In this document: in pieces, positions 1-64,000 of the stretch
Layout of the letters: each line of letters opens with the position of its first letter
Position numbering within the stretch: position 1 is the stretch's first letter
Assembly: GCA_964036195.1 (NCBI GenBank)
Contig: OZ038451.1
Coordinates: forward strand, 1,240,001 to 1,304,000
Direction: 5' to 3'
DNA length: 64,000 bases
Source of the DNA: Sphaerolaimus hirsutus
Taxonomy: Eukaryota > Nematoda > Chromadorea > Monhysterida > Sphaerolaimidae
Notes under the pieces: model-generated
Databases searched by the model: none
What the model saw: the letters and a program-made list of their open reading frames with translations, nothing else
Told to the model about the DNA's origin: nothing
Translations under genes and position numbers: made by a program

Positions 1-135
1 GCTGTACCATTTTTTGGTATCATCTTGGCGCCGTTTCCGGCGCCATCCAAAACAATGGCGCCGGGCGCCAAATTGGCGCCAGCGAAAATGGCGCCAAGCG
101 CCAAGGACCAGCGCCATCGCGCCATTCCATCACTA
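1..135. mobile_element. MITE family F, right part
   Basis: The segment is dense in GGCGCC/GCGCCA motifs and ends in CCATTCCATCACTA, the same terminus as the complete copy at 30769-30993. Its left end lies outside the window. TAGTGATG-type termini with 8-bp target duplications are typical of non-autonomous hAT elements. The short open frame across it is low-complexity repeat, not a gene. Confidence 0.6.
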
Positions 136-164
136 GTCCCTAGGCATGTAAACCCTCTCTGCAT

Positions 165-345
165 CAGAGTTGTTAAAAGTACCAAACTTTTTTCAAAGTA
201 TACGTAAACGTCAAGTATATATTTTTTACTCACCCCCTGAGTACAGAAAACGTAAAGTAAAAGTTTTTTACTTTTACTCGTGAGTAAACATGAGTAAAAT
301 ACTTTTCCACCAGAAAATGTAAAAGTCAGTATTTTTAGAAATTTT
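165..345. mobile_element. MITE family A, left-end fragment
   Basis: Begins CAGAGTTGTTAAAAGTAC, the terminal inverted repeat of family A (complete copies at 5389-6152, 32138-33789 and 46635-47679), followed by the family's runs of GTAAA/GAGTAAA-like subterminal repeats. No matching right end was located, so this is treated as a decayed or truncated copy. Confidence 0.5.
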
Positions 346-564
346 GCCCAAACGTTCACTAAAAATCACTAATTTTCCTGCCTTTTTCACCATTTTAACC
401 ATCTAATTCACTATTTCATGCGTTATTTGTCTATTTTCAGCTATTTTTGCTATTTTTTCTGCTATCGTTAGTCCCGATACATGCTATTTGGTCACGTTTA
501 TTACCGGTTTGAAGTATGTAAAAGTGTATTCTTTACTATGAATTTCACGAAAATTTCTGGCGAA

Positions 565-1112
565 ATAATAGACCCCCGCCCCGCCATTCGAATACAACCC
601 TGAATTCACCCGCCCCCCAATAATAAACTCCCATGGGGGAATTTCGAGGTAATACAGTAAGTACTCTAAATCCTTGAATAAGACCCCAGGGGAGTTATTT
701 TTTCGTCAGACGTTTTGGAGGGGGGAGTAACTCAAGGGGGGAGTTATTCGAGGGGGGGGAGTTATTATTTCTCAGGAAACCTGGACTTTATTCATTGTAT
801 GGATGCAGTATGTAAACTTGCGTAATTCAGGTATTTCACTGTCCAACAACCACAAAACAATGTGTATACACTGCATACACTTTATGTATCTACTGTCTCT
901 ACTATTCTTTTATTGTTTTGTATTGTATCCTTTTCATCAGAAGTAGGAGTTATTTAAGAGGGGGGAGTTATTCAAGGGGGGAGTTATTTTTTCCTCACCC
1001 CGCCAGCAGGGGGGACTTATTCAAGGGGAGAGTTATTCGAGGGGGGGTCTTTTTCGAGCATTAGATTATTAGATTAGATTCGAGGATTAGATTCGAGGTC
1101 TTATTCGAGGAT
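565..1112. mobile_element. Relic TA-flanked MITEs (families E and N)
   Basis: Contains the right end of an E element (TTTCGAGGTAATACAGTA near 645) followed by an N-type element that opens with CCTTGAATAAGACCCC and closes with CTTATTCGAGGATTGCGGTA near 1111. Between them are G-runs such as GGGGGGAGTTATTCGAGG. No coding signal was seen. Confidence 0.5.
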
Positions 1113-1190
1113 TGCGGTACATAGACTCTCATACATGGCGGTTATTGTTGCATTTTTCTACATCTGCGTACGTTACAAATAACAAATAAG

Positions 1191-1531
1191 TACCGTATTT
1201 CTCCGTGTAAAGCACCCGGGTGCTATACAAAATTGAGACACTTTGCAGCAACCTTTTTTCAAACCTTGTATAACACCCGGGTGTTAGGTCAGGGGGTGTT
1301 ATACACGGAAACACCTCCAAATCCAATTTTTTTTATTCCCAGTGTGCATCAATTCAATGGAAAAATGCGTGCCACGGAGTAACAATGAGTGGCGCGCGCC
1401 ACGCCGCGTATTTAAGCGATTCAAATCGGGTGATCTTTTTGAAACCTAGCATAGCACCCCAGGGGTGCTATGCAGCTGTATAACACCCCGGTGTTGTGCA
1501 CGGGGGGTCCTTTACACGGAGAAATACGGTA
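1191..1531. mobile_element. MITE family P with TA target duplication
   Basis: Inverted termini CCGTATTTCTCCGTGTAAAG and its complement are flanked by TA on both sides (1191-1192, 1530-1531). The interior repeats GTATAACACCCGGGTGTTA-like palindromes. A close relative lies at 32539-32931. TA duplication suggests Tc1/mariner-type mobilisation. Confidence 0.75.
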
Positions 1532-1539
1532 CTGGAAGT

Positions 1540-1640
1540 TCAGGAAAATTTTGGCGAAATTAACAACCCCCCCCCGTTTAACCCCCCTTTCAAAATATTA
1601 TTTTAAAAAACCCAGGGGGATTTCGAGGAAATACGGTATT
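1540..1640. mobile_element. MITE family E fragment
   Basis: Carries the C-run and GATTTCGAGGAAATACGGTA right terminus of family E directly after the family P element. The left half is missing. Confidence 0.45.
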
Positions 1641-1929
1641 CAGTATTTCTATTACTCTTCACATACCATTTGTATTTTGTGCATCAGTTAACGTGTACGC
1701 TGTGATGAGTGAGCCGGCTGGGAAATTGGTGCATATATTCGCTGCTTCGGAGTACGTGGCACTGTCGCTGCTGGTGACCCTCAAGCAATCACTTCTTCCT
1801 GGCCACGTCCATGGGTACCATGTGTTGTAGTCTCTTGCCTCTGAAATTTCATGAAATCTATTGAATTGCATATAAACAGCGGACACGCCAGGTCAGGCAC
1901 ATACTTTCTGAGTCGGTGCTGGACGCCAT

Positions 1930-2710
1930 ACATCCAGCTATTCTTTTTTTCGAATTTTTCCCCAAAACACTTTTCTAATTTTCAAATTTAGTTTTTGAAT
2001 TTACGAATTTTCGAATTTTTTGGGTAGTTTTCGAATTTTTTGGTAGGTTTCGAATTTTTTGAAACAAAATTTATTCAAAACTTAATTGAACTCGGAACTC
2101 AACGTTGACCATCTTTTTATAGACCCACTCTATCTCCGGTCTGGGGCATCGTAGCGAAATTTCCTTGGACTTGTAATTAGCCCCGACCTGAAACCATATT
2201 ATATCAAAAAATCAACAATTTTCACCGAGCGGTTCCCGAGATAAAAACACGTGCCGGCAGGCCAACCCCCCCCCCCCTCGAAATGCTACCCTCGATTTCA
2301 GCTATGCCCACTGGTGTATAGTAGAGGGGAGGTGTTGGTTAAACCCACCCAAAATTTCAGCTCTGTACCCGACACACAGCTGGAGGTACAGCACATGCAG
2401 TGTAACAAAATCATATCGGTGCCGGACCTGTGTGGGACACTGAAAATGTCCCCAAAATGTTTCATATATGGCGACCCACCCTGTAGTGAGTCGCCGTGGC
2501 GCCCCCTATTGATGCGGTGTTGAGGGTAACGATGGCCAAAAAAGATTCGAAAATTCGAAAATATTTTCGAATTTTTGAAATTTTTTAGAATTTTCGAATT
2601 TTTATTTCACCCCATGAAAAAACACTTAAAAAATCGATTTTTTTATCAAAAAATTCGAAAATTCGAAAATTCAAAAATTCGAAAATAGTTTTCGAATTTT
2701 TCTGGGAATT
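1930..2710. repeat. TTCGAATTTT low-complexity arms
   Basis: Two blocks (about 1940-2065 and 2540-2700) are built of TTCGAATTTT/AAAATTCGAA units in opposite orientation around about 480 bp of ordinary sequence, so this may be a large decayed hairpin element. A further block is at 4190-4320. Open frames here are shadows of the repeat. Confidence 0.5.
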
Positions 2711-3150
2711 CAAGGCAACAAAACGCACTCTTAAGTTCAACGTGCTTAATAAATTGACAATTGATATGCGATGGGTCTGAAAAATCGTCACGTAACTAAA
2801 AAAAACATTGAAATGGCGTCTGTGGCAGCCGTTATGAAGAATACATGGAGCCACCCAAACAATTGGAACCGCGGCGCTCTACTTCCGCGTAAACAGACGC
2901 CGGTCCATCAAAAAAGTGCTTGCGTTTTTTGGAAGGCATTCAGCGAGCGATTTCCATTTTTCATCCCGTACGGTTTACATGCTCACGGTTTTCATGCCAT
3001 TCTGTGTCACTTTACTAGCTGAGTGTGACACTTTACTTGCTACTCTACTGTGCCAGTTTTCATCCAAAGTATTACACTTTACTTGCTTTAAGTGTGCCAC
3101 TTTTCAAGCCAAAGTTGTGTTTTGCTCCAATTTACTCTTTTACGTCAAAT

Positions 3151-3516
3151 GTGGCATATTGTATTTCTTCTAATAGAAGGGCATCTCCAATAGAAGGTAC
3201 ATAGTAATACTGCTGGAAGCGCTGATGTCAGACAGTTCCATCATTTAGTATGGTAGGTAGGTAGTAAAAATTTTGATATTATTATGATATGATGATATTA
3301 CGTTGTTATTGTTCTTTTCAAATATTCTATGAATTGTTTCAAATGATGCTTAATAAAGACTGGTCAGTATGCCCTGTACAATGTTGGCTGACATTTGAAG
3401 AAAATGTCTGAAAAGATGACGAGAAAAATAGAAGGGCAATCTTCAATAGAAGGGTGGGTAAAAAAGTTGTTGAAAAAATAGAAGGGCGCCGTTCTATTAG
3501 ACGACTAATACGGTAT
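3151..3516. mobile_element. MITE family R
   Basis: Starts TGTATTTCTTCTAATAGAAG after TA and ends TTCTATTAGACGACTAATACGGTA. The interior holds AATAGAAGGGC motifs. It is a diverged relative of the cleaner copy at 19966-20451. Confidence 0.55.
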
Positions 3517-3519
3517 TTA

Positions 3520-4990
3520 GTGGCGTGCCTGTGGCTTGTAAACCGTAATACTTTGGCACGTAAAGTGGTATACTCTGGCATGAAAAGTGACACATAAATT
3601 TGACATGTAAAAACATGTCTGGGGCTTGAAAACCGTACGTTTCAGCAAGTAAAACGGAGAATGTAAACCGTAAGGGATGAAAAACGGAACATACTCCATT
3701 CAGCCCCAGGGAAAATGGCGCTGCAATGGTGCTGCTCATGCTAGTTTACTACAAGATTTTTGTAAACTCATATATCAGCTCTGAACGCATTTGAGTTTAC
3801 CAGAATGAGGTGTCTGTCAACTGATGTTCGTGGCGATTAAGAATAACTCATTCCAGTAAACTCAAATGTGTTCAAAGCTTATTTATAAATTTACCAAGAT
3901 CTGGCAGTAAACTAGTGTGTGCAGGCGCAATGTGCAAACAACTCAGTAAAAAGTGTACTCAGTAACTGTTGAAGATTTGTGCAAGTTGATGCCGATTTTA
4001 AAATTGTTATTTTCATGAATGCTATGTTTTCATCAAATCAATGCGTGAATGAAATGAAGAAGTGGCAAACTGGTTCACATATGTGTTTCCACCATTTGTC
4101 ATGCTAAATTGCAGTGAAATTAAGGTTAAAAGGGGATCATAAAAACAGTCCAAATACAATGTTTTACCGATCAAATTGAATATTTTTCCAAAAAAATTCG
4201 AAAATTGCCAAAAAAGATTCGAAAATTAGAAAATTAAATTCGAAATTCGAAAATTCATTTGCAGAAAAATTCAAAAATTCGAAAATTCATTTTAGAAAAA
4301 AACACTTAAAAATTTAAATACTTTTTTTCTGCGAGGTTTGCCATCGTTAGTTGAGGGTGGTTACAAGTATATGCAACCCGATTTTTAGCTTTCTACCCCG
4401 CCTGCAGCGGGAGATAGACGTCCATAGTGAAAACAAAAATAGGGTGCCGGACCTGACCGGGAAGGTGTTTATGTATAGGTAGGCACGTAAAGTCGAAAAA
4501 TTAATGTAAACTAATGAAAAAACGTGCGGGAGTAGCCCAGATGACGTTTCCGGTCCTAACTCGAAATTGTCATATTTTGCACTTCTCGACTTTTAGAATT
4601 GAACGCCTCAATTTCATAAGTAAAATACTGTAAATTCATGATTAAATCCACCATATAACTCGCATTGGCGCCACTCAATAAATATGAAGGAACACAAGGA
4701 GAGTTTTATGATTTTATGAGCTTCAACACTGCTTTTTGTTGTAGGATGAAAACCGTCTAGTAGGTAGAGCAAGATTAAATACAAAAAAAAACAGGCGAAC
4801 CAGTAGGGCGGAGCAGGACAGATACTGTGGTGATAAGTATCACAAGATAATTCGGTTTTAACAGGGACCTCAGTGACATTCTGCAGGTATTTCGGTAGAG
4901 CCTTTCGCCATAAAATTGTATAAAGTGTCGATTAGGGTAGCTCGACAGCTCGACGTAAAATTCGACGCAGCGTAAAATTAATTTTGGTCA
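3520..4990. other. Intergenic, no gene recognised
   Basis: AT-rich sequence with a TTCGAA block at 4190-4320. No exon with credible splice borders or conserved protein was found on either strand; open frames are short and lack domain content. Confidence 0.4.
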
Positions 4991-4998
4991 TACAATTT

Positions 4999-5255
4999 AT
5001 AAAGCGGGAATTAGAGCTCAGCGTCGATTCGACGTGAAATGATGACGTGAAATGATAAAAATTGAATTTTTCAATTCGCTCTAGTTGTGGCTGATAACAC
5101 TCAGTATTGGACACGATTAAGGTATTGATTCATATATTATCCTTAGAAAATTGTAGACCCGTAGCATGATCCACACTCGTGTAATTAATTTCACGACGTC
5201 ATTTCACGTTGTCATTTCACGTCGAATCGACGCTGAGCTCTAATTCCGGCCTTAC
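4999..5255. mobile_element. MITE family C (foldback)
   Basis: The left end GGAATTAGAGCTCAGCGTCG and the right end CGCTGAGCTCTAATTCC are inverted. The flanking subterminal zone repeats CGTGAAATGA / TCATTTCACG. TA lies at both outer borders. Related copies are near 7020-7287 and as a giant palindrome at 23133-23673. Confidence 0.75.
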
Positions 5256-5388
5256 AGGTGAATACCTAGATAAAAATTCGATTCGATAAGGCAATAAAGG
5301 AAAGTTTAATAAAATATATTTACGTTTAATAGCTTTTGTGACCAAAAATCAATTTTACGCTGAGTGGATTTTATGTGGAGCTGTAAAG

Positions 5389-6152
5389 CAAGGTTGCGAA
5401 AGTGTATTTACACTTACCCGAAATACCTGGGTAAATGGGTATTTATATTTACACTTACACTTACACTTTCATAAAATACCCATACACTTTTTTACACTTT
5501 CCTGGGCAAAATACCCGGGTACAGAAAGTGTATTTTTTTCTTTCAGATGGCCCTGTTTTCTGCTTTTGAGAAAGCATAAAATAGTGTCATGTACAAAAAA
5601 TGCATTGAATGTAGAAAATATGGCAAATGTACAAACTAGCAGCCTATGATCTACAACCTTTGATCAGTACTCATGGTATTCTACAGTTTCATCATACTTT
5701 TATAGAAAGGACAAGATCAATGGAAGTTCACGAACTGGACACAAAGTCAACTTTTGCATCGACATTTGCTGCATGTCCATTCTTGCGTTTAAACAGTGTG
5801 TATCGCATTGCTTAATCAGTAAAATATCAACACGGAAAAACTGCCATTATCAGGAAACTTCATACCACTACAGTATTTGTTACAGTCTGAAATGTTTCAT
5901 AAAAGGCTGTAAAATGTGAAATAATGCATGAAAATGATAAATAAATTGATCTAAAGGTGAGAACAGCGGTGTTTTCTAATGCTCAACGGTGAGAGCTCTT
6001 TCTAAAAAATTTTTTACACTTACACTTTTTTTTACACTTTCCTAGGTATTTTTAAAATACCTTACACTTTTGGTAACCATACTCAAAATTTGGAAAGTGT
6101 ATTTACACTTACACTTACACTTTCCAAAAATACCGGTATTTTCACAACTCTG
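5389..6152. mobile_element. MITE family A, complete, hAT-like
   Basis: The 764-bp element is bounded by CAAGGTTGCGAA and TTCACAACTCTG, which are imperfect inverted repeats, and is flanked by the perfect 8-bp duplication CTGTAAAG (5381-5388 and 6153-6160). Subterminal zones are tandem TTTACACTTACACT and CCCGAAATACC motifs. An 8-bp duplication with CAGRGTTG-like termini indicates hAT-type mobilisation. No transposase reading frame is present. Confidence 0.88.
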
Positions 6153-6359
6153 CTGTAAAGTACCCTATTGATGATGTGTTCTTCCGCCCATTGGTGTCTT
6201 GCGATTTTCAACAGGTCTGGAAATTTGAAAGAATTCTGACACGTTTTTTCCGTTTCAGCCCGGTTAATTTGTATGAATCCATAAAAAGCAAGTACAATAC
6301 AAATACATGTATAATAAGCGCTGCCAACTATTCGACGCGGTTCTGATTGGCACCAGCTA

Positions 6360-6515
6360 GTTTTAGATATCGTATTTCTTCTAATGGAAAAGCATACCCA
6401 ATAGAAATGAAGGTTTTGGCACGTTTCTGCACACAAAAAAACAATAGAACGGCACCTGCAATAGAAAGGCAGGTAAAAAGTTGACGACGACGGTATACAA
6501 ATGAGGCGTCTAATT
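6360..6515. mobile_element. MITE family R fragment
   Basis: CGTATTTCTTCTAATGGAAA and AATAGAACGGCACC motifs match family R, but only part of the element is recognisable. Confidence 0.4.
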
Positions 6516-7019
6516 CTAAAAGTCGACAAGTCCACAAAATGTGATTTTGAGTAAATCGCATTTTAAGTTTCCGATCCAATTCCAGGCCCGTGGTGCATGT
6601 CCAATTTGGCTCTCTCATGCTTTTCATAAAGTTCTATTTGTTGACAATAAAGTGTCAAATTTTCAGCCCCTAATCTCAACGTATATGTGAAAAATGGGGT
6701 GTCCATAAAATTCCATTCGGTCAGAGCAAAACTGTTTCGGGGAGGGAAATTGACTTGTCGCCTTCTTGCACTCGAGAACATTTTTGTTCCCGCCCGGGTT
6801 GGTCCTGCCTTATGGGAAATTTATGCACTTGTCGACTTTTAGAAATCGGTGCCCATAGTGAACTTATCACATTTCTTGCGGTTTTTCCCATAAAATAGAA
6901 TGCGGAGGATGGACTTGTCGACTTTTAGCCCAAAACTAAGTGAACTTGTCGACTTCTTGCCCATTTCTTTCCATTTTTCCATATGGGCATGTGAGGTCAA
7001 AAAATTTATGGAAAATGCA

Positions 7020-7287
7020 AGCAATCGTCTCACGTGAAATGTCAAGTTGTTCCCTGACGTAAAATGATGACGTGGAATGATAAAAATTGAATTTTTCAAT
7101 TTGCTCTAGTTGTGGCTGATAACACTCAGTATTGGACACGATTAAGGTATTGATTCATATATTATCCTTAGAAAATTGTAGACCCGTAGCATGATCCACA
7201 CTCGTGTAATTAATTTCACGACATCATTTCACGTCGTCATTTCACGTCGTCATTTCACGTGGAATCGACACTGAGCTCTAATTGCCG
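7020..7287. mobile_element. MITE family C copy
   Basis: Shares more than 150 bp with the copy at 4999-5255, including the CTAGTTGTGGCTGATAACAC block, and ends GACACTGAGCTCTAATTGCC. The left side carries GTGAAATGTCAAGTTGTTCC, which otherwise appears at the centre of the 23133-23673 palindrome, so this copy retains a part the 5-kb copy lost. Confidence 0.65.
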
Positions 7288-7799
7288 CTTATGGCATGAA
7301 AGAGCCAATATAAGAAGTCTATCCAATACATTTTCTGTACTAAAGTACTTTCAAAAAGTATACATAAAAGAGAGTACTGCTACTCTTTCAGAAGAAATTG
7401 AAATGTATTTACTTATTACTCATGTATATGTATTTTCAAGAAAACATAAATATGTTTTAACCCCTGAACCATACTGAACCCCTGCAGTCCCAGTGCTCAG
7501 TGCTCAAGTGCGGGGCTGTACCAACATTGGTATTGGATGTTGCTACTTGTGCACTGGGTAAACTTGTGCACTTGGTTGTAGCCGTTTTAACAACTTAAGA
7601 GTTGACAGCATGCTTTGGAAAAATAGTTACCAAATTTTAGGGAAAAGTCATCTGATAAATTCTGTGGGGATCATCACACGTGAAAGTAATGTATTCTAGT
7701 ATGAGGAGAAATGTACTTTACATCATATTTTTGTTCATTATTCAGATACTACATCTACATGGTAGTACAAAGCGTGCTGTCAGTAGACAATATGCTGTT

Positions 7800-8545
7800 A
7801 TCATTAGGGTTCGAACGATATGACTTTTTGATATCAATATTCGATATACGATATTTTTTTCTGAAACTCAATATTCGATATCGATACGATATGGAAACTC
7901 GATATCGATATTCGATATTTGATATTGAATAATGGTCGATATTCAATATTTGATATTTTGGATATTCGATATTGCAATTTGCTTTTGGTATAGCAAGGCA
8001 TATTTCAAGCAGCATATTGTATTTTCATGTGGTTGCAAATCATCTCTTTACTGAAATGTGAATGGTACAAGTGATTTTAAAAAGGTTTACATTAGTCAAA
8101 AGTAGAAAATGGAAGAAAAACATGATGAATCAAAGTGTATCAGGAAACAATAATTGGTAGATATTACATTCCATACTTATAACCAAATTGCCATATGCAT
8201 GTTGCAAAAAAATAGCATATCAGCATTTTCAGGGTTCAAATTTAGCACTCCAACAAAAATGGCATTATAAATATTGTACTTTTACTCATCAAATAAAATA
8301 CTATAAGTAAATCAGATCAATCACAAATATCTCAAAATGAAAATAATAACTTTTATTAGGGACACAATACAGGTTTGATATATTGAAAAAATGGTCAATA
8401 TTCGATATCGATATTCAATATTTTTTCAAAATTTTTGATATCGATATTCAATATTCAATATTTTTTCAAAATTTTCGATATCGATATTTGATATTAAAAA
8501 ATGGTCGATATCCGATATTCGATTATCGATACAATATATCATATG
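7800..8545. repeat. ATATCGATATTCGATATT arms
   Basis: Two arms (about 7808-7980 and 8375-8545) consist of degenerate CGATATTCGATAT repeats separated by about 390 bp of unique AT-rich sequence. Arm symmetry suggests a hairpin transposon whose subterminal repeats have expanded; no clean termini or duplication were identified. Confidence 0.55.
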
Positions 8546-9460
8546 AAATTGTGAATGAAAATGTTAAACAACACATAATGTGCTTAATATCTACTCTCAA
8601 TGGTCCAAACAGTTTGAAATATCAATTAAATCATACTTTAAGTTGAGAGATTTTAGGATAATTTTTGGACTGCAAGAGATTTTCCCAGAGATTTAATTAC
8701 ATTTTCAAAAATGACCCAAGAGATTTAATTATATTTTTTTCTTGAGATAATATTTAATTATATTTTCTCAAAATCGGTCGTTTTTTCAACGCTGATGGGA
8801 TTACCCCCACCGCCCTCTCCCCCATTAGTGACCACTCTGTGCAGACATCAATATATTCATGTCTCAAAATCAAATTTGGAAGCAATGCAATCAAATTTTG
8901 GTCAACAACTTTGGCTCTACACAGGGTCATATCCAGGCGGTGGGGCGGTGGGCGGCTGAGCCCCCCCCCCGTTCGCCAGGCTCCGGAAACAAACAGCCCC
9001 CCCCCCCCACCGCTCAAAAATCCTGGAATGTCCCTGGCTCTACACACAATTCTCAAATACACATGTCTCTATTGGTTACATTTTTGACATTGCCAAATAT
9101 GCATTTCAAAATTGGCATGTGGTGTAAAAATAGAACTAAAATTAAGTTGATACCAAAAACCAGTTGATATCCAGGGTGTGTAGCACCACAGGGTGGATGC
9201 AAAAAGTTTTTGAAATTGTCATCAAAGTTTTGTCAAATTTTTGTATTGTGATAGTTGCTTTATGTTTTTAACTAGTCAAATATTGTATTGAAATGAACAC
9301 TGCTCGATAATGCTAATACATGAAGTGTGCACTATTTGAAAACGTTTTTTTCTGCTTGCAAACAGTAAATAAAGCCCAAAATATCCCTTTAAATCGAGAT
9401 AAAGTATGAGTGATTTTTTGCGATTTTGCTTCCGCTTAGAGTGATTTTTTCAGTGATTTA

Positions 9461-9899
9461 TACCGTATTACCTCGAATTATCCCCCCCTTGAATTAACCC
9501 CCCCCCCTCAAATTAACCCCCCCTCAAAATGGGCTGGGGAAATAATAAACCCCCCCTCGAAATACCCCCCCCCCTTCGGAATGATGTACGTCATGTACAT
9601 AATAAATACGTCATGTATGCAATGTACATGATGTATATTACTGTTAATTTGCATCGCAGCTACACATAGACTAGTTTGTGTAGCTATCTACGTTTTTATG
9701 TCCAAATATATCCTGTTCGGACACATTTATTACCTGTTTTGGGTATGCAAATGCCTACTATATACTACGATCCTTACGAAAATTTCTGACGAAATAATAA
9801 AAAAAACCCACGAATAAACCCCCCCTCGAATTAACCCCCCCTCAAATTTTGCTGGCGAAATAATAAACCCCCATGGGGGTATTTCGAGGTAATACGGTA
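9461..9899. mobile_element. MITE family E, TA-flanked
   Basis: Opens TACCGTATTACCTCGAATTA and closes ATTTCGAGGTAATACGGTA with TA at each border. The arms contain long C-runs (CCCCCCCTTGAATTAACC), and the core has a GTACATGATGTATATTACTG motif shared with the copy at 32956-33405. Confidence 0.8.
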
Positions 9900-9912
9900 T
9901 ATATTTTCTGAA

Positions 9913-10112
9913 NNNNNNNNNNNNNNNNNNNNNNNNNNNNNNNNNNNNNNNNNNNNNNNNNNNNNNNNNNNNNNNNNNNNNNNNNNNNNNNNNNNNNNNN
10001 NNNNNNNNNNNNNNNNNNNNNNNNNNNNNNNNNNNNNNNNNNNNNNNNNNNNNNNNNNNNNNNNNNNNNNNNNNNNNNNNNNNNNNNNNNNNNNNNNNNN
10101 NNNNNNNNNNNN
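9913..10112. other. Assembly gap (200 N)
   Basis: Exactly 200 unknown bases, so probably a fixed-size scaffold gap whose true length is unknown. It lies between two repeats, a usual place for assembly breaks. Confidence 0.99.
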
Positions 10113-12600
10113 TGACACCCTAGTTCTTACCAGTCCCCAGTGGGATTTTGTTCACTATACAAAAATACAGTGATTGACAAAAATAAAAGCATTAAAAAAT
10201 AAGAACCACTAACTGCTCTGAGCTGAAATTTGGCATGCGTACTCACTAAACGAAGTAGTCAACACATTGAGACAAATTGAAGTAACACACAAAAATTTAG
10301 ACAATTAGAAAAATTTCTATACACCCTCCTAAAGAATATGCTAAGTTACTCCATTTTATCCCTCTTGACCCCCCCCCCTGTTAGTTGAGTGTAGAAAAAA
10401 TAAAAAATACCTGCTCCCTCTAAAAAAACCCATTCTCTTGATCTTCTATCCCATTCCAATTGATGTCTGTGAAAACATTCATGGCAAAAATATATGTTAC
10501 GTTTGTTAAATAAGGGACCGGTCCCAGTGAAAAATAATTTTTTTCAAAAGTCAATAATGGGTGTGTATGGGTTGTTTGCATAATTAATTTGTGAATTATC
10601 ACCAAATTAGCATGCACAAAATTTTTGCAAGACGGTTACACGCGCTGATGCATTTTCTTTGGGCGAGGGTATAATTTTTTTGATTTGTCTGAATTTTGGC
10701 ATGCATGTACTCCTTCATTAAGTAAGTATGCATGCCAAATTTCAGCTCAGCACGGTTACCGGTTCTTATTTTTTACGCTTTCATTTTTTATTTCACTGTT
10801 TTTTTGTATAGTGAATGAAATCCCACCAGGGACTGGTCCCTGGCAGCAATAGAAATGGCCCCGATCGGGGCCAAACGCCACTGGTCAGAAAATTGATTTT
10901 TCAGTAAACAAAGAATTTTTGTCCCTGACTGGGGACATTCGTCCCAACACAACAGGGGACGAAACATTTGTTTCCTATTGGGGACAAATGTCCTCAGCAG
11001 GGGACCAAAATTATTTGTTTACTGAAAAAAATTTTTCTCACTGGACATTTGGCCCCGGTCATGGCTGTTTCTATTGCCACCGGGGACCAGTCCCTGGTGG
11101 GATTTCATTCACTATACAAAAATACAGTGAATGATAAAAATAAAAGCATAAAAAAATAAGAACCGCTAACTGCTCTGAGCTGAAATTTGGCATGTGTACT
11201 CATTAAACAAAGAAGTAAACACATTGAGACAAATCAAAGTAAACACGCAAAAATTGAGACAAATTGAAAAATTTATATACACCCTCCCAAGGAATATGCT
11301 AAGCTACTCCATTTTTTCCCTCTCGACCCCCCCCCCCCCCGTTAGTTGAGTGTAGAAAAAATAAAAATAAAACCCATTCCCTTGTAAAACTCACCTCCAA
11401 AAGTATATGTCATGTTTGTTTTATAAAGGAAAATGGAAAACAAAAAGGTAAAAAAAATTCATGTGGAAAAGCGAAAGGGAAAACGGAAACAGAAATTTGA
11501 CACCCTAGTAAGAACCGCTAACTGCTCTGAGCTGAAATTTGGCATGTGTACTCATGTAACAAAGAAGTAAACACATAAAATAGAGACAAATTGAAAATTT
11601 TTATATACACCCTCCCAAGGAATATGCTAAGCTACTCCATTTTTTCCCTCTCGACCCCCCCCCCCCCCGTTCAAAAATAAAACCCATTCCCTTGTAAAAC
11701 TCACCTCCAAAAGTATATGTTATGTTTGTTTTATAAAGGACCAGTCCCCGGTGAACCATATTTTCTTTCAAAAGACAATAATTGGTGTGTATGGGTTGTT
11801 TGCATATTAATTACATTAATTATCACCAAATTAGCATGCACAAAATTTTTGCAAGATGGTTACATGCGCGGATGCATTTTCTTTGGGTGAGGGTATAATT
11901 TTTTGGATTTGTCTGAATTTTGGAATGTGTGTACTCCTTCATTGAGTGAGTGTGCATGCCAAATTCAGCTCAGTGCGATTATCGGTTCTTGTTTTTTATG
12001 CTATCAATTTTCATTCACTGTATTTTTGTATGGTGAATGAAATCCCACCAGGGACTGGTCCCCAGCAGCAATTGAAATAGCCCCGATTGGGCCCTGGTCA
12101 GAAAATGTATTTTTCAGTTAACAAAGAATTTTTGTCCCTGACCCTGTCGGGGATGAATGTCCCCAGCTGGGGACCAAAATTCTTTGTTTACTGAAAAAAA
12201 ATTTTCTCACTGGGGACGTTTGGCCCCAGTCAGGGCTGTTTCTATTGCCACCAGGGACCGGTCCCTGGTGGGATTTCGTTCACTATACAAGAATACAGTG
12301 AACGACAAAAATGAAAGCATGAAAATTAAGAACTGGTGACCGCGCTGAGCTCAAATTTGGCATGCATACTCACTAAACAAAGGAGTACACACATGCCAAA
12401 ATTGAGACAAATCCAAAAAACATATACACTTGTACAAAGAAAATGCATCAGTGCATGTAACTGTCTTGCAAAAATTTTGTGCATGTAAATTTTGTGGTAA
12501 TTCACCTAATTAACATGCAAGCAACCCATACACACCAATTATTGACTTTTGAAAAAAATTGTTTTTCACTGGGAACCGGTCCTTTGTATGGGCTGCTGTA
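10113..12600. mobile_element. Cluster of family G hairpins (GGGACCGGTCCC)
   Basis: Several copies in both orientations share CACTATACAAAAATACAGTG, GAGCTGAAATTTGGCATG and GGGACCGGTCCCTGG blocks, with runs of GGGGACGAATGTCCCC-like units in the middle (10860-11050, 12060-12230). The arms are hundreds of bases long and mutually inverted. No transposase frame is present. A diverged copy lies at 14930-15540. Confidence 0.65.
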
Positions 12601-12651
12601 AATAGCGCCACAATACATACAAAAGAATATATGACTAAAAGAAAACAAACA

Positions 12652-13063
12652 TACCGTATTTCTTCGATCTTAATGACGTGTGCATTCACATTGGCTTGCT
12701 TGATTACTTTGGCGAGTCTATCGAGCATCTGAAAAATACATTGCCCTGCTTGAATACATTGCCGTATGAAAAAATTGATGTTGCATGATCATTTATGTTT
12801 TGATGTTTGCCGCCATACATATGCACACCATCTGTTCTGCCTATGTTTTGCTTTCGCTATCTACTCATACGGTATTGTGCAGCCTTATGTCACAAAATGA
12901 CAATGATTTGCACTTATGTCACTAATTGCACTTGAATCATGAATACGATCTGAAAAATATATTGCCGTGCTCGTTTTACATTGCCGTGCTCTATTACATT
13001 GACCCCCCAAAACCACTTATGAAACAATACATTGGCGGTCAATATGATTGAAGAAATACGGTA
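12652..13063. mobile_element. MITE family Q, TA-flanked
   Basis: Bounded by TACCGTATTTCTTCGATCTT and ATTGAAGAAATACGGTA, with TA on both sides. The interior repeats ACATTGCCGTGCT-like units. It shares only the outer TACCGTATTTC terminus with families E, P, R and N. Confidence 0.75.
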
Positions 13064-13119
13064 ATATATTTTTTCCATGAATGTTTTCACAGGATCAATC
13101 GGAGAAGAGTTTTACAAGG

Positions 13120-14200
13120 GAGTTGGGTTTTTAGAGGGATTTTTTCAGGTATTTTTTCGTTTTTCTACACTCAACTAACAGGGGGGAGTTAGAAAGGAAT
13201 GAAATGGGGTAAATACAGTAGCTCTATCAATTTTGGCAGAGGGAGATGTAAGTTACAACTTGTTTGCACTGTCTGCAAGTACCATGCAGGAGTCGTGCAC
13301 AAAATTAGCCAACCAAGGACTAATCAATCTCAATCACATCTTACTGAAGCAAGGAATTACTAAATGAGGAGGGATTTATTCAAGGGGTGTTATTCTAGGT
13401 TCAGTTTTTTGAAGGGGTGTGGTATTCAAGGTGGGAATTTGATCAATGTGAACTATTTTATCTAAGGGATGGATTTATTCAAGGGGCATTATTCAAGGCC
13501 AACTTTAGAGGAGTTAGAGGGAGGTTATTCAAGGGAGGGAGGTTATTTGAGGAAGGTTATTCAAATCTTATGTAAAAAGCAATATTTGGATACAAAAACA
13601 TAAGATTTGGATATGATAAAATAAGATTTGGATACACACGACACTTTATAGGGTATTTTACATGACACATGAAATTTTAAAGGGTCATTGACACTTTTCA
13701 GGGTCGTTTACAGGGTCTAGGAGTGGCAGCTGATAATCAGAACATAAATGGAACATGGAAGCTCCAGGTGATTCTGATCATTTAAAGTGTTTATTGGTGA
13801 AAATCGGTTGTGAAATTGCTTAGATATTGAGCTTTAAAATTGCATGCATTTTCATTCAACTGTATCAAATCAGCATATGAAATTTACACATCACTAATCC
13901 AACCACAAAAATTGAATCTGCACGCTGTCCTGATCATTTTAATTGTTGACCGATCCAAAACAGCCCATAAATGACCAACTTTTTAAGCTTCAAAATTAAT
14001 GTCCAGATAAGGCATACAAAATGAACACCTTTATATAGACCCCCTTTTTCTCAGGACTGGGGGATTATTTGAGCAAACAAAAATTTTTGGTCATAGCCCA
14101 GACGGTAGACCCCAAACCCCAACATACTTAAATGACATCAAAATCGGCCAATGTATTTACAACAGCATGGGACACATGCATGTACATGGTCAGGCTAAAA
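13120..14200. other. Decayed repeat-rich spacer
   Basis: Holds G-rich TTATTCAAGGGG remnants of N/E-type MITEs (about 13370-13565) and a short cluster of GGATACAAAAACATAAGATT motifs (13585-13640). Nothing coding was recognised. Confidence 0.4.
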
Positions 14201-14210
14201 AGTCCCTGGA

Positions 14211-14875
14211 CAGTGCTCGCAATTCGCGCTAGGGGTAAGCTACGGTCATAAAATTGTAACATGTTAATATATCAGGTGTTTTGAGTTTTCATCCAAACTT
14301 TCACTCCTTTAGCTCCACCCACTGCGGAACTGTGGGGGTTACAATTTCGGTCATTTTGTACTGATGTACACATGGTGCTCTGCACATGCACACCGCTGTT
14401 GAACACAGGTAATGTGTCCAGTACAGATTAGTAATGAAACACAAATGAAATTTGATTGACATAATCATTTACTCCACATTTCAAAACAACATTAAAATCT
14501 TTGTAATACAACATGATCTCAGATGATCACCAAAACATCCATCACAGTTCCCACGTTTTTTTGCACATCACCCTGATTTGCATATTAATTTTACCTTAAT
14601 AGCAATGATGTTGATAAAAGTGTTGAATACTATCAGTACATTGCCAACACACTGGCTTACACTTGCCAAAGTTTCATGATCACAACTGAAAGCAGCGTTG
14701 AGCTAGAGCACCATGTGTACATCAGTACAAAATGACCGAAATTGTAACCCCCACAGTTCCGCAGTGGGTGGAGCTAGAGGGGTGAAATTTCGGGTGAAAA
14801 CGCAAAACACCCGTTCCGTTTACGTGTTAAAATTTTATGACCGTAGCTCACCCCTAGCGCGAATGGCGAGCACTG
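14211..14875. mobile_element. Large hairpin element (family L)
   Basis: Arms of about 170 bp (14211-14382 and 14700-14875) are inverted copies that begin CAGTGCTCGC and share GGTCATAAAATT and the CCACCCACTGCGGAACTGTG block. The spacer is about 320 bp. No clean duplication of 8 bp was found, so the mobilising class is uncertain. Confidence 0.7.
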
Positions 14876-14929
14876 TCAGCAATTTAAATATAATCACACA
14901 AAATTAAACACCCTAATGCAATAAATTTT

Positions 14930-15540
14930 TATAAGGCACTCGGGCCGAATGGACCCTGTACGGTCCGAAAATTTTCTGTTTACTGAAAAAAAAATTGTCT
15001 CACCGGGGTCATTTGGCCCCGACCGGGGACATTTACCACAAAGTGCCGAAAAGTACCAGCAATTTTTGTGTGGTACCGGGGCCAAACGACCCCGGTCGGG
15101 GACCAAAAATCGTTGTATACTGAAAAAATAATTTTCTCACCGGGGACGTTTGGCCCCGGTCGGGACCATTTCAATATTGCCGGGGACCGGTCCCCGGCAG
15201 GATTTCATGCACTGTAGAAAAATACAGTGATCGACAGAACTTTAAGTATAAATAAATTAATATTCACTGACCGCTCTGAGCTCAAATTTGGCATGCGTAC
15301 TCACTTAACAAAGGAGTACACGCGTGCCAAATTTGAGAAAAATCGAATGAATCTATTCACCCCCCAAAAAAAATTTGCATCGGCGTGCGTAACTGTCATG
15401 CAGAAATATTGTGCATGCAACTTTGGTGTTAATTAACCTAATTAACACGCAAAGAACACATACACACAAATTATTTATTTTTGAAAAAAATTATTTTTTG
15501 CCGGGTCCCGGTCCCCGGCCGGGACCTGTGTAAATAGCCT
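14930..15540. mobile_element. Diverged family G element
   Basis: Contains TTTACTGAAAAAA, GGGGACCAAAAAT, CCGGGGACCGGTCCCCGG and GAGCTCAAATTTGGCATGCG blocks in the order seen in the 10-12.6 kb cluster. Confidence 0.6.
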
Positions 15541-15544
15541 AAAA

Positions 15545-15720
15545 TTTTTATTTTATTTTTATTTTATTCTTGTTTCATTTTATTTTATTTTATTTTATTC
15601 CCAAAAGTGATTAATAATAAAAAATGATACATTTTACAAAAATTTTACAAAAATTGTACAAAAATTTTACAAAAAATAATAAACATGCATGCAAGGCCAG
15701 AAAATTGTTATAATTACACC
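15545..15720. repeat. TTTTATTTTATT / TTTTACAAAAATT repeat (family M)
   Basis: A TTTTATTTTATTTTATTCCC run followed by TTTTACAAAAATTGTACAAA and GCATGCAAGGCCAGAAAA. Nearly the same string is found at 63825-64000, so it is a dispersed repeat rather than simple sequence alone. Confidence 0.6.
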
Positions 15721-15839
15721 TATACATGAAAAACCTGTGACAAATTTTTCCCTTACTTTTCAAAAGTTGCATGCAGTATGTATTGTTAGCTAGCTGCAAG
15801 TGTAAATTTACAATTATTGATAAGAATGGTTTGCATTTT

Positions 15840-16310
15840 CAGTAGAAGGACTACTGGAGTGTGCTGGGCACATTTGTAAAATGTCATGCAAAGTGTCAAT
15901 TGTCATGACAAATGTTAAGTAAAGTATCAATTGTCATGCAAAATGTCAAGTGTCATGTAAAATTTCAAGCAAAGTGGCAATTGTCATGACAAATGTCATG
16001 CAAAGTGTAAATTGTGTATCCAAATCTTGTGTTTTTGTATCCATAGTATGTTTTATCTCCAAATCTTATGTTTTTGTATCCAAATGTTCACATAAGATTT
16101 GGAGTCAACAACAACATAATTTGGATACAAAACATAAGATTTTGAAATAAAACATGAGATTTGAACACAATTTGCTTGACAACTGATACTTTAATTTTTA
16201 CATGTCATGACAATTTACACTTTACTTTACATTTGTCATGACAATTGACACTTTGCATGACATTTTATATGACATTTAACACTTTACAATGCTTGGAACT
16301 GCCCCCCAGA
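15840..16310. mobile_element. Decayed family D-like hairpin
   Basis: Inverted arms rich in GTCATGCAAAGTGTCAATTG and its complement. The right end reads CAATGCTTGGAACTGCC followed by CCCCAGAT, matching the family D terminus and target preference. The left end is degraded. A nested block of GTATCCAAATCTTATG motifs occupies 16015-16165. Confidence 0.45.
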
Positions 16311-16845
16311 TCCATGAATAAACAGGTAGAGACTCAAGCAATGAGGCAAAATTTTACAAAAAATGTGAATTTTTATACAATTTTACAAAAATACTTATTT
16401 TTATACAATTTTACAAAAAATTTACAAAAATTCGAATTTTTATACAATTTTTATTTTTATTCTTAAATTTTCCATTTTATTTTATTTTATTCTCGAATAT
16501 TCCATTTTATTTTTATTTTATTTTTATTTTTTTCTGAGATTTTGCCAACCCTGCCCGGGGGTATTTTGAGGAAATACTGTATATATGTTTTCTGAAAAGC
16601 TGGAGAGATTTATATATATTTATATTTGTCAAAATTCTGAGTGATATATTTATATATCTTTTCTGAAAAATAGGTCATTTTTTTGAATGCTAATCATTAT
16701 GCTGTAACTCCGGCTTAAACCCTGTTCTAACGTAACACAGTCATGGTTTTAACTGCGTTCAGCATTGCCTGGATCACAAATCACAGGTTTCTGTCGTTTA
16801 CGTTCTATTTACACTCTAGTTGGGGGTATTTCGAGGGCGGGCTTT

Positions 16846-17824
16846 CCGTGGCAGGCCGTGGCGGGCGTGGCAGGCCTTCACGTTTGACGCGCCTCACCTG
16901 TTCACCAACATTGTCAACAGAGCGACCAATTTCATGGATGTCAGAGGCCAGATTCAGAGACTACAGAACTTAGAGCATGTGCAGAACCAGTTGATCGATT
17001 ACACAGCAGACATGTCATTGGATCCCAGAGTGATCAGAAATTCAATAGAAGGCATTGGAGCTGGAATTGGACAGACAGCAGCAGGAATCGGCAAGGCATA
17101 TGGTCACTATATATCTGGAGTGTCAAAAGGGTACACCAACTTTATGGGAGGAATGCTGAAAGGACCCTTTCAAGTAATCATCAACACAATCGCAATGCTG
17201 CTGGGAATCACAATCCTGATAGCCGGAATCGTAGCTGCAGGATACCTATGGTACAATTGGAGAATCGCCACAGGGAAACCAGTGATTCCACCATGCGTAT
17301 ACACATGCATATGGAAATGCATAGTGTGCCCGTTCAAATGCATATGGCTATGCTTCAGAGCTATCAAATATACTATCAAGAAATCAACTCAGAAAGAAAC
17401 CAATTATCCACAAAGAAAAGTGCGCAAGACAGAGTTGAGACCAGCAATCAAGAGGAGAGCCAGATCCAACTCAACACAGTCCGTCAGATTTGCCAGGAGA
17501 GCAGAAACAGAGGACAGAATGGCAAAGTCACTATCAGCATACGTTCAACCAGATGAAAGTTCAGCTGATGAAGGACAAGTCAGAGCCCGGAACAGAGACA
17601 GTGTTCACATGCCTGATATCCGCAAATTCACCTCACGCGAACGCGCAGGAAGCGACACGGGCAACTACCTGCTTCATCATCAGGCTAGGTCAGCGTTGGC
17701 ATCACCAACAACCGGACCTGCAACTTCACGCACACCCACGACTTCGCGCACGACCACGTTCACCACCGAGGCGACTGTGGAAACGCCACTCATCACTTTG
17801 GCGCCCACCACCACCAGCATGTGA
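16846..17824 (+). CDS. Envelope-like transmembrane protein, 5'-truncated
   Basis: The open frame has no usable ATG at its left edge, and its first codons lie in MITE family E sequence, so the 5' part is missing. The remaining about 325 residues show a membrane-proximal Gly/Ala-rich segment (IGAGIGQTAAGIG), one strong transmembrane helix of about 25 residues (around MLLGITILIAGIVAAGYL), a Cys-rich juxtamembrane stretch and a long basic, Ser/Thr-rich tail. This layout resembles the C-terminal region of class III-type or retroelement envelope glycoproteins, but no family signature was confirmed. No gag, pol or LTR is recognisable next to it. An ordinary host membrane protein remains possible. 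Confidence 0.4.
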
Positions 17825-19378
17825 CGTTGCTGCAACAACGGGGTGCAGCAACTCTTCCGCCCGGAGTGTGCTGACCGTGGCAAAATGGATGGATAAAGAA
17901 ATACAGAGAATTGATAATTAGGCTCATATTTTCACATTTACTTATTTGCACTAATTTACAATTTATGCACTATATTAATTTACCACGCAAATTGTATTTC
18001 CTGCACTATATTATTTACCCATGGAGAATATTCGATTAGGAAAGTGCTCTATAAGTTATTGATAGGTTTATGTGGAGTGTTTAGGTTAAAAGGTCAAATA
18101 TGTTATTATTAGGTGTATTAATATAAAATTAGGCACATTCAACTCGCCGTAATTTTCTGATCATGATTATACATACATTTGCATAGTTTACTTGCAGTTT
18201 ACAAAAGTCAAATCTTGTAATTATTTACGTACCGCGTAATTATCTAGGCCAGCGTCCTAATAGAGAAATGGTGCCCTGCGTGCAACTAGCATTTACTGTA
18301 CAAAGCCCTTCGTATAGGCATAATTGTCATAACCTCGCTCACAACTATTTATATTTACTTAATAATTATAATACCTTGCTCAATCGAATATATTATAAAC
18401 TCTGCTCAATTACAATACCCATTTACCTCAAATAATTCCCAATTTGCTAGATTATTCAACATACGTTTCCAGGAGGTGATTATTATTATTATCATGTTGA
18501 ATATACCTTATTCTATTTACGTCATTAGGAACATTTACACTACTATTTACAGTTTTCAAACCCTATTTTATTAGTTCCAATGTGCGTCAATGTTTTCTGA
18601 CAAATTGAAGCAAATTAGTAAATCGGCCGAGTTTGCCGACTTCGCGCCTCTCAAGATTAATAGTTTTTCCATTAGCCCAATTTGTACCTGGTATTTCTTT
18701 ACCATAATTGTTTGAATGTATGCACGCGCGGTATAAGGCAACTGTTTCGGCTAGATGTGTTTATTTGTTGCATTCATGTCTTATTTGTGCATTTGTATTA
18801 GGAAATTACTGTAGCTGTTTTTCTATACGTGATTTCCGTGTCTTAGCTACTTTGAGAGTTTTTACTTCAGTCTGCGGACCCCAAGCTTCTGAACGAAAAT
18901 AAGCTAGCGATAGAAACTTCGACTAGGAAGCTCGCTAGGCTTTGCGCTTTTATATTTGGCTGTATCTGATCAAATAAAGTACCTGAAACAATTTCGAACC
19001 CCTTCCAACACGCAACCACGAAATAAACTCAACTTGGCTGTCGACAAGTGGACGTTCGGCTACAACGGGAAATCAACCACTCTAAAGGCCGTTTCTCACT
19101 ACGGTCTTGGAGTTGCCGGATTCGGTGGTAGAAGACGCTGACTTCGGTGGCTTCATCACACTTCTACAAGGTGTGTTGTTGTGTCACACACAAGTGATCA
19201 TCCTGCATTGCATATTGCTACAATTTTGTACACTGTTGATATTTACAATTCCACTGAGTTCCACCAAACAGAATACTGGCTGACCGGAGTTCCCGCTCGC
19301 GAACGATTAACCGTCACTGCGTTCCCTCCAGTCTGCCAGTACTCTGGTCAAATTGGCCAGGTGTTGTGACGCATCAAA
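17825..19378. other. AT-rich region downstream of the env-like ORF
   Basis: No exon was recognised. An AATAAA signal at 18973-18978 and a GC-richer block at 19020-19140 could belong to the 3' UTR or LTR of the element that carried the env-like ORF, but no second LTR copy exists in the window to define its ends. Confidence 0.3.
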
Positions 19379-19384
19379 GCGCAT

Positions 19385-19950
19385 TTTATGGTCAGCGTTC
19401 CAAAAAATGGGTGATTTTCAAAAAATGTAATTAAATATAATCTCAGAAAATATCTCAAAAATAAAATATAATTAAATCTCTCTGAAAAACGCTGAGAAAA
19501 TATAAATAAATATAAATGAGAGATTTAATGATATTTTTTCTGATAAATAAAATATAATTAAATCTCTGGAAAAATCTGGAGAAAATATAATTTAATAAGA
19601 GATTTTTTTATTTAATTATATTTTTTAAATATAAATCTCCCAGAGAATTTTGGAACGCTAACCATGATTAGCGCTCCAAAAATGTAAGGAGATTTATATT
19701 ATAAAAACCAAAATAAAATATGGAAACACTACATTTTGTACTTTCTCCTTATTTTTCAGATAGATTCACCTAATTTTATTTTATTTATGAGAACAAAATA
19801 TAAAAATATCCAATTTATATTTACCTATTCATACTTTCTTCACGCTTTTCAGATTTAATTCAGATATATTTTCATTTTGTGAGATTTTCTGAGATTATGT
19901 CAAATCTTTTTTTCTGGAAATCAGCCGTTTTCGGAGCGATAACCAGCATG
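19385..19950. mobile_element. Two adjacent MITEs with GCGTTCC/GCGCTCC ends
   Basis: The first hairpin runs from CAGCGTTCCAAAA to TTTTGGAACGCTAACC (about 19391-19664), the second from TTAGCGCTCCAAAA to TTTTCGGAGCGATAACC (about 19667-19943). Interiors are made of AATATAATTAAATCTC-like units. Target duplications were not clear. Confidence 0.55.
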
Positions 19951-19965
19951 TTCTTTTACCTACAT

Positions 19966-20451
19966 TACCGCATTTCTTCTAAAAGAACGGCATACCTCCA
20001 ATAGAACGGCACCTCCAATAGAACGGCAGGTTTTGGCACTTTTTTAGACCCACAAAACAATAGAACGGCAGCCTCCAATAGAACGGCACCTCCAATAGAA
20101 CGGCAGGTAGAAATTACATTTTAAGGGTGTCAAAAGACACAACAATATTGGGAAAATTTGTGGTGAGAACCGAGAACATCCAGGGTGTTCCGAACTATGA
20201 TTCAGGGGTTGTTTTCACATTTGGATTGATGCTCTGATATAAAAACGTCGCTCATGTTTCACTAAAAATACTTTGCTCAAATGAAAATCGTGTGAAAATG
20301 TCTGATGAAAAAAATAGAACAGCAGCCTCCAATAGAACGGCACCTCCAATAGAACGGCACCTCCAATAGAACGGCACCTCCAATAGAACGGCAGGTAAAA
20401 AAGTTGGCGAAAAAAATAGAACGGCGCCGTTCTATTAGAAGAAATACGGTA
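19966..20451. mobile_element. MITE family R, TA-flanked, tandem AATAGAACGGC
   Basis: TA-bounded element that starts CCGCATTTCTTCTAAAAGAA and ends TTCTATTAGAAGAAATACGG. Both arms are arrays of the 13-15-bp unit CCTCCAATAGAACGGCA, with the longest run at 20325-20395. Confidence 0.75.
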
Positions 20452-20479
20452 GCACGGATGGGTGCTCAACTACAAAACT

Positions 20480-21320
20480 ACAAAACTATGAAGTGTGTGC
20501 TGGGGCGAGAGTTCCACAAGCGGCAAGGTAAAGAGCTGACAGCAGGCTAATCATCAAAAAATAACGGCTCACAGAAAATAAAATGTAGTGAGCTGACAGC
20601 TCGCTGACAACTCAAATGCTGCATTACGCAGCTGGCTGAAAGAAAAGAAAATGCTCATGGTGCACCGATGGTCAGTGAGCTGAAAGCTCACCGACAGCTA
20701 GTCTGGTGCTTAAAAAAATAGCTGCAGCTCGCTGACAACAGTAAACAAGTGGCTGTTAGCGAGCTGTCAATGTTTTGTCGGTCGATGTGTAAGCTGATAC
20801 TGATACTAGTAGTATCCTACGACATAAGGTGATACTGCCCATACTGAACGCTAGCTATACAGACAATATTTTGGTTTTGATAGATTTTGATGAACAAATT
20901 CAAGTGGTACATTTTGTTACATTGTTGCATTAAATGGAATTTAGTGCAATATTTGGTATTTTTATGATTTTAGCACCTAAGGATATTTTTTTTGAGCCTA
21001 TGTGACCCCCGAAAGAGGTTTGGCTGTGAAAATGGCTAAAGCCAATAAAAAGTAGATGGTGCACCCAGAAGTTGCTGACAGGTATAGTGATGATAGGTAT
21101 GTGTTTCAATTGAATTGTTTGTAGGTATTAATTTTCTTCAGTCAGTTCAGATTGCCTCAAGAACATCAAACACATGACCAAGACCATTCAGAGCAAAACA
21201 AAAATAAACTATCTGTGAAAGAAAGTTCATGAAGAATAGAAATTGGTTTCACACAAAGGCATGTGATTGTGCTGTTACAACAAGTATTATGATAGATTAC
21301 ACTTTGTGAAATGCAGCGAG
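20480..21320. other. Spacer downstream of the ankyrin gene
   Basis: 20480-20790 is enriched in AGCTGACAGC/GCTGTCAGC motifs. The rest is AT-rich and probably includes the 3' UTR of the minus-strand ankyrin gene. No other gene was seen. Confidence 0.35.
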
Positions 21321-21322
21321 AT

Positions 21323-21516
21323 CTACAAGTTCAATGTGTGAAGCAGTTTATCCACAATCATTACGTTACCACCAAACTTAGCAGCCATAAGCAGTGTGTC
21401 ACCATGCTTGTCCTTGTGCATCACATCAACACCAGGTACTGATAGCAGCAAGTCAAATGCATCTTTGTGACCTTTCCTTGCAGCCCACATTATTGCAGTC
21501 CTTCCATCATCAGCCA
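21323..21516 (-). CDS. Ankyrin gene, terminal exon
   Basis: Acceptor CACAG|TGGCTGATG at 21516 and in-frame TAG at 21323-21325. It encodes two ankyrin repeats (TAIMWAARKGHKDAF, TLLMAAKFGGNV) and then stops just after the second repeat, lacking the NVNAG end of internal exons. Confidence 0.75.
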
Positions 21517-24500
21517 CTGTGTTACTCAATGTTTAAAATTATATAATTATTGTACTCGGCGGACAGCAAATAATATGTGTGCTGAATGCTACCATAATTT
21601 CATGAATAAAATTTTGTGATAAGTTTATGCCATATCAAAAACACAATATTGTGATGAAATAACTGCATATTTTTCAGTTCATTATTCAGATGGGTTAGGG
21701 TAGGTTTCCAAAGTATACTCCGGTTACTTTACACCCTGCGCGCGTGGTTCCCACTGGAATTGTGCCAACGATGGTTAACGCGTCCGAGTTTCATAAAAAG
21801 ATGACAAAATTGATTGTTGTTAGAATGTTATTCATTAACATATTCACATCGATGAATTTTTCATATTTTTACGGAACTCGAATGATTTAATAATCATTGA
21901 CACGCTTCCAACACGAGACATAAATCAGTGCGAGGGCAGAGTATCACGTACGCCGAGTATAAGTGTGATGTCCGCCGAGTATTCTCACAACTTACCATTT
22001 ATCACACAAAAGGCAGGAACATCACCTGCATTGACATTCTCTCTTGGCAGCATCTTCAGCAGTTTATCCACAATCACAGCATTGCCACCAAATGCAGCAG
22101 CCATCAGCAGTGTCCCACCATACTTGTCCCTGTGCAGCACATCAGCACCTGGTGCTGACAGCAGCAAGTCAAATACATCATAATTACCTATTCTTGCAGC
22201 CCACATCAGTGCAGTTCTTCCATCATCATCCACTGTGTTAGTGAATGCAAATGACATGAAATACTTTAATCTGTATCTTATGATTGTTCATATCAAAATC
22301 CTCAACTAGATCACTTGACTCATTACCTCCTTAGATTTATCCCCTATTGGCTATGTTAGGAAATAGATTATTCCCACTTGGTCCACTACTGTGATGGGTG
22401 GAATTGATTGTAATTTTCCCTACACACATAGGCAGCCCATTTTCTGATAGTGGGTGTCATTTTAGGGTGTCAATGTTCAGGATACCGTTTCCGTTTTCTG
22501 CAGGCAAAAATTTTCTGTTTCCGTTTTACAGCCCGCTGAATTATTTTTCCATTTCCATTCCCGTTTTCCGGCCACTGAAATTTTTTCTCATTTCCGTTTT
22601 TGTTTTTCCCACTGAATTTCTGTTTTCTGGCCATTCCTGGATTTTCTGTTTTGCCACTCTTTTTCCGTTTTTCGACCAAATTTTCTGTGTTTTTTATACC
22701 TTATTCCGTTTTCCAGCTCATTTTTTTGTTACTGCTGCATTTTCAATTTTTCCAGCTCAACTTTCTGTTTTTCCGCCTCATTTTCCTCTTTTCTGGCTCA
22801 ACTTTCTTTTTTCTGATTCAGCGAAGCTGGTAAGCATGAATGCAGGTTCCAAATTGCATAATTTTTTTCTATTTCCAGCAAAATTTCTGCAATTTGTTTA
22901 TTTCTGGCAAAATTTCAGCAATTTTCGTCTGTTTCCAGCAGAATTTCAACAAATCTTCTCTGTTTCCGTTTTCCAGCCTTATACTTTCCTGTTTTACATT
23001 TTTCAGCAAGTGCAAAGAAATTTATTTTTCCGTTTCCGTTTTCTGCCAAGTAAAATTTTTTTTCCGTTTCCGTCTTCTGGCAAGGGCAGAAATTTCCGTT
23101 TCCGTTTTCTGTAAAAGTTTTTTTTGAGACCCTAAAGCGGGAATTAGAGCTCAGCGTCGATTCGACGTGAAATGATGACGTGAAATGACGTCGTGAAATT
23201 AATTACACGAGTGTGGATCATGCTACGGGTCTACAATTTTCTAAGGATAATATATGAATCAATACCTTAATCGTGTCCAATACTGAGTGTTATCAGCCAC
23301 AACTAGAGCGAATTGAAAAATTCAATTTTTATCATTTCACGTCATCAACATTTCACGTCACAGTCTCAGGGAACAACCTGACATTTCACGTCAGACTGCT
23401 GCTTGCAATAGTCTGACGTGAAATGTCAAGTTGTTCCCTGACACTGTGACGTGAAATGATGATGACGTGAAATGATAAAAATTGAATTTTTCAATTCGCT
23501 CTAGTTGTGGCTGATAACACTCAGTATTGGACACGATTAAGGTATTGATTCATATATTATCCTTAGAAAATTGTAGACCCGTAGCATGATCCACACTCGA
23601 TTAATTAATTTCACGACGTCATTTCACGTCATCATTTCACGTCGAATCAACGCTGAGCTCTAATTCCGGCCTAATGATTCTATGACCTCTGATGTTAAAA
23701 TTCCCCCATACATAACTCCCCACAATAAAGTTAGGTAGATGAAAAATATTTTACCAGGTCAATATTTGAGGATTAACAGTAGGAAAATATTTAGGAAGAA
23801 ATAAGACTTTATAGGTAGGAAAATCACCTGCATTGACATTCTGAGCAGGCAGCATCCCCAGCAGTTTATCCACAACTGCTGTGTTGTCACCAGCGCCAAG
23901 TACAGCCTTCATCAGCACTGTCAGCCCTTGCCTGTTGTGGTGCAGCACATCGGCACCTGGTGCTGGCAGCAGCAGGTCAAACATGTCTTCGCCTTCCCAA
24001 GTAGCCAGCATCAGTGCACTGTTCCCATCATCATCCACTGCATTATCAATGTTCCATATCATTATAAGTGTTATCATAATGATTTTGAGTACCGTATATC
24101 CTTGAATAAGACCCCCCCCTAGAATAATACCCCCCTTGAATAACACCCCTCTGTTGGCCAGGTGAGGAAAAAATAACGCCCCCCTTGAATAACTCCCCCC
24201 TCTTGAATAAGTCCCCCCCCCTCTCGGTAAAACGATCGATGAGCAACACACGAAAATGAAAACGAGACAAACAGAAAAATAAAGCTACCGTATTTCCTCA
24301 AAATACCCCCCGGGGGGTGATTGTTTCATAGTGGTCCCGAGAGGGGGGGGGGTTAAACGAGGGGGGGTATTTCGAGGGGGGGGTTATTATTTCACAAGAA
24401 AATTTTTGAAAACCAAGTACGAAATTGTTGTCTGAAACGTACGCAGACGTCGAAAAATGCAACAAAAACTGCCATTTATAAGGTTCTGTAGACTAATATT

Positions 24501-27500
24501 AGTACGTAGATGGTATAAACACTGTTCTAACGTGATTCCGACATTGTTTTAACGTGTGTTCTGCACTACGCAGAACATAAACTGCCGTATTTGTCACGTA
24601 CGTTCTCTTTACACTCAATTTGGGGGGGGGGGTATTTCGAGGGGGGGGTGATTGTTTCATAGTGGTCTCGAGAGGGGGGGGGTCAGACGAGGGGGGGTAT
24701 TTCAAGGGGGGGTATTTCGAGGAAATACGGTATGTCTGGGCTGATTCATCGAATGCAAATGGGCGCAATTTGGTGTGTGAAACGAAAAATACAAAAGAAT
24801 GTTAGCCTACGGCCGGGACGGAATGCATACAAACAATGAATAAAGTGAAGTTTTCCTGGAAGTTCTGAGGAAAAAATAACTCCCCCTTGAATAGTACCCC
24901 CCCTTGAATGACTCCCCCCCCCAAAAAAAAACCTCTGACGAAATAATAACGCCCCTGGGGTCTTATTCAAGGATATAAGGTATTTAGGAAATGTAGCAAC
25001 ATCACCTGCATTGATATTGTCTTGGGGCAGCATGTTCAACAATTTCTGCACAATCATTAGATTGCCACCACCTACGGCCTTCATCAGCAGCGTGTTGCCA
25101 TACTTGTCCCTGCGCAACACATCAGCACCGGGTGTCGACAGCAGCGAGTCAAATGCATCCTTATTACCTTCCGCTGCTGCACACATCAGCGCATTTTCTC
25201 CCATGTCATTCACTGCATTTATCAATGATCAAATAAAAGATGGTCAACTGGCGAAGCTGGAACATTCACCTGCATTGACACTTTCTGCTGGCAACATTTT
25301 TAGCAATTTATGCACAATCATTGCATTGCCACCATATGCGGCCTCCATGAGCACAGTGGTGTCATCGTTGTTCCTGTGCAGCACATCTGCACCGGCTGAT
25401 ATGAGCAGCTCAAAGATGTCTTCATGGCCATGCCGTGCAGCAAGCAGCAAGGAATTTGTTCCAAACATATCAACTGTGTTATCCACTTTCCAAAGTTATG
25501 CACAAATATCCTTACCGTATTTCCTCGAAATACCCCCCGGGGGGTGATTGTTTCATAGTGGTCCCGAGAGGGGGGGGGGGTTAAACGAGGGGGGTATTTC
25601 GAGGGGGGGGGGGTACTGTTTCGCCAGAACTTTTTTCAAATCCTAGTACAAAATCGTCGTTTGTGATGTACACTGGGGTAGAAAAATGCATCAATAACTG
25701 ACATGTATAGACTCCTGTAGACTAATAGTAGTACGTAGATGGTATAAACACTGTTCTAACGTGATTCCGACATTGTTTTAACGTGTGTTCTGCACCACGC
25801 AGAACACAAACTGCAGTATTTGTCATGTACGTTCTCTTTACACTCAATCTGGGGGGGGGTATTTCGAGGGGGGGTGATTGTTTCATAGTGGTCTCGAGAG
25901 GGGTGGGGTCAAACGAGGGGGGGGTATTTCGAGGAAATACGGTATCAATAGCTCATGATCATGCGAACAGGACGAAGATCACCTGCATGGACACTGTTTT
26001 CTGGTAGCATATTTAGCAGTTTGTCCACAATCTCCCTGTTGCCCCCAAGTACAGCTGACATCAGTAGTGTATTACCACGCACACTTGTGTGCCTCACATC
26101 AGCACCAGGTGCAGACAGCAACAAGTCAAATATACCTTTGTGCCCATTATTTGCAGCTATTGTCAGTGCAGTGGTCCCATCCCATCGTTCTATAATTATC
26201 ATAGTTATATACAAATAGTTTTGTTGTATTTATATAGACTATCAGTTAGTTGGTTGCACAAAGGCCAGGGATGTCACCTGCATTGATGTTCTCCACTGGC
26301 AGCATTTTCAGCAGTTTATCCACAATGATTGCATTGCCACCAATTACAGCCTCCATCAGCAGTGTGTAACCGTGCCTATTCCTGTGCATCACATCAGCAC
26401 CGGGTACTGATAACAACGATTCAAATGCATCTTTGTGACCTTTCCTTGCAGCCCACATCAGTGCAGTCCTTCCATCATCATCCACTGTGTTACTCAATGT
26501 TTCAAATTATATATCAATATTTTAACTCACACAAAAGGTAAATAGGACACATCACCTGCATTGACATTCTCTCTTGGCAGCATCTTCAGCAGTTTATCCA
26601 CAATCACAGCATTGCCACCAAATGCAGCAGCCATCAGCAGTGTCCCACCATACTTGTCCCTGTGCAGCACATCAGCACCTGGTGCTGATAGCAGCGACTC
26701 AAATGCATCATTATTACCTTTTCTTGCAGCCCACATTAGTGCAGTTCTTCCATCATCATCCACTGTGTTACTCAATATTTCAAATGATATATCAAAAGTA
26801 TAAACAACATCACCATATATCCTCGAATATTCCCCCTCTAATAACTTACCCTCTTGAATAAGTCCCCTCTCTTGTGAGTGTGAGTCCCCACCACTTTGAT
26901 GGGTAGAAAACTTTTCCCATTTATCAAAAAAGCCTTTTTATGTATTTAAAATGTAAATACATGTATTGTATTCACTCACATTATATAGCTAGAGTTCACT
27001 AACATTGATTTCACTGCTTGAATTGTGAATTTCATATTCTTACAAATGATTTATGTTACCAAATTTACCCCATTTGTACACTAAAAAATCATACATTTGA
27101 CTGATAATCCTCACAAAACTCACCCACTCAAAAAACGTCCCCTCAAAAACTTCTGATGAAAAAAGAACTCCCAGGGGAATTATTCAAGGATATATGGTAA
27201 TCATTTACCACACAAAAGGTATGAACATTACCTGCATTGACATTCTCAGCTGGCAGCATCTTCAGCAGTCTATCCACAATCATAGCATTGCCACCAAATG
27301 CAGCAGCCATCAGCAGTGTCCTACCCTTGTCCCTGTGCAGCACATCAGCACCGGGTGCTGACAGCAGCGAGTCAAATGCATGTTCATCACCTTCCAGCGC
27401 AGCCCGAATCAGGGCATTGTTCGCACTGTCATCCACTGCAATGTTCACATAAAATATCAGTAAATAAAGTCCTGCTGATTCGAGTTCGGCACTGATTTTT

Positions 27501-29426
27501 TATGTTCTTATGAGTGCCATACACCCAGATGTGTGTGAGATACTTCTGGTTGGGGCTATATAAACTGCCGGCTAATATAATTGAGCTTTTGATGGCATCT
27601 GGTTCTGGATTACATCAATTCTATCTGGTGTGGAATTGCCCCCAGATGTTTACTACATGCACCCTGGGGGGACCCCTGTGGCTGCTCTGATGTAGCCTCA
27701 GGGGCACCCCCTGTAAAAATAATAATATTTTCATCAGGCCAATATAAATGAGCTTTTTTGAGCTAAGTGAAACCTTTATCATTGGGGGTTGCCTTTGTGT
27801 GACATATACACCTTGATGTGGTGCATCTTTTACCACCCCTCCCCCCTCCCCGAAACCCCCTCACAAAAAGTTGTTGTTGAACAAAGGAACAAACTTTTTT
27901 CATCTGAAACATCATTTGGGTTTGTGTCCAACTGCCCCAGACACATCTGCTACACTGTCTGCAATGGCCTCGTGCCCTCGTGCAAAGGTTTCACTTAGCA
28001 CCAGTTGTGAAAAGAAATGATTTCTGCATGTCAAAAGGATTTGTTCAGGTAGTCTTTGATAGCTTGTCAGAGAACCTGAATCCTGTGACACAAAATAAAG
28101 GTTGGTTTTCTTATTGAGTGATTCTTTTGCACCACCTGTGAACTTTTCCAGTTCTTTTACAATATAAAAATGCCAATTTTGTTCAAAATTTCGAAAAAGC
28201 TCATTTATATTGGCCAAATGAAAATTGTATTGTTTTTACGAAACGCTACATTGCCCTGTGGCTACATCAGAGCAGCCACAGGGGAGATAGAAATGATGGA
28301 ATCCAGATGTCATTAAAAGCTCAATTATTTATATTAGCCAGTTCTTTATAGCAACTCAGCAGCAGCCAGGCACTAAGAATATTAAAAAAAACTTGTGCTG
28401 AACTTGAGTAAGAAGCAGTTTACACAGTACCCGTTAGAGTCGATCACACAAAAGGCAGGGAAATCACCTGCAGTAACATTTTGATCTGGCAGCATGCCAA
28501 GCAGATCGTCCGCAGAGGTTGTGTTTTCCTTTTGTGGAGCAGCCATCAACAGTGTGTGGTCAGAATTGTCGCTGGACATCAAATCACCACCAGGTGCCAA
28601 TCCCAAGCCCTGTAAAGTGTAAAGTAAAGTGTCAAATGTAAGTCAAATGCAAAGTGAAGTGTCAATTGTCATGCAAAGTTCAGTAATAAAATCTTTTCTT
28701 TTTTGTTTTGATTGACACTTTACTTGCATTTGACTTTATATTTGACACTTTACTTTACACTTTACAGGGCTTGGGACTGCCCCCTGGTGCTGACAGCGGA
28801 GAGTCAAGTTCAGTTTCGTTATCCTGCCCTGAAGCAATCCTCAGTGCAGTGTTTACATCATCATCCACTGTGATGGTCATTGTTTTAAATGGTATACCGC
28901 GTGGAGCACATACTTTGCACAAAATCCTACCATAGTTTTATGAATAAAATCTTGTGCTACATTTCGTAATAAAATATTCCACAGTAAAAAAGAAAAAATA
29001 TTATTATTATTGGTGAAAAACTGTAAATTATTGGTTTATCATTCAGATGGGCTATGGTAGGTTTCCATGCGAAGTGTGATGCCCGGCAAGTATATTTTCA
29101 TAGTTTACCTAACGATTGAATATACCGAGTCGAGTGCATACTTTGCACAGAATCCTACCATAACTTAATGAATAAAATCTTGTGATAAATTTTGTAACCC
29201 TACCATAGTAAAAACGAAATACCTATTATTGTTTAACTGTATAATTTTTGGTCCACTATTCAGGTGGTGTTATGGTAGGTTTCCATGTAAAGTGTGATGT
29301 CCGCCCAGTATATGTAAAAGCAGAAATGTCACCTGCACTGGCACTGGACACATGGAGCACATAGCTGACACACAGCGCAGAGCACAGTAATTTCCTGAAT
29401 GTTATGCTCCAGTGACGAGGCAGCAT
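21323..29426 (-). CDS. Secreted ankyrin-repeat protein gene, multi-exon
   Basis: The gene is assembled from splice borders on the minus strand. A 94-bp first exon (29426-29333) encodes a basic start and a hydrophobic core (KLLCSALCVSYVLHV) ending near SSASA, which reads as a signal peptide. It ends in phase 1. It is followed by an apparently damaged ankyrin exon, eight intact ankyrin exons of 204-210 bp, each phase 1 in and phase 1 out, and a terminal exon with a TAG stop. Each exon encodes two ankyrin repeats with TALMWAA, LLLSAPGADVLHRD and TLLMAAAFGGNA motifs and ends NVNAG. Ankyrin repeats are usually intracellular binding scaffolds; an N-terminal signal peptide is unusual. Acceptors read CAG|TGGATGA and donors GCAG|GTGA or GTAA. 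The function is unknown. Confidence 0.75.
21714..21961. mobile_element. MITE family H in ankyrin intron
   Basis: TATACTCCGGTTACTTTACA and its partner CACGTACGCCGAGTATA bound a 248-bp element with TA at each side. The related intronic sequences near 29060-29085 and 29270-29300 (GGTAGGTTTCCATG followed by AAGTGTGATG) lack it and serve as paralogous empty sites. Other copies are at 46174-46424 and 53941-54189. Confidence 0.8.
22026..22232 (-). CDS. Ankyrin gene exon (207 bp)
   Basis: Symmetric phase-1 exon with acceptor CACAG|TGGATG and donor GCAG|GTGATG. It encodes two ankyrin repeats and is almost identical in its second half to the exon at 26556-26762, pointing to recent exon duplication. 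Confidence 0.85.
22463..23134. mobile_element. MITE family B (TTTCCGTTTTCC-rich)
   Basis: Starts TAGGGTGTCAATG and ends TTTTTGAGACCCTA, diverged forms of the family B termini TAGGGTGTCAA/TTGACACCCTA. The interior is a pyrimidine-rich TTTCCGTTTTCTGG array on one strand, which creates a long Phe/Ser-rich open frame that is not a gene. Its right edge is abutted by a family C palindrome. Confidence 0.75.
23133..23673. mobile_element. Giant palindromic MITE family C
   Basis: The left arm (GGGAATTAGAGCTCAGCG onward, including AGCATGATCCACACTCG in inverse) and the right arm are near-perfect inverted copies of about 255 bp with a loop of only about 15 bp near 23400 (TGCTGCTTGCAATA). TA is present at both outer edges. 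The 5-kb copy represents essentially one arm unit. Confidence 0.85.
23828..24037 (-). CDS. Ankyrin gene exon (210 bp)
   Basis: Phase-1 symmetric exon with acceptor TGCAG|TGGATG and donor GCAG|GTGATT. It is one codon longer than most, with a GAGDNTAVV variant in the second repeat and LLLPAPGADV in the first. Confidence 0.82.
24090..24982. mobile_element. MITE family N, interrupted by family E
   Basis: TACCGTATATCCTTGAATAA at the left and CTTATTCAAGGATATAAGGTA at the right are inverted and TA-bounded. The interior is split by the TA-flanked family E element at 24286-24734. It lies in an intron of the ankyrin gene. Confidence 0.75.
24286..24734. mobile_element. MITE family E nested in family N
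   Basis: TACCGTATTTCCTCAAAATA to TTTCGAGGAAATACGGTA with TA borders. It contains the GGGGTGATTGTTTCATAGTG motif on both arms and is closely related to 25513-25944. Confidence 0.8.
25006..25212 (-). CDS. Ankyrin gene exon (207 bp)
   Basis: Acceptor TGCAG|TGAATG and donor GCAG|GTGATG, phase 1 in and out. It encodes NALMCAAAEGNKDAF and NTLLMKAVGGGN repeats ending DNINAG. Confidence 0.83.
25270..25473 (-). CDS. Ankyrin gene exon (204 bp)
   Basis: Acceptor ACAG|TTGATATG and donor GCAG|GTGAAT. The loop of the first repeat lacks the proline (ISAGADV instead of SAPGADV), which accounts for the missing codon. Phase 1 symmetric. Confidence 0.83.
25513..25944. mobile_element. MITE family E in ankyrin intron
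   Basis: TA-bounded, starting CCGTATTTCCTCGAAATACC and ending TTTCGAGGAAATACGG, with arm-wide G/C runs. Nearly the same core as 24286-24734. Confidence 0.82.
25983..26189 (-). CDS. Ankyrin gene exon (207 bp)
   Basis: Acceptor ATTATAG|AACGATGG and donor GCAG|GTGATC. Phase 1 symmetric. The repeat starts ERWDGTTALTIAAN rather than VDDDGRTALMWAA, making it the most diverged intact exon of the set. Confidence 0.8.
26278..26484 (-). CDS. Ankyrin gene exon (207 bp)
   Basis: Acceptor CACAG|TGGATGATG and donor GCAG|GTGACAT. It encodes GRTALMWAARKGHKDAF and YTLLMEAVIGGNA. Phase 1 symmetric. Confidence 0.85.
26556..26762 (-). CDS. Ankyrin gene exon (207 bp)
   Basis: Acceptor CACAG|TGGATGATG and donor GCAG|GTGATG. 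Its second half is essentially identical to 22026-22232. Phase 1 symmetric. Confidence 0.85.
26811..27199. mobile_element. MITE family N in ankyrin intron
   Basis: CACCATATATCCTCGAATAT at the left and ATTCAAGGATATATGGTA at the right form inverted termini; the core is AT-rich and decayed. Confidence 0.6.
27232..27435 (-). CDS. Ankyrin gene exon (204 bp)
   Basis: Acceptor TTGCAG|TGGATGAC and donor GCAG|GTAATG. It encodes NALIRAALEGDEHAF and RTLLMAAAFGGNA. Phase 1 symmetric; one codon short in the inter-repeat loop (HRDKGRT). Confidence 0.84.
27560..28350. mobile_element. Large inverted-repeat element (family J)
   Basis: Arms 27565-27765 and 28190-28345 are inverted: GGCTAATATAATTGAGCTTT pairs with AAAGCTCAATTATTTATATT, and CTGTGGCTGCTCTGATGTAG pairs with CTACATCAGAGCAGCCACAG. 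It occupies the intron between the first intact ankyrin exon and the damaged one. Confidence 0.7.
28468..28867 (-). pseudogene. Ankyrin exon split by a family D transposon
   Basis: An ankyrin exon begins at acceptor CACAG|TGGATGATG (28867) and ends at donor GCAG|GTGATT (28468), as its neighbours do, but the reading frame is cut inside the SAPGAD loop by a 185-bp family D MITE (28596-28780). Reading straight through meets a stop inside the element. Here the copy of the target duplication that would supply the 3' splice site reads CACCTG, not CACCAG, so clean removal as an intron looks unlikely. Because exons are phase-symmetric, skipping this exon would preserve frame. Confidence 0.7.
28596..28780. 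mobile_element. MITE family D inside ankyrin exon
   Basis: Termini GCCAATCCCAAGCCCTG and CAGGGCTTGGGACTGC are inverted, and arms carry GTAAAGTGTAAAGTAAAGTG. The 8-bp flanks CACCAGGT and CCCCTGGT (6 of 8 identical) match the target CACCWGGT expected from the intact ankyrin exons (GCACCAGGTGCTGA). Confidence 0.85.
29333..29426 (-). CDS. Ankyrin gene first coding exon, signal peptide
   Basis: ATG at 29426-29424 is the only ATG in frame. The 31 codons give a basic N-terminus, a hydrophobic core and small residues SSASA before donor GCAG|GTGACA. The exon ends in phase 1, matching the phase-1 acceptors of the ankyrin exons. The link to them is inferred from phase, strand and shared intron sequence. 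Confidence 0.65.
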
Positions 29427-29669
29427 TTTGATAACAATTTTGACACGATGTGTATGCTCAGCAAAGGAGTTCTGCACGTAGGTAAGATGTATTTTGACTC
29501 AAGTAGCTAAATGCTTATCTTTATGTAAAGTCAAACATAAACATAAATTTAATATAATTATTTCAATTTTTACTAGAAGATATGGCATTTGAAGACATCT
29601 AGGAAAGCAGAAAAGAAAGGTAAAATGTATTTTGACTGAAGCATCTAGTGGAACACTGATATGTACAGC

Positions 29670-29713
29670 TAGTGATGGAATGGCGCCAGCGCCATGGCGC
29701 CATTCCATCACTA
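29670..29713. mobile_element. Minimal palindromic family F element (44 bp)
   Basis: TAGTGATGGAATGGCGCC and its exact complement nearly meet, leaving a 44-bp hairpin that is only the two family F termini. No 8-bp duplication is visible. Confidence 0.6.
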
Positions 29714-30059
29714 GTCACAAGCACAAATTGGGACCTTGCGCCGCCTATGCACCATATATAAGAGTCTATAGACTTATATGAGTATGTAGATGTGACAAAC
29801 CATGTTCTAACACAGGCATTGTTTTAACGTGTCTTCTGCATTGCCTGAATAACAAACCGCAGCTTTTGTCATTTACGTTCTAACAAGTCCTAACGTGTCA
29901 ATTTAGGGGGTATTTCGAAAGGGGTCAACTAATTCATAGTGGTAATTGTTAGGGGGGTATTTCGAGGGGCGTATTTCGCGGAAATACGATAACTTTTTAT
30001 ATTTGTTCAGTATATTCAGTTCAGTATAGTTCAGTAAATATATTTATATTTGTTTAGCA

Positions 30060-30225
30060 ATTAGTGACGGAGCGCCGTTCCATATGGTGCTATTGGCGGC
30101 TGGCGCTTGGTTCCCTTTTTATGTGGCACCCAGCATGATTTCATTTCCGATTTTTTCTGTAAATATTTATCGGATGGCTACATGGTGGCTTTGGTGATTT
30201 TTGGCGCTTTTCCAGCACTAGCAAA
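30060..30225. mobile_element. Degenerate family F element
   Basis: Left end TTAGTGACGGAGCGCCGTTC and right end GGCGCTTTTCCAGCACTAG are diverged family F termini with GCGCTTGG motifs between. Confidence 0.45.
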
Positions 30226-30229
30226 CATG

Positions 30230-30765
30230 TTAGCAAGTTTCAATTGAATAAGCTGCTGTAATCAGTGCCACTAAATGAAACACGCCAGTGTTCCTGTTCA
30301 AACAGATCCGTACAGTATTTAGAAAAAGTTGATTGCCCTAGGATGATGCTAACGATCTAAACAACAGTCAAACCATAAAGAATATTTCAAAAAGGCCATA
30401 ATGTGAGATGTATTCAAAACTAGCAAACACTACACATTTCAATTGGCTAAAAAGAGTTTACCAAACCCAGAACACTTGTTTACGTAAACACGAACCCAAA
30501 AACAAATCATTTTACACTGCGGCCGAACTTCGCCTTGGGATAGATACAATCAATGATGGAAAAACACACAAACACACAAAAATTCACGGAAACTCCTTCA
30601 GTGCGTGTGTTTTTGTTTTACACAGAAACGCGGAAACTCAAAAATTTGGGAAACTCAAAAGAGGAAAACGCGGAAAAACAGTAAATACATGAATGAAAAC
30701 TGTGTTGTTTAGCTTTTTCATTCGATACAATGCATATTATGATCCATAGGCGGCGAAGTGCTCGT
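30230..30765. other. Spacer without recognised gene
   Basis: An open frame of about 94 codons at 30408-30692 has no domain features, splice context or codon bias that would support it. AT-rich sequence otherwise. Confidence 0.35.
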
Positions 30766-30768
30766 GAC

Positions 30769-30993
30769 TACTGATGGAAAAAACGCCAGGACGCCAAGGC
30801 GGTTTTCCGAACCCAAGCGCCATGCACCAATGGCGCCGGAGCAAAATGGCACCAAGCGCCAGCGCCAGACATTTTGTACCTCGCGCCCCGTAAAAAAGCG
30901 CCAAGCGCCCAAAGCGCCATGGCGCTTTTTATACGAGTGGCGCAAGCGCCAATGGCGCCAGTACAAAATAGCCGTGGCGCTTTTCCATCACTA
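30769..30993. mobile_element. MITE family F, complete, hAT-like
   Basis: TACTGATGGAAAA and TTTTCCATCACTA are inverted ends of a 225-bp element filled with GGCGCCA/AGCGCC units. The 8-bp flanks CTCGTGAC (30761-30768) and CTTGTGAC (30994-31001) agree at 7 of 8 positions. Confidence 0.82.
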
Positions 30994-31074
30994 CTTGTGA
31001 CATTGTGAATGTCACAAGCAGTAATTTTGGTGGCACAAGCTAGTGATGCGATGTGAAGACTGAGGCCTAGTACA

Positions 31075-31165
31075 CATCTAAACCCATTACACATCTAAAC
31101 CCATTACACATCTAAACCTGCCACCCATTACACATCTAAACCTGCCACCCATCACACATCTAGCT
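31075..31165. repeat. Short tandem array of ACACATCTAAACC
   Basis: Four or five copies of a 17-24-bp unit (CATTACACATCTAAACCTGC) in direct orientation. Downstream at 31186-31285 lies a family D-like right end (TTTGCGGAACTGGC followed by CCCTGGTC). Confidence 0.6.
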
Positions 31166-31660
31166 AGGATTAAGATAATTTATCTTCGTTTTTGCCAAGT
31201 TCCTTCTCAATCGACTTCTCACTTCTCATTTCACTTCGCATTTGCTTTTTTACTTCTCACTTCTCAATTTGCGGAACTGGCCCCTGGTCAGCAATTGATG
31301 GGTGCAGCGTCTACTTTTTTATTACATTTAGCCATTTTTTAGAGGATAAAAATTGAAAAGACTGCCAAGAGACCAAAGCGAAATTTTCTCTAACACTTGA
31401 CATTTTTGCATCGCATGGCTTTGACATAAATTAGTTCATTTCATCCGATCTACGTTGACTATATTCATCCGTTTTAATGACATTTGTTGTCAGTTGACAT
31501 CAGTTGACATGACATCAGCTATCTGCGTTCTACTATGTTAGGGGATTTGTATTTTGCCAGCAAATTTTGAGGACGGTTGATTCGAGCGTAGGCGAGGTGG
31601 GGGCTTATTCGAGGGGTTTATTTTTTGGCAGAAATTTCCAAAGTGGATGGTAATAAAGAA

Positions 31661-32059
31661 CACAGTTGTTAAACGTATTTACATTTACTTGAAAAGTACA
31701 TATACTCAAGTACTGGGTAAATACATATACATATAGGTACTTTAAAAAAAGTACCTATGCTCACCTGTATGCGGCGTACTTTTGAAAAGAACACATGTAC
31801 AGAGAATGTAGAATTGTGTTGCTAAAATAGAGAAACCTTGAAAAATCATATCATTTTCCTATAAAATTACCAAATAAACATTAAAAACTGACATATGATA
31901 TGTCTTCCAGTGTAAAAATCGCTTTCAAATGTAAAAAAGTAGCTTTTACATTTTCCAGGAAAGAGTACCCGCTTTTACATATTATTTGGCAAAAAGCACC
32001 CACTTGTACATACTCTTTGAAGACATATTTTCACTTATACATTTTCCAGGGAATGAAGT
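31661..32059. mobile_element. Left part of a family A-like element split by the gypsy insertion
   Basis: Starts ACAGTTGTTAAACGTATTTAC and carries GTACTGGGTAAATAC-type repeats. It breaks off exactly at the left LTR and appears to continue beyond the right LTR (44988 to about 46127, ending TAACAACTCT). The outer 8-bp duplication could not be confirmed. Confidence 0.5.
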
Positions 32060-32137
32060 TGTTAGATCCCTGATGTGGGATAGTTCAATATGAAAGTGAT
32101 TTCCTCTGATCTCTGTATGTAAATAGTAAAATGACAG
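32060..32137 (+). repeat. 5' LTR, first part
   Basis: First 78 bp of the LTR, identical to 44850-44927. Interrupted at AATGACAG by a family A MITE; the rest resumes at 33798. Confidence 0.9.
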
Positions 32138-32538
32138 CAGAGTTGTTAAAAGGTACGTACGTTTACTCGAAAAATACGCGTATGCGAGTACGCGGTAAAT
32201 ACGTTTACATATACTTTTGAAAAAAGTAACGTACTCACATGTACACGTACATTTTTGAGGCATACGCGTAAAGAAAATGTATTTCTGTGAATTCAATTTG
32301 GGACATATTTATAAGGTGACTACGCTGCAATTTACTATATTTCCTCGAAATACCCCTGGGAGTGATTGTTTTATAGTGAAAATTTTGAGGGGAGTTAAAC
32401 AAGGGCGGGTATTTCGAGGGTTTTTTTTTATTTTGCCAGAATTTTGAGAACTGTCAGCACTAATTCGTTCTTTGTAACATACGCTGAGGTAGAAAAATGC
32501 AACAACAAGCTCCATGTATAAGAGTATTTTTATTGACT

Positions 32539-32931
32539 TACCGTATTTCTCCGTGTAAAGCACCCGGGTGCTATACAAAATCGAGACCCTTTCCAGCAAC
32601 CTTTTTTTTAAACTTGTATAACACCTGGGTGTTAGGTCGGGGGGTGTTATACACGGAAACTGGACTAAACTAAAAAAGTGTGCTTTTGTTTTAAATTTAT
32701 GATACACGTCACAACATATTTAGGCTTTTTTGGTTCCCAGCGTGCAGCAATCCAATGGAAAAATGCGCGCCGCGAAATTACAATGAGTGGCGCGCGCCAT
32801 TTAAGCGATATTTAAGCAATTCAAATCAGTGATTTTTTGAAACCTAGCATAGCACCCCGGGGTGCTATGCAGCTGTATAACACCCCGGGTGTTGTGCACG
32901 GGGGGGGTCCTTTACACGGAGAAATACAGTA
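32539..32931. mobile_element. MITE family P nested in family E
   Basis: TA-bounded, CCGTATTTCTCCGTGTAAAG to TTTACACGGAGAAATACAG. Same interior as 1191-1531, including GTATAACACCTGGGTGTTAGG. Confidence 0.8.
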
Positions 32932-32955
32932 CATATATATTTATCTATGTAAATA

Positions 32956-33405
32956 TACCGTATTACCTCGAAATACCCCCATGGGGGTTTATTATTTCGC
33001 CAGCAAAATTTGAGGGGGGTTAATTCGAGGGGGGGGTTTATTCGAGGGGGGGTTTTATTATTTCGTCAGAAATTTTCGTAAGGATCGTAGTAAATATTAG
33101 GCATTTGCATACCCAAAACAGGTAATGAATGTGTCCAAACAGGATATATTTGGACATAATAACGTAGATAGCTACACAAACTAGTCTATGTGTAGCTGCA
33201 ATGCAAATTAACAGTAATATACATCATGTACATTGCATACATGACGTATTTATTATGTACATGACGTACATCATCCGAAGGGGGGGGGGGTATTTCGAGG
33301 GGGGGGGGGTTTATTATTTCCCCAGCCCATTTTGAGGGGGGGTTAATTCGAGGGGGGGGGGGGGGGGTTTATTCAAGGGGGGGGATAATTCGAGGTAATA
33401 CGGTA
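32956..33405. mobile_element. MITE family E subtype nested in family E
   Basis: TA-bounded, CCGTATTACCTCGAAATACC to ATTCGAGGTAATACGG. It carries the ATACATCATGTACATTGCAT core seen inverted at 9461-9899. Confidence 0.82.
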
Positions 33406-33797
33406 GATGGTATATACTCTGTCCTAACGTGACTTGGTCATTGTTTAAACATGTGTTCTGCATTTCACAGAACACAAATTGGAGGTTTTAATATTTACAT
33501 TCCATTTACGTTCAATTTGGGGGGGGGGCTTTCGACAGGGGGTCAATTATTTAATTCGTAGGGCCATTTTGAGGGTTGTATTTCAAAAACGTACTCAGTT
33601 CTACATATTCTATGAAGAAAAGTGCTCGCTTTTGCATTTTAATGGGAAAATCATTTTGTACTCACATTTACGCGTACGTACGAGTAAAAAATAAGTATTT
33701 TAAGTTTTCGATACTTTGTGGTGAGTAAAAAATAAATACTTTACGTTTACATATACTTTTAAAAAAGTTCAGTAATTGTAACAACTCTGAATGACAG

Positions 33798-33857
33798 CAT
33801 TCGACACAATGCGACAACCCGAATAAACGTGACCCGACAAATCAACTCACGTTAACA
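33798..33857 (+). repeat. 5' LTR, second part
   Basis: Last 60 bp of the LTR, ending CTCACGTTAACA. With 32060-32137 and the shared duplication removed, the length is 138 bp, equal to the 3' LTR. Confidence 0.9.
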
Positions 33858-33859
33858 AC

Positions 33860-33877
33860 TGGTGGACGAGCAGCATT
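33860..33877 (+). promoter_or_regulatory. Probable primer-binding site
   Basis: TGGTGGACGAGCAGC begins 2 bp after the LTR end, with the TGG expected to pair with a tRNA CCA end. The isoacceptor could not be assigned. Confidence 0.55.
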
Positions 33878-33928
33878 CTCGGCAGCAACAGTCTATTTAG
33901 ACTGCGTCACGTCAAATCGGCATAAAAA

Positions 33929-35467
33929 TTGACCAATTGGTCAAAATGCCAAACCAAACCGTTAGAAAACGGTGATGCCACCAGTAGAGGTGATGCCACT
34001 AGTGAGAGTGATGCCACCAAGAAGGGTGATGCCACCAGGAAGGGTGATGCCACCAGGAAGGGTGATGCCACCAGAATGGGTGATGCCACCAGAATGGGTG
34101 ATGCCACCAGGAAGGGTGATGCCACCAGAAAGGGTGATGCCACCAGAATGGGTGATGCCACCAGAATGGGTGATGCCACCAGAATGGGTGATGCCACCAG
34201 AATGGGTGATGCCACAAGAATGGGTGATGCCACCAGAATGGGTGATGCCACCAGGAAAGGTGATGCCACCAGAAAGGGTGATGCCACCAATATGAGTGAT
34301 GCCACCAAATACGGTGATGATGCAAATTCAGAAATTGACATGACGTTAGACAGTGAAATCACAAATGGCGACATTGAATCTGATAGCGGTTCTACCAGAT
34401 ATATGTTAAACACACAAACGCAAGGTGCTAGCGCACAGCGTCAAAATATCATGCAACAAGCGGCCATTGCATCTCGCATTCTGCTCGGGGAAAACCACCC
34501 ATTAGTACAACAGGAAAACCACCCTCTCATTTCGAATAACACGAGAAGCAAAGTGCCCAAAGTCACACCCACCGAAGTTTCTAATGCCCAATTTTGGGAA
34601 AGTAAATATGCAGAATTAGCAAAAGCCAAAAAAGCATCAAGTAGCCAACCACAGAACATCCTCTCCACCGAAAAACGCCAGGAAACAATCGTTCCAGTAG
34701 CCACAGTTGTGTCGGAATTTCCATCCCCGACGAAATCTACCATACCGATGGATCAAGTTATGAATTTAGTAGAACAGTTGCAAACCAACTTGACGAAAAT
34801 GTTCTCTAAACAAATGTATGACATAACGTCCTCAGTGCAAAAAGCTTCCCAAAATCAGACAGAATTGACACAAGTCATGAATACACGAATTTCGGAATTG
34901 GAAAATCATGTGGCCATTCTGACAGATCAGGTAGGATTATTGTCAAATACAAATATACCAAACTACGCGCATGAAAATCCGACTCCCAATGCCGTTCCCG
35001 ATTCAGAAAAAAATGCTGCGCCCGTTGAACCACAATCAGTACAATCAAACACAGACTCTAGTGTGATCATGGGAACACCTCTACCCACTTTGCTACATAC
35101 CATCCCAGTGTTCAAAGGTGAGAAGCAAAATTTTAAGGACTGGAAAGAAACTGTGGAACAACATCTGTTTCTCTTACCACCCAACAGTGTTGCACAGTTC
35201 TGGAACATTATTTTCCGCGTGAAATTAGAAAGTTCAGCAAAAGAACTGTTTAAATCTTTCACCAAAGAACAAAAATTGGATTACCAGTTTGTGCTGAGTG
35301 AATTAGAAAATACCTATAAAACACATGGACTCCGCCTGCCTGTTGACAAATGGGAAAAGCTGTTGCAATTCGAAGACGAATCATGCATAAAATTTTGCAC
35401 ACGCATCATGAGTAAAGTACCCAATGAATACATCACTTTATTGCCTATGAGCAAAGAAAAACTCTAA
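33929..35467 (+). CDS. gag: Retrotransposon gag, N-terminal part
   Basis: The frame opens without ATG; the first in-frame ATG is at 34076 inside the repeat, and a TAA sits just upstream at 33923, so the true start is unclear. Residues about 15-128 are 19 copies of a hexapeptide GDATRM/GDATRK. The middle has a predicted coiled coil (around QTELTQVMNTRISELENHVA). Residues about 390-510 resemble the retrotransposon gag core (VFKGEKQNFKDWKETVEQHL). The frame ends at TAA (35465-35467), and homologous gag sequence continues at once in another frame, so a small frame break is present. Confidence 0.8.
   Translation: MTNWSKCQTKPLENGDATSRGDATSESDATKKGDATRKGDATRKGDATRMGDATRMGDATRKGDATRKGDATRMGDATRMGDATRMGDATRMGDATRMGDATRMGDATRKGDATRKGDATNMSDATKYGDDANSEIDMTLDSEITNGDIESDSGSTRYMLNTQTQGASAQRQNIMQQAAIASRILLGENHPLVQQENHPLISNNTRSKVPKVTPTEVSNAQFWESKYAELAKAKKASSSQPQNILSTEKRQETIVPVATVVSEFPSPTKSTIPMDQVMNLVEQLQTNLTKMFSKQMYDITSSVQKASQNQTELTQVMNTRISELENHVAILTDQVGLLSNTNIPNYAHENPTPNAVPDSEKNAAPVEPQSVQSNTDSSVIMGTPLPTLLHTIPVFKGEKQNFKDWKETVEQHLFLLPPNSVAQFWNIIFRVKLESSAKELFKSFTKEQKLDYQFVLSELENTYKTHGLRLPVDKWEKLLQFEDESCIKFCTRIMSKVPNEYITLLPMSKEKL
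33971..34312 (+). repeat. 18-bp coding minisatellite in gag
   Basis: 19 tandem copies of GGTGATGCCACCAGAATG-like units. The 18-bp period keeps all three frames of both strands open, which creates artefactual overlapping frames (for example WWHHPF repeats on the minus strand). Confidence 0.95.
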
Positions 35468-35472
35468 TTCTA

Positions 35473-36254
35473 ATGTGTTTCCTACGGGGCATACAGCTAG
35501 AGCGATTCGACAAATCGGTGATTTTTGACTTGCACATGAAAATTCAAAATAGCCAGGTAATTGAACCACGACATGCCGCGCAAATGTTGGATGAATACCT
35601 CTTTAATCTAGAACGGTTAGGGTACAAAGCAAAAAAACAAAACACCATTAGTGAAAATAGGACAACCCTCACCAAATTCAGGTTCGGAAATGAAAAGAAA
35701 GAATACACCACTTCCAACAACCCGCAAAAATTTGCATCCAATAGAAATGATAGATCATCAAAGTGTGGAGATTGTGGGAAATATGGGCATAATGAACCCA
35801 ATTGCTGGATGGGGAAGCAAAGAGCAAACATTTCAAGACCACAACCCCCCACAGCGGGATTCATGGGAGTAAAGCGCATTGGTCCGGCACCCACCCACAA
35901 CAGCTCAATGCCGAGTGGGGACAAAAAAACCATGAAAGGACCACTGGCCAGCGCAAAACACTCGGAAACCGAAAAAGTCTATGCCATGGAAATCGACCCC
36001 GGATCGGCTCAAGAAGATCAAACAGACCCAGGTAAAATTCATAAATTCTGGGCAACAACTTTGATAACTGATTTTCTAATGTGGATTACTTTTCTTTTCC
36101 AGAAAACTATGGCAACCAGGTAAAAGACGACAGTACCGAGTCAGTGCAGTCCAACGAATCTCCAGATAATGATATTCAGGAAATGGAAGAAAATTTTGGA
36201 CTGTATGTACAGACAGTACCCGGGTTTGACCAAAATGTCACAGATTCTGAGTGA
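35473..36254 (+). CDS. gag: Retrotransposon gag, C-terminal part with zinc knuckle and apparent intron
   Basis: This frame continues gag after the break and contains one CCHC zinc knuckle (CGDCGKYGHNEPNC, C-X2-C-X4-H-X4-C) typical of nucleocapsid. At 36032-36102 there is a 71-bp segment with GTAAAATTC at its left and a pyrimidine tract TTTTCTTTTCCAG at its right; it has exact intron borders, and the frame downstream (36103 onward) closes with TGA at 36252-36254 after an acidic tail. Without removal the frame ends at 36123. The C-terminus overlaps the pol frame by about 85 bp, as in frameshift-expressed gag-pol. Confidence 0.72.
36032..36102 (+). other. Apparent 71-bp intron in gag
   Basis: CAG|GTAAAATT donor, TTTTCTTTTCCAG|AA acceptor and a CTAAT-like branch region (TTTTCTAATG) 30 bp upstream of the acceptor. 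Splicing is phase-1 consistent. No RNA evidence is available. Confidence 0.55.
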
Positions 36255-39200
36255 AACAAGACATAAAGTGATACATAAATGGAATACTTTTGCTACTAGT
36301 TTACAGAAAAATCGACTAAATAAAACAAATAAAACAGCACTGCAATTTAATGCCATACATCAAGAATTTAAACCAAAAGCTCCAAAAACTCCTCTAATAA
36401 CTACTCAAATTGAAATTGAAAATCAACCAGTAAAAGCTCTGATTGACACTGGAGCTTCAAAATCGATGATATCATATCAAAACTTATTAAAAATATTGAG
36501 GGCAGCACAGCTTTTACCTGCAACCTGTTTAAAAAACATAAACACTGTTATCCATCACGCATCAGGAAGTACTCTACCAGGGCAAATAAAAGAAGCTTTC
36601 TTACATATAACACACACGGATATCCATGGAAATAAATTTTCAACTTTGCTGCCATTTCTAGTAAATTTGACTAAAAATGCTTCAAATCACATCCTGTTAG
36701 GAATGGATATTCTACCAAAATTAAATTTCCTTCCAGAAATAATTCGAGCATTTAAACTACAAAAAACCTCACAAAAACACACAAAATTTGGTAAAATAGA
36801 CATTTTTCCACATACAAAATGCATTTTACCAGCAAATTCTGTTACTCCAGTAAAAATACAAATTGACAGTGCAATAAAAGGAATATGTCGATTTTCATTA
36901 TTGACTGAGAAAAATCCATGGCTCAAAGCTTTGGATATTTTCTTTTCAACAATAGAAAATCAAAAACCACTTCTGATCTGGGTCATTAACTCCTCAAAGC
37001 AAGACATTACTCTAAAAAAATCTATGAAAATTGGAACGTTTTATCCTCAATCCATGATATATAAAGATGTCGAATTTTTACATGCAGCAATAGATACACC
37101 AATACCACCAGATTTTACACCACCACAGCCAGATTTTCCCACAGACCCCACTACCAATGGTGAATATATATTGAAAAAGCTACCCCAAAAAAACATCATA
37201 GAAATGACGTCATCAGAGAAAAGAACTTTTCTATCACTCATCAAGCGATTTCATGACATTTTTAGCTGTGGTGAGTTCGATGTGGGCTGCACAACACTGG
37301 TAGCCCACTATATAAATGTGGATCCAACTCAAAAACCAATAAAGCAAGCTGCACGTTATGAGGCACCACATAAACGGCCATACATTGTAGACACTATAGA
37401 GCAAATGTTAGCAAGAAAAATAATAGAACCATGCGATAGTCCATGGGCAAGCCCTATTACAGTGGTTAGAAAAGGGGAAAATGATTGGCGGCTCACAGTG
37501 GATTACAGATTGGTTAATAATATTACCAAAGTACAGTCATATCCGCTACCACAAATAGGTCATATTTTGACAGAATTTGCAGGGCGAAAAGTGTTTAGTA
37601 GCCTAGATTTAAAACATGGATTCTATAACCTACCATTGGGAAATGAAAAAACTAAAGACATAACTGTTTTTGTATGCAGTTTAGGACAATTCAGGTTTCT
37701 CAGATGTCCCATGGGAGCTAGTGGCAGCCCCGCCTCATTCCAAAGGCTAATGAACATCATGCTAAGAGGATTAGTGGAAAACCCAGCTAGACCCTGGTGC
37801 CGTACATATCTAGACGATATTTTGATTACAAGTGACAACACACCCGAGCATTTAATACACTTAGAAAAATTATTTGAAAGAATTAGATGGGCAAATCTTA
37901 AATTGGGTCCCAAAAAATGTTTATTTTTAGTAAACAAACTAAAGTATCTGGGACATGACATTAGTGAAAATGGAATCAAACCAGCATTTGATAGAGTTCA
38001 AGCAGTGATAGAACAAGATAAGCCAGAAACATTACAAGATTTAAGAAGGTTCCTAGGAAAAGTCACATATTTTAGCCACTTCATACCACAATACGCAAAT
38101 ACGGCAGCCCCATCATATAATGCTATTTCATCAAAATTCCCCAAAAAAGGTAATACTGTATGTAAATGGGACAATACCATGTTTGAAGCATGGAAAACAT
38201 TAAAAGAAGCACTGACCAAAGCACCTTGTCTAGCACATCCCCGGTATGACGGCACTGAATTCATATTACAAAGTGATGCATGTAAATATGGAATTGCCGC
38301 GGTTTTACTGCAAAAATCATTGGACAATAAAATACATCCCATAGCTTTTGTGAGTAAACGAGTTCATGCCAAGTATAAACAATGGAGTGCAGCCATGCTG
38401 GAAGCACTAGCCATCGCATGGAGCCTTAGAAGACTGTCCCCCATAATAGAAGGACAAAAAATTGTCATTCAAACTGACAATTCAGGAATAGTGCAAGCGT
38501 ACAAGTCGCCACATCATTCCATCTTGGAAAGATGGGCTATGTACCTGCAAAATCGAATTGTTCGGATAGAACACAGGTCTGCACATTACAATAAAATTGC
38601 CGATCAATTAAGTAGGGCTCCAATAGATGACAAAGGTGAAAATGAAATAGACACTGACCTACTAGAAGCAGGGGAATTGATTGACTCACTACCCCATCTC
38701 ACCCCACAAGCAGAATCAATTTTGCAAGCCACTGACAGTAATTTTGGTAATGATCTGGAATCACACCACACCAACGATCTAAGAATGGATAAAACTTCTT
38801 CTAAATTTGCTTGGAATGAGGAACAAGAAAAAGATTCGGACATCAGAATTATTAAAACGAAACTAAAACAAGGGATGCCATTTACAAATGTAATATTAGA
38901 GGATGACATAGTGTTAGTTTTGTCACCATACAAAATTCGTCGCTTTGTAGTCTGGATTCCTAAACATTTACAACCTGCATTCCTGGCGGAAGCCCATTCT
39001 GGTTTGTATGCCACTCATGGCGACCCCACAGCCACTTTGGCACTACTCACACAATTTGGCGCCTGGCCAAATATGAAAACAGACATATTAAAGTTTTGCA
39101 ATAAATGTTCACAGTGCCATGAATTAAAACCTCATATTCACGGAAAACCAGCACTAGGAATTACACCAACCCCAGGGTCTCCTTTTCATACAATCCACAT

Positions 39201-39468
39201 CGATTTTACACATTTGCCGCCTTTTAAGGGATATAAATATTTGTTGGTGGTGGTAGATGCCTTGTCCAGGTATACAGTAACGATTCCAATGAGGTGCCGC
39301 ACCGCAACCAACATTTCTAAAGTTCTACAAGAAAATTTGTTTACAGTTTTCGGGCCACCAGTTGTCCTGGTCAGTGACAATGCCCCGGAATTGACATCAA
39401 AATCCTTCAAACTGTTCCTGAAACATTGGAATATACAACATATCACTGGACAGACATATCACCCTTAA
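36169..39468 (+). CDS. pol: Retrotransposon pol, up to an in-frame stop in integrase
   Basis: About 1099 codons. Aspartic protease DTG at about residue 93 (ALIDTGASKSM). Reverse transcriptase with LTVDYRLVNN and the catalytic YLDD at about 547. RNase H with LQSDACKYGIA at about 702 and QTDNS at about 768. Integrase with an HHCC zinc domain (HSGLYATH ... CNKCSQC, about 942-985), first Asp at about 1010 (IHIDFTH) and second Asp at about 1068 (VSDNAPE). Domain order RT-RNaseH-IN identifies Ty3/gypsy (Metaviridae). A TAA at 39466-39468 interrupts the integrase before its catalytic Glu. Confidence 0.93.
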   Translation: MIFRKWKKILDCMYRQYPGLTKMSQILSETRHKVIHKWNTFATSLQKNRLNKTNKTALQFNAIHQEFKPKAPKTPLITTQIEIENQPVKALIDTGASKSMISYQNLLKILRAAQLLPATCLKNINTVIHHASGSTLPGQIKEAFLHITHTDIHGNKFSTLLPFLVNLTKNASNHILLGMDILPKLNFLPEIIRAFKLQKTSQKHTKFGKIDIFPHTKCILPANSVTPVKIQIDSAIKGICRFSLLTEKNPWLKALDIFFSTIENQKPLLIWVINSSKQDITLKKSMKIGTFYPQSMIYKDVEFLHAAIDTPIPPDFTPPQPDFPTDPTTNGEYILKKLPQKNIIEMTSSEKRTFLSLIKRFHDIFSCGEFDVGCTTLVAHYINVDPTQKPIKQAARYEAPHKRPYIVDTIEQMLARKIIEPCDSPWASPITVVRKGENDWRLTVDYRLVNNITKVQSYPLPQIGHILTEFAGRKVFSSLDLKHGFYNLPLGNEKTKDITVFVCSLGQFRFLRCPMGASGSPASFQRLMNIMLRGLVENPARPWCRTYLDDILITSDNTPEHLIHLEKLFERIRWANLKLGPKKCLFLVNKLKYLGHDISENGIKPAFDRVQAVIEQDKPETLQDLRRFLGKVTYFSHFIPQYANTAAPSYNAISSKFPKKGNTVCKWDNTMFEAWKTLKEALTKAPCLAHPRYDGTEFILQSDACKYGIAAVLLQKSLDNKIHPIAFVSKRVHAKYKQWSAAMLEALAIAWSLRRLSPIIEGQKIVIQTDNSGIVQAYKSPHHSILERWAMYLQNRIVRIEHRSAHYNKIADQLSRAPIDDKGENEIDTDLLEAGELIDSLPHLTPQAESILQATDSNFGNDLESHHTNDLRMDKTSSKFAWNEEQEKDSDIRIIKTKLKQGMPFTNVILEDDIVLVLSPYKIRRFVVWIPKHLQPAFLAEAHSGLYATHGDPTATLALLTQFGAWPNMKTDILKFCNKCSQCHELKPHIHGKPALGITPTPGSPFHTIHIDFTHLPPFKGYKYLLVVVDALSRYTVTIPMRCRTATNISKVLQENLFTVFGPPVVLVSDNAPELTSKSFKLFLKHWNIQHITGQTYHP

Positions 39469-40041
39469 ACAAATGGAATAGCTGAACGAACCATCAGATC
39501 TATTTGTACCCTAATAAGAATTTTATTACAAGAAAATAAATCAAAAGATTGGCCACATTTTTCATCTTTGGCCTCATTAAAATTTAATATGAAAATACAT
39601 TCAATTACAGGTAAACCACCTTTCATTTTAATCTTTCACAGATTGCCAAAATTTAATAAATTTACCACAACAATATTCGCTAATGAAAATCCACAAAAAA
39701 CATGGCGAATGGCCAAATTATTTACTGATCAAGCTAAGAAAAAATATACAGAATGGTTTAATTCATCCAGAAAAGTGTCCATAACAGACAAATTCAAGAT
39801 TGCTGATGTGGTTCTAAAAAAAGATTTCAATAGAACAAAATTAGAACCCATTTACACCGGCCCCTATATAATTACGGACATAAAAAATAATTTGGCCATT
39901 CTCAAACCACTACCAAGTGATAAAACGGGGGATTTATCAACACAACATAACCAATCAGAAAAATTACAACCGTCTGAGGCACTACTAACGGGTGCCCGAT
40001 TAGAACACCTATTTCGCCTGCCAGTGCCAGACGAAAAATAG
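39469..40041 (+). pseudogene. pol: Remainder of integrase after the stop
   Basis: The same frame continues after the TAA with NGIAERT, including the Glu of the DD-E triad, and a C-terminal chromatin/DNA-binding-like segment (VLKKDFNRTKLEPIYTGPY), ending at TAG 40039-40041. The single stop makes this copy non-autonomous unless read through. Confidence 0.85.
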
Positions 40042-40113
40042 TCACACGAAATTTAAAGGAAAAAAAGAAATGCGGAAAACAAATAAGTGAAATGAGTATT
40101 CATCGGCACACGA

Positions 40114-40320
40114 AGAAAACTAGTGCGCACATGGCCAAATAAAATCGAAAGAAAAAACACAGTTCAGCATTTCCGAACAAAAAGAAAACTAGTGTGTGCA
40201 GGGCCAAGTAAAGGCGAGGAAAAAAATACAGTTTACACTTTCCGAACAAAAAGAAAACTAGTGTGCGCAGGGCCAAGTAAAATCAAAAGAAAAAACAATC
40301 TACATTTCACACTCCCAAAC
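40114..40320 (+). repeat. Three 69-70-bp tandem repeats after pol
   Basis: Units start at 40114, 40184 and 40253 with GAAAACTAGTGTGCGCAGGG, followed by purine-rich AAAGAAAAAA and CATTTCCGAACAAAAA. They sit in the untranslated space between pol and gene X. The remaining 40321-40738 has no gene. Confidence 0.85.
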
Positions 40321-40738
40321 TAACGGGACGGGCCAGCCACACTGGAACTAGTGTACCGGCCACTAGCGACAATGACGTCACCACGAATGGCACCATCATA
40401 TGGAAAATCTGTAAAAGTAAATAGTTGGCTCAAAATTTTAAAAAAATTAGAAATTTGAAGTAAGTTTAGAAGAATTACATTCAAAAATTAATAAAAAGCA
40501 GGATTATTAACCGCTTCCGGCAAACTACTCCATGAATTGTTGGCACGGGCTTCCTCAAAATACGGAAGCAACCACATGCCGCGAAGGCGCACCTACAAAG
40601 TAACACAATAGTAAAACAAAAAACTATGTAAATGACTCATCAAATAAAAACGTGAAACAATACATCACACTACAACGTCAACAACGTGACGTAAAAATAC
40701 AACTTCAACATGAGACATAAAAAACACCCAAAGTAGGG

Positions 40739-42203
40739 TCAACTGACCGGAATAGGCGTATATTCGTGGCCACCCGGAACGCTGCGACCGTTCTGACGCA
40801 TGACAGCCTCAAAACGGCCCTGCACCGGAACCAACTGCACCTCTTCATAATCCACGGTCAATTTAGATAGACCGTCTGCATTTCGCTCCAAGTTCAAAAA
40901 CTGCATTTCACCATAAGCAGATTTTGTGAGCGGCGGACGAGTGCGACCGCGGCCAAACAACGCCCGCGAGCTAAAAATAAATAAGCTTAATAATTTAACA
41001 TTTTATAAATATTAAACATTATTTAATTTAACAAGAAAATTTTAAGATTTTTATAATTTAAATAGTTAGCATTTTATAATCTAACAAATACTGCTAACAC
41101 AGAAAAAAACCTAAATCACAACAAAACTCAAAACTGACAGAAAAACAAAACTAACATGTCACCAAAAACCTTGACACCGTACAATTTTACATCGTCAATT
41201 TCAGTGTGAAGGCCCAATTCGCGGCGCGCAGCGAGCCCCTCAAAAATACTGCTAATGACAGTTGGCGGGCCGCCAAATTCACCCGGAACAGAATCACGCA
41301 CCATTGACAACTGCGTGAAAAACATCGGTTAGCAAAGGTTAAACTGCGTTGAAAAAGTTCAAGTTTGAAATTTTCAAACATCAGAATTTGATTCTGGTAA
41401 GACGCTAATCGGAATTCGGCACTTAGCCAACTATATAACCATTGCAAGACAAAGATGTGAAATACTCCCAATACTCCCAACTAACAAGGGCACCACCCCG
41501 CTCTGTATCATCTTCTTCACTGCCAAATCCAACATGCCCCAAATGCACATTTTTGACAAAATCGTAAATTTTACGGGCATTAGTCAACTCACACCCCTCA
41601 CACTCACACACGATGAAATTCAGGTGCCCGGGGATAAAACGAGGTAAATCGTTGTGGGAGCAATAGCTCATCAGCTGGCGATCATCACATTCGTAGCACG
41701 CCTGTAGATGTTAAAATAACAGACGTAAATAACAGAAAATGAGACAACACAATTTTTCAAAAGCATCTAAATGTGCAGGTAACTTTAAAAAATGGAAAAG
41801 AGAACCTATAAAGCAACACAAAGACACTCACTAGAATCTGATGGGTGTCCGGCTCTTCCACCCGGCCATCCAGGGGCATAATTTTTTCGGGGGGGCATTG
41901 GCGGCGGACAAACGTGAAGTTGATCATATTTATGTGGCCGTATAATTTCTCCTCCACGGCGTGCCACTTATGACCCTCCAACATACCATTCAAATCGTAA
42001 CTCTGGTGGAACTGGGTCTGAAAAAAGAGAAATACAACCTCAGGGCTAAAATTGGCACCAAGCCAAAAAGGCAAAATTTGAACAAAAAAACGAACCACGT
42101 TCATATCCGGCATCTCAAACGGACGGATCACCGACGGACGCCGATCGAACCTCGATCGATAGGGCATGGGACGCTCACCGGAATCGAAGTTCGGGCGAAT
42201 CAT
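40739..42203 (-). CDS. Accessory gene X: antisense five-exon gene inside the retrotransposon
   Basis: Exons on the minus strand are 42203-42099, 42017-41832, 41701-41486, 41310-41156 and 40970-40739. All borders are GT/AG with good consensus (GTGAGT, GTTAGT donors; CTACAG and TTTTTAG acceptors) and phases agree (0,0,0,2), giving about 297 residues from ATG to TGA. The N-terminus is basic (MPYRSRFDRRPSVIRP); exon 3 holds a Cys cluster (CYECDDRQLMSYC ... CECEGC) that could bind zinc; the last exon starts with FGRGRTRPPL. No known family was recognised. It shares a 390-bp divergent promoter region with gene Y. Its introns face opposite to the genomic RNA, so retrotransposition would not remove them. 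Confidence 0.72.
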
Positions 42204-42591
42204 CCTAAAAATGAAAAATAGTTAATAAAATTGTAGTGGATAAAAGTCACACTACGAACGTTTGTTATCATAAATACAGTCAAAGGACACCTAGAAAATG
42301 TCATGCGCAAGCTCGAAAATATGTAATGGCAACTAAAACTAACTTAAATACGTTCGGACAAAAACTAGGCCGGCAAAACAAAATCCCTTCAATCAATTTA
42401 ACTCGTCAAAAACGGCTATTATTTTTATTTTATTTTTTTTGAAATTTTTTATAACAGATCTGGATATCCCTGTAAATTGAGACTCATTTCTAGCCGAGAA
42501 CATTCAATAAATAGATTAATCTAGCCATAATCTCAAATACAAAAACATTCGACAGGAAATAAAAAACGCACGTGAAACACGGACCGCAACC

Positions 42592-43902
42592 ATGTTTGCA
42601 GTTTGTCAGGCGGCAGCTGACATGGTCAAAAAACTTTTTCAAGGGTTTTGCGGATACCATGCTAATTTCCTGCGGCGCTGCACTATCTGTACAGCACATA
42701 TTGAAGGGCTTGCAAATGCCTTAACGAAAACAGGGCAAGATTATAGGGAGTTGACGAAGAAGTATACTGAACTGCAGGTTATTCCATACCTATATTTCTA
42801 GGTTTCAAAAAAAAATTTGTTGTAAATCTGCAAAATGTGGGATAAATCAAAAATACGGGATAAATCGAAAATATATATACTCTAACATGGCATGAACAAA
42901 CATATGCAATGGAACTTTTACAGGTTCAGCATTGCAAAGCGTTACAACAGCTACGCGACTTCGGATACAAAAAAGAGCTCCCTGAAGCTCAGGTCGGTGT
43001 AGTGGACTACCTGGCACAAACTGAACAACAAAGCCCCCATTTCTGGAGGATTGATCAGGAGAAATGAAGACCATGGGTATGACTACCCCAAACACTACCA
43101 GGGCAGGTTCAACGATCACCGTTCCCGCCCCTACCACAACAATTACAGAAGGGGGCGGGGCAGATTTGGTCCAAAAGAACCCAGGGGAAAATTCTGGGCG
43201 GAAAATGTTAGTTAGCATGAAAATTGCTAAGTGAAAAATTACAGTGAAAAGCTACCAAATATAAATGTAATGCATATTTGCAGTGTGTTTTGGGTATAGG
43301 TAACCAGTGCGAAGTGGAAACTTATAAAGTTATGAAAATCTGATGAAATTTTGGGGTAAACATTATATGTCATTTTGTGCAAATGTAATCAGAGAAAAGC
43401 TTGTACGAAACCAGAGAAAAACTTGTACATTTCAAAACGTATAGAAAACTCAACCCTACAGGTTCGCCAAGGTCAACCACTAGCCACCTCCACGCCCTCT
43501 CCCTCTAACATCTCTTCAGAGGCACACGCTGAGGTGTTTGAAGCGGAGGTCAAAGAGGCCACCCGCCGAATCGAGGAAAAAATGCAGGCATCGCAGGCCA
43601 ACACAACGGGTTTATCAGTGGCTAAAAAGATGGGGAACATGGAAATAAAAGGGGCTACCGCTGAAATGGATGTAGACACTAGTGTCATCCAAACCCCGAA
43701 AGGTGTTTTTCACATCAAAACACTGAAAAACGCTGGAAATGACACCATGAAAAACATTGCAACTCTGCTGATTCCAGCGGTAACCAATGCAGGGGACGAA
43801 ACCATGAAAGATGTGTCCAATTTTCTGGGTAACATCACAGAGGCACCGTTATCCCCTTTAAGCAGTGAGATGTTTAAAACTTTAAAGATAAAAATAATTT
43901 AA
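42592..43902 (+). pseudogene. Accessory gene Y, copy 1 (frameshifted)
   Basis: Exons 42592-42777, 42924-43206 and 43462-43902, with CAG|GTT and TACAG|GTT borders. Compared with copy 2 it lacks 5 bp in exon 2 (GAACAACAAAGCC versus GAACAAATGAACAAAGCC), which shifts the frame to an early stop. Exons 1 and 3 are open. The encoded features are those of the intact copy at 47876-49191. Confidence 0.75.
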
Positions 43903-44074
43903 ATATGTATCTGCTCTCTTGAAAATTCCAAACCTTTTCAGGGTTCGATAGATTACTACTAGTCTAAATATAAAAATATTAGAGTAAAAATTGGCCCAGT
44001 AATTTTTCACCTATAAGTGTTCACCCATACTCCCCTCTAATACCATGCCCTATTCTCAGATAACACCCCCCAAC

Positions 44075-44735
44075 TAGGGTGTCAAATTTCCGTTTTCCGT
44101 TTTCCGTTTCCGTTTTCCGCAGGCAAATTTTTTCCGTTTTCCGTTCCGTTTTCCGGCTGCTGAAATTTTTTTTCCGTTTTCCGTTCCGTTTTCCGGCAAC
44201 TATTTTTTCCGTTTCCGTTTTTCCGGCTCATTAGCCGTTTTCCGGCTAAATTTTCAGTTTTTTCCGCCTTTTTCCGTTTTCCGGCTCAATTTCCAGTTTT
44301 TCCGCCTTTTTTCCATTTTCCGCCTCAATTTTCCATTTTTCCGCCTCATTTTATCTTTTTCTGGCTCAACTTTCTGTTTTCTGATCAGCCAAACTGGTAA
44401 AAATTCATGCAGATTATCAATGATGTAAAAAAAATTCTGTTTCCAGCAAAATTACTGCAAATTTTTTCCACTTCCAGCAATATTTCAGCAAATTTTATCC
44501 TTTTTCCAGCAAAATTTCAGCAAGTTTTTCCATTTCCGTGCAAATTTGATTTTTCCGTTTCCGTTTTTCCGGCCTCTTTTTCCGTTTTCCGGCTGCTGAA
44601 ATTTTTTTTCCGTTTCCGTTTCCGTTTTCCGCCAAGTGCAAATTTTTTTCCGTTTTCCGTTCCGTTTTCCGGCCACTGAAAATTTTTTTCCGTTTCCGTT
44701 TCCGTTTTCCGTAAAAAAAATTTTTTGACACCCTA
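44075..44735. mobile_element. MITE family B, complete, private to copy 1
   Basis: TAGGGTGTCAAATTTCCG and AATTTTTTGACACCCTA are inverted ends; the perfect 8-bp duplication CCCCCAAC flanks it (44067-44074, 44736-44743). The interior is CCGTTTTCCGTTTCC repeats on the plus strand in both arms. Copy 2 has the empty site CCCCCGAC at 49355-49363. Confidence 0.92.
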
Positions 44736-44827
44736 CCCCCAACCAGATCCAGACACACCTGGTTGCAGCAAAAACGAGAACGCAGACAACAAGGCGTAAA
44801 AGGACAGCAAAACATGATTCATCGTCA

Positions 44828-44847
44828 AAAAAGAAAAATAGGGTGAA
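44828..44847 (+). promoter_or_regulatory. Probable polypurine tract
   Basis: AAAAAAGAAAAATAGGGTGA ends a few bases before the 3' LTR, the position of the plus-strand primer in LTR elements. Confidence 0.5.
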
Positions 44848-44849
44848 TG

Positions 44850-44987
44850 TGTTAGATCCCTGATGTGGGATAGTTCAATATGAAAGTGATTTCCTCTGAT
44901 CTCTGTATGTAAATAGTAAAATGACAGCATTCGACACAATGCGACAACCTGAATAAACGTGACCCGACAAATCAACTCACGTTAACA
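44850..44987 (+). repeat. 3' LTR (copy 1)
   Basis: 138 bp, TGTTAGATCC to CACGTTAACA, followed by the GAAGT duplication. It is unusually short for a gypsy LTR. Confidence 0.93.
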
Positions 44988-45483
44988 GAAGTATTTTATT
45001 CAGATGTACTCCTGAGTATGGGTAAAAATGTATTTTACATTTTCTGTAGTCAGGGGTGAGTAAAACATATTTTACAAGGCAATCTGGCAAAGAATAGGCT
45101 TTTCCATGGGCAAAACTTTTGGTAAATCTGTCCAAACAGTATATATTATATACAGTATATAAATACCTAGTACATATGTAGCGTTTTTGGCAGTTTGCAT
45201 TTGTTTGGTAAGAATTGGTTGACCATGCAAACTGACACGCTGCCTTGATACAGAGGCAAATTGTCTGATATTTTGGCTACTGGGTGATTGTTCAATGTGT
45301 ACATCAATGAAGTTGCCATGCAAAACAACATTTTGTACTGTTTACAGTTGTTGCCATGGTAGAAAGAGCAAGCTTGCCATACATTATTGTTATTGTTATT
45401 GAGACCTGCACCATATCATTCAATTATAACATTGCTCTACATAAATACTTAGGTGAATAATAAATAGGTATTCAAATGTTCAT

Positions 45484-45902
45484 TAGACCCCGTTTACACG
45501 GATTTTTTGTGACGACTTGACAACAATAAAATGTTCAATAAGTTGAGTAAAAAGGTTCCATATTCATTACAAAACGTGGTCAAGTATACCTTCTACCTAA
45601 GCGAATATGCAGGCCAAATGCAGACTCGTGCTTGTAGCTCAAGATTTACAACGTTCGAAAAAAGTTTGCTATTGTCGCTGGCTGTTGGAGACAGTCCGAC
45701 AACTGTCCGACAACTGCAAAAGTTTTCAACTGCCTTTAACTCATGAGCTAAAAGCACGATTGTGCAATTTGACATGCATATTCGCCCAGGTAAGATGTAT
45801 AATTGACCACTTTTTCTCATAAATATGGAACATTTTTACTCAACTTATTGAACGTTTTATTTTTGTCGAGTCGTCACAAAAAATCCGTGTAAACGGGGTC
45901 TA
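45484..45902. mobile_element. Hairpin MITE family K (copy 1)
   Basis: TAGACCCCGTTTACACGGAT and its complement start perfect arms of more than 60 bp (TTTTTTGTGACGACTTGAC and inverse), TA-bounded. It lies in the retrotransposon's right flank and was duplicated with it (50104-50522). Confidence 0.85.
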
Positions 45903-46173
45903 ATACTTTGTTTGAAGAATTGTTTAGAAGAAATAGTTTATTGTCACTTGTTTTCATTATCATGAGCGGCGTAGGTATAAAATACACACTGAACGTTTTT
46001 CAAAGTACATACCTATATGGAAATGTTGTGTTTTAAAATTACTTACTGCCAAGTACAGTGACATGTTACTTAATTCACTAAAATTACTAAAATTTACACC
46101 CAAAATACCAGTATTTTAACAACTCTTTTTGTAGGGGCCAATTTGCATCGCAGCTAAATACACATATCCAAGT

Positions 46174-46424
46174 TATACTCGGCGTACGTGATACTCTGCC
46201 CTCGCACTGATTTATGTCTCGTGTTGGATCGGTGCCAATGATCATCAAATCATGCGATTTCTGTAAAAAATATGAAAACAATTCATCGATGTGAATATGT
46301 TAATGAATACCATTATAACAACAATCAATTTTTTCATCTTTTTATGAAACTCGGACGCGTTAACCATCGTTGGCACACTTCCAGCGGGAACCACACGTGC
46401 AGGGTGTAAAGTAACCGGAGTATA
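46174..46424. mobile_element. MITE family H at the duplication junction
   Basis: TATACTCGGCGTACGTGATA to AAGTAACCGGAGTATA, TA-bounded. Copy 1 of the duplication stops exactly at its left edge, while copy 2 continues into older flank (CCAAGTTTGTGTAGC), so this element marks the junction between copies. Confidence 0.8.
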
Positions 46425-46634
46425 ATAAAATTGTTAATAAATCCAAAAATAGTTAATAAAATTGTAGTGGATAAAAGTCACACTACGAACGTTTGTTATC
46501 ATAAATACAGTCAAAGGACACCTAGAAAATGTCATGCGCAAGCTCGAAAATATGTAATGGCAACTAAAACTAACTTAAATACGTTCGGACAAAAACTAGG
46601 CCGGCAAAACAAAATCCCTTCAATCAATTTAACT

Positions 46635-47679
46635 CAGAGTTGGAAAAACGTATTTACGTTTACCCGAAATACCCGGTTATTCGGGTATTTATATTTACGT
46701 TTACGTTTACGTTTTCCAAAAATACCATTACGTTTTGTTACGTTTTCCTGACCGAAATACCCGGGTACTTCGGAAAATGTAAAAATTCTGATATTTAGGT
46801 GTTTTTAGTGGCTGCGCCCTCAGAAGAAACTGCATATTGCCATGAATTCTCTACCGATTTTGATGGTTGACCACTTAAAATGGTCAGAATGACGTGGCGA
46901 TCACTTTAGTCCTGCAATTAGAATGAGTACAAACAACACGTCAAATATTTAATACACTCCAATACATATCCACTATTGTCCACTGACCGGAGTAAATGCT
47001 GTACATGAAAATGCAACTGTATTTTGACATAAACTGACAATAAATTATGAACAAAATAATGAAAGAAATGTAATATTTATGATAGAAATTCAACACAATT
47101 TTAGGTTCCGTCTTCAGATAGGTATGACAGATGTCACAGTATATTTGATGAGACATTTTTCCAAAATAGGCTAGGCTAAACAAACAGTTTTAAAAGTTGC
47201 AATGCACTGAAACACTGGCTGTCAAGTGTCCATTTAGCCACGCTGGGCTTTTGAAATTTGGTAAAAGTATCCATTTGGGAGATGGAAACATTTGAGCAAA
47301 TTATTTATCAGACTGAATTACAAAAATATGTCATTTTTGCTCAATTTTGATGTTGATATCATTGTTGTGGTCAATTAGATTAGCGTTCGTTATAGTTGTC
47401 TGACTCGATGTTGTTCATTATGGTGAGCATGTAGTGCTAAAACATAAAGATATCGTATGGAAATCAGTGATTGACCCATATAAAGGTGAAAATAATGGTA
47501 TTTTCCAAAGCAAAATGGTAAATACTACGCGTATAAAATTTTTACGTTTACGTTTTTTTTTACGTATTCCTCGGTATTTTAAAAATACCTTACGTTTTAG
47601 TATTTATATTTTAGATTTGGAAAAGGTATTTACGTTTACGTTTACGTTTTCCAAAAATACCAGTATTTGTACAACTCTG
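46635..47679. mobile_element. MITE family A, complete, private to copy 2
   Basis: CAGAGTTGGAAAAACG and TTTGTACAACTCTG bound 1045 bp, with perfect 8-bp duplication ATTTAACT (46627-46634, 47680-47687). The empty site is intact in copy 1 (AATCAATTTAACTCGTC near 42400). Arms are arrays of TTTACGTTTACG and CCCGAAATACCCGG. It sits about 200 bp upstream of gene Y's ATG and may alter its promoter. Confidence 0.93.
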
Positions 47680-47875
47680 ATTTAACTCGTCAAAAACGGC
47701 TATTATTTTTATTTTATTTTTTTTGAAATTTTTTATAACAGATCTGGATATCCCTGTAAATTGAGACTCATTTCTAGCCGAGAACATTCAATAAATAGAT
47801 TAATCTAGCCATAATCTCAAATACGAAAACATTCGACAGGAAATAAAAAACGCACGTGAAACACGGACCGCAACC

Positions 47876-49191
47876 ATGTTTGCAGTTTGTCAGGCGGCAG
47901 CTGACATGGTCAAAAAACTTTTTCAAGGGTTTTGCGGATACCATGCTAATTTCCTGCGGCGCTGCACTATCTGTACAGCACATATTGAAGGGCTTGCAAA
48001 TGCCTTAACGAAAACAGGGCAAGATTATAGGGAGTTGACGAAGAAGTATACTGAACTGCAGGTTATTCCATACCTATATTTCTAGGTTTCAAAAAAAAAT
48101 TTGTTGTAAATCTGCAAAATGTGGGATAAATCAAAAATACGGGATAAATCGAAAATATATATACTCTAACATGGCATGAACAAACATATGCAATGGAACT
48201 TTTACAGGTTCAGCATTGCAAAGCGTTACAACAGCTACGCGACTTCGGATACAAAAAAGAGCTCCCTGAAGCTCAGGTCGGTGTAGTGGACTACCTGGCA
48301 CAAACTGAACAAATGAACAAAGCCCCCATTTCTGGAGGATTGATCAGGAGAAATGAAGACCATGGGTATGACTACCCCAAACACTACCAGGGCAGGTTCA
48401 ACGATCACCGTTCCCGCCCCTACCACAACAATTACAGAAGGGGGCGGGGCAGATTTGGTCCAAAAGAACCCAGGGGAAAATTCTGGGTGGAAAATGTTAG
48501 TTAGCATGAAAATTGCTAAGTGAAAAATTACAGTGAAAAGCTACCAAATATGAATGTAATGCATATTTGCAGTGTGTTTTGGGTATAGGTAACCAGTGCG
48601 AAGTGGAAACTTATAAAGTTATGAAAATCTGATGAAATTTTGGGGTAAACATTATATGTCATTTTGTGCAAATGTAATCAGAGAAAAGCTTGTACAAAAC
48701 CAGAGAAAAACTTGTACATTTCAAAACGTATAGAAAACTCAACCCTACAGGTTCGCCAAGGTCAACCATTAGCCACCTCCACGCCCTCTCCCTCAAACAT
48801 CTCTTCAGAGGCACACGCTGAGGTGTTTGAAGCGGAGGTCAAAGAGGCCACCCGCCGAATCGAGGAAAAAATGCAGGCATCGCAGGCCAACACAACGGGT
48901 TTATCAGTCGCTAAAAAGATGGGGAACATGGAAATAAAAGGGGCTACCGCTGAAATGGATGTAGACACTAGTGTCATCCAAACCCCGAAAGGTGTTTTTC
49001 ACATCAAAACACTGAAAAACGCTGGAAATGACACCATGAAAAACATTGCAACTCTGCTGATTCCAGCGGTAACCAATGCAGGGGACGAAACCATGAAAGA
49101 TGTGTCCAATTTTCTGGGTAACATCACAGAGGCACCGTTATCCCCTTTAAGCAGTGAGATGTATAAAACTTTAAAGATAAAAATAATTTAA
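47876..49191 (+). CDS. Accessory gene Y, copy 2 (intact, three exons)
   Basis: Exons 47876-48061 (186 bp), 48208-48495 (288 bp) and 48751-49191 (441 bp with TAA), all joined in phase 0 by GT/AG introns of 146 and 255 bp, giving 304 residues. Exon 1 has a Cys-rich stretch (CGYHANFLRRCTICTAH) and starts a coiled coil that continues into exon 2 (LTKKYTELQ, then KALQQLRDFGY). Exon 2 ends in an Arg/Gly/Tyr-rich tract (NNYRRGRGRFGPKEPRG), a typical RNA-binding composition. Exon 3 is a helical, Glu/Met-rich domain. No family was recognised. Nucleic-acid binding is an inference from composition. Confidence 0.72.
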
Positions 49192-49469
49192 ATATGTATC
49201 TGCTCTCTTGAAAATTCCAAACCTTTTCAGGGTTCGATAGATTACTACTAGTCTAAATATAAAAATATTAGAGTAAAAATTGGCCCAGTAATTTTTCACC
49301 TATAAGTGTTCACCCATACTCCCCTCTAATACCATGCCCTATTCTCAGATAACACCCCCCGACCAGATCCAGACACACCTGGTTGCAGCAAAAACGAGAA
49401 CGCAGACAACAAGGCGTAAAAGGACAGCAAAACATGATTCATCGTCAAAAAAGAAAAATAGGGTGAATG

Positions 49470-49607
49470 TGTTAGATCCCTGATGTGGGATAGTTCAATA
49501 TGAAAGTGATTTCCTCTGATCTCTGTATGTAAATAGTAAAATGACAGCATTCGACACGATGCGACAACCTGAATAAACGTGACCCGACAAATCAACTCAC
49601 GTTAACA
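49470..49607 (+). repeat. LTR copy in duplication copy 2
   Basis: 138 bp identical to 44850-44987 except one base (GACACGATG versus GACACAATG). Followed again by GAAGT. It arose by segmental duplication, not by a separate insertion. Confidence 0.93.
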
Positions 49608-50103
49608 GAAGTATTTTATTCAGATGTACTCCTGAGTATGGGTAAAAATGTATTTTACATTTTCTGTAGTCAGGGGTGAGTAAAACATATTTTACAAGGC
49701 AATCTGGCAAAGAATAGGCTTTTCCATGGGCAAAACTTTTGGTAAATCTGTCCAAACAGTATATATTATATACAGTATATAAATACCTAGTACATATGTA
49801 GCGTTTTTGGCAGTTTGCATTTGTTTGGTAAGAATTGGTTGACCATGCAAACTGACACGCTGCCTTGATACAGAGGCAAATTGTCTGATATTTTGGCTAC
49901 TGGGTGATTGTTCAATGTGTACATCAATGAAGTTGGCATGCAAAACAACATTTTGTACTGTTTACAGTTGTTGCCATGGTAGAAAGAGCAAGCTTGCCAT
50001 ACATTATTGTTATTGTTATTGAGACCTGCACCATATCATTCAATTATAACATTGCTCTACATAAATACTTAGGTGAATAATAAATAGGTATTCAAATGTT
50101 CAT

Positions 50104-50522
50104 TAGACCCCGTTTACACGGATTTTTTGTGACGACTTGACAACAATAAAATGTTCAATAAGTTGAGTAAAAAGGTTCCATATTCATTACAAAACGTGGT
50201 CAAGTATACCTTCTACCTAAGCGAATATGCAGGCCAAATGCAGACTCGTGCTTGTAGCTCAAGATTTACAACGTTCGAAAAAAGTTTGCTATTGTCGCTG
50301 GCTGTTGGAGACAGTCCGACAACTGTCCGACAACTGCAAAAGTTTTCAACTGCCTTTAACTCATGAGCTAAAAGCACGATTGTGCAATTTGACATGCATA
50401 TTCGCCCAGGTAAGATGTATAATTGACCACTTTTTCTCATAAATATGGAACATTTTTACTCAACTTATTGAACGTTTTATTTTTGTCGAGTCGTCACAAA
50501 AAATCCGTGTAAACGGGGTCTA
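50104..50522. mobile_element. Hairpin MITE family K (copy 2)
   Basis: Same TA-bounded hairpin as 45484-45902, essentially identical. Confidence 0.85.
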
Positions 50523-50794
50523 ATACTTTGTTTGAAGAATTGTTTAGAAGAAATAGTTTATTGTCACTTGTTTTCATTATCATGAGCGGCGTAGGTATAA
50601 AATACACACTGAACGTTTTTCAAAGTACATACCTATATGGAAATGTTGTGTTTTAAAATTACTTCCTGCCAAGTACAGTGACATGTTACTTAATTCACTA
50701 AAATTACTAAAATTTACACCCAAAATACCAGTATTTTAACAACTCTTTTTGTAGGGGCCAATTTGCATCGCAGCTAAATACACATATCCAAGTT

Positions 50795-51052
50795 TGTGTA
50801 GCAATACTTTGATACGTCCCCATATAGGTATTTCTTTTAGTCATGTGTTTTACCAGTTATGGGTATGTAAAGACCTATTCTTTATGAAAATTACTGGCAA
50901 ATTTACTCATATATTCCTCTCGAATAAGCCCCCTTGGTTTATCCCCTCAAAATTTGTATTCTGAAAAAACACTGGGTGTATTTCAAAGTAAATTCGGGTA
51001 AATTTTGGCAAATTGGTAAATTCAAGGGGCTTTTTCGAGGAAATACAGTAGA
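50795..51052. mobile_element. Right part of an old family E element
   Basis: Contains GTTTTACCAGTTATGGGTATG and ends TTTTTCGAGGAAATACAGTA. The matching left part (TTATTCGAGGGGTTTATTTT) is at about 31555-31655, on the other side of the retrotransposon, suggesting an older E element was the outermost host of the nest. Confidence 0.45.
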
Positions 51053-51421
51053 CACAGCAAAAAATGGATTCATGAAGCGTGTGGAAGCAACCTGGATGCG
51101 CGTGAAGCGGCGCGCTTCCACACGCTTCCACCAACATCACGAAAATCTTGGTGAAGTGTATTCCACACGCTTCAGCTAGCTTCACCGCGCGCTTCACGCG
51201 CATCCAAACATGTGGAAGACACCCGCGCTGGCGCTTCCACACGCTTCCCCTACGCATACATTTGTGTGGGAGCGCCATATAAGGAAGCGTGAAGTGCCTT
51301 CACGCAGATTTTCGTGATGCTTGTGGAAGCGCTTGCATGCTTGGTGAAGCGTCGGGAAGTGCTGGCGTGAAGACACTTCCCGACGCTTCACCGCGCATCC
51401 ACACACCCATTTTTTGCTGTG
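51053..51421. mobile_element. CACAG-ended MITE 1
   Basis: CACAGCAAAAAATGG and CCATTTTTTGCTGTG are perfect inverted ends with a 3-bp duplication AGA. Arms are imperfect repeats of GAAGCGTGTGGAAGCG / CGCTTCCACACGCTTC. CAC-ended termini with 3-bp duplications are typical of CACTA (CMC) transposons. Confidence 0.72.
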
Positions 51422-51433
51422 AGATATATCCTT

Positions 51434-51930
51434 CACAGCAAAAACAGCGCTGGTGATCTGCCGTGATCTGCGGTGAAATGTCTTCACGAGGCACTTCAAC
51501 GCACTTCACGGGTGCCAAAGCACTTCCAAACGCTTCACAAAATTTCTCGTGAAGGCACTTCACAGGTGGCCAGGCACTTCACAGATAGCCAGGCACTTCA
51601 AAAATTTGTTATGCATTCGTGAAGTGTCTTCACGAATGGTGCAAGCGGTTTGACGTGCAAAAACATATAATGCATTTCTGCAGTGAAGGCACTTCACGAA
51701 ATACGAAACGCTTCCCTGAAATGGGCGGCATTTGTGAAGTGCATACACGAACGGCATTTGTGAAGCGCTCGTGAAGTGCATTCCAATGGTGATCAGGCTT
51801 GATCACGGTTGGAAGTGTGATCATGAGCGGTGAAGTGCCTGGTGATCAGGCTTGATCAGGCTCTGAAGTGTGATCACGAGAGGCACTTCCAACCGCTCCA
51901 GTGCACTTCACGAGCGTTTTATTTGCTGTG
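51434..51930. mobile_element. CACAG-ended MITE 2
   Basis: CACAGCAAAAACAGCG to CGTTTTATTTGCTGTG with arms of GAAGTGCCTTCACGA-like units. It lies 12 bp from the previous element, with different subterminal sequence. Confidence 0.62.
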
Positions 51931-51990
51931 TTTGATGTGGTGATTGCTGACTTGCAAGCTTGGTTATTTGCAATTCACATTTGCACAGGG

Positions 51991-52107
51991 TTGAGTCTTC
52001 GCAGGAGTGAAAACTTCAAATCGCACGTGACAAGATTGCAACAGAAAATTGATGAATTGCAGAAGGAACAAGAATCAGCACTTGTGTCCAGAATCAGTGG
52101 ACAGTGA
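51991..52107 (+). pseudogene. Possible coiled-coil exon remnant
   Basis: After TTTGCACAG, about 35 codons read as an amphipathic coiled coil (LQQKIDELQKEQESALV) and stop at TGA; a second frame continues with LKNNDDQYRMLLERFEKVG. This looks like a decayed coding exon with a frame break. No family was recognised. Confidence 0.3.
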
Positions 52108-52613
52108 AGACTCAAAGGGCCCTCAAAAATAATGATGACCAGTATAGAATGCTGTTGGAGAGATTTGAGAAGGTTGGCATATGTAAAAGTATACAAATGT
52201 TGATGCATGTGCATTTGGGAATTGCATTGCATGAAAGCATTGTTGTGGTGCTTTGTCTCATTTTAGTGTCATTGCTTCAATTCCTGTCTATGTAATAAAA
52301 AGCTGTGATATTTATGTTAGTGTAGTATCCAACCAATCTGCTTCCACTAATTCTCAATGAATGGGAATAATTAATGGGAAACATGATTCTCAATGAATTA
52401 ACCTTCTAACCCTATTTAAGCACTATTCCATACCCAAGTTCACTTAAAATCATGAACATTCAACAAAAAAAAACAATATTGCAATGAGTCAACATAAAAT
52501 ATGGATTTTTGGCCCAAATCATCACTTATAATGCAATCGCCTGGCGCCACAGCCATTCTATTTTTGGTTATGGTTCTACAGCAGAGTTGTACACTGGAAG
52601 CATGCCACCTGGT

Positions 52614-52831
52614 GGCAATCCCAAGCCCTGTAAAGTGTAAAGTAAAGTGTCAACTGTAAAGTCAAATGCAAAGTGAAGTGTCAACTGTAAAGTCAAATGC
52701 AAAGTAAAGTGTCAATTGTGGTGCAAAGTTCAGTAATAAAATCATTTCTTTTTTGTTTTGATTGACACTTTACTTTGCATTTGACTTTACATTTGACACT
52801 TCACTATACACTTTACAGGGCTTGGGACTGC
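52614..52831. mobile_element. MITE family D
   Basis: GGCAATCCCAAGCCCTG to CAGGGCTTGGGACTGC, 218 bp, with arms of GTAAAGTGTAAAGTAAAGTG and flanks CACCTGGT/CCCATGGT (6 of 8). It lies just upstream of the LRR-like gene. Confidence 0.82.
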
Positions 52832-52863
52832 CCCATGGTCGCTGGTAGCAGGTACTTCTCTGT

Positions 52864-55413
52864 TTACACTTTACATAGCTTTCGTCTTACAACGTTTGCC
52901 GCAGCGGCAGCATGCAAGTTGGGTTCCGTGAGTCACCTGTATGTTTCCTTTTGCAGACGGGTGTGTGCGCTGGTGGACCGACCTGCTGCCACACTGCACC
53001 AAGTAGACGTGGGCATTGCAATTGAGGGAGAATCCACCACGCAGCTGGCATCGTGTGAACACTCGCACGAGCTCGTAGCTCATTGTTCAGCAGGGGGCAG
53101 TTCCAAGCCCTGTAAAGTGTAAAGTAAAGTGTCAAATGTAAAGTCAAATGCAAAGTAGAGTGTCAATCAAAACAAGAAAGAAAAAAATTTATTACTGAAC
53201 CTTGCACGACAATTGACACTTTACTTTGCATTTGACTTTACAGTTGACACTTCACTTTGCATTTGACTTTACATTAGACACTTTACTTTACACTTTACAG
53301 GGCTTGGGATTGCCACCAGATGTGACAGGAGCTCTGCACACACTCTCAGTTGGTTGCATGTTTGCAGTGGGAGCTCCTTTGTCCCAGGGCAACCCCACCC
53401 ATCGACAGAACCTGCGCTCCACGATGCAGCACTTGGAACTCGAGGACATTTCTGCAGCCGCTACACAGACATTGGTGCACATGTGCAGGCAAGCACCTTG
53501 GCCACAGCTCACACACCTCAAACTGAACAGTGCATGTGAATTATTCGGTGGCAACGTGGTCAATGCAATCGTGCACAGTGCACCACAACTGCACACATTT
53601 GTATTGTATGACTTGGACAGTCTGAGTGAGCAGCTGCTGTGCTCCCTGGTGGGGGGGAGTCTGCACTGCTCGGCATCTAAACCTGCATGGCATCTGGACC
53701 CGCGTAGCATGGATTTCTGCCTGCATGGCATCTAGACCCGCGTAGCATCTATCGTCCCATAGATGCCAAGCGGGCTACATGCCGGCACATGCCATGCGGT
53801 CCCCATGCTGTGTGGGTGTAGATGCCAAGCAGGCTGAACCCCCCCCCCCCCTCCACACACCCACGAGACAGCACATGTATGCATCTGACCCCCCCCCCAC
53901 GCAGCCGATTTTAGGCTTTGATTGTGCATATCATTATACTTATACTCTGGTTACTTTACACCCTGCACGCGTGGTTCCCGCTGGAAGTGTGCCAACGATG
54001 GTTAGCGCGTGCGAGTTTCATAAAAAGATGACAAAATTGATTGTTGTTATAATGTTAGTCATTTACATATTCACATCGATGAATTTTTTCATCTTTTTGC
54101 GGAAATCGCGTGACTTAACAATCATTGGCACGCTTCCAAAACGAGATATAAATCAGTGCGACGGCAGAGTATCATGTACGCCGAGTATACTATCGCACAG
54201 GAGTGGACGCAATGACGTCCAATCATCCGCGATCGATCTGTGTGGGCAGCGGGGGTGGGGGGGGGGCATGCGTCAAACATTGAGCTCAGAAGCCAAACAC
54301 AAAGGGACATCCATTGTTATGTGTACTTCCATTGTTATGTGTACTTCCATTCTTCTTTGCCCTTTGTGTTTGCCACCTGAGTTCACATACCTCCCCCCGC
54401 CACCCGCCCGCCCGCCTGGATGGCATCTAGACCCCCCCTGCCCGCTTGGCACCTGGCCCCAGCCGTCCGCTTGGCACCTACGCCACCGCCCGCTTAGCAT
54501 CTGGCACTGGATAGGTGCTAGGCGGGTCTAGATGCTAAGCAGGCAGAAATTCATGCTATCCGGGTCCAGATGCCAAGCGGATTAGATGCCATTTAGGCCT
54601 GACCCGGTGGGGGGCCTGCCGCAGCTGGTGGATTTGACAATCTGGTGCCACTTCCGCAAAATGAGAACTGAGATGTGAAATGGCAAAGGCCAAGTCAAAG
54701 CGCAAAGGCCAAGTGAAACAGCTTACATACCCTATCCCCCCATGGACATCTTCCCCCCTGGGGTGAAAAATTCCTCGAGGACTATTTCCCCCGGCAGGGT
54801 GAAATAGCCCACCGCCAACAAGGACTATATCCCCCAATGTATAATATATAATGTAATACACCTTATTTGTGTTTACCATTGACAGGGTACCATACTACTT
54901 CCCCCCACGTTATAAAAGTCGGGGTGAAGTAGTCCTCGGGCGGAAGTAGTCCTCGCGGACTATTTCCCTCTGGGGGGAAGATGTCCATGGGGGGATATTT
55001 ACCTGTAATCAAGTGAAACGGCAAGTGAATTGTCAAGTGACATGGCAAAAGCGAAGAGAAATTACTTTTTATTTTTTTTACTTCGCTCTTGCCAAATCAC
55101 TTGCCGTTTCACTTGCGCTTCTACTTTGCCTTTGCCATTTCACTTCTCATTTTACGGAACTGGCCCCTGGAGTGAAACAGCAGAGGCGAACGTGGAGGGG
55201 ACTGCCCTGGGGACTGTGCCACTGGTGCACTGGAGGCAGCTGAAAATGATTGGATTGTTCGTGGTGAGATATTATTGTGTAATGAATTTGAGTAATGTAT
55301 CAGGTAGATTTTGGTGTTCTCAGTGGCTAGACGTGACAGCTAGAAGTGCCTACAATGGGGGTGGGGTTGGCTGTTGCACAAACAAGTTGCACGTACAGCA
55401 ACCCACACTGTAG
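52864..55413 (+). CDS. LRR-like protein gene, multi-exon, invaded by MITEs
   Basis: Proposed exons: about 52864-52927 (donor GTTCC|GTGAGT), 52957-53093 (acceptor TTTTGCAG|ACGG), 53320-53655, 54614-54644, 55173-55263 and 55324-55413 (TAG stop). Phases agree throughout. The peptide shows leucine-rich repeats (MQHLELEDISAAATQTLVHM, LTHLKLNSACELFGG, PQLHTFVLYDLDSLSE, LPQLVDLTI) of the type seen in F-box/LRR and RNI-like proteins. Two of its introns are family D elements, and one exon is split by a 950-bp hairpin (53656-54605) at a GGTGGGGG duplication. The 5' end is undefined. It may be a pseudogene if the hairpin is not removed. Confidence 0.55.
53096..53313. mobile_element. MITE family D inside LRR-like gene
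   Basis: GGCAGTTCCAAGCCCTG to CAGGGCTTGGGATTGC with flanks CAGCAGGG and CACCAGAT. Rejoining exon CAGCAG (ending 53093) to AT (53320) after the second CACCAG preserves frame. The natural donor here reads GG rather than GT; an alternative GTAAAG donor in the terminal repeat is also phase-compatible. Confidence 0.8.
53656..54605. mobile_element. Hairpin element (family I) in LRR-like exon
   Basis: Arms carry GGCATCTGGACCCGCGTAGC and the inverse GGGTCCAGATGCCAAGCGG; the flanks are GGTGGGGG (53648-53655 and 54606-54613). An H-type MITE (53941-54189) lies inside. Removal of the element plus one duplication restores the LRR frame. Confidence 0.7.
53941..54189. mobile_element. MITE family H nested in family I
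   Basis: TATACTCTGGTTACTTTACA to CATGTACGCCGAGTATA, TA-bounded and inverted relative to 46174-46424. Confidence 0.78.
54645..55172 (+). mobile_element. Family D-type introner in LRR-like gene
   Basis: ATCTG|GTGCCACTTCCGC at the left and GCGG-like TTTTACGGAACTGGCCCCTGGAG|TG at the right. Flanks ATCTGGTG/CCCTGGAG share 5 of 8 bases. Removing 54645-55172 as a GT...AG intron joins LPQLVDLTI to ETAEANVEGTAL in frame. The element is enlarged by a nested hairpin (54733-54997). Confidence 0.65.
54733..54997. mobile_element. Hairpin MITE nested in the introner
   Basis: TATCCCCCCATGGACATCTT and AAGATGTCCATGGGGGGATA are inverted, with AAATAGTCCTCG-like units on the arms. Confidence 0.7.
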
Positions 55414-56061
55414 TTGGTGCAACGCCCCCTGCTGGTTTACAGTACGGTAGATGTGTACTACATCTACCCCAAATTGTATCCTTCTAAATATACCCACATA
55501 CCTAGAGATACAGCACTCGATAGAAAGTAAAGAATCAGTGCCAAACTTGATGTGGAAGCAGTTTACATTTTGTTGTTTTGAAAAGTGTCTCTGCATGCAG
55601 GTTCAGCCTGACAGTCGTAAATATGATTCCATACAGGCAAGCCATACTCCCCCGGCTCTGTGTGCTGCTCTCGATGCAGTCCGCACCAGGGCTGCCAGGC
55701 AAATCACTGTGGGATATTATTGATTTTATTTGTCAGTGATATTATTGCATTTTGGTCAATCTCAAAATACAGGATTCAATTTTGAAAAACTGAAGACAGA
55801 ATGTAAACATAACATTGTAAACATAATAATTTGTAATCACAACAAAAAAAATTTCATGTATTCATAAACATCGCATAATGATAATAAATACATAATTATA
55901 ATTGTCACACTTCCAAAGTTAGACATAAATTACTGCGCATGCACAGTGTCATGTCATTGGAGTATGACATATCAAAAAGCAAATGGTTTCACGATCATCT
56001 CTCCGTGACTGTGGTAAATCAAAAATATAAGTCAAGTAGAAAATCTGTTGTCATAAAATTA
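55414..56061. other. Spacer between convergent genes
   Basis: Separates the 3' ends of the LRR-like (+) and EB/lustrin-like (-) genes. An open frame at 55598-55723 is Ala-rich but has no confirmed splice context. The rest is AT-rich. Confidence 0.35.
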
Positions 56062-56211
56062 TTAAAATTCATCATCATCTTTCTCCAACTTTTCCACTGG
56101 CAGCTCAGCACCACCGTCTACATTTCCTGGCATTGTGGCATTGCCCTTTCTGTTGGCTGCAGTGCAGCAGACACCTTGGCCATTTGCCAAATCACTTACA
56201 TAGAAGCAGAA
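56062..56211 (-). CDS. EB/lustrin-like gene, terminal exon
   Basis: Acceptor GGCCCCAG|TTCTGC supplied by the edge of a family D element; 150 bp ending in TAA at 56064-56062. It contains NGQGVCCTAANRKG and an acidic tail. Confidence 0.72.
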   Translation of the reverse strand, partial: FCFYVSDLANGQGVCCTAANRKGNATMPGNVDGGAELPVEKLEKDDDEF

Positions 56212-59200
56212 CTGGGGCCGTCCCAGACCCTGTAAAAAACCTGTAGACTGTCAAATTCCATGCAAAATGCCATGTGTCATGCAGAGTGTCAAAAGTCATG
56301 TAAAAAAAACCCTTTAAAAAGCCAAATGTCATGCTTAACATTTACAAATAAAATTAAACTAAAGTAACGTTTTTAAACTTTAAGTAAATAAACAACTTCT
56401 ATTTTTATATCATTTTTATAATTTCAGATTTTTGTTTGCGATTTTTAATGTCTTTTTCGATATTTTACATGGTCTTTTATATGACATTTGACACTTTGAC
56501 ATTTGATAGGGTTTTTTACCTCACATTTTACAGGGAATTTACAGGTCTTTCACAAGGTCTGGGATGGCACCTGGCCGTAATAGCAGCCGGCGCCGTTCAT
56601 GCAGTAGATTCCAGATTCCACATAACCGCTGGGACATCCTGAGTGTGGTTTGGTCGTTGGTCCCAGACCCCCCAGGCAACCAAGAATTAAATTACAATAC
56701 CCCTGTTTGTTTCCATTACAAATGTGTGTATGGTTGGTATGTTGGCGTCCAGGCGCCAGTTCCGCAAGTGGAAAAGTTAAGAGTTAAAACTTAAGAGTTG
56801 AGTAAAATGACAAATGACAAGTTATGAGAAAATTTAAGAGTTAAGAGTTGAGTAAAACGACAAATGATTTTACTCAACTCTTAACTTATAACTTATCATT
56901 TATCATTTTACTCAACTCTTAACCCTTCACTCTTAACTTTTCCACTTGCGGAACCGGCACATGGTTGTGAATTCAGTCAAAAAACTAATGTGAAAATTCA
57001 GCAGTTGAAGTGACAAGTCAAGTTGTCAATGGATGTTACATATTTACAACATTTCTTGTCACTAAAAAATTATATGTCACTTGACTCGCCACGTTTCTAT
57101 TCCCTTCAATCCACTATTCAATTCACTTCACTTCTATCCCACTCTAGTTCCCGAAAAACACATATATAATACTTTAGGCACAACCAGAAACACAGCTTAC
57201 TGACAACTCGCTGCCAGTTTGCAGATACCAAGCTGACATGCAGTTCTTTGGACCCACACACACTAGTTGACATCGGAAATAACTGTGAACTGAATGTCAA
57301 CTAAATATTTAACACAAATATTTTTTAAGCATCACTCTTAACAGAAACTATGAAAATTAAGTGTCACAATATAAAATAAACTATCGTATTACCTCTAATT
57401 AACCCCCCCCCCCCCCCTCAAAATGGGCTGGGGAAATAATACCCCCGCCCTCGAAACCCCCCCCCCCCCGGAATGGTGTACATCATGTATGCAATGTACC
57501 GATGTATTTATTACTGCTAATTTGTATTGCAGCTACACATAAGACTAGTCACAATCGATGTTCACAAGTGGCATTGTTTACACGTTGTCCCGATCTCGTT
57601 TCTACATGTCAGCACGTTTGTGAATCGCTTGAGTGTTTCCCACTACTGGCGCATAAACCAGCGGAGACAAGTGGCACGAACGATTGTAGGTGGGGCTGGT
57701 GAGCATCCTGCAGCACACGCCGAAGGTGGGGTCGCAGCCCTGCTGGGGGCCGCACTGCGAGGGGGCGCCGTCGGCCGACGGGCTGCAGCGCTGCGTCAAC
57801 CCATCCGCCCCCGTCAGCGGCTCCCCCATCGTCCCGATGGTGCACTGCGCTCCTGGCACGGGGCCAACTTTGCATTATACAGTTGATCACCTATTTTTTG
57901 CATTTTGAAAGATGTATGCGCAGTGAAGAAACGAGGTCTTTAGAAAATGTGACGATCCAATTACATCAATATTCACAACTCGACTGATAAAAAATTCCTC
58001 GAAAAATAGCTGCTGAAACAAACTGACTGATACACCTGCCCTGTACATCGATGTAACCCCTCTGACATCCACAAACACCAGCAAAGCAGCCCATGGCAGT
58101 GCCCAGACTCGTCTGCAGCAGCAAACCCATCATTTGCTGGTCCAAGTTGGCATTGAGCCTGCTCGCAGTGGAATGTCTGCGCAGTCCCGCACCTCGTAAA
58201 GTGTTAAGCCAAGTGCCAAATGCCGTGTAAAATGCCAATCAAAACAAAATTATCACAGAAATTTTGAAGCTTTGCATGCATGACATTTGACCAATTTGTA
58301 TGACATTTTCCTTGACATTTGACACTTGCGTGTGCACTTGGCAGAGTGCGGGACTGGCACCTGGCGACGCACTGGGCGGCCATGTCGCAGGGCTCGCCCG
58401 CGCCGGAGATGGGGTAGCACGTGCCGCTGATGTACAGGTCCGTGGGGTTGACGCACGGCGCCGGGCAGCAGATCTGCGTGGCCACTTTCCATTGCATCAT
58501 GCAATTTGCATGGCACATGGCACATTAGCAGCAGTGCATTGTGATGGAATGAACCCATGTAAATGACATTTTTGCCACAAACTGTTGTGTTACTCACGCC
58601 ATTCTTTCAACTAAAAAAAGCAATGGAGGCATCAGTTGTATAACTCACACTACTATCAGCAACATAAATACATTCACACTAGACATTCTCAACATTTAAG
58701 CTTATTTACAGTGTATGACAAACCCATGTGCACAAAGGAATGAAGAAGTGTGATTTTTGTGAAAATAATCTGTTGTGAAGAATGTGCACAGTGCACACAC
58801 TATGACAAGTCATTTCCACTTCTATCTAAGTGAGCTCACAATTGAAAATTAGCAATCGATAAAACGATGACACCAATACTAATACCAAAACATCTACATA
58901 CTCAAATGCACACAAAAGTCCAAGCGCACACTTCTGCAATGCTGCTCACCTCCATGGCAGTGGTCAGCTTGTCTCTGTGGCAGAAGTAGCCGAAGGCGGG
59001 GCAGTGCTTGCAGCCGAAGTTGGGGCCGACGCTGCTGCTGTGCGGGTTGCCCACCGGGCACTTGGGCGCCGGCTGCGAGCGGGCTGTCGGGCAGCACACA
59101 CCCTGCAGTCACAGTAAAAAATGGTGGTGTGATGCGTCGTGAAGCATGCTGGATGCGCGTTAAGCGGCCTCTGTGAAAACACTTCCACACGCTTCAACAC

Positions 59201-62200
59201 GCTTCACGAGATTTTTGGTGAAGTGTCTTCCACACACTTCACCTAGCTTCACGATGGCCAAAATTTCGTGAAGCGCGCTTCCCGATGCTGACGCAGTGAA
59301 GACACTTCACAAAAATTGTGCAGCATGGTTGACGCACGTCTGTGACGTGAAGTGTCATCACATTCAACTTCGTGAAGCGCCGGGAAGCGCCGACCAGCTT
59401 CGTGAAGCGTCAGGAAGTGTTGCCGTGGAGACACTTCAAGACACTTCACGACGCATCAAACCCCCATTTTTTGCTGTGAGTGGGAAATGGGTGCATATTG
59501 GAGGTTGTATTGATACCGTATTTGCTTGAATAAAATGTATTTTATTTTTTTCCCTATTTGAAAAATTTCCCATCTTGAAAAATTCCCACCTGTTCAACGA
59601 ATAAAAGAAATGAAACACTGGATGCACCAGCTTTCGATCGGCCATATTGTATATATTATTACTCAAAACTGAAAAAATGAGGGTTCACCACACAGATGCA
59701 GCCAAAAAAATTTTACCAAAAAAAAATAAACAACCTTATAATGCTCAGGTCCATCGGGCACATCAAAAAAGGGCACACAATAGTATCCCTGTGGACATGT
59801 GTCCCTCATGTACCTCTCCCTGGCTGCACATTGGTCGTGCGACACTGGCTCGAACAACGGCGACCTGTAAATATGTGTCAGTAGCTGTGGACATCAAAAC
59901 AAATTCAATTCAAACGTATGGACTACGGATCAAGGGGAACATGGATGGTGTTGGGCATCTTGAGGTTGCTTATATTTGAATGAAATGTCACCACTGAACA
60001 TCTGCACCCCCTGGACATTACCATGCACACAGTGGACACATGTACTCGTGGACATCTGCGGCAGATGCATATTTACATGCACCGCCACTACTGGGAACCC
60101 ACAAAGCTCGCGCCTGCCACGACTTGTGTCTAGGGTGTCAACAAAAACTTTTTGGCGGAAAATGGAAACGGAAACGGAAATTTTTTTGAACTTGCCGGAA
60201 AAAGGAAACGGAAACGGACAAAATCTTGCACTTGCGGAAAGTGGAAACGGAAAACGGAAAAATGAGCGGCCGGAAAACGGAAACGGAAACGGAAAAATTT
60301 GCTGAAATTATGCCGGAAACGGAACAAAATTGCTGAAATTTTGCTGGAAACGGAAAAAAATTTGCAGAAATTTATCCAGAAATCAAAAAATTTGCAGAAA
60401 TTTTGCTAGAAATAGAAACAATTTGCATAATTGAGAACCTGCATGCATGTTTACCAGTTTGGCTGAAACAGAAAACAGAGAATTGAGCCAGAAAATGAAA
60501 AAAAGTTGGAAAAACAGACAATTGAGCCGGAAAACGGAAAAAAGGCAGAAAAACTTAAATTTTAGCCGGAAAACGGAAAATGAGCCGGAAAAACGGAAAC
60601 GGAAATGGAAAAAAAAATTAGCAGCCGGAAAACGGAAACGGAAATGGAAAAAAATTTGCCTGCGGAAAGCGGAAACGGAAAACGGAAAACGTAAAGTTGA
60701 CACCCTACTTGTGTCACATATTGCAAGTAAAAATACTTTTTAGCAAAAATTTGAAATATACAGCATGATAAAGATCGATTTGGTGAGTACTCAAATGTAG
60801 ACGTGTTTATCAAATCTGAAAAAAATCAAATATCGAATATCTGTATCAAAAAGTCTTGTTTGAACCCTTGTTTCACGGCAGTGGAAGCGATGTCAGCTGT
60901 GCACACCATGCGGCAGTGGGTGGACAAACATAGATGAGGCAACAATGGCACACGCCCAGATGCAGCTGTGGGCACAGTTCATGCGAGCTGACTGCACTGA
61001 CTGGCATTGGTATACAGTGGACATGCACGCTGCAATTAATTGGTACTGGCTTGGTGGTGCTGTTGCTGTGCACCAACTGCATCTGTGCTCATGCTTGTTT
61101 GTTGCAGAATATTCTTACTCCTCACATGTGTGCACATGTCCAGGGTGACACATGTCCAGGGGGACAGGGGTGTTTTATGTCCAGCGGTTATTTGCTGACC
61201 TGTACATGGATGGAGAGAAAGGCTGTGGACTGGACACATCATCGTCCATGTAACGGTCCCTGCAAAGTGGGTGGATCAGAAATAGTGGGTGATCTGGGAA
61301 GTAATAGTTAAGTGGTACAACAATAACACACCCTGTGAAATGTCATGTAAAGTGTCAAACTCAACAGTCATGTAAAATGTAAAATAAATATTCAGCAAAG
61401 GAAATTTTCAAATGAAATATTCTCACACATTTTACATGATATTTATTTAAGATATGTGTCACATCAAATGGGTGAAATGCCACAGGTAAATAACCAGACA
61501 AATGGTGCTATTCAAAAAATCAAACGATGAAAAAAATACATCAATGAACGCAACACATTGGCTTTCAACTATAAAAAGCCATCAAAGTCCCACGCAATAC
61601 CCAAACGCACCTAACAATAGCATCGATATCCAAGCTCCTATCGCAAATGCCCACCTTGCCCTGGTACATGTAGGGCTGTCCCCCCTGGGTGCAGGTGTAC
61701 ATGGTGGGCAGGCAGCCCCCATCTGAGGTGGGTGCGAAGCCCTGCTGGCACGTGCAGCGACCCCCCTGGCACGTGGAGTACGCGCTGCGGCACTCGGCTG
61801 ACGTGCGGCACTGGGCTGATAGACGCACCCCTGGGGATGTTTGGCGGGTGTTTGAGGGGTCTTTTTTGTGGGTTGTGTTTGGGGGGTAGTGGTTTGGGAG
61901 ATGTTTTGGGGGTCTGTTTGTTTTTGGTTTTTGTTTTGGGGGTGCTTTGGGGGGGGTGTTTTGGGGGGCAGCGGTGTTTTGAAATCATATCATAATGCCT
62001 TGGGATCAATCTTGGTATAATGTCTTGTGATCCCACGACGCATGTTCACATGGCACTCATTTACCGACAATTTCATCTTATGTAGTCCAAGAAAGCCAAA
62101 TGAACATGCACAAAAGCAAAGCGGAGCCAACTGACTGGATCTCTCGCAGGTGCCGGTGCTGGTCCTGACGTAGCCCAGCTCCTTGATGCAGTCGCAGCTG

Positions 62201-62798
62201 CACTGGCCGCCGGCGCACTGGCACACCGCGTTCGCTGTGCTGCACGGCGCTCCCTCCGCGCACGGCGCTCCCAGCGACGCGCCTGCAAAAGTTGATTTGG
62301 ATGTTCTTTGGGATTGAAGTCTAGTGTCAGTGAATTTCATGAAATTTTGATTAGGGTGGATTGAAAAAATATGATTTTGATTTTTGATATGTAATTATCA
62401 CTTTTATCGGAACATAGTGTGCTATTTCGTAACAACATGAAAAAATCCACTAGAATTTACTCCCAAAAACAACAAGCGTAACCCAGAACATGCACACAAA
62501 GTAGCACCTCAAAAACAACCGCAAAAACCACCAAAACACAACTCACGCACGCAACAGAAGCCAGTGGTGTCTTCACAAAAAGCATTAGTCCCACAGGGGC
62601 CCCCTCCATTGACACAAATCTTGGGTTTGCCAGTGGTCCGGTCAATTTCCGGAGCGAAGGGTCTGCGACACACTCGTAGCCCATTGCAACAAATGGACGC
62701 GTGGGGGTCGCACAATTCATTGCCGGGACAGTGGTTGAATGCGTTGCACTTGCGATTTTGACCGTTTACAACCACCGCTGTGCCCCCGGCGCATTTCG
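56062..62798 (-). CDS. EB/lustrin-like cysteine-rich secreted protein gene
   Basis: Ten phase-consistent minus-strand exons: 62798-62547, 62282-62136, 61830-61611, 59864-59735, 59102-58950, 58473-58361, 58176-58028, 57852-57682, 56638-56571 and 56211-56062 (TAA stop). About 515 residues are covered; the 5' end is missing. Cys patterns such as GVCC, GRCTCQQGFAPTSDGGC, VCGCQRGYIDVQGRC and QCGPQQGCDPTFGVCC match EB modules and lustrin/WAP-like repeats found in extracellular matrix and cuticle proteins. The C-terminus is acidic (EKLEKDDDEF). Two introns (56212-56570 and 58177-58360) are family D transposons. Several exons are very GC-rich against AT-rich introns. Confidence 0.75.
56212..56570 (-). 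mobile_element. Family D introner forming an intron
   Basis: Minus-strand borders are GGCCAG|GTGCCATCCCAGACC and GGTCTGGGACGGCCCCAG|TTC. The element's inverted termini lie directly inside the splice sites, and the flanking AACTGGGG/ACCTGGCC (plus strand) share 5 of 8 bases. Removal joins GAGCYYGQ to FCFYVSDL in phase 0. The interior has GTCATG/CATGAC arms of the family. Confidence 0.75.
56571..56638 (-). CDS. EB/lustrin-like gene exon (68 bp)
   Basis: Acceptor CACTCAG|GATGTCCC and donor GGCCAG|GTGCC; phase 1 to 0. It encodes CPSGYVESGIYCMNGAGCYY. Confidence 0.7.
56753..56966. mobile_element. Family D-like hairpin
   Basis: GCCAGTTCCGCAAGTGGAAA and TTTCCACTTGCGGAACCGGC are inverted, and the core repeats TTAAGAGTTGAGTAAAA. 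Flanks are too diverged for a clear duplication. It lies in an intron-like region of the EB/lustrin-like gene. Confidence 0.65.
57380..57560. mobile_element. MITE family E left fragment
   Basis: TATCGTATTACCTCTAATTA followed by C-runs and CATCATGTATGCAATGTAC. The right half is lost. Confidence 0.55.
57682..57852 (-). CDS. EB/lustrin-like gene exon (171 bp)
   Basis: Acceptor CGTGCCAG|GAGCG; phase 1 in and out. It encodes QCTIGTMGEP and QCGPQQGCDPTFGVCC. The donor (AATC|GTTCGT) is weak, so the 3' border is tentative. About 70 percent GC. Confidence 0.65.
58028..58176 (-). CDS. EB/lustrin-like gene exon (149 bp)
   Basis: Begins at GCGCAG|ACATTC, the 3' edge of a family D element, and ends at ATCA|GTCAGT. 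Contains the EB-type CFAGVCGCQRGYIDVQGRC; phase 2 to 1. Confidence 0.72.
58177..58360 (-). mobile_element. Family D introner forming an intron
   Basis: Minus-strand borders are CGCCAG|GTGCCAGTCCCGCAC and GTGCGGGACTGCGCAG|ACATT. The terminal inverted repeats lie immediately inside both splice sites, and the 184-bp element interrupts a single EB module (CDMAAQCVAR to HSTASRLNAN) exactly in frame. The interior has the ATCAAAACAAAA motif of family D. Confidence 0.8.
58361..58473 (-). CDS. EB/lustrin-like gene exon (113 bp)
   Basis: Acceptor CCACGCAG|ATCTGC; ends GCCAG|GTGCC; phase 0 to 2. It encodes ICCPAPCVNPTDLYISGTCY and GEPCDMAAQC. GC-rich. Confidence 0.72.
58474..58949. other. Intron of EB/lustrin-like gene
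   Basis: AT-rich, without recognisable element or exon. The donor is ATGGAG|GTGAGC and the acceptor CCACGCAG. Confidence 0.6.
58950..59102 (-). CDS. EB/lustrin-like gene exon (153 bp)
   Basis: Acceptor GACTGCAG|GGTGTG and donor GGAG|GTGAGC; phase 0 to 0. It encodes GVCCPTARSQ and FGCKHCPAFGYFCHRD. A CACAG-ended MITE begins 7 bp upstream of the acceptor. Confidence 0.75.
59110..59478. mobile_element. CACAG-ended MITE 3, in intron
   Basis: CACAGTAAAAAATGG and CCATTTTTTGCTGTG ends with the 3-bp duplication AGT (59107-59109, 59479-59481). Same family as 51053-51421. It lies immediately upstream of an exon and may contribute intron sequence. Confidence 0.75.
59735..59864 (-). CDS. EB/lustrin-like gene exon (130 bp)
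   Basis: Acceptor ATTTACAG|GTCGCC and donor TATAAG|GTTGTT; phase 2 to 0. It encodes HDQCAARERYMRDTCPQGYY and leads into GVCC of the next exon. Confidence 0.72.
60131..60707. mobile_element. MITE family B, complete, in intron
   Basis: TAGGGTGTCAACAAAAAC and GTAAAGTTGACACCCTA bound 577 bp of GGAAACGGAAA repeats. Perfect 8-bp duplication CTTGTGTC (60123-60130, 60708-60715). Confidence 0.92.
60716..61610. other. Intron of EB/lustrin-like gene
   Basis: Contains several GTGGACATGT/ACATGTCCAGGG motifs shared with 59785-60050 in inverse orientation, so a large decayed hairpin may surround the family B element. No exon was recognised. Confidence 0.4.
61611..61830 (-). CDS. EB/lustrin-like gene exon (220 bp)
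   Basis: Acceptor CATCCCCAG|GGGTGC; likely donor GTTAG|GTGCGT; phase 1 to 2, which fits the next exon. It encodes CRTSAECRSAYSTCQGGRC and CTCQQGFAPTSDGGC. The 3' border could instead be an earlier GT. Confidence 0.68.
61840..62040. repeat. G-rich low-complexity tract
   Basis: GGGTGTTTTGGGGGG-like repeats on the plus strand inside the intron; open frames here are artefacts of base composition. Confidence 0.6.
62136..62282 (-). CDS. EB/lustrin-like gene exon (147 bp)
   Basis: Acceptor TTTTGCAG|GCGCG and donor TCCA|GTCAGT; phase 1 to 1. It encodes APCSTANAVCQCAGGQCSC. Highly GC-rich. Confidence 0.74.
62547..62798 (-). CDS. EB/lustrin-like gene, most 5' exon seen (252 bp)
   Basis: Acceptor CACTGCAG|CGAAAT and donor GTGC|GTGAGT; phase 1 to 1. 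It contains paired modules (NHCPGNELCDPHASICC and GGPCGTNAFCEDTTGFCC). Upstream exons, including any signal peptide, were not identified. Confidence 0.78.
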
Positions 62799-63080
62799 CT
62801 GCAGTGGGGGGGGGGGGTATTTGGGGGAGCGATGTTTTTCGGGGATTATCTCTACACAGCAGATAAAATTTAATTTTTAAAATTGGATTTGAATTAACCG
62901 GAATTAAGTGGCCTGGCTACCAACTACAGTTGATGTGGATTACCTAAAAGTAACTCACTTGGGTAAACTCAATTTCACTCAAGCATATTTATGAGTTCCG
63001 AAATTCAGCAGACAAAACCTAGAAAATGCACAACCATTGCAAAAAAAATAAAAAAGTATTAATTTTTAAACAATTCAACT

Positions 63081-63100
63081 TACTTACTTACTTACTTAGA
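63081..63100. repeat. Short ACTT microsatellite
   Basis: CTTACTTACTTACTTA repeat in otherwise unremarkable AT-rich sequence. Confidence 0.6.
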
Positions 63101-63436
63101 GCTATTTTGGAGTGAGATTATAGCGTAACTTGCCGCTATCTTACATCTCTTGGACTGCCATGTTTGCGGTCTGTCCATCCGAATTCTTTTACCTTCACGG
63201 GCCATTGCCCAATTTAATTTTTTATGTAATTTCGATGTGTCATTACCACGCCCACTTTCAATGTGAGAAGTTTGCATGGATATATGCCAACATCATGATA
63301 TTCGGCACAATAATAAAATTAATGAGCCATGATAAGTTTTGAGGAAAATTTTTAAAATGTTTTGTGTGTGTGAAGGTTTTTGTTGAAAACAGTCTTCTTT
63401 ATATAAAAATGAATCCTGTTCTCACCCATTGTGCAG

Positions 63437-63789
63437 ATATTCGATATATTGGTAGTGATGATCTTTTTGAATTTCACGACTCAAATTCTTGGCCGCAATT
63501 AAGTCATATAGTGACAAGATTTCATGGTAACGCATTTCAAATAAATGCGTCACCAACTACCGATATCGTACTTACAGATTCTGCGGGAATGGGAACTAGG
63601 TAAATTTGTAAAAATAATTTCGGCAAAAAATTTTTCATTGTTTTAAATCAATGATATCAACGGTGCACCCTACCCCCCCCCCCCCCCATAGGCAATATAT
63701 ACTTGCCATTGGCGAGAATGGTAACGCTGCTCCGTTGGCTGCTCAAATAACGTTATGCCAGCGGGAGGACTGCGGATTTCACAACCAGG
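63437..63789 (+). CDS. Two exons of an unrecognised gene
   Basis: Exon 63437-63599 (acceptor TTGTGCAG|ATATTC, donor ACTAG|GTAAAT) and exon 63692-63789 (acceptor CCCCATAG|GCAAT, donor CCAGG|GTTGG) join in phase 2. The peptide includes WPQLSHIVTRFHGNAFQIN and, across the junction, GMGT followed by QYILAIGENGNAAPLAAQIT and CQREDCGF. Both ends are outside view. No family was recognised; the opposite direction from the EB/lustrin-like gene suggests a separate transcription unit. Confidence 0.5.
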
Positions 63790-63824
63790 GTTGGTTTTAT
63801 AAAAATTCATTTTAGTAAAATTGT

Positions 63825-64000
63825 ATAAAAATTTTATTTTATTTTAATTTTATTCTTGTTTCATTTTATTTTATTTTATTTTATTCCCAAAAGTCATTAA
63901 TAAAATAAAATGACACATTTTACAAAAATTTTTACAAAAATTGTACAAAAATTTTACAAAAAATCAGAATCATGCATGCAAAGCCAGAAAAATGTTATAA
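63825..64000. repeat. Family M repeat
   Basis: The same TTTTATTTTATTCCCAAAAG and TTTTACAAAAATTGTACAAA series as 15545-15720, running off the window end. Confidence 0.6.

Follow-up and report, generated by a model that had tools for sequence, protein, structure and literature searches.

The locus examined here raises the question of whether a transposon copy can be, from its first base to its last, an intron, and whether the family to which it belongs makes introns elsewhere in the same genome. The window (the whole 64,000-nucleotide stretch of Sphaerolaimus hirsutus DNA that was analysed) contains a 184-nt element on the minus strand, inside a gene for an EB module. A reading made from the letters of the window, referred to below as the sequence-only reading, had described this copy as exactly an intron and its family, named family D, as an introner family. 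Introners, as surveyed by Gozashti et al. (2022, PMC9860276), are DNA-transposon-like families that carry terminal inverted repeats (TIRs), duplicate a short target and give rise to introns within exons. For the genome analysed, COX1 from the 14,754-bp mitochondrial contig gave at least 120 hits; the best named ones among those listed, from insects, other arthropods and a priapulid, reach about 70% identity, and two metagenome hits reach 91 and 82%.

The element at 58177..58360

The size of 184 bp, the position at 58177..58360 and the minus strand given in the sequence-only reading match the sequence as read. On that strand, and with a slash marking each border here and below, the boundaries are CAG/GTGCCAGTCCCGCAC...GTGCGGGACTGCG-CAG/ACATT, in the wider context ...CAGTGCGTCGCCAG/GTGCCAGTCCCGCAC...GAGGTGCGGGACTGCGCAG/ACATTCC..., and the proposed intron runs from GTGCC to GCGCAG. 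The flanks that had been named, CGCCAG and ACATT, are present and contain a CAG on both sides. By the pattern of the family, these two are the likely copies of a 3-bp target duplication: the left copy (58361..58363, minus strand) would form the final exon bases ahead of the GT, and the right copy (58177..58179, minus strand) would be the source of the 3' AG.

The inverted ends hold for the inner part of the termini. The left TIR, GTGCCAGTCCCGCAC, occupies 58346..58360 on the minus strand, and the right TIR, CAGTCCCGCAC, occupies 58182..58192 on the plus strand; CAGTCCCGCAC is exact at both ends (58182-58192 on the plus strand, 58346-58356 on the minus strand), and the 62-nt arms are 71% complementary. 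However, the right end is actually GCGCAGTCCC, so that the two ends have CAGTCCCGCAC in common and unlike outer bases, GTGC on one side and, on the other, CG in this copy and often CCCC across the family. The 184-nt element folds as a single long hairpin (MFE -69.8 kcal/mol, z -5.35), which is more stable than all of 200 shuffles.

A repeat family with CWG as its likely target

Searched genome-wide, the 13-mer GCCAGTCCCGCAC has 626 exact occurrences, versus 1 for the reversed control, and therefore marks a repeat family rather than chance. A DNA search of the animal's own genome with the 184-nt element returned, with 40 of its 966 candidates scored, at least 54 alignments spread over 40 places, one of which is the element's own. 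Exact CWGGTGCCAGTCCC ends number 3,200 in the genome. Exact left ends with CAG (CAGGTGCCAGTCCC) number 1,706, with 3 for the reversed control, and those with CTG (CTGGTGCCAGTCCC) number 1,494, with 0 for the reversed control; the excess of CAG over CTG is modest (z 3.7).

An automatic rule that needs 60 nt of flank yielded 93 non-redundant two-armed copies from the window and from fetched loci. The fetched loci were taken from the DNA search and from the majority, though not the whole, of the first 100 places in the 13-mer list. GTGC and GGGG are the most frequent outer ends among the copies, and the family pattern, written with GTGC first, is CWG/GTGC-CAGTCCC...GGGACTG-CCCC-CWG. At a fixed offset in 87 copies, CWG was found on both sides in 26; the triplets were equal in 18 of these (CAG twice in 12, CTG twice in 6) and mixed in 8. 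A second count, by a search that prefers equal triplets, gave 27 matched pairs among 35. Judged from these patterns, CWG is likely to be the target duplication of the family, with the mixed-triplet copies unexplained; the two-thirds share of equal triplets is a rather weak proof of duplication.

Two groups of copies were seen within short distances of each other. Six copies (L110-L115, C2:10.44-10.75 Mb) have identical printed flanks, each with CTG on both sides, and occupy six places within 0.3 Mb; they are apparently non-coding. Three related gene copies (L056, L103 and L104, C2:6.41-7.25 Mb) have one element junction in common, with a GC donor; the stretch GADTKPPVALRALRRL... beside the shared junction is kept in all three, with one base fewer at the junction in L104.

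Some Harbinger elements make CWG duplications, and PIF/Harbinger is the likely superfamily here. DDE_Tnp_4 (PF13359) is abundant genome-wide, with at least 163 matches (150 of 306 candidates scored), none of them tied to the ends of the family. Many of these matches have near-identical score and length and four in-frame TGA codons, perhaps introns, in the matched span.

Copies inside coding sequence

We judge 17 of the 93 copies to lie in coding sequence, six of which end in TG (L028, L059, L071, L038, L058 and L087). Peptides joined across the element and picked by eye were sent to Pfam in two sets of 10 (16 loci, four sent twice) plus the window, all of them read with the GT end first. Together with the blind set described below, these gave nine loci with a relevant Pfam match across the junction, all GT-first. 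In the CAG class these are L106 (ALIX_LYPXL_bnd, 1.8e-21), the KsgA/TFB1M-like L054 (RrnaAD, 6.3e-9), L095 (GBBH-like_N, 1.2e-4) and the EB copy of the window at 58177-58360. The CTG class contains L028, an SLC4 gene (HCO3_cotransp, 4e-29), L059, an SLC23 gene (Xan_ur_permease, 2.9e-12), L071, a peptide GPCR (7tm_1, 3.2e-6, below the Pfam cut-off), and L038, a DB module with CCG before and CTG at the end of the element (DB, 0.0015, below the cut-off and lost when the peptide was cut to 64 residues). L036 (element at 1501-1693) is mixed: a CTG precedes the element and a CAG ends it, which makes it GT-AG; its PAP2 match of 3.5e-5 is below the cut-off and spreads 64 residues over 38 profile positions.

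A further eight copies (L022, L042, L056, L058, L060, L073, L087 and the window copy at 56212-56570) appear coding from their frames and, in most cases, their codon scores, and none of their peptides had a significant Pfam match; the label "zinc finger" for L058 is a reading of motifs. The second window copy (56212..56570, minus strand, 359 nt) has the form CAG/GTGCCATCCC...GGCCCCAG/ and appears introner-like, lying in frame in a Cys-rich, coding-like stretch near the EB gene.

The Pfam-supported copies, with borders placed by their frames, are alike up to both ends, CWG/GTGC...C-rich-CWG (CCG before in L038), and in the GT-AG cases tried, removal at the element ends gave an exact, in-frame canonical join in six of six. 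The interruption is missing in homologues: PDB alignments are gap-free at the junction for five loci (SLC4, SLC23, GPCR, KsgA-like and ALIX). Against PDB, the GBBH-like peptide had a weak match (0.009, best row a designed protein), and the PAP2-like peptide had none. Within the genome, five other SLC23 loci run through the insertion point without a break, five other SLC4 loci do likewise (one with a stop), and two weak EB paralogues (L011 and L013) pass it unbroken with a short loop there; the introns are therefore absent from related genes.

These results also bear on the idea that the MITE landed merely in introns already present. Many copies do lie in non-coding DNA, which speaks for such landings. 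In the eight Pfam-supported loci besides EB, however, the coding frame reaches the element from either side and no other intron sequence remains, and the SLC23 and SLC4 paralogues have no intron at that place. We regard pre-existing introns as very improbable.

Orientation of the copies

A blind set was built from 66 copies of unambiguous orientation by taking, in each sense of each copy, the longest frame that spanned the junction with no fewer than 18 residues to either side. At E values up to 0.01, six of 41 GT-first peptides matched Pfam (seven families, one peptide having two), versus none of 39 GG-first peptides; six versus zero has a one-sided chance of 1/64. SLC23 and EB are missing from the blind matches, since in both a longer frame than the coding one was taken. 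In a smaller, earlier set of six GG-first peptides, none was above the Pfam cut-off. A codon score of 6 or more was reached by 15 GT-first and five GG-first readings among the 66 copies. In four of the five GG-first cases the score shadows a GT-first score on the opposite strand that is higher; the fifth case, L073, was read as GT-first. Over all 66 copies the difference in codon score between orientations is weak (Wilcoxon p 0.07); the score is tuned to GC-rich genes, and it missed the AT-rich PAP2 locus L036.

One window copy may break the orientation rule. It spans 28598-28779, has CAATCCCAAGCCCTGTA arms and mixed CAG and CTG triplets, and lies GG-first in a minus-strand frame of about 120 open codons, for which no Pfam match was found. 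By our estimate, one such GG-first open frame could come from chance, given 93 copies and six frames.

The copies in coding sequence might instead be unspliced insertions, recent or damaging (null alleles or pseudogenes), that are in frame by chance. Arm preservation is higher in 16 coding-sequence copies than in the 77 others (p 0.0002), which fits youth (or constraint). Against this, the Pfam-supported copies are GT-first, six versus zero in the blind test, the frames are intact on each side of the element, and among the genome loci compared no element-free second allele was found for SLC23 or SLC4. We consider unspliced insertions improbable as the explanation.

The assignment to introners is thus well supported as a reading of the DNA: conserved domains (ALIX, rRNA dimethylase, GBBH and EB) are split at the element ends, GT-first, with homologues or paralogues unbroken. 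The accompanying idea, that a target duplication supplies splice-site bases, is supported for the CAG copies, in which the element gives the 5' GT and the duplicated CAG gives the 3' AG.

A proposed model of intron gain

The proposed mechanism begins with a non-autonomous DNA transposon (MITE) family that would insert at CWG and duplicate it, probably moved by a PIF/Harbinger-type transposase. The ends of the MITE would be asymmetric, one beginning with GTGC and the other finishing with CCCC. With CAG on the sense strand and the GTGC end on the upstream side, the gene would read CAG/GTGC...CCCCCAG/, from which the spliceosome could excise precisely the element and one CAG, leaving the message as it was before the insertion. 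The copy at 58177-58360 would be such an intron, gained in an EB-module gene, with its 3' border presumably at the element end. We hold with considerable confidence that a MITE family inserts at CWG and that this copy is one such intron in an EB-module gene.

The 3' border in the EB gene

The upstream coding exon (58361..58473, minus strand) encodes the first part of the EB module by frame and EB profile; its start was read by eye and has a 3' splice-like CACGCAG before it. The downstream coding exon (58036..58176, minus strand) encodes the remainder by frame, EB profile and codon score and is followed by GTGTAT, its end also being read by eye. Cutting out the 184-nt element joins the coding flanks in frame, in phase 2, as had been claimed; a splice at the element end would join GTCGCCAG to ACATTCC. 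The claim that one EB-like domain is rejoined stands in part. With the 184 nt removed, the match to the Pfam EB profile (PF01683) reaches 32 bits, above the cut-off of 24.3, but in two pieces; it becomes unbroken (52/52 positions, 39.7 bits) only when 69 nt more are removed, as a 253-nt intron.

These 69 nt, the first of the downstream exon (58108-58176, minus strand), are either coding, as the codon signal favours, or an intron tail, as Pfam favours. If they are a tail, the intron starts at the GT of the element and ends 69 nt downstream at GACGAG/TCTGGG, and the MITE is the first three quarters of it. The higher, unbroken profile match and the short loop of both EB paralogues at that place argue for this longer intron. 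However, read in the right frame, the 69 nt resemble coding sequence: a codon score as high occurs in 0.28% of 2,471 open 66-mers from the window at comparable GC and in 42 of 7,518 stop-free shuffles. The CAG on both sides of the element also implies that GCCAGACATT, the exon and tail joined, was continuous before the insertion, and inspection by eye found no fitting older 5' GT for an earlier intron there. Because of the codon signal, our preference moved from the 253-nt intron back to the element end. The longer intron now seems rather unlikely, and the 3' border probably coincides with the end of the element. That 58177-58360 is exactly an intron is thus plausible, and to us likely, with the in-frame phase-2 join and the coding-like 69 nt on its side and the EB profile preferring a 3' border 69 nt further on.

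Copies that end in TG

The sequence-only reading missed one part of the splice ends. The likely target is CWG, so six of the 17 copies judged to be coding end in TG and not in AG. The splice dinucleotides at the borders would be GT-AG for the CAG copies and L036, and GT-TG, which is non-canonical, for the six CTG copies. These six lie in the SLC4 and SLC23 genes, a GPCR, a DB module and two genes without a significant Pfam match, all GT-first, and exact removal of a CTG copy that begins with GT needs a TG end.

We enumerated the GT-AG alternatives for the six copies, with donors from -30 to +70 and acceptors from -70 to +45 of the ends. None in this range gives the exact join, and those listed alter the protein in all six: L028 has one that adds six residues, L087 has one of the same length with residues altered, and in the other four the listed alternatives change residues or length. 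In the CTG copies an AG of the TTTTACAG type precedes the end by 19 nt in five and by 18 nt in L028; used with the first GT of the element, this AG shifts the frame except in L028. If the CTG copies were unspliceable like the GG-first ones, the chance of GT-first in four of four Pfam-supported copies would be 0.012, and in six of six 0.0014, for a set of six that was not picked blind.

Other results speak against the use of TG. The ordinary splice sites in two U2AF1-like genes, read by eye, are AG at all six acceptors and GT at all five donors, and L036, for which the left triplet predicts TG, ends in AG. L036 may be a TG intron mutated to AG; it suggests that AG is favoured, and we therefore lowered our confidence in the GT-TG reading very slightly. 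The arms of the six CTG copies are slightly better preserved than those of ten CAG copies (0.87 vs 0.815, p 0.055), as expected of young insertions not yet purged, and this also counts against TG use. That one transposon with a CWG target gives rise to both GT-AG and GT-TG introns, both surviving in coding sequence, is a tentative reading to which we give somewhat less than an even chance. Were it correct, the long TIR hairpin and the upstream AG, at 18-19 nt, would enable the spliceosome to take TG as the main 3' site, perhaps aided by a second, divergent U2AF1-like gene.

The two U2AF1-like genes are located at C14:3.03 Mb (with C720 as a likely haplotig) and C16:15.18 Mb. One is conserved, with 71-81% identity to the human sequence in the exons covered, and the other has a divergent central stretch (45%). 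This pair brings to mind the duplicated U2AF that has been reported in Fritillaria.

Comparison with known systems

Introners rank among the main sources proposed for new introns, and the available text of the 2022 survey places them in two groups only among animals and land plants, both of them animals (PMC9860276). With thousands of copies and a rule as simple as a CWG target and an upstream GTGC end, such a family would open intron gain in an animal to direct testing. Should it be true that the CTG copies splice at TG, they would provide a natural experiment, with matched elements, on the limits to which the 3' AG rule can relax. We found no published CWG/Harbinger introners in a literature search of limited reach into subscription journals, which is no proof of absence.

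Non-autonomous Tourist MITEs of PIF/Harbinger have TIRs and a 3-bp target with a central W, as the family described here probably does; however, their target is TWA rather than CWG (PMC12595863, as far as its available text goes), and no transposase is tied to the family here. The introner elements of Amoebophrya have widely varying splice motifs with RNA-seq support (PMC7789003, available text). They share with our putative introns the hairpin form, direct and inverted repeats and, for the CTG copies, non-GT-AG ends, whereas here the GT is constant and only the 3' dinucleotide would vary. In the animal Fritillaria borealis, according to the portion of PMC13326754 at hand, fewer than 10% of introns are GT/AG, U2AF is duplicated, and introner transposons with weak splice sites are a possible source. 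Non-canonical 3' ends in an animal would be common to both cases, putatively so here; in contrast, the ordinary introns checked here are GT-AG.

Human TG 3' splice sites depend on an AG within 28 nt and, in the available text of PMC2374985, occur only as alternatives to a nearby AG. The TTTTACAG-type AG lies 18-19 nt upstream, inside those 28 nt, an agreement in distance that is suggestive; unlike the human sites, TG would be the main site in the CTG copies.

The closest likeness is to the introners of Fig. 2C in PMC9860276, whose 5' splice site is carried by the element and whose 3' site comes from the insertion site. The CAG class would likewise bring its 5' site and take its 3' site from the target. 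The family differs from the introners in the available text of that paper in its CWG target, its asymmetric outer ends, its animal host and the coding copies that would need a TG 3' end; rare GC and GA 5' sites are reported there, and no TG 3' sites were seen. On the features tested, we place the CAG class among introners, as one that would work like those of Fig. 2C, and the TG class would be the new part.
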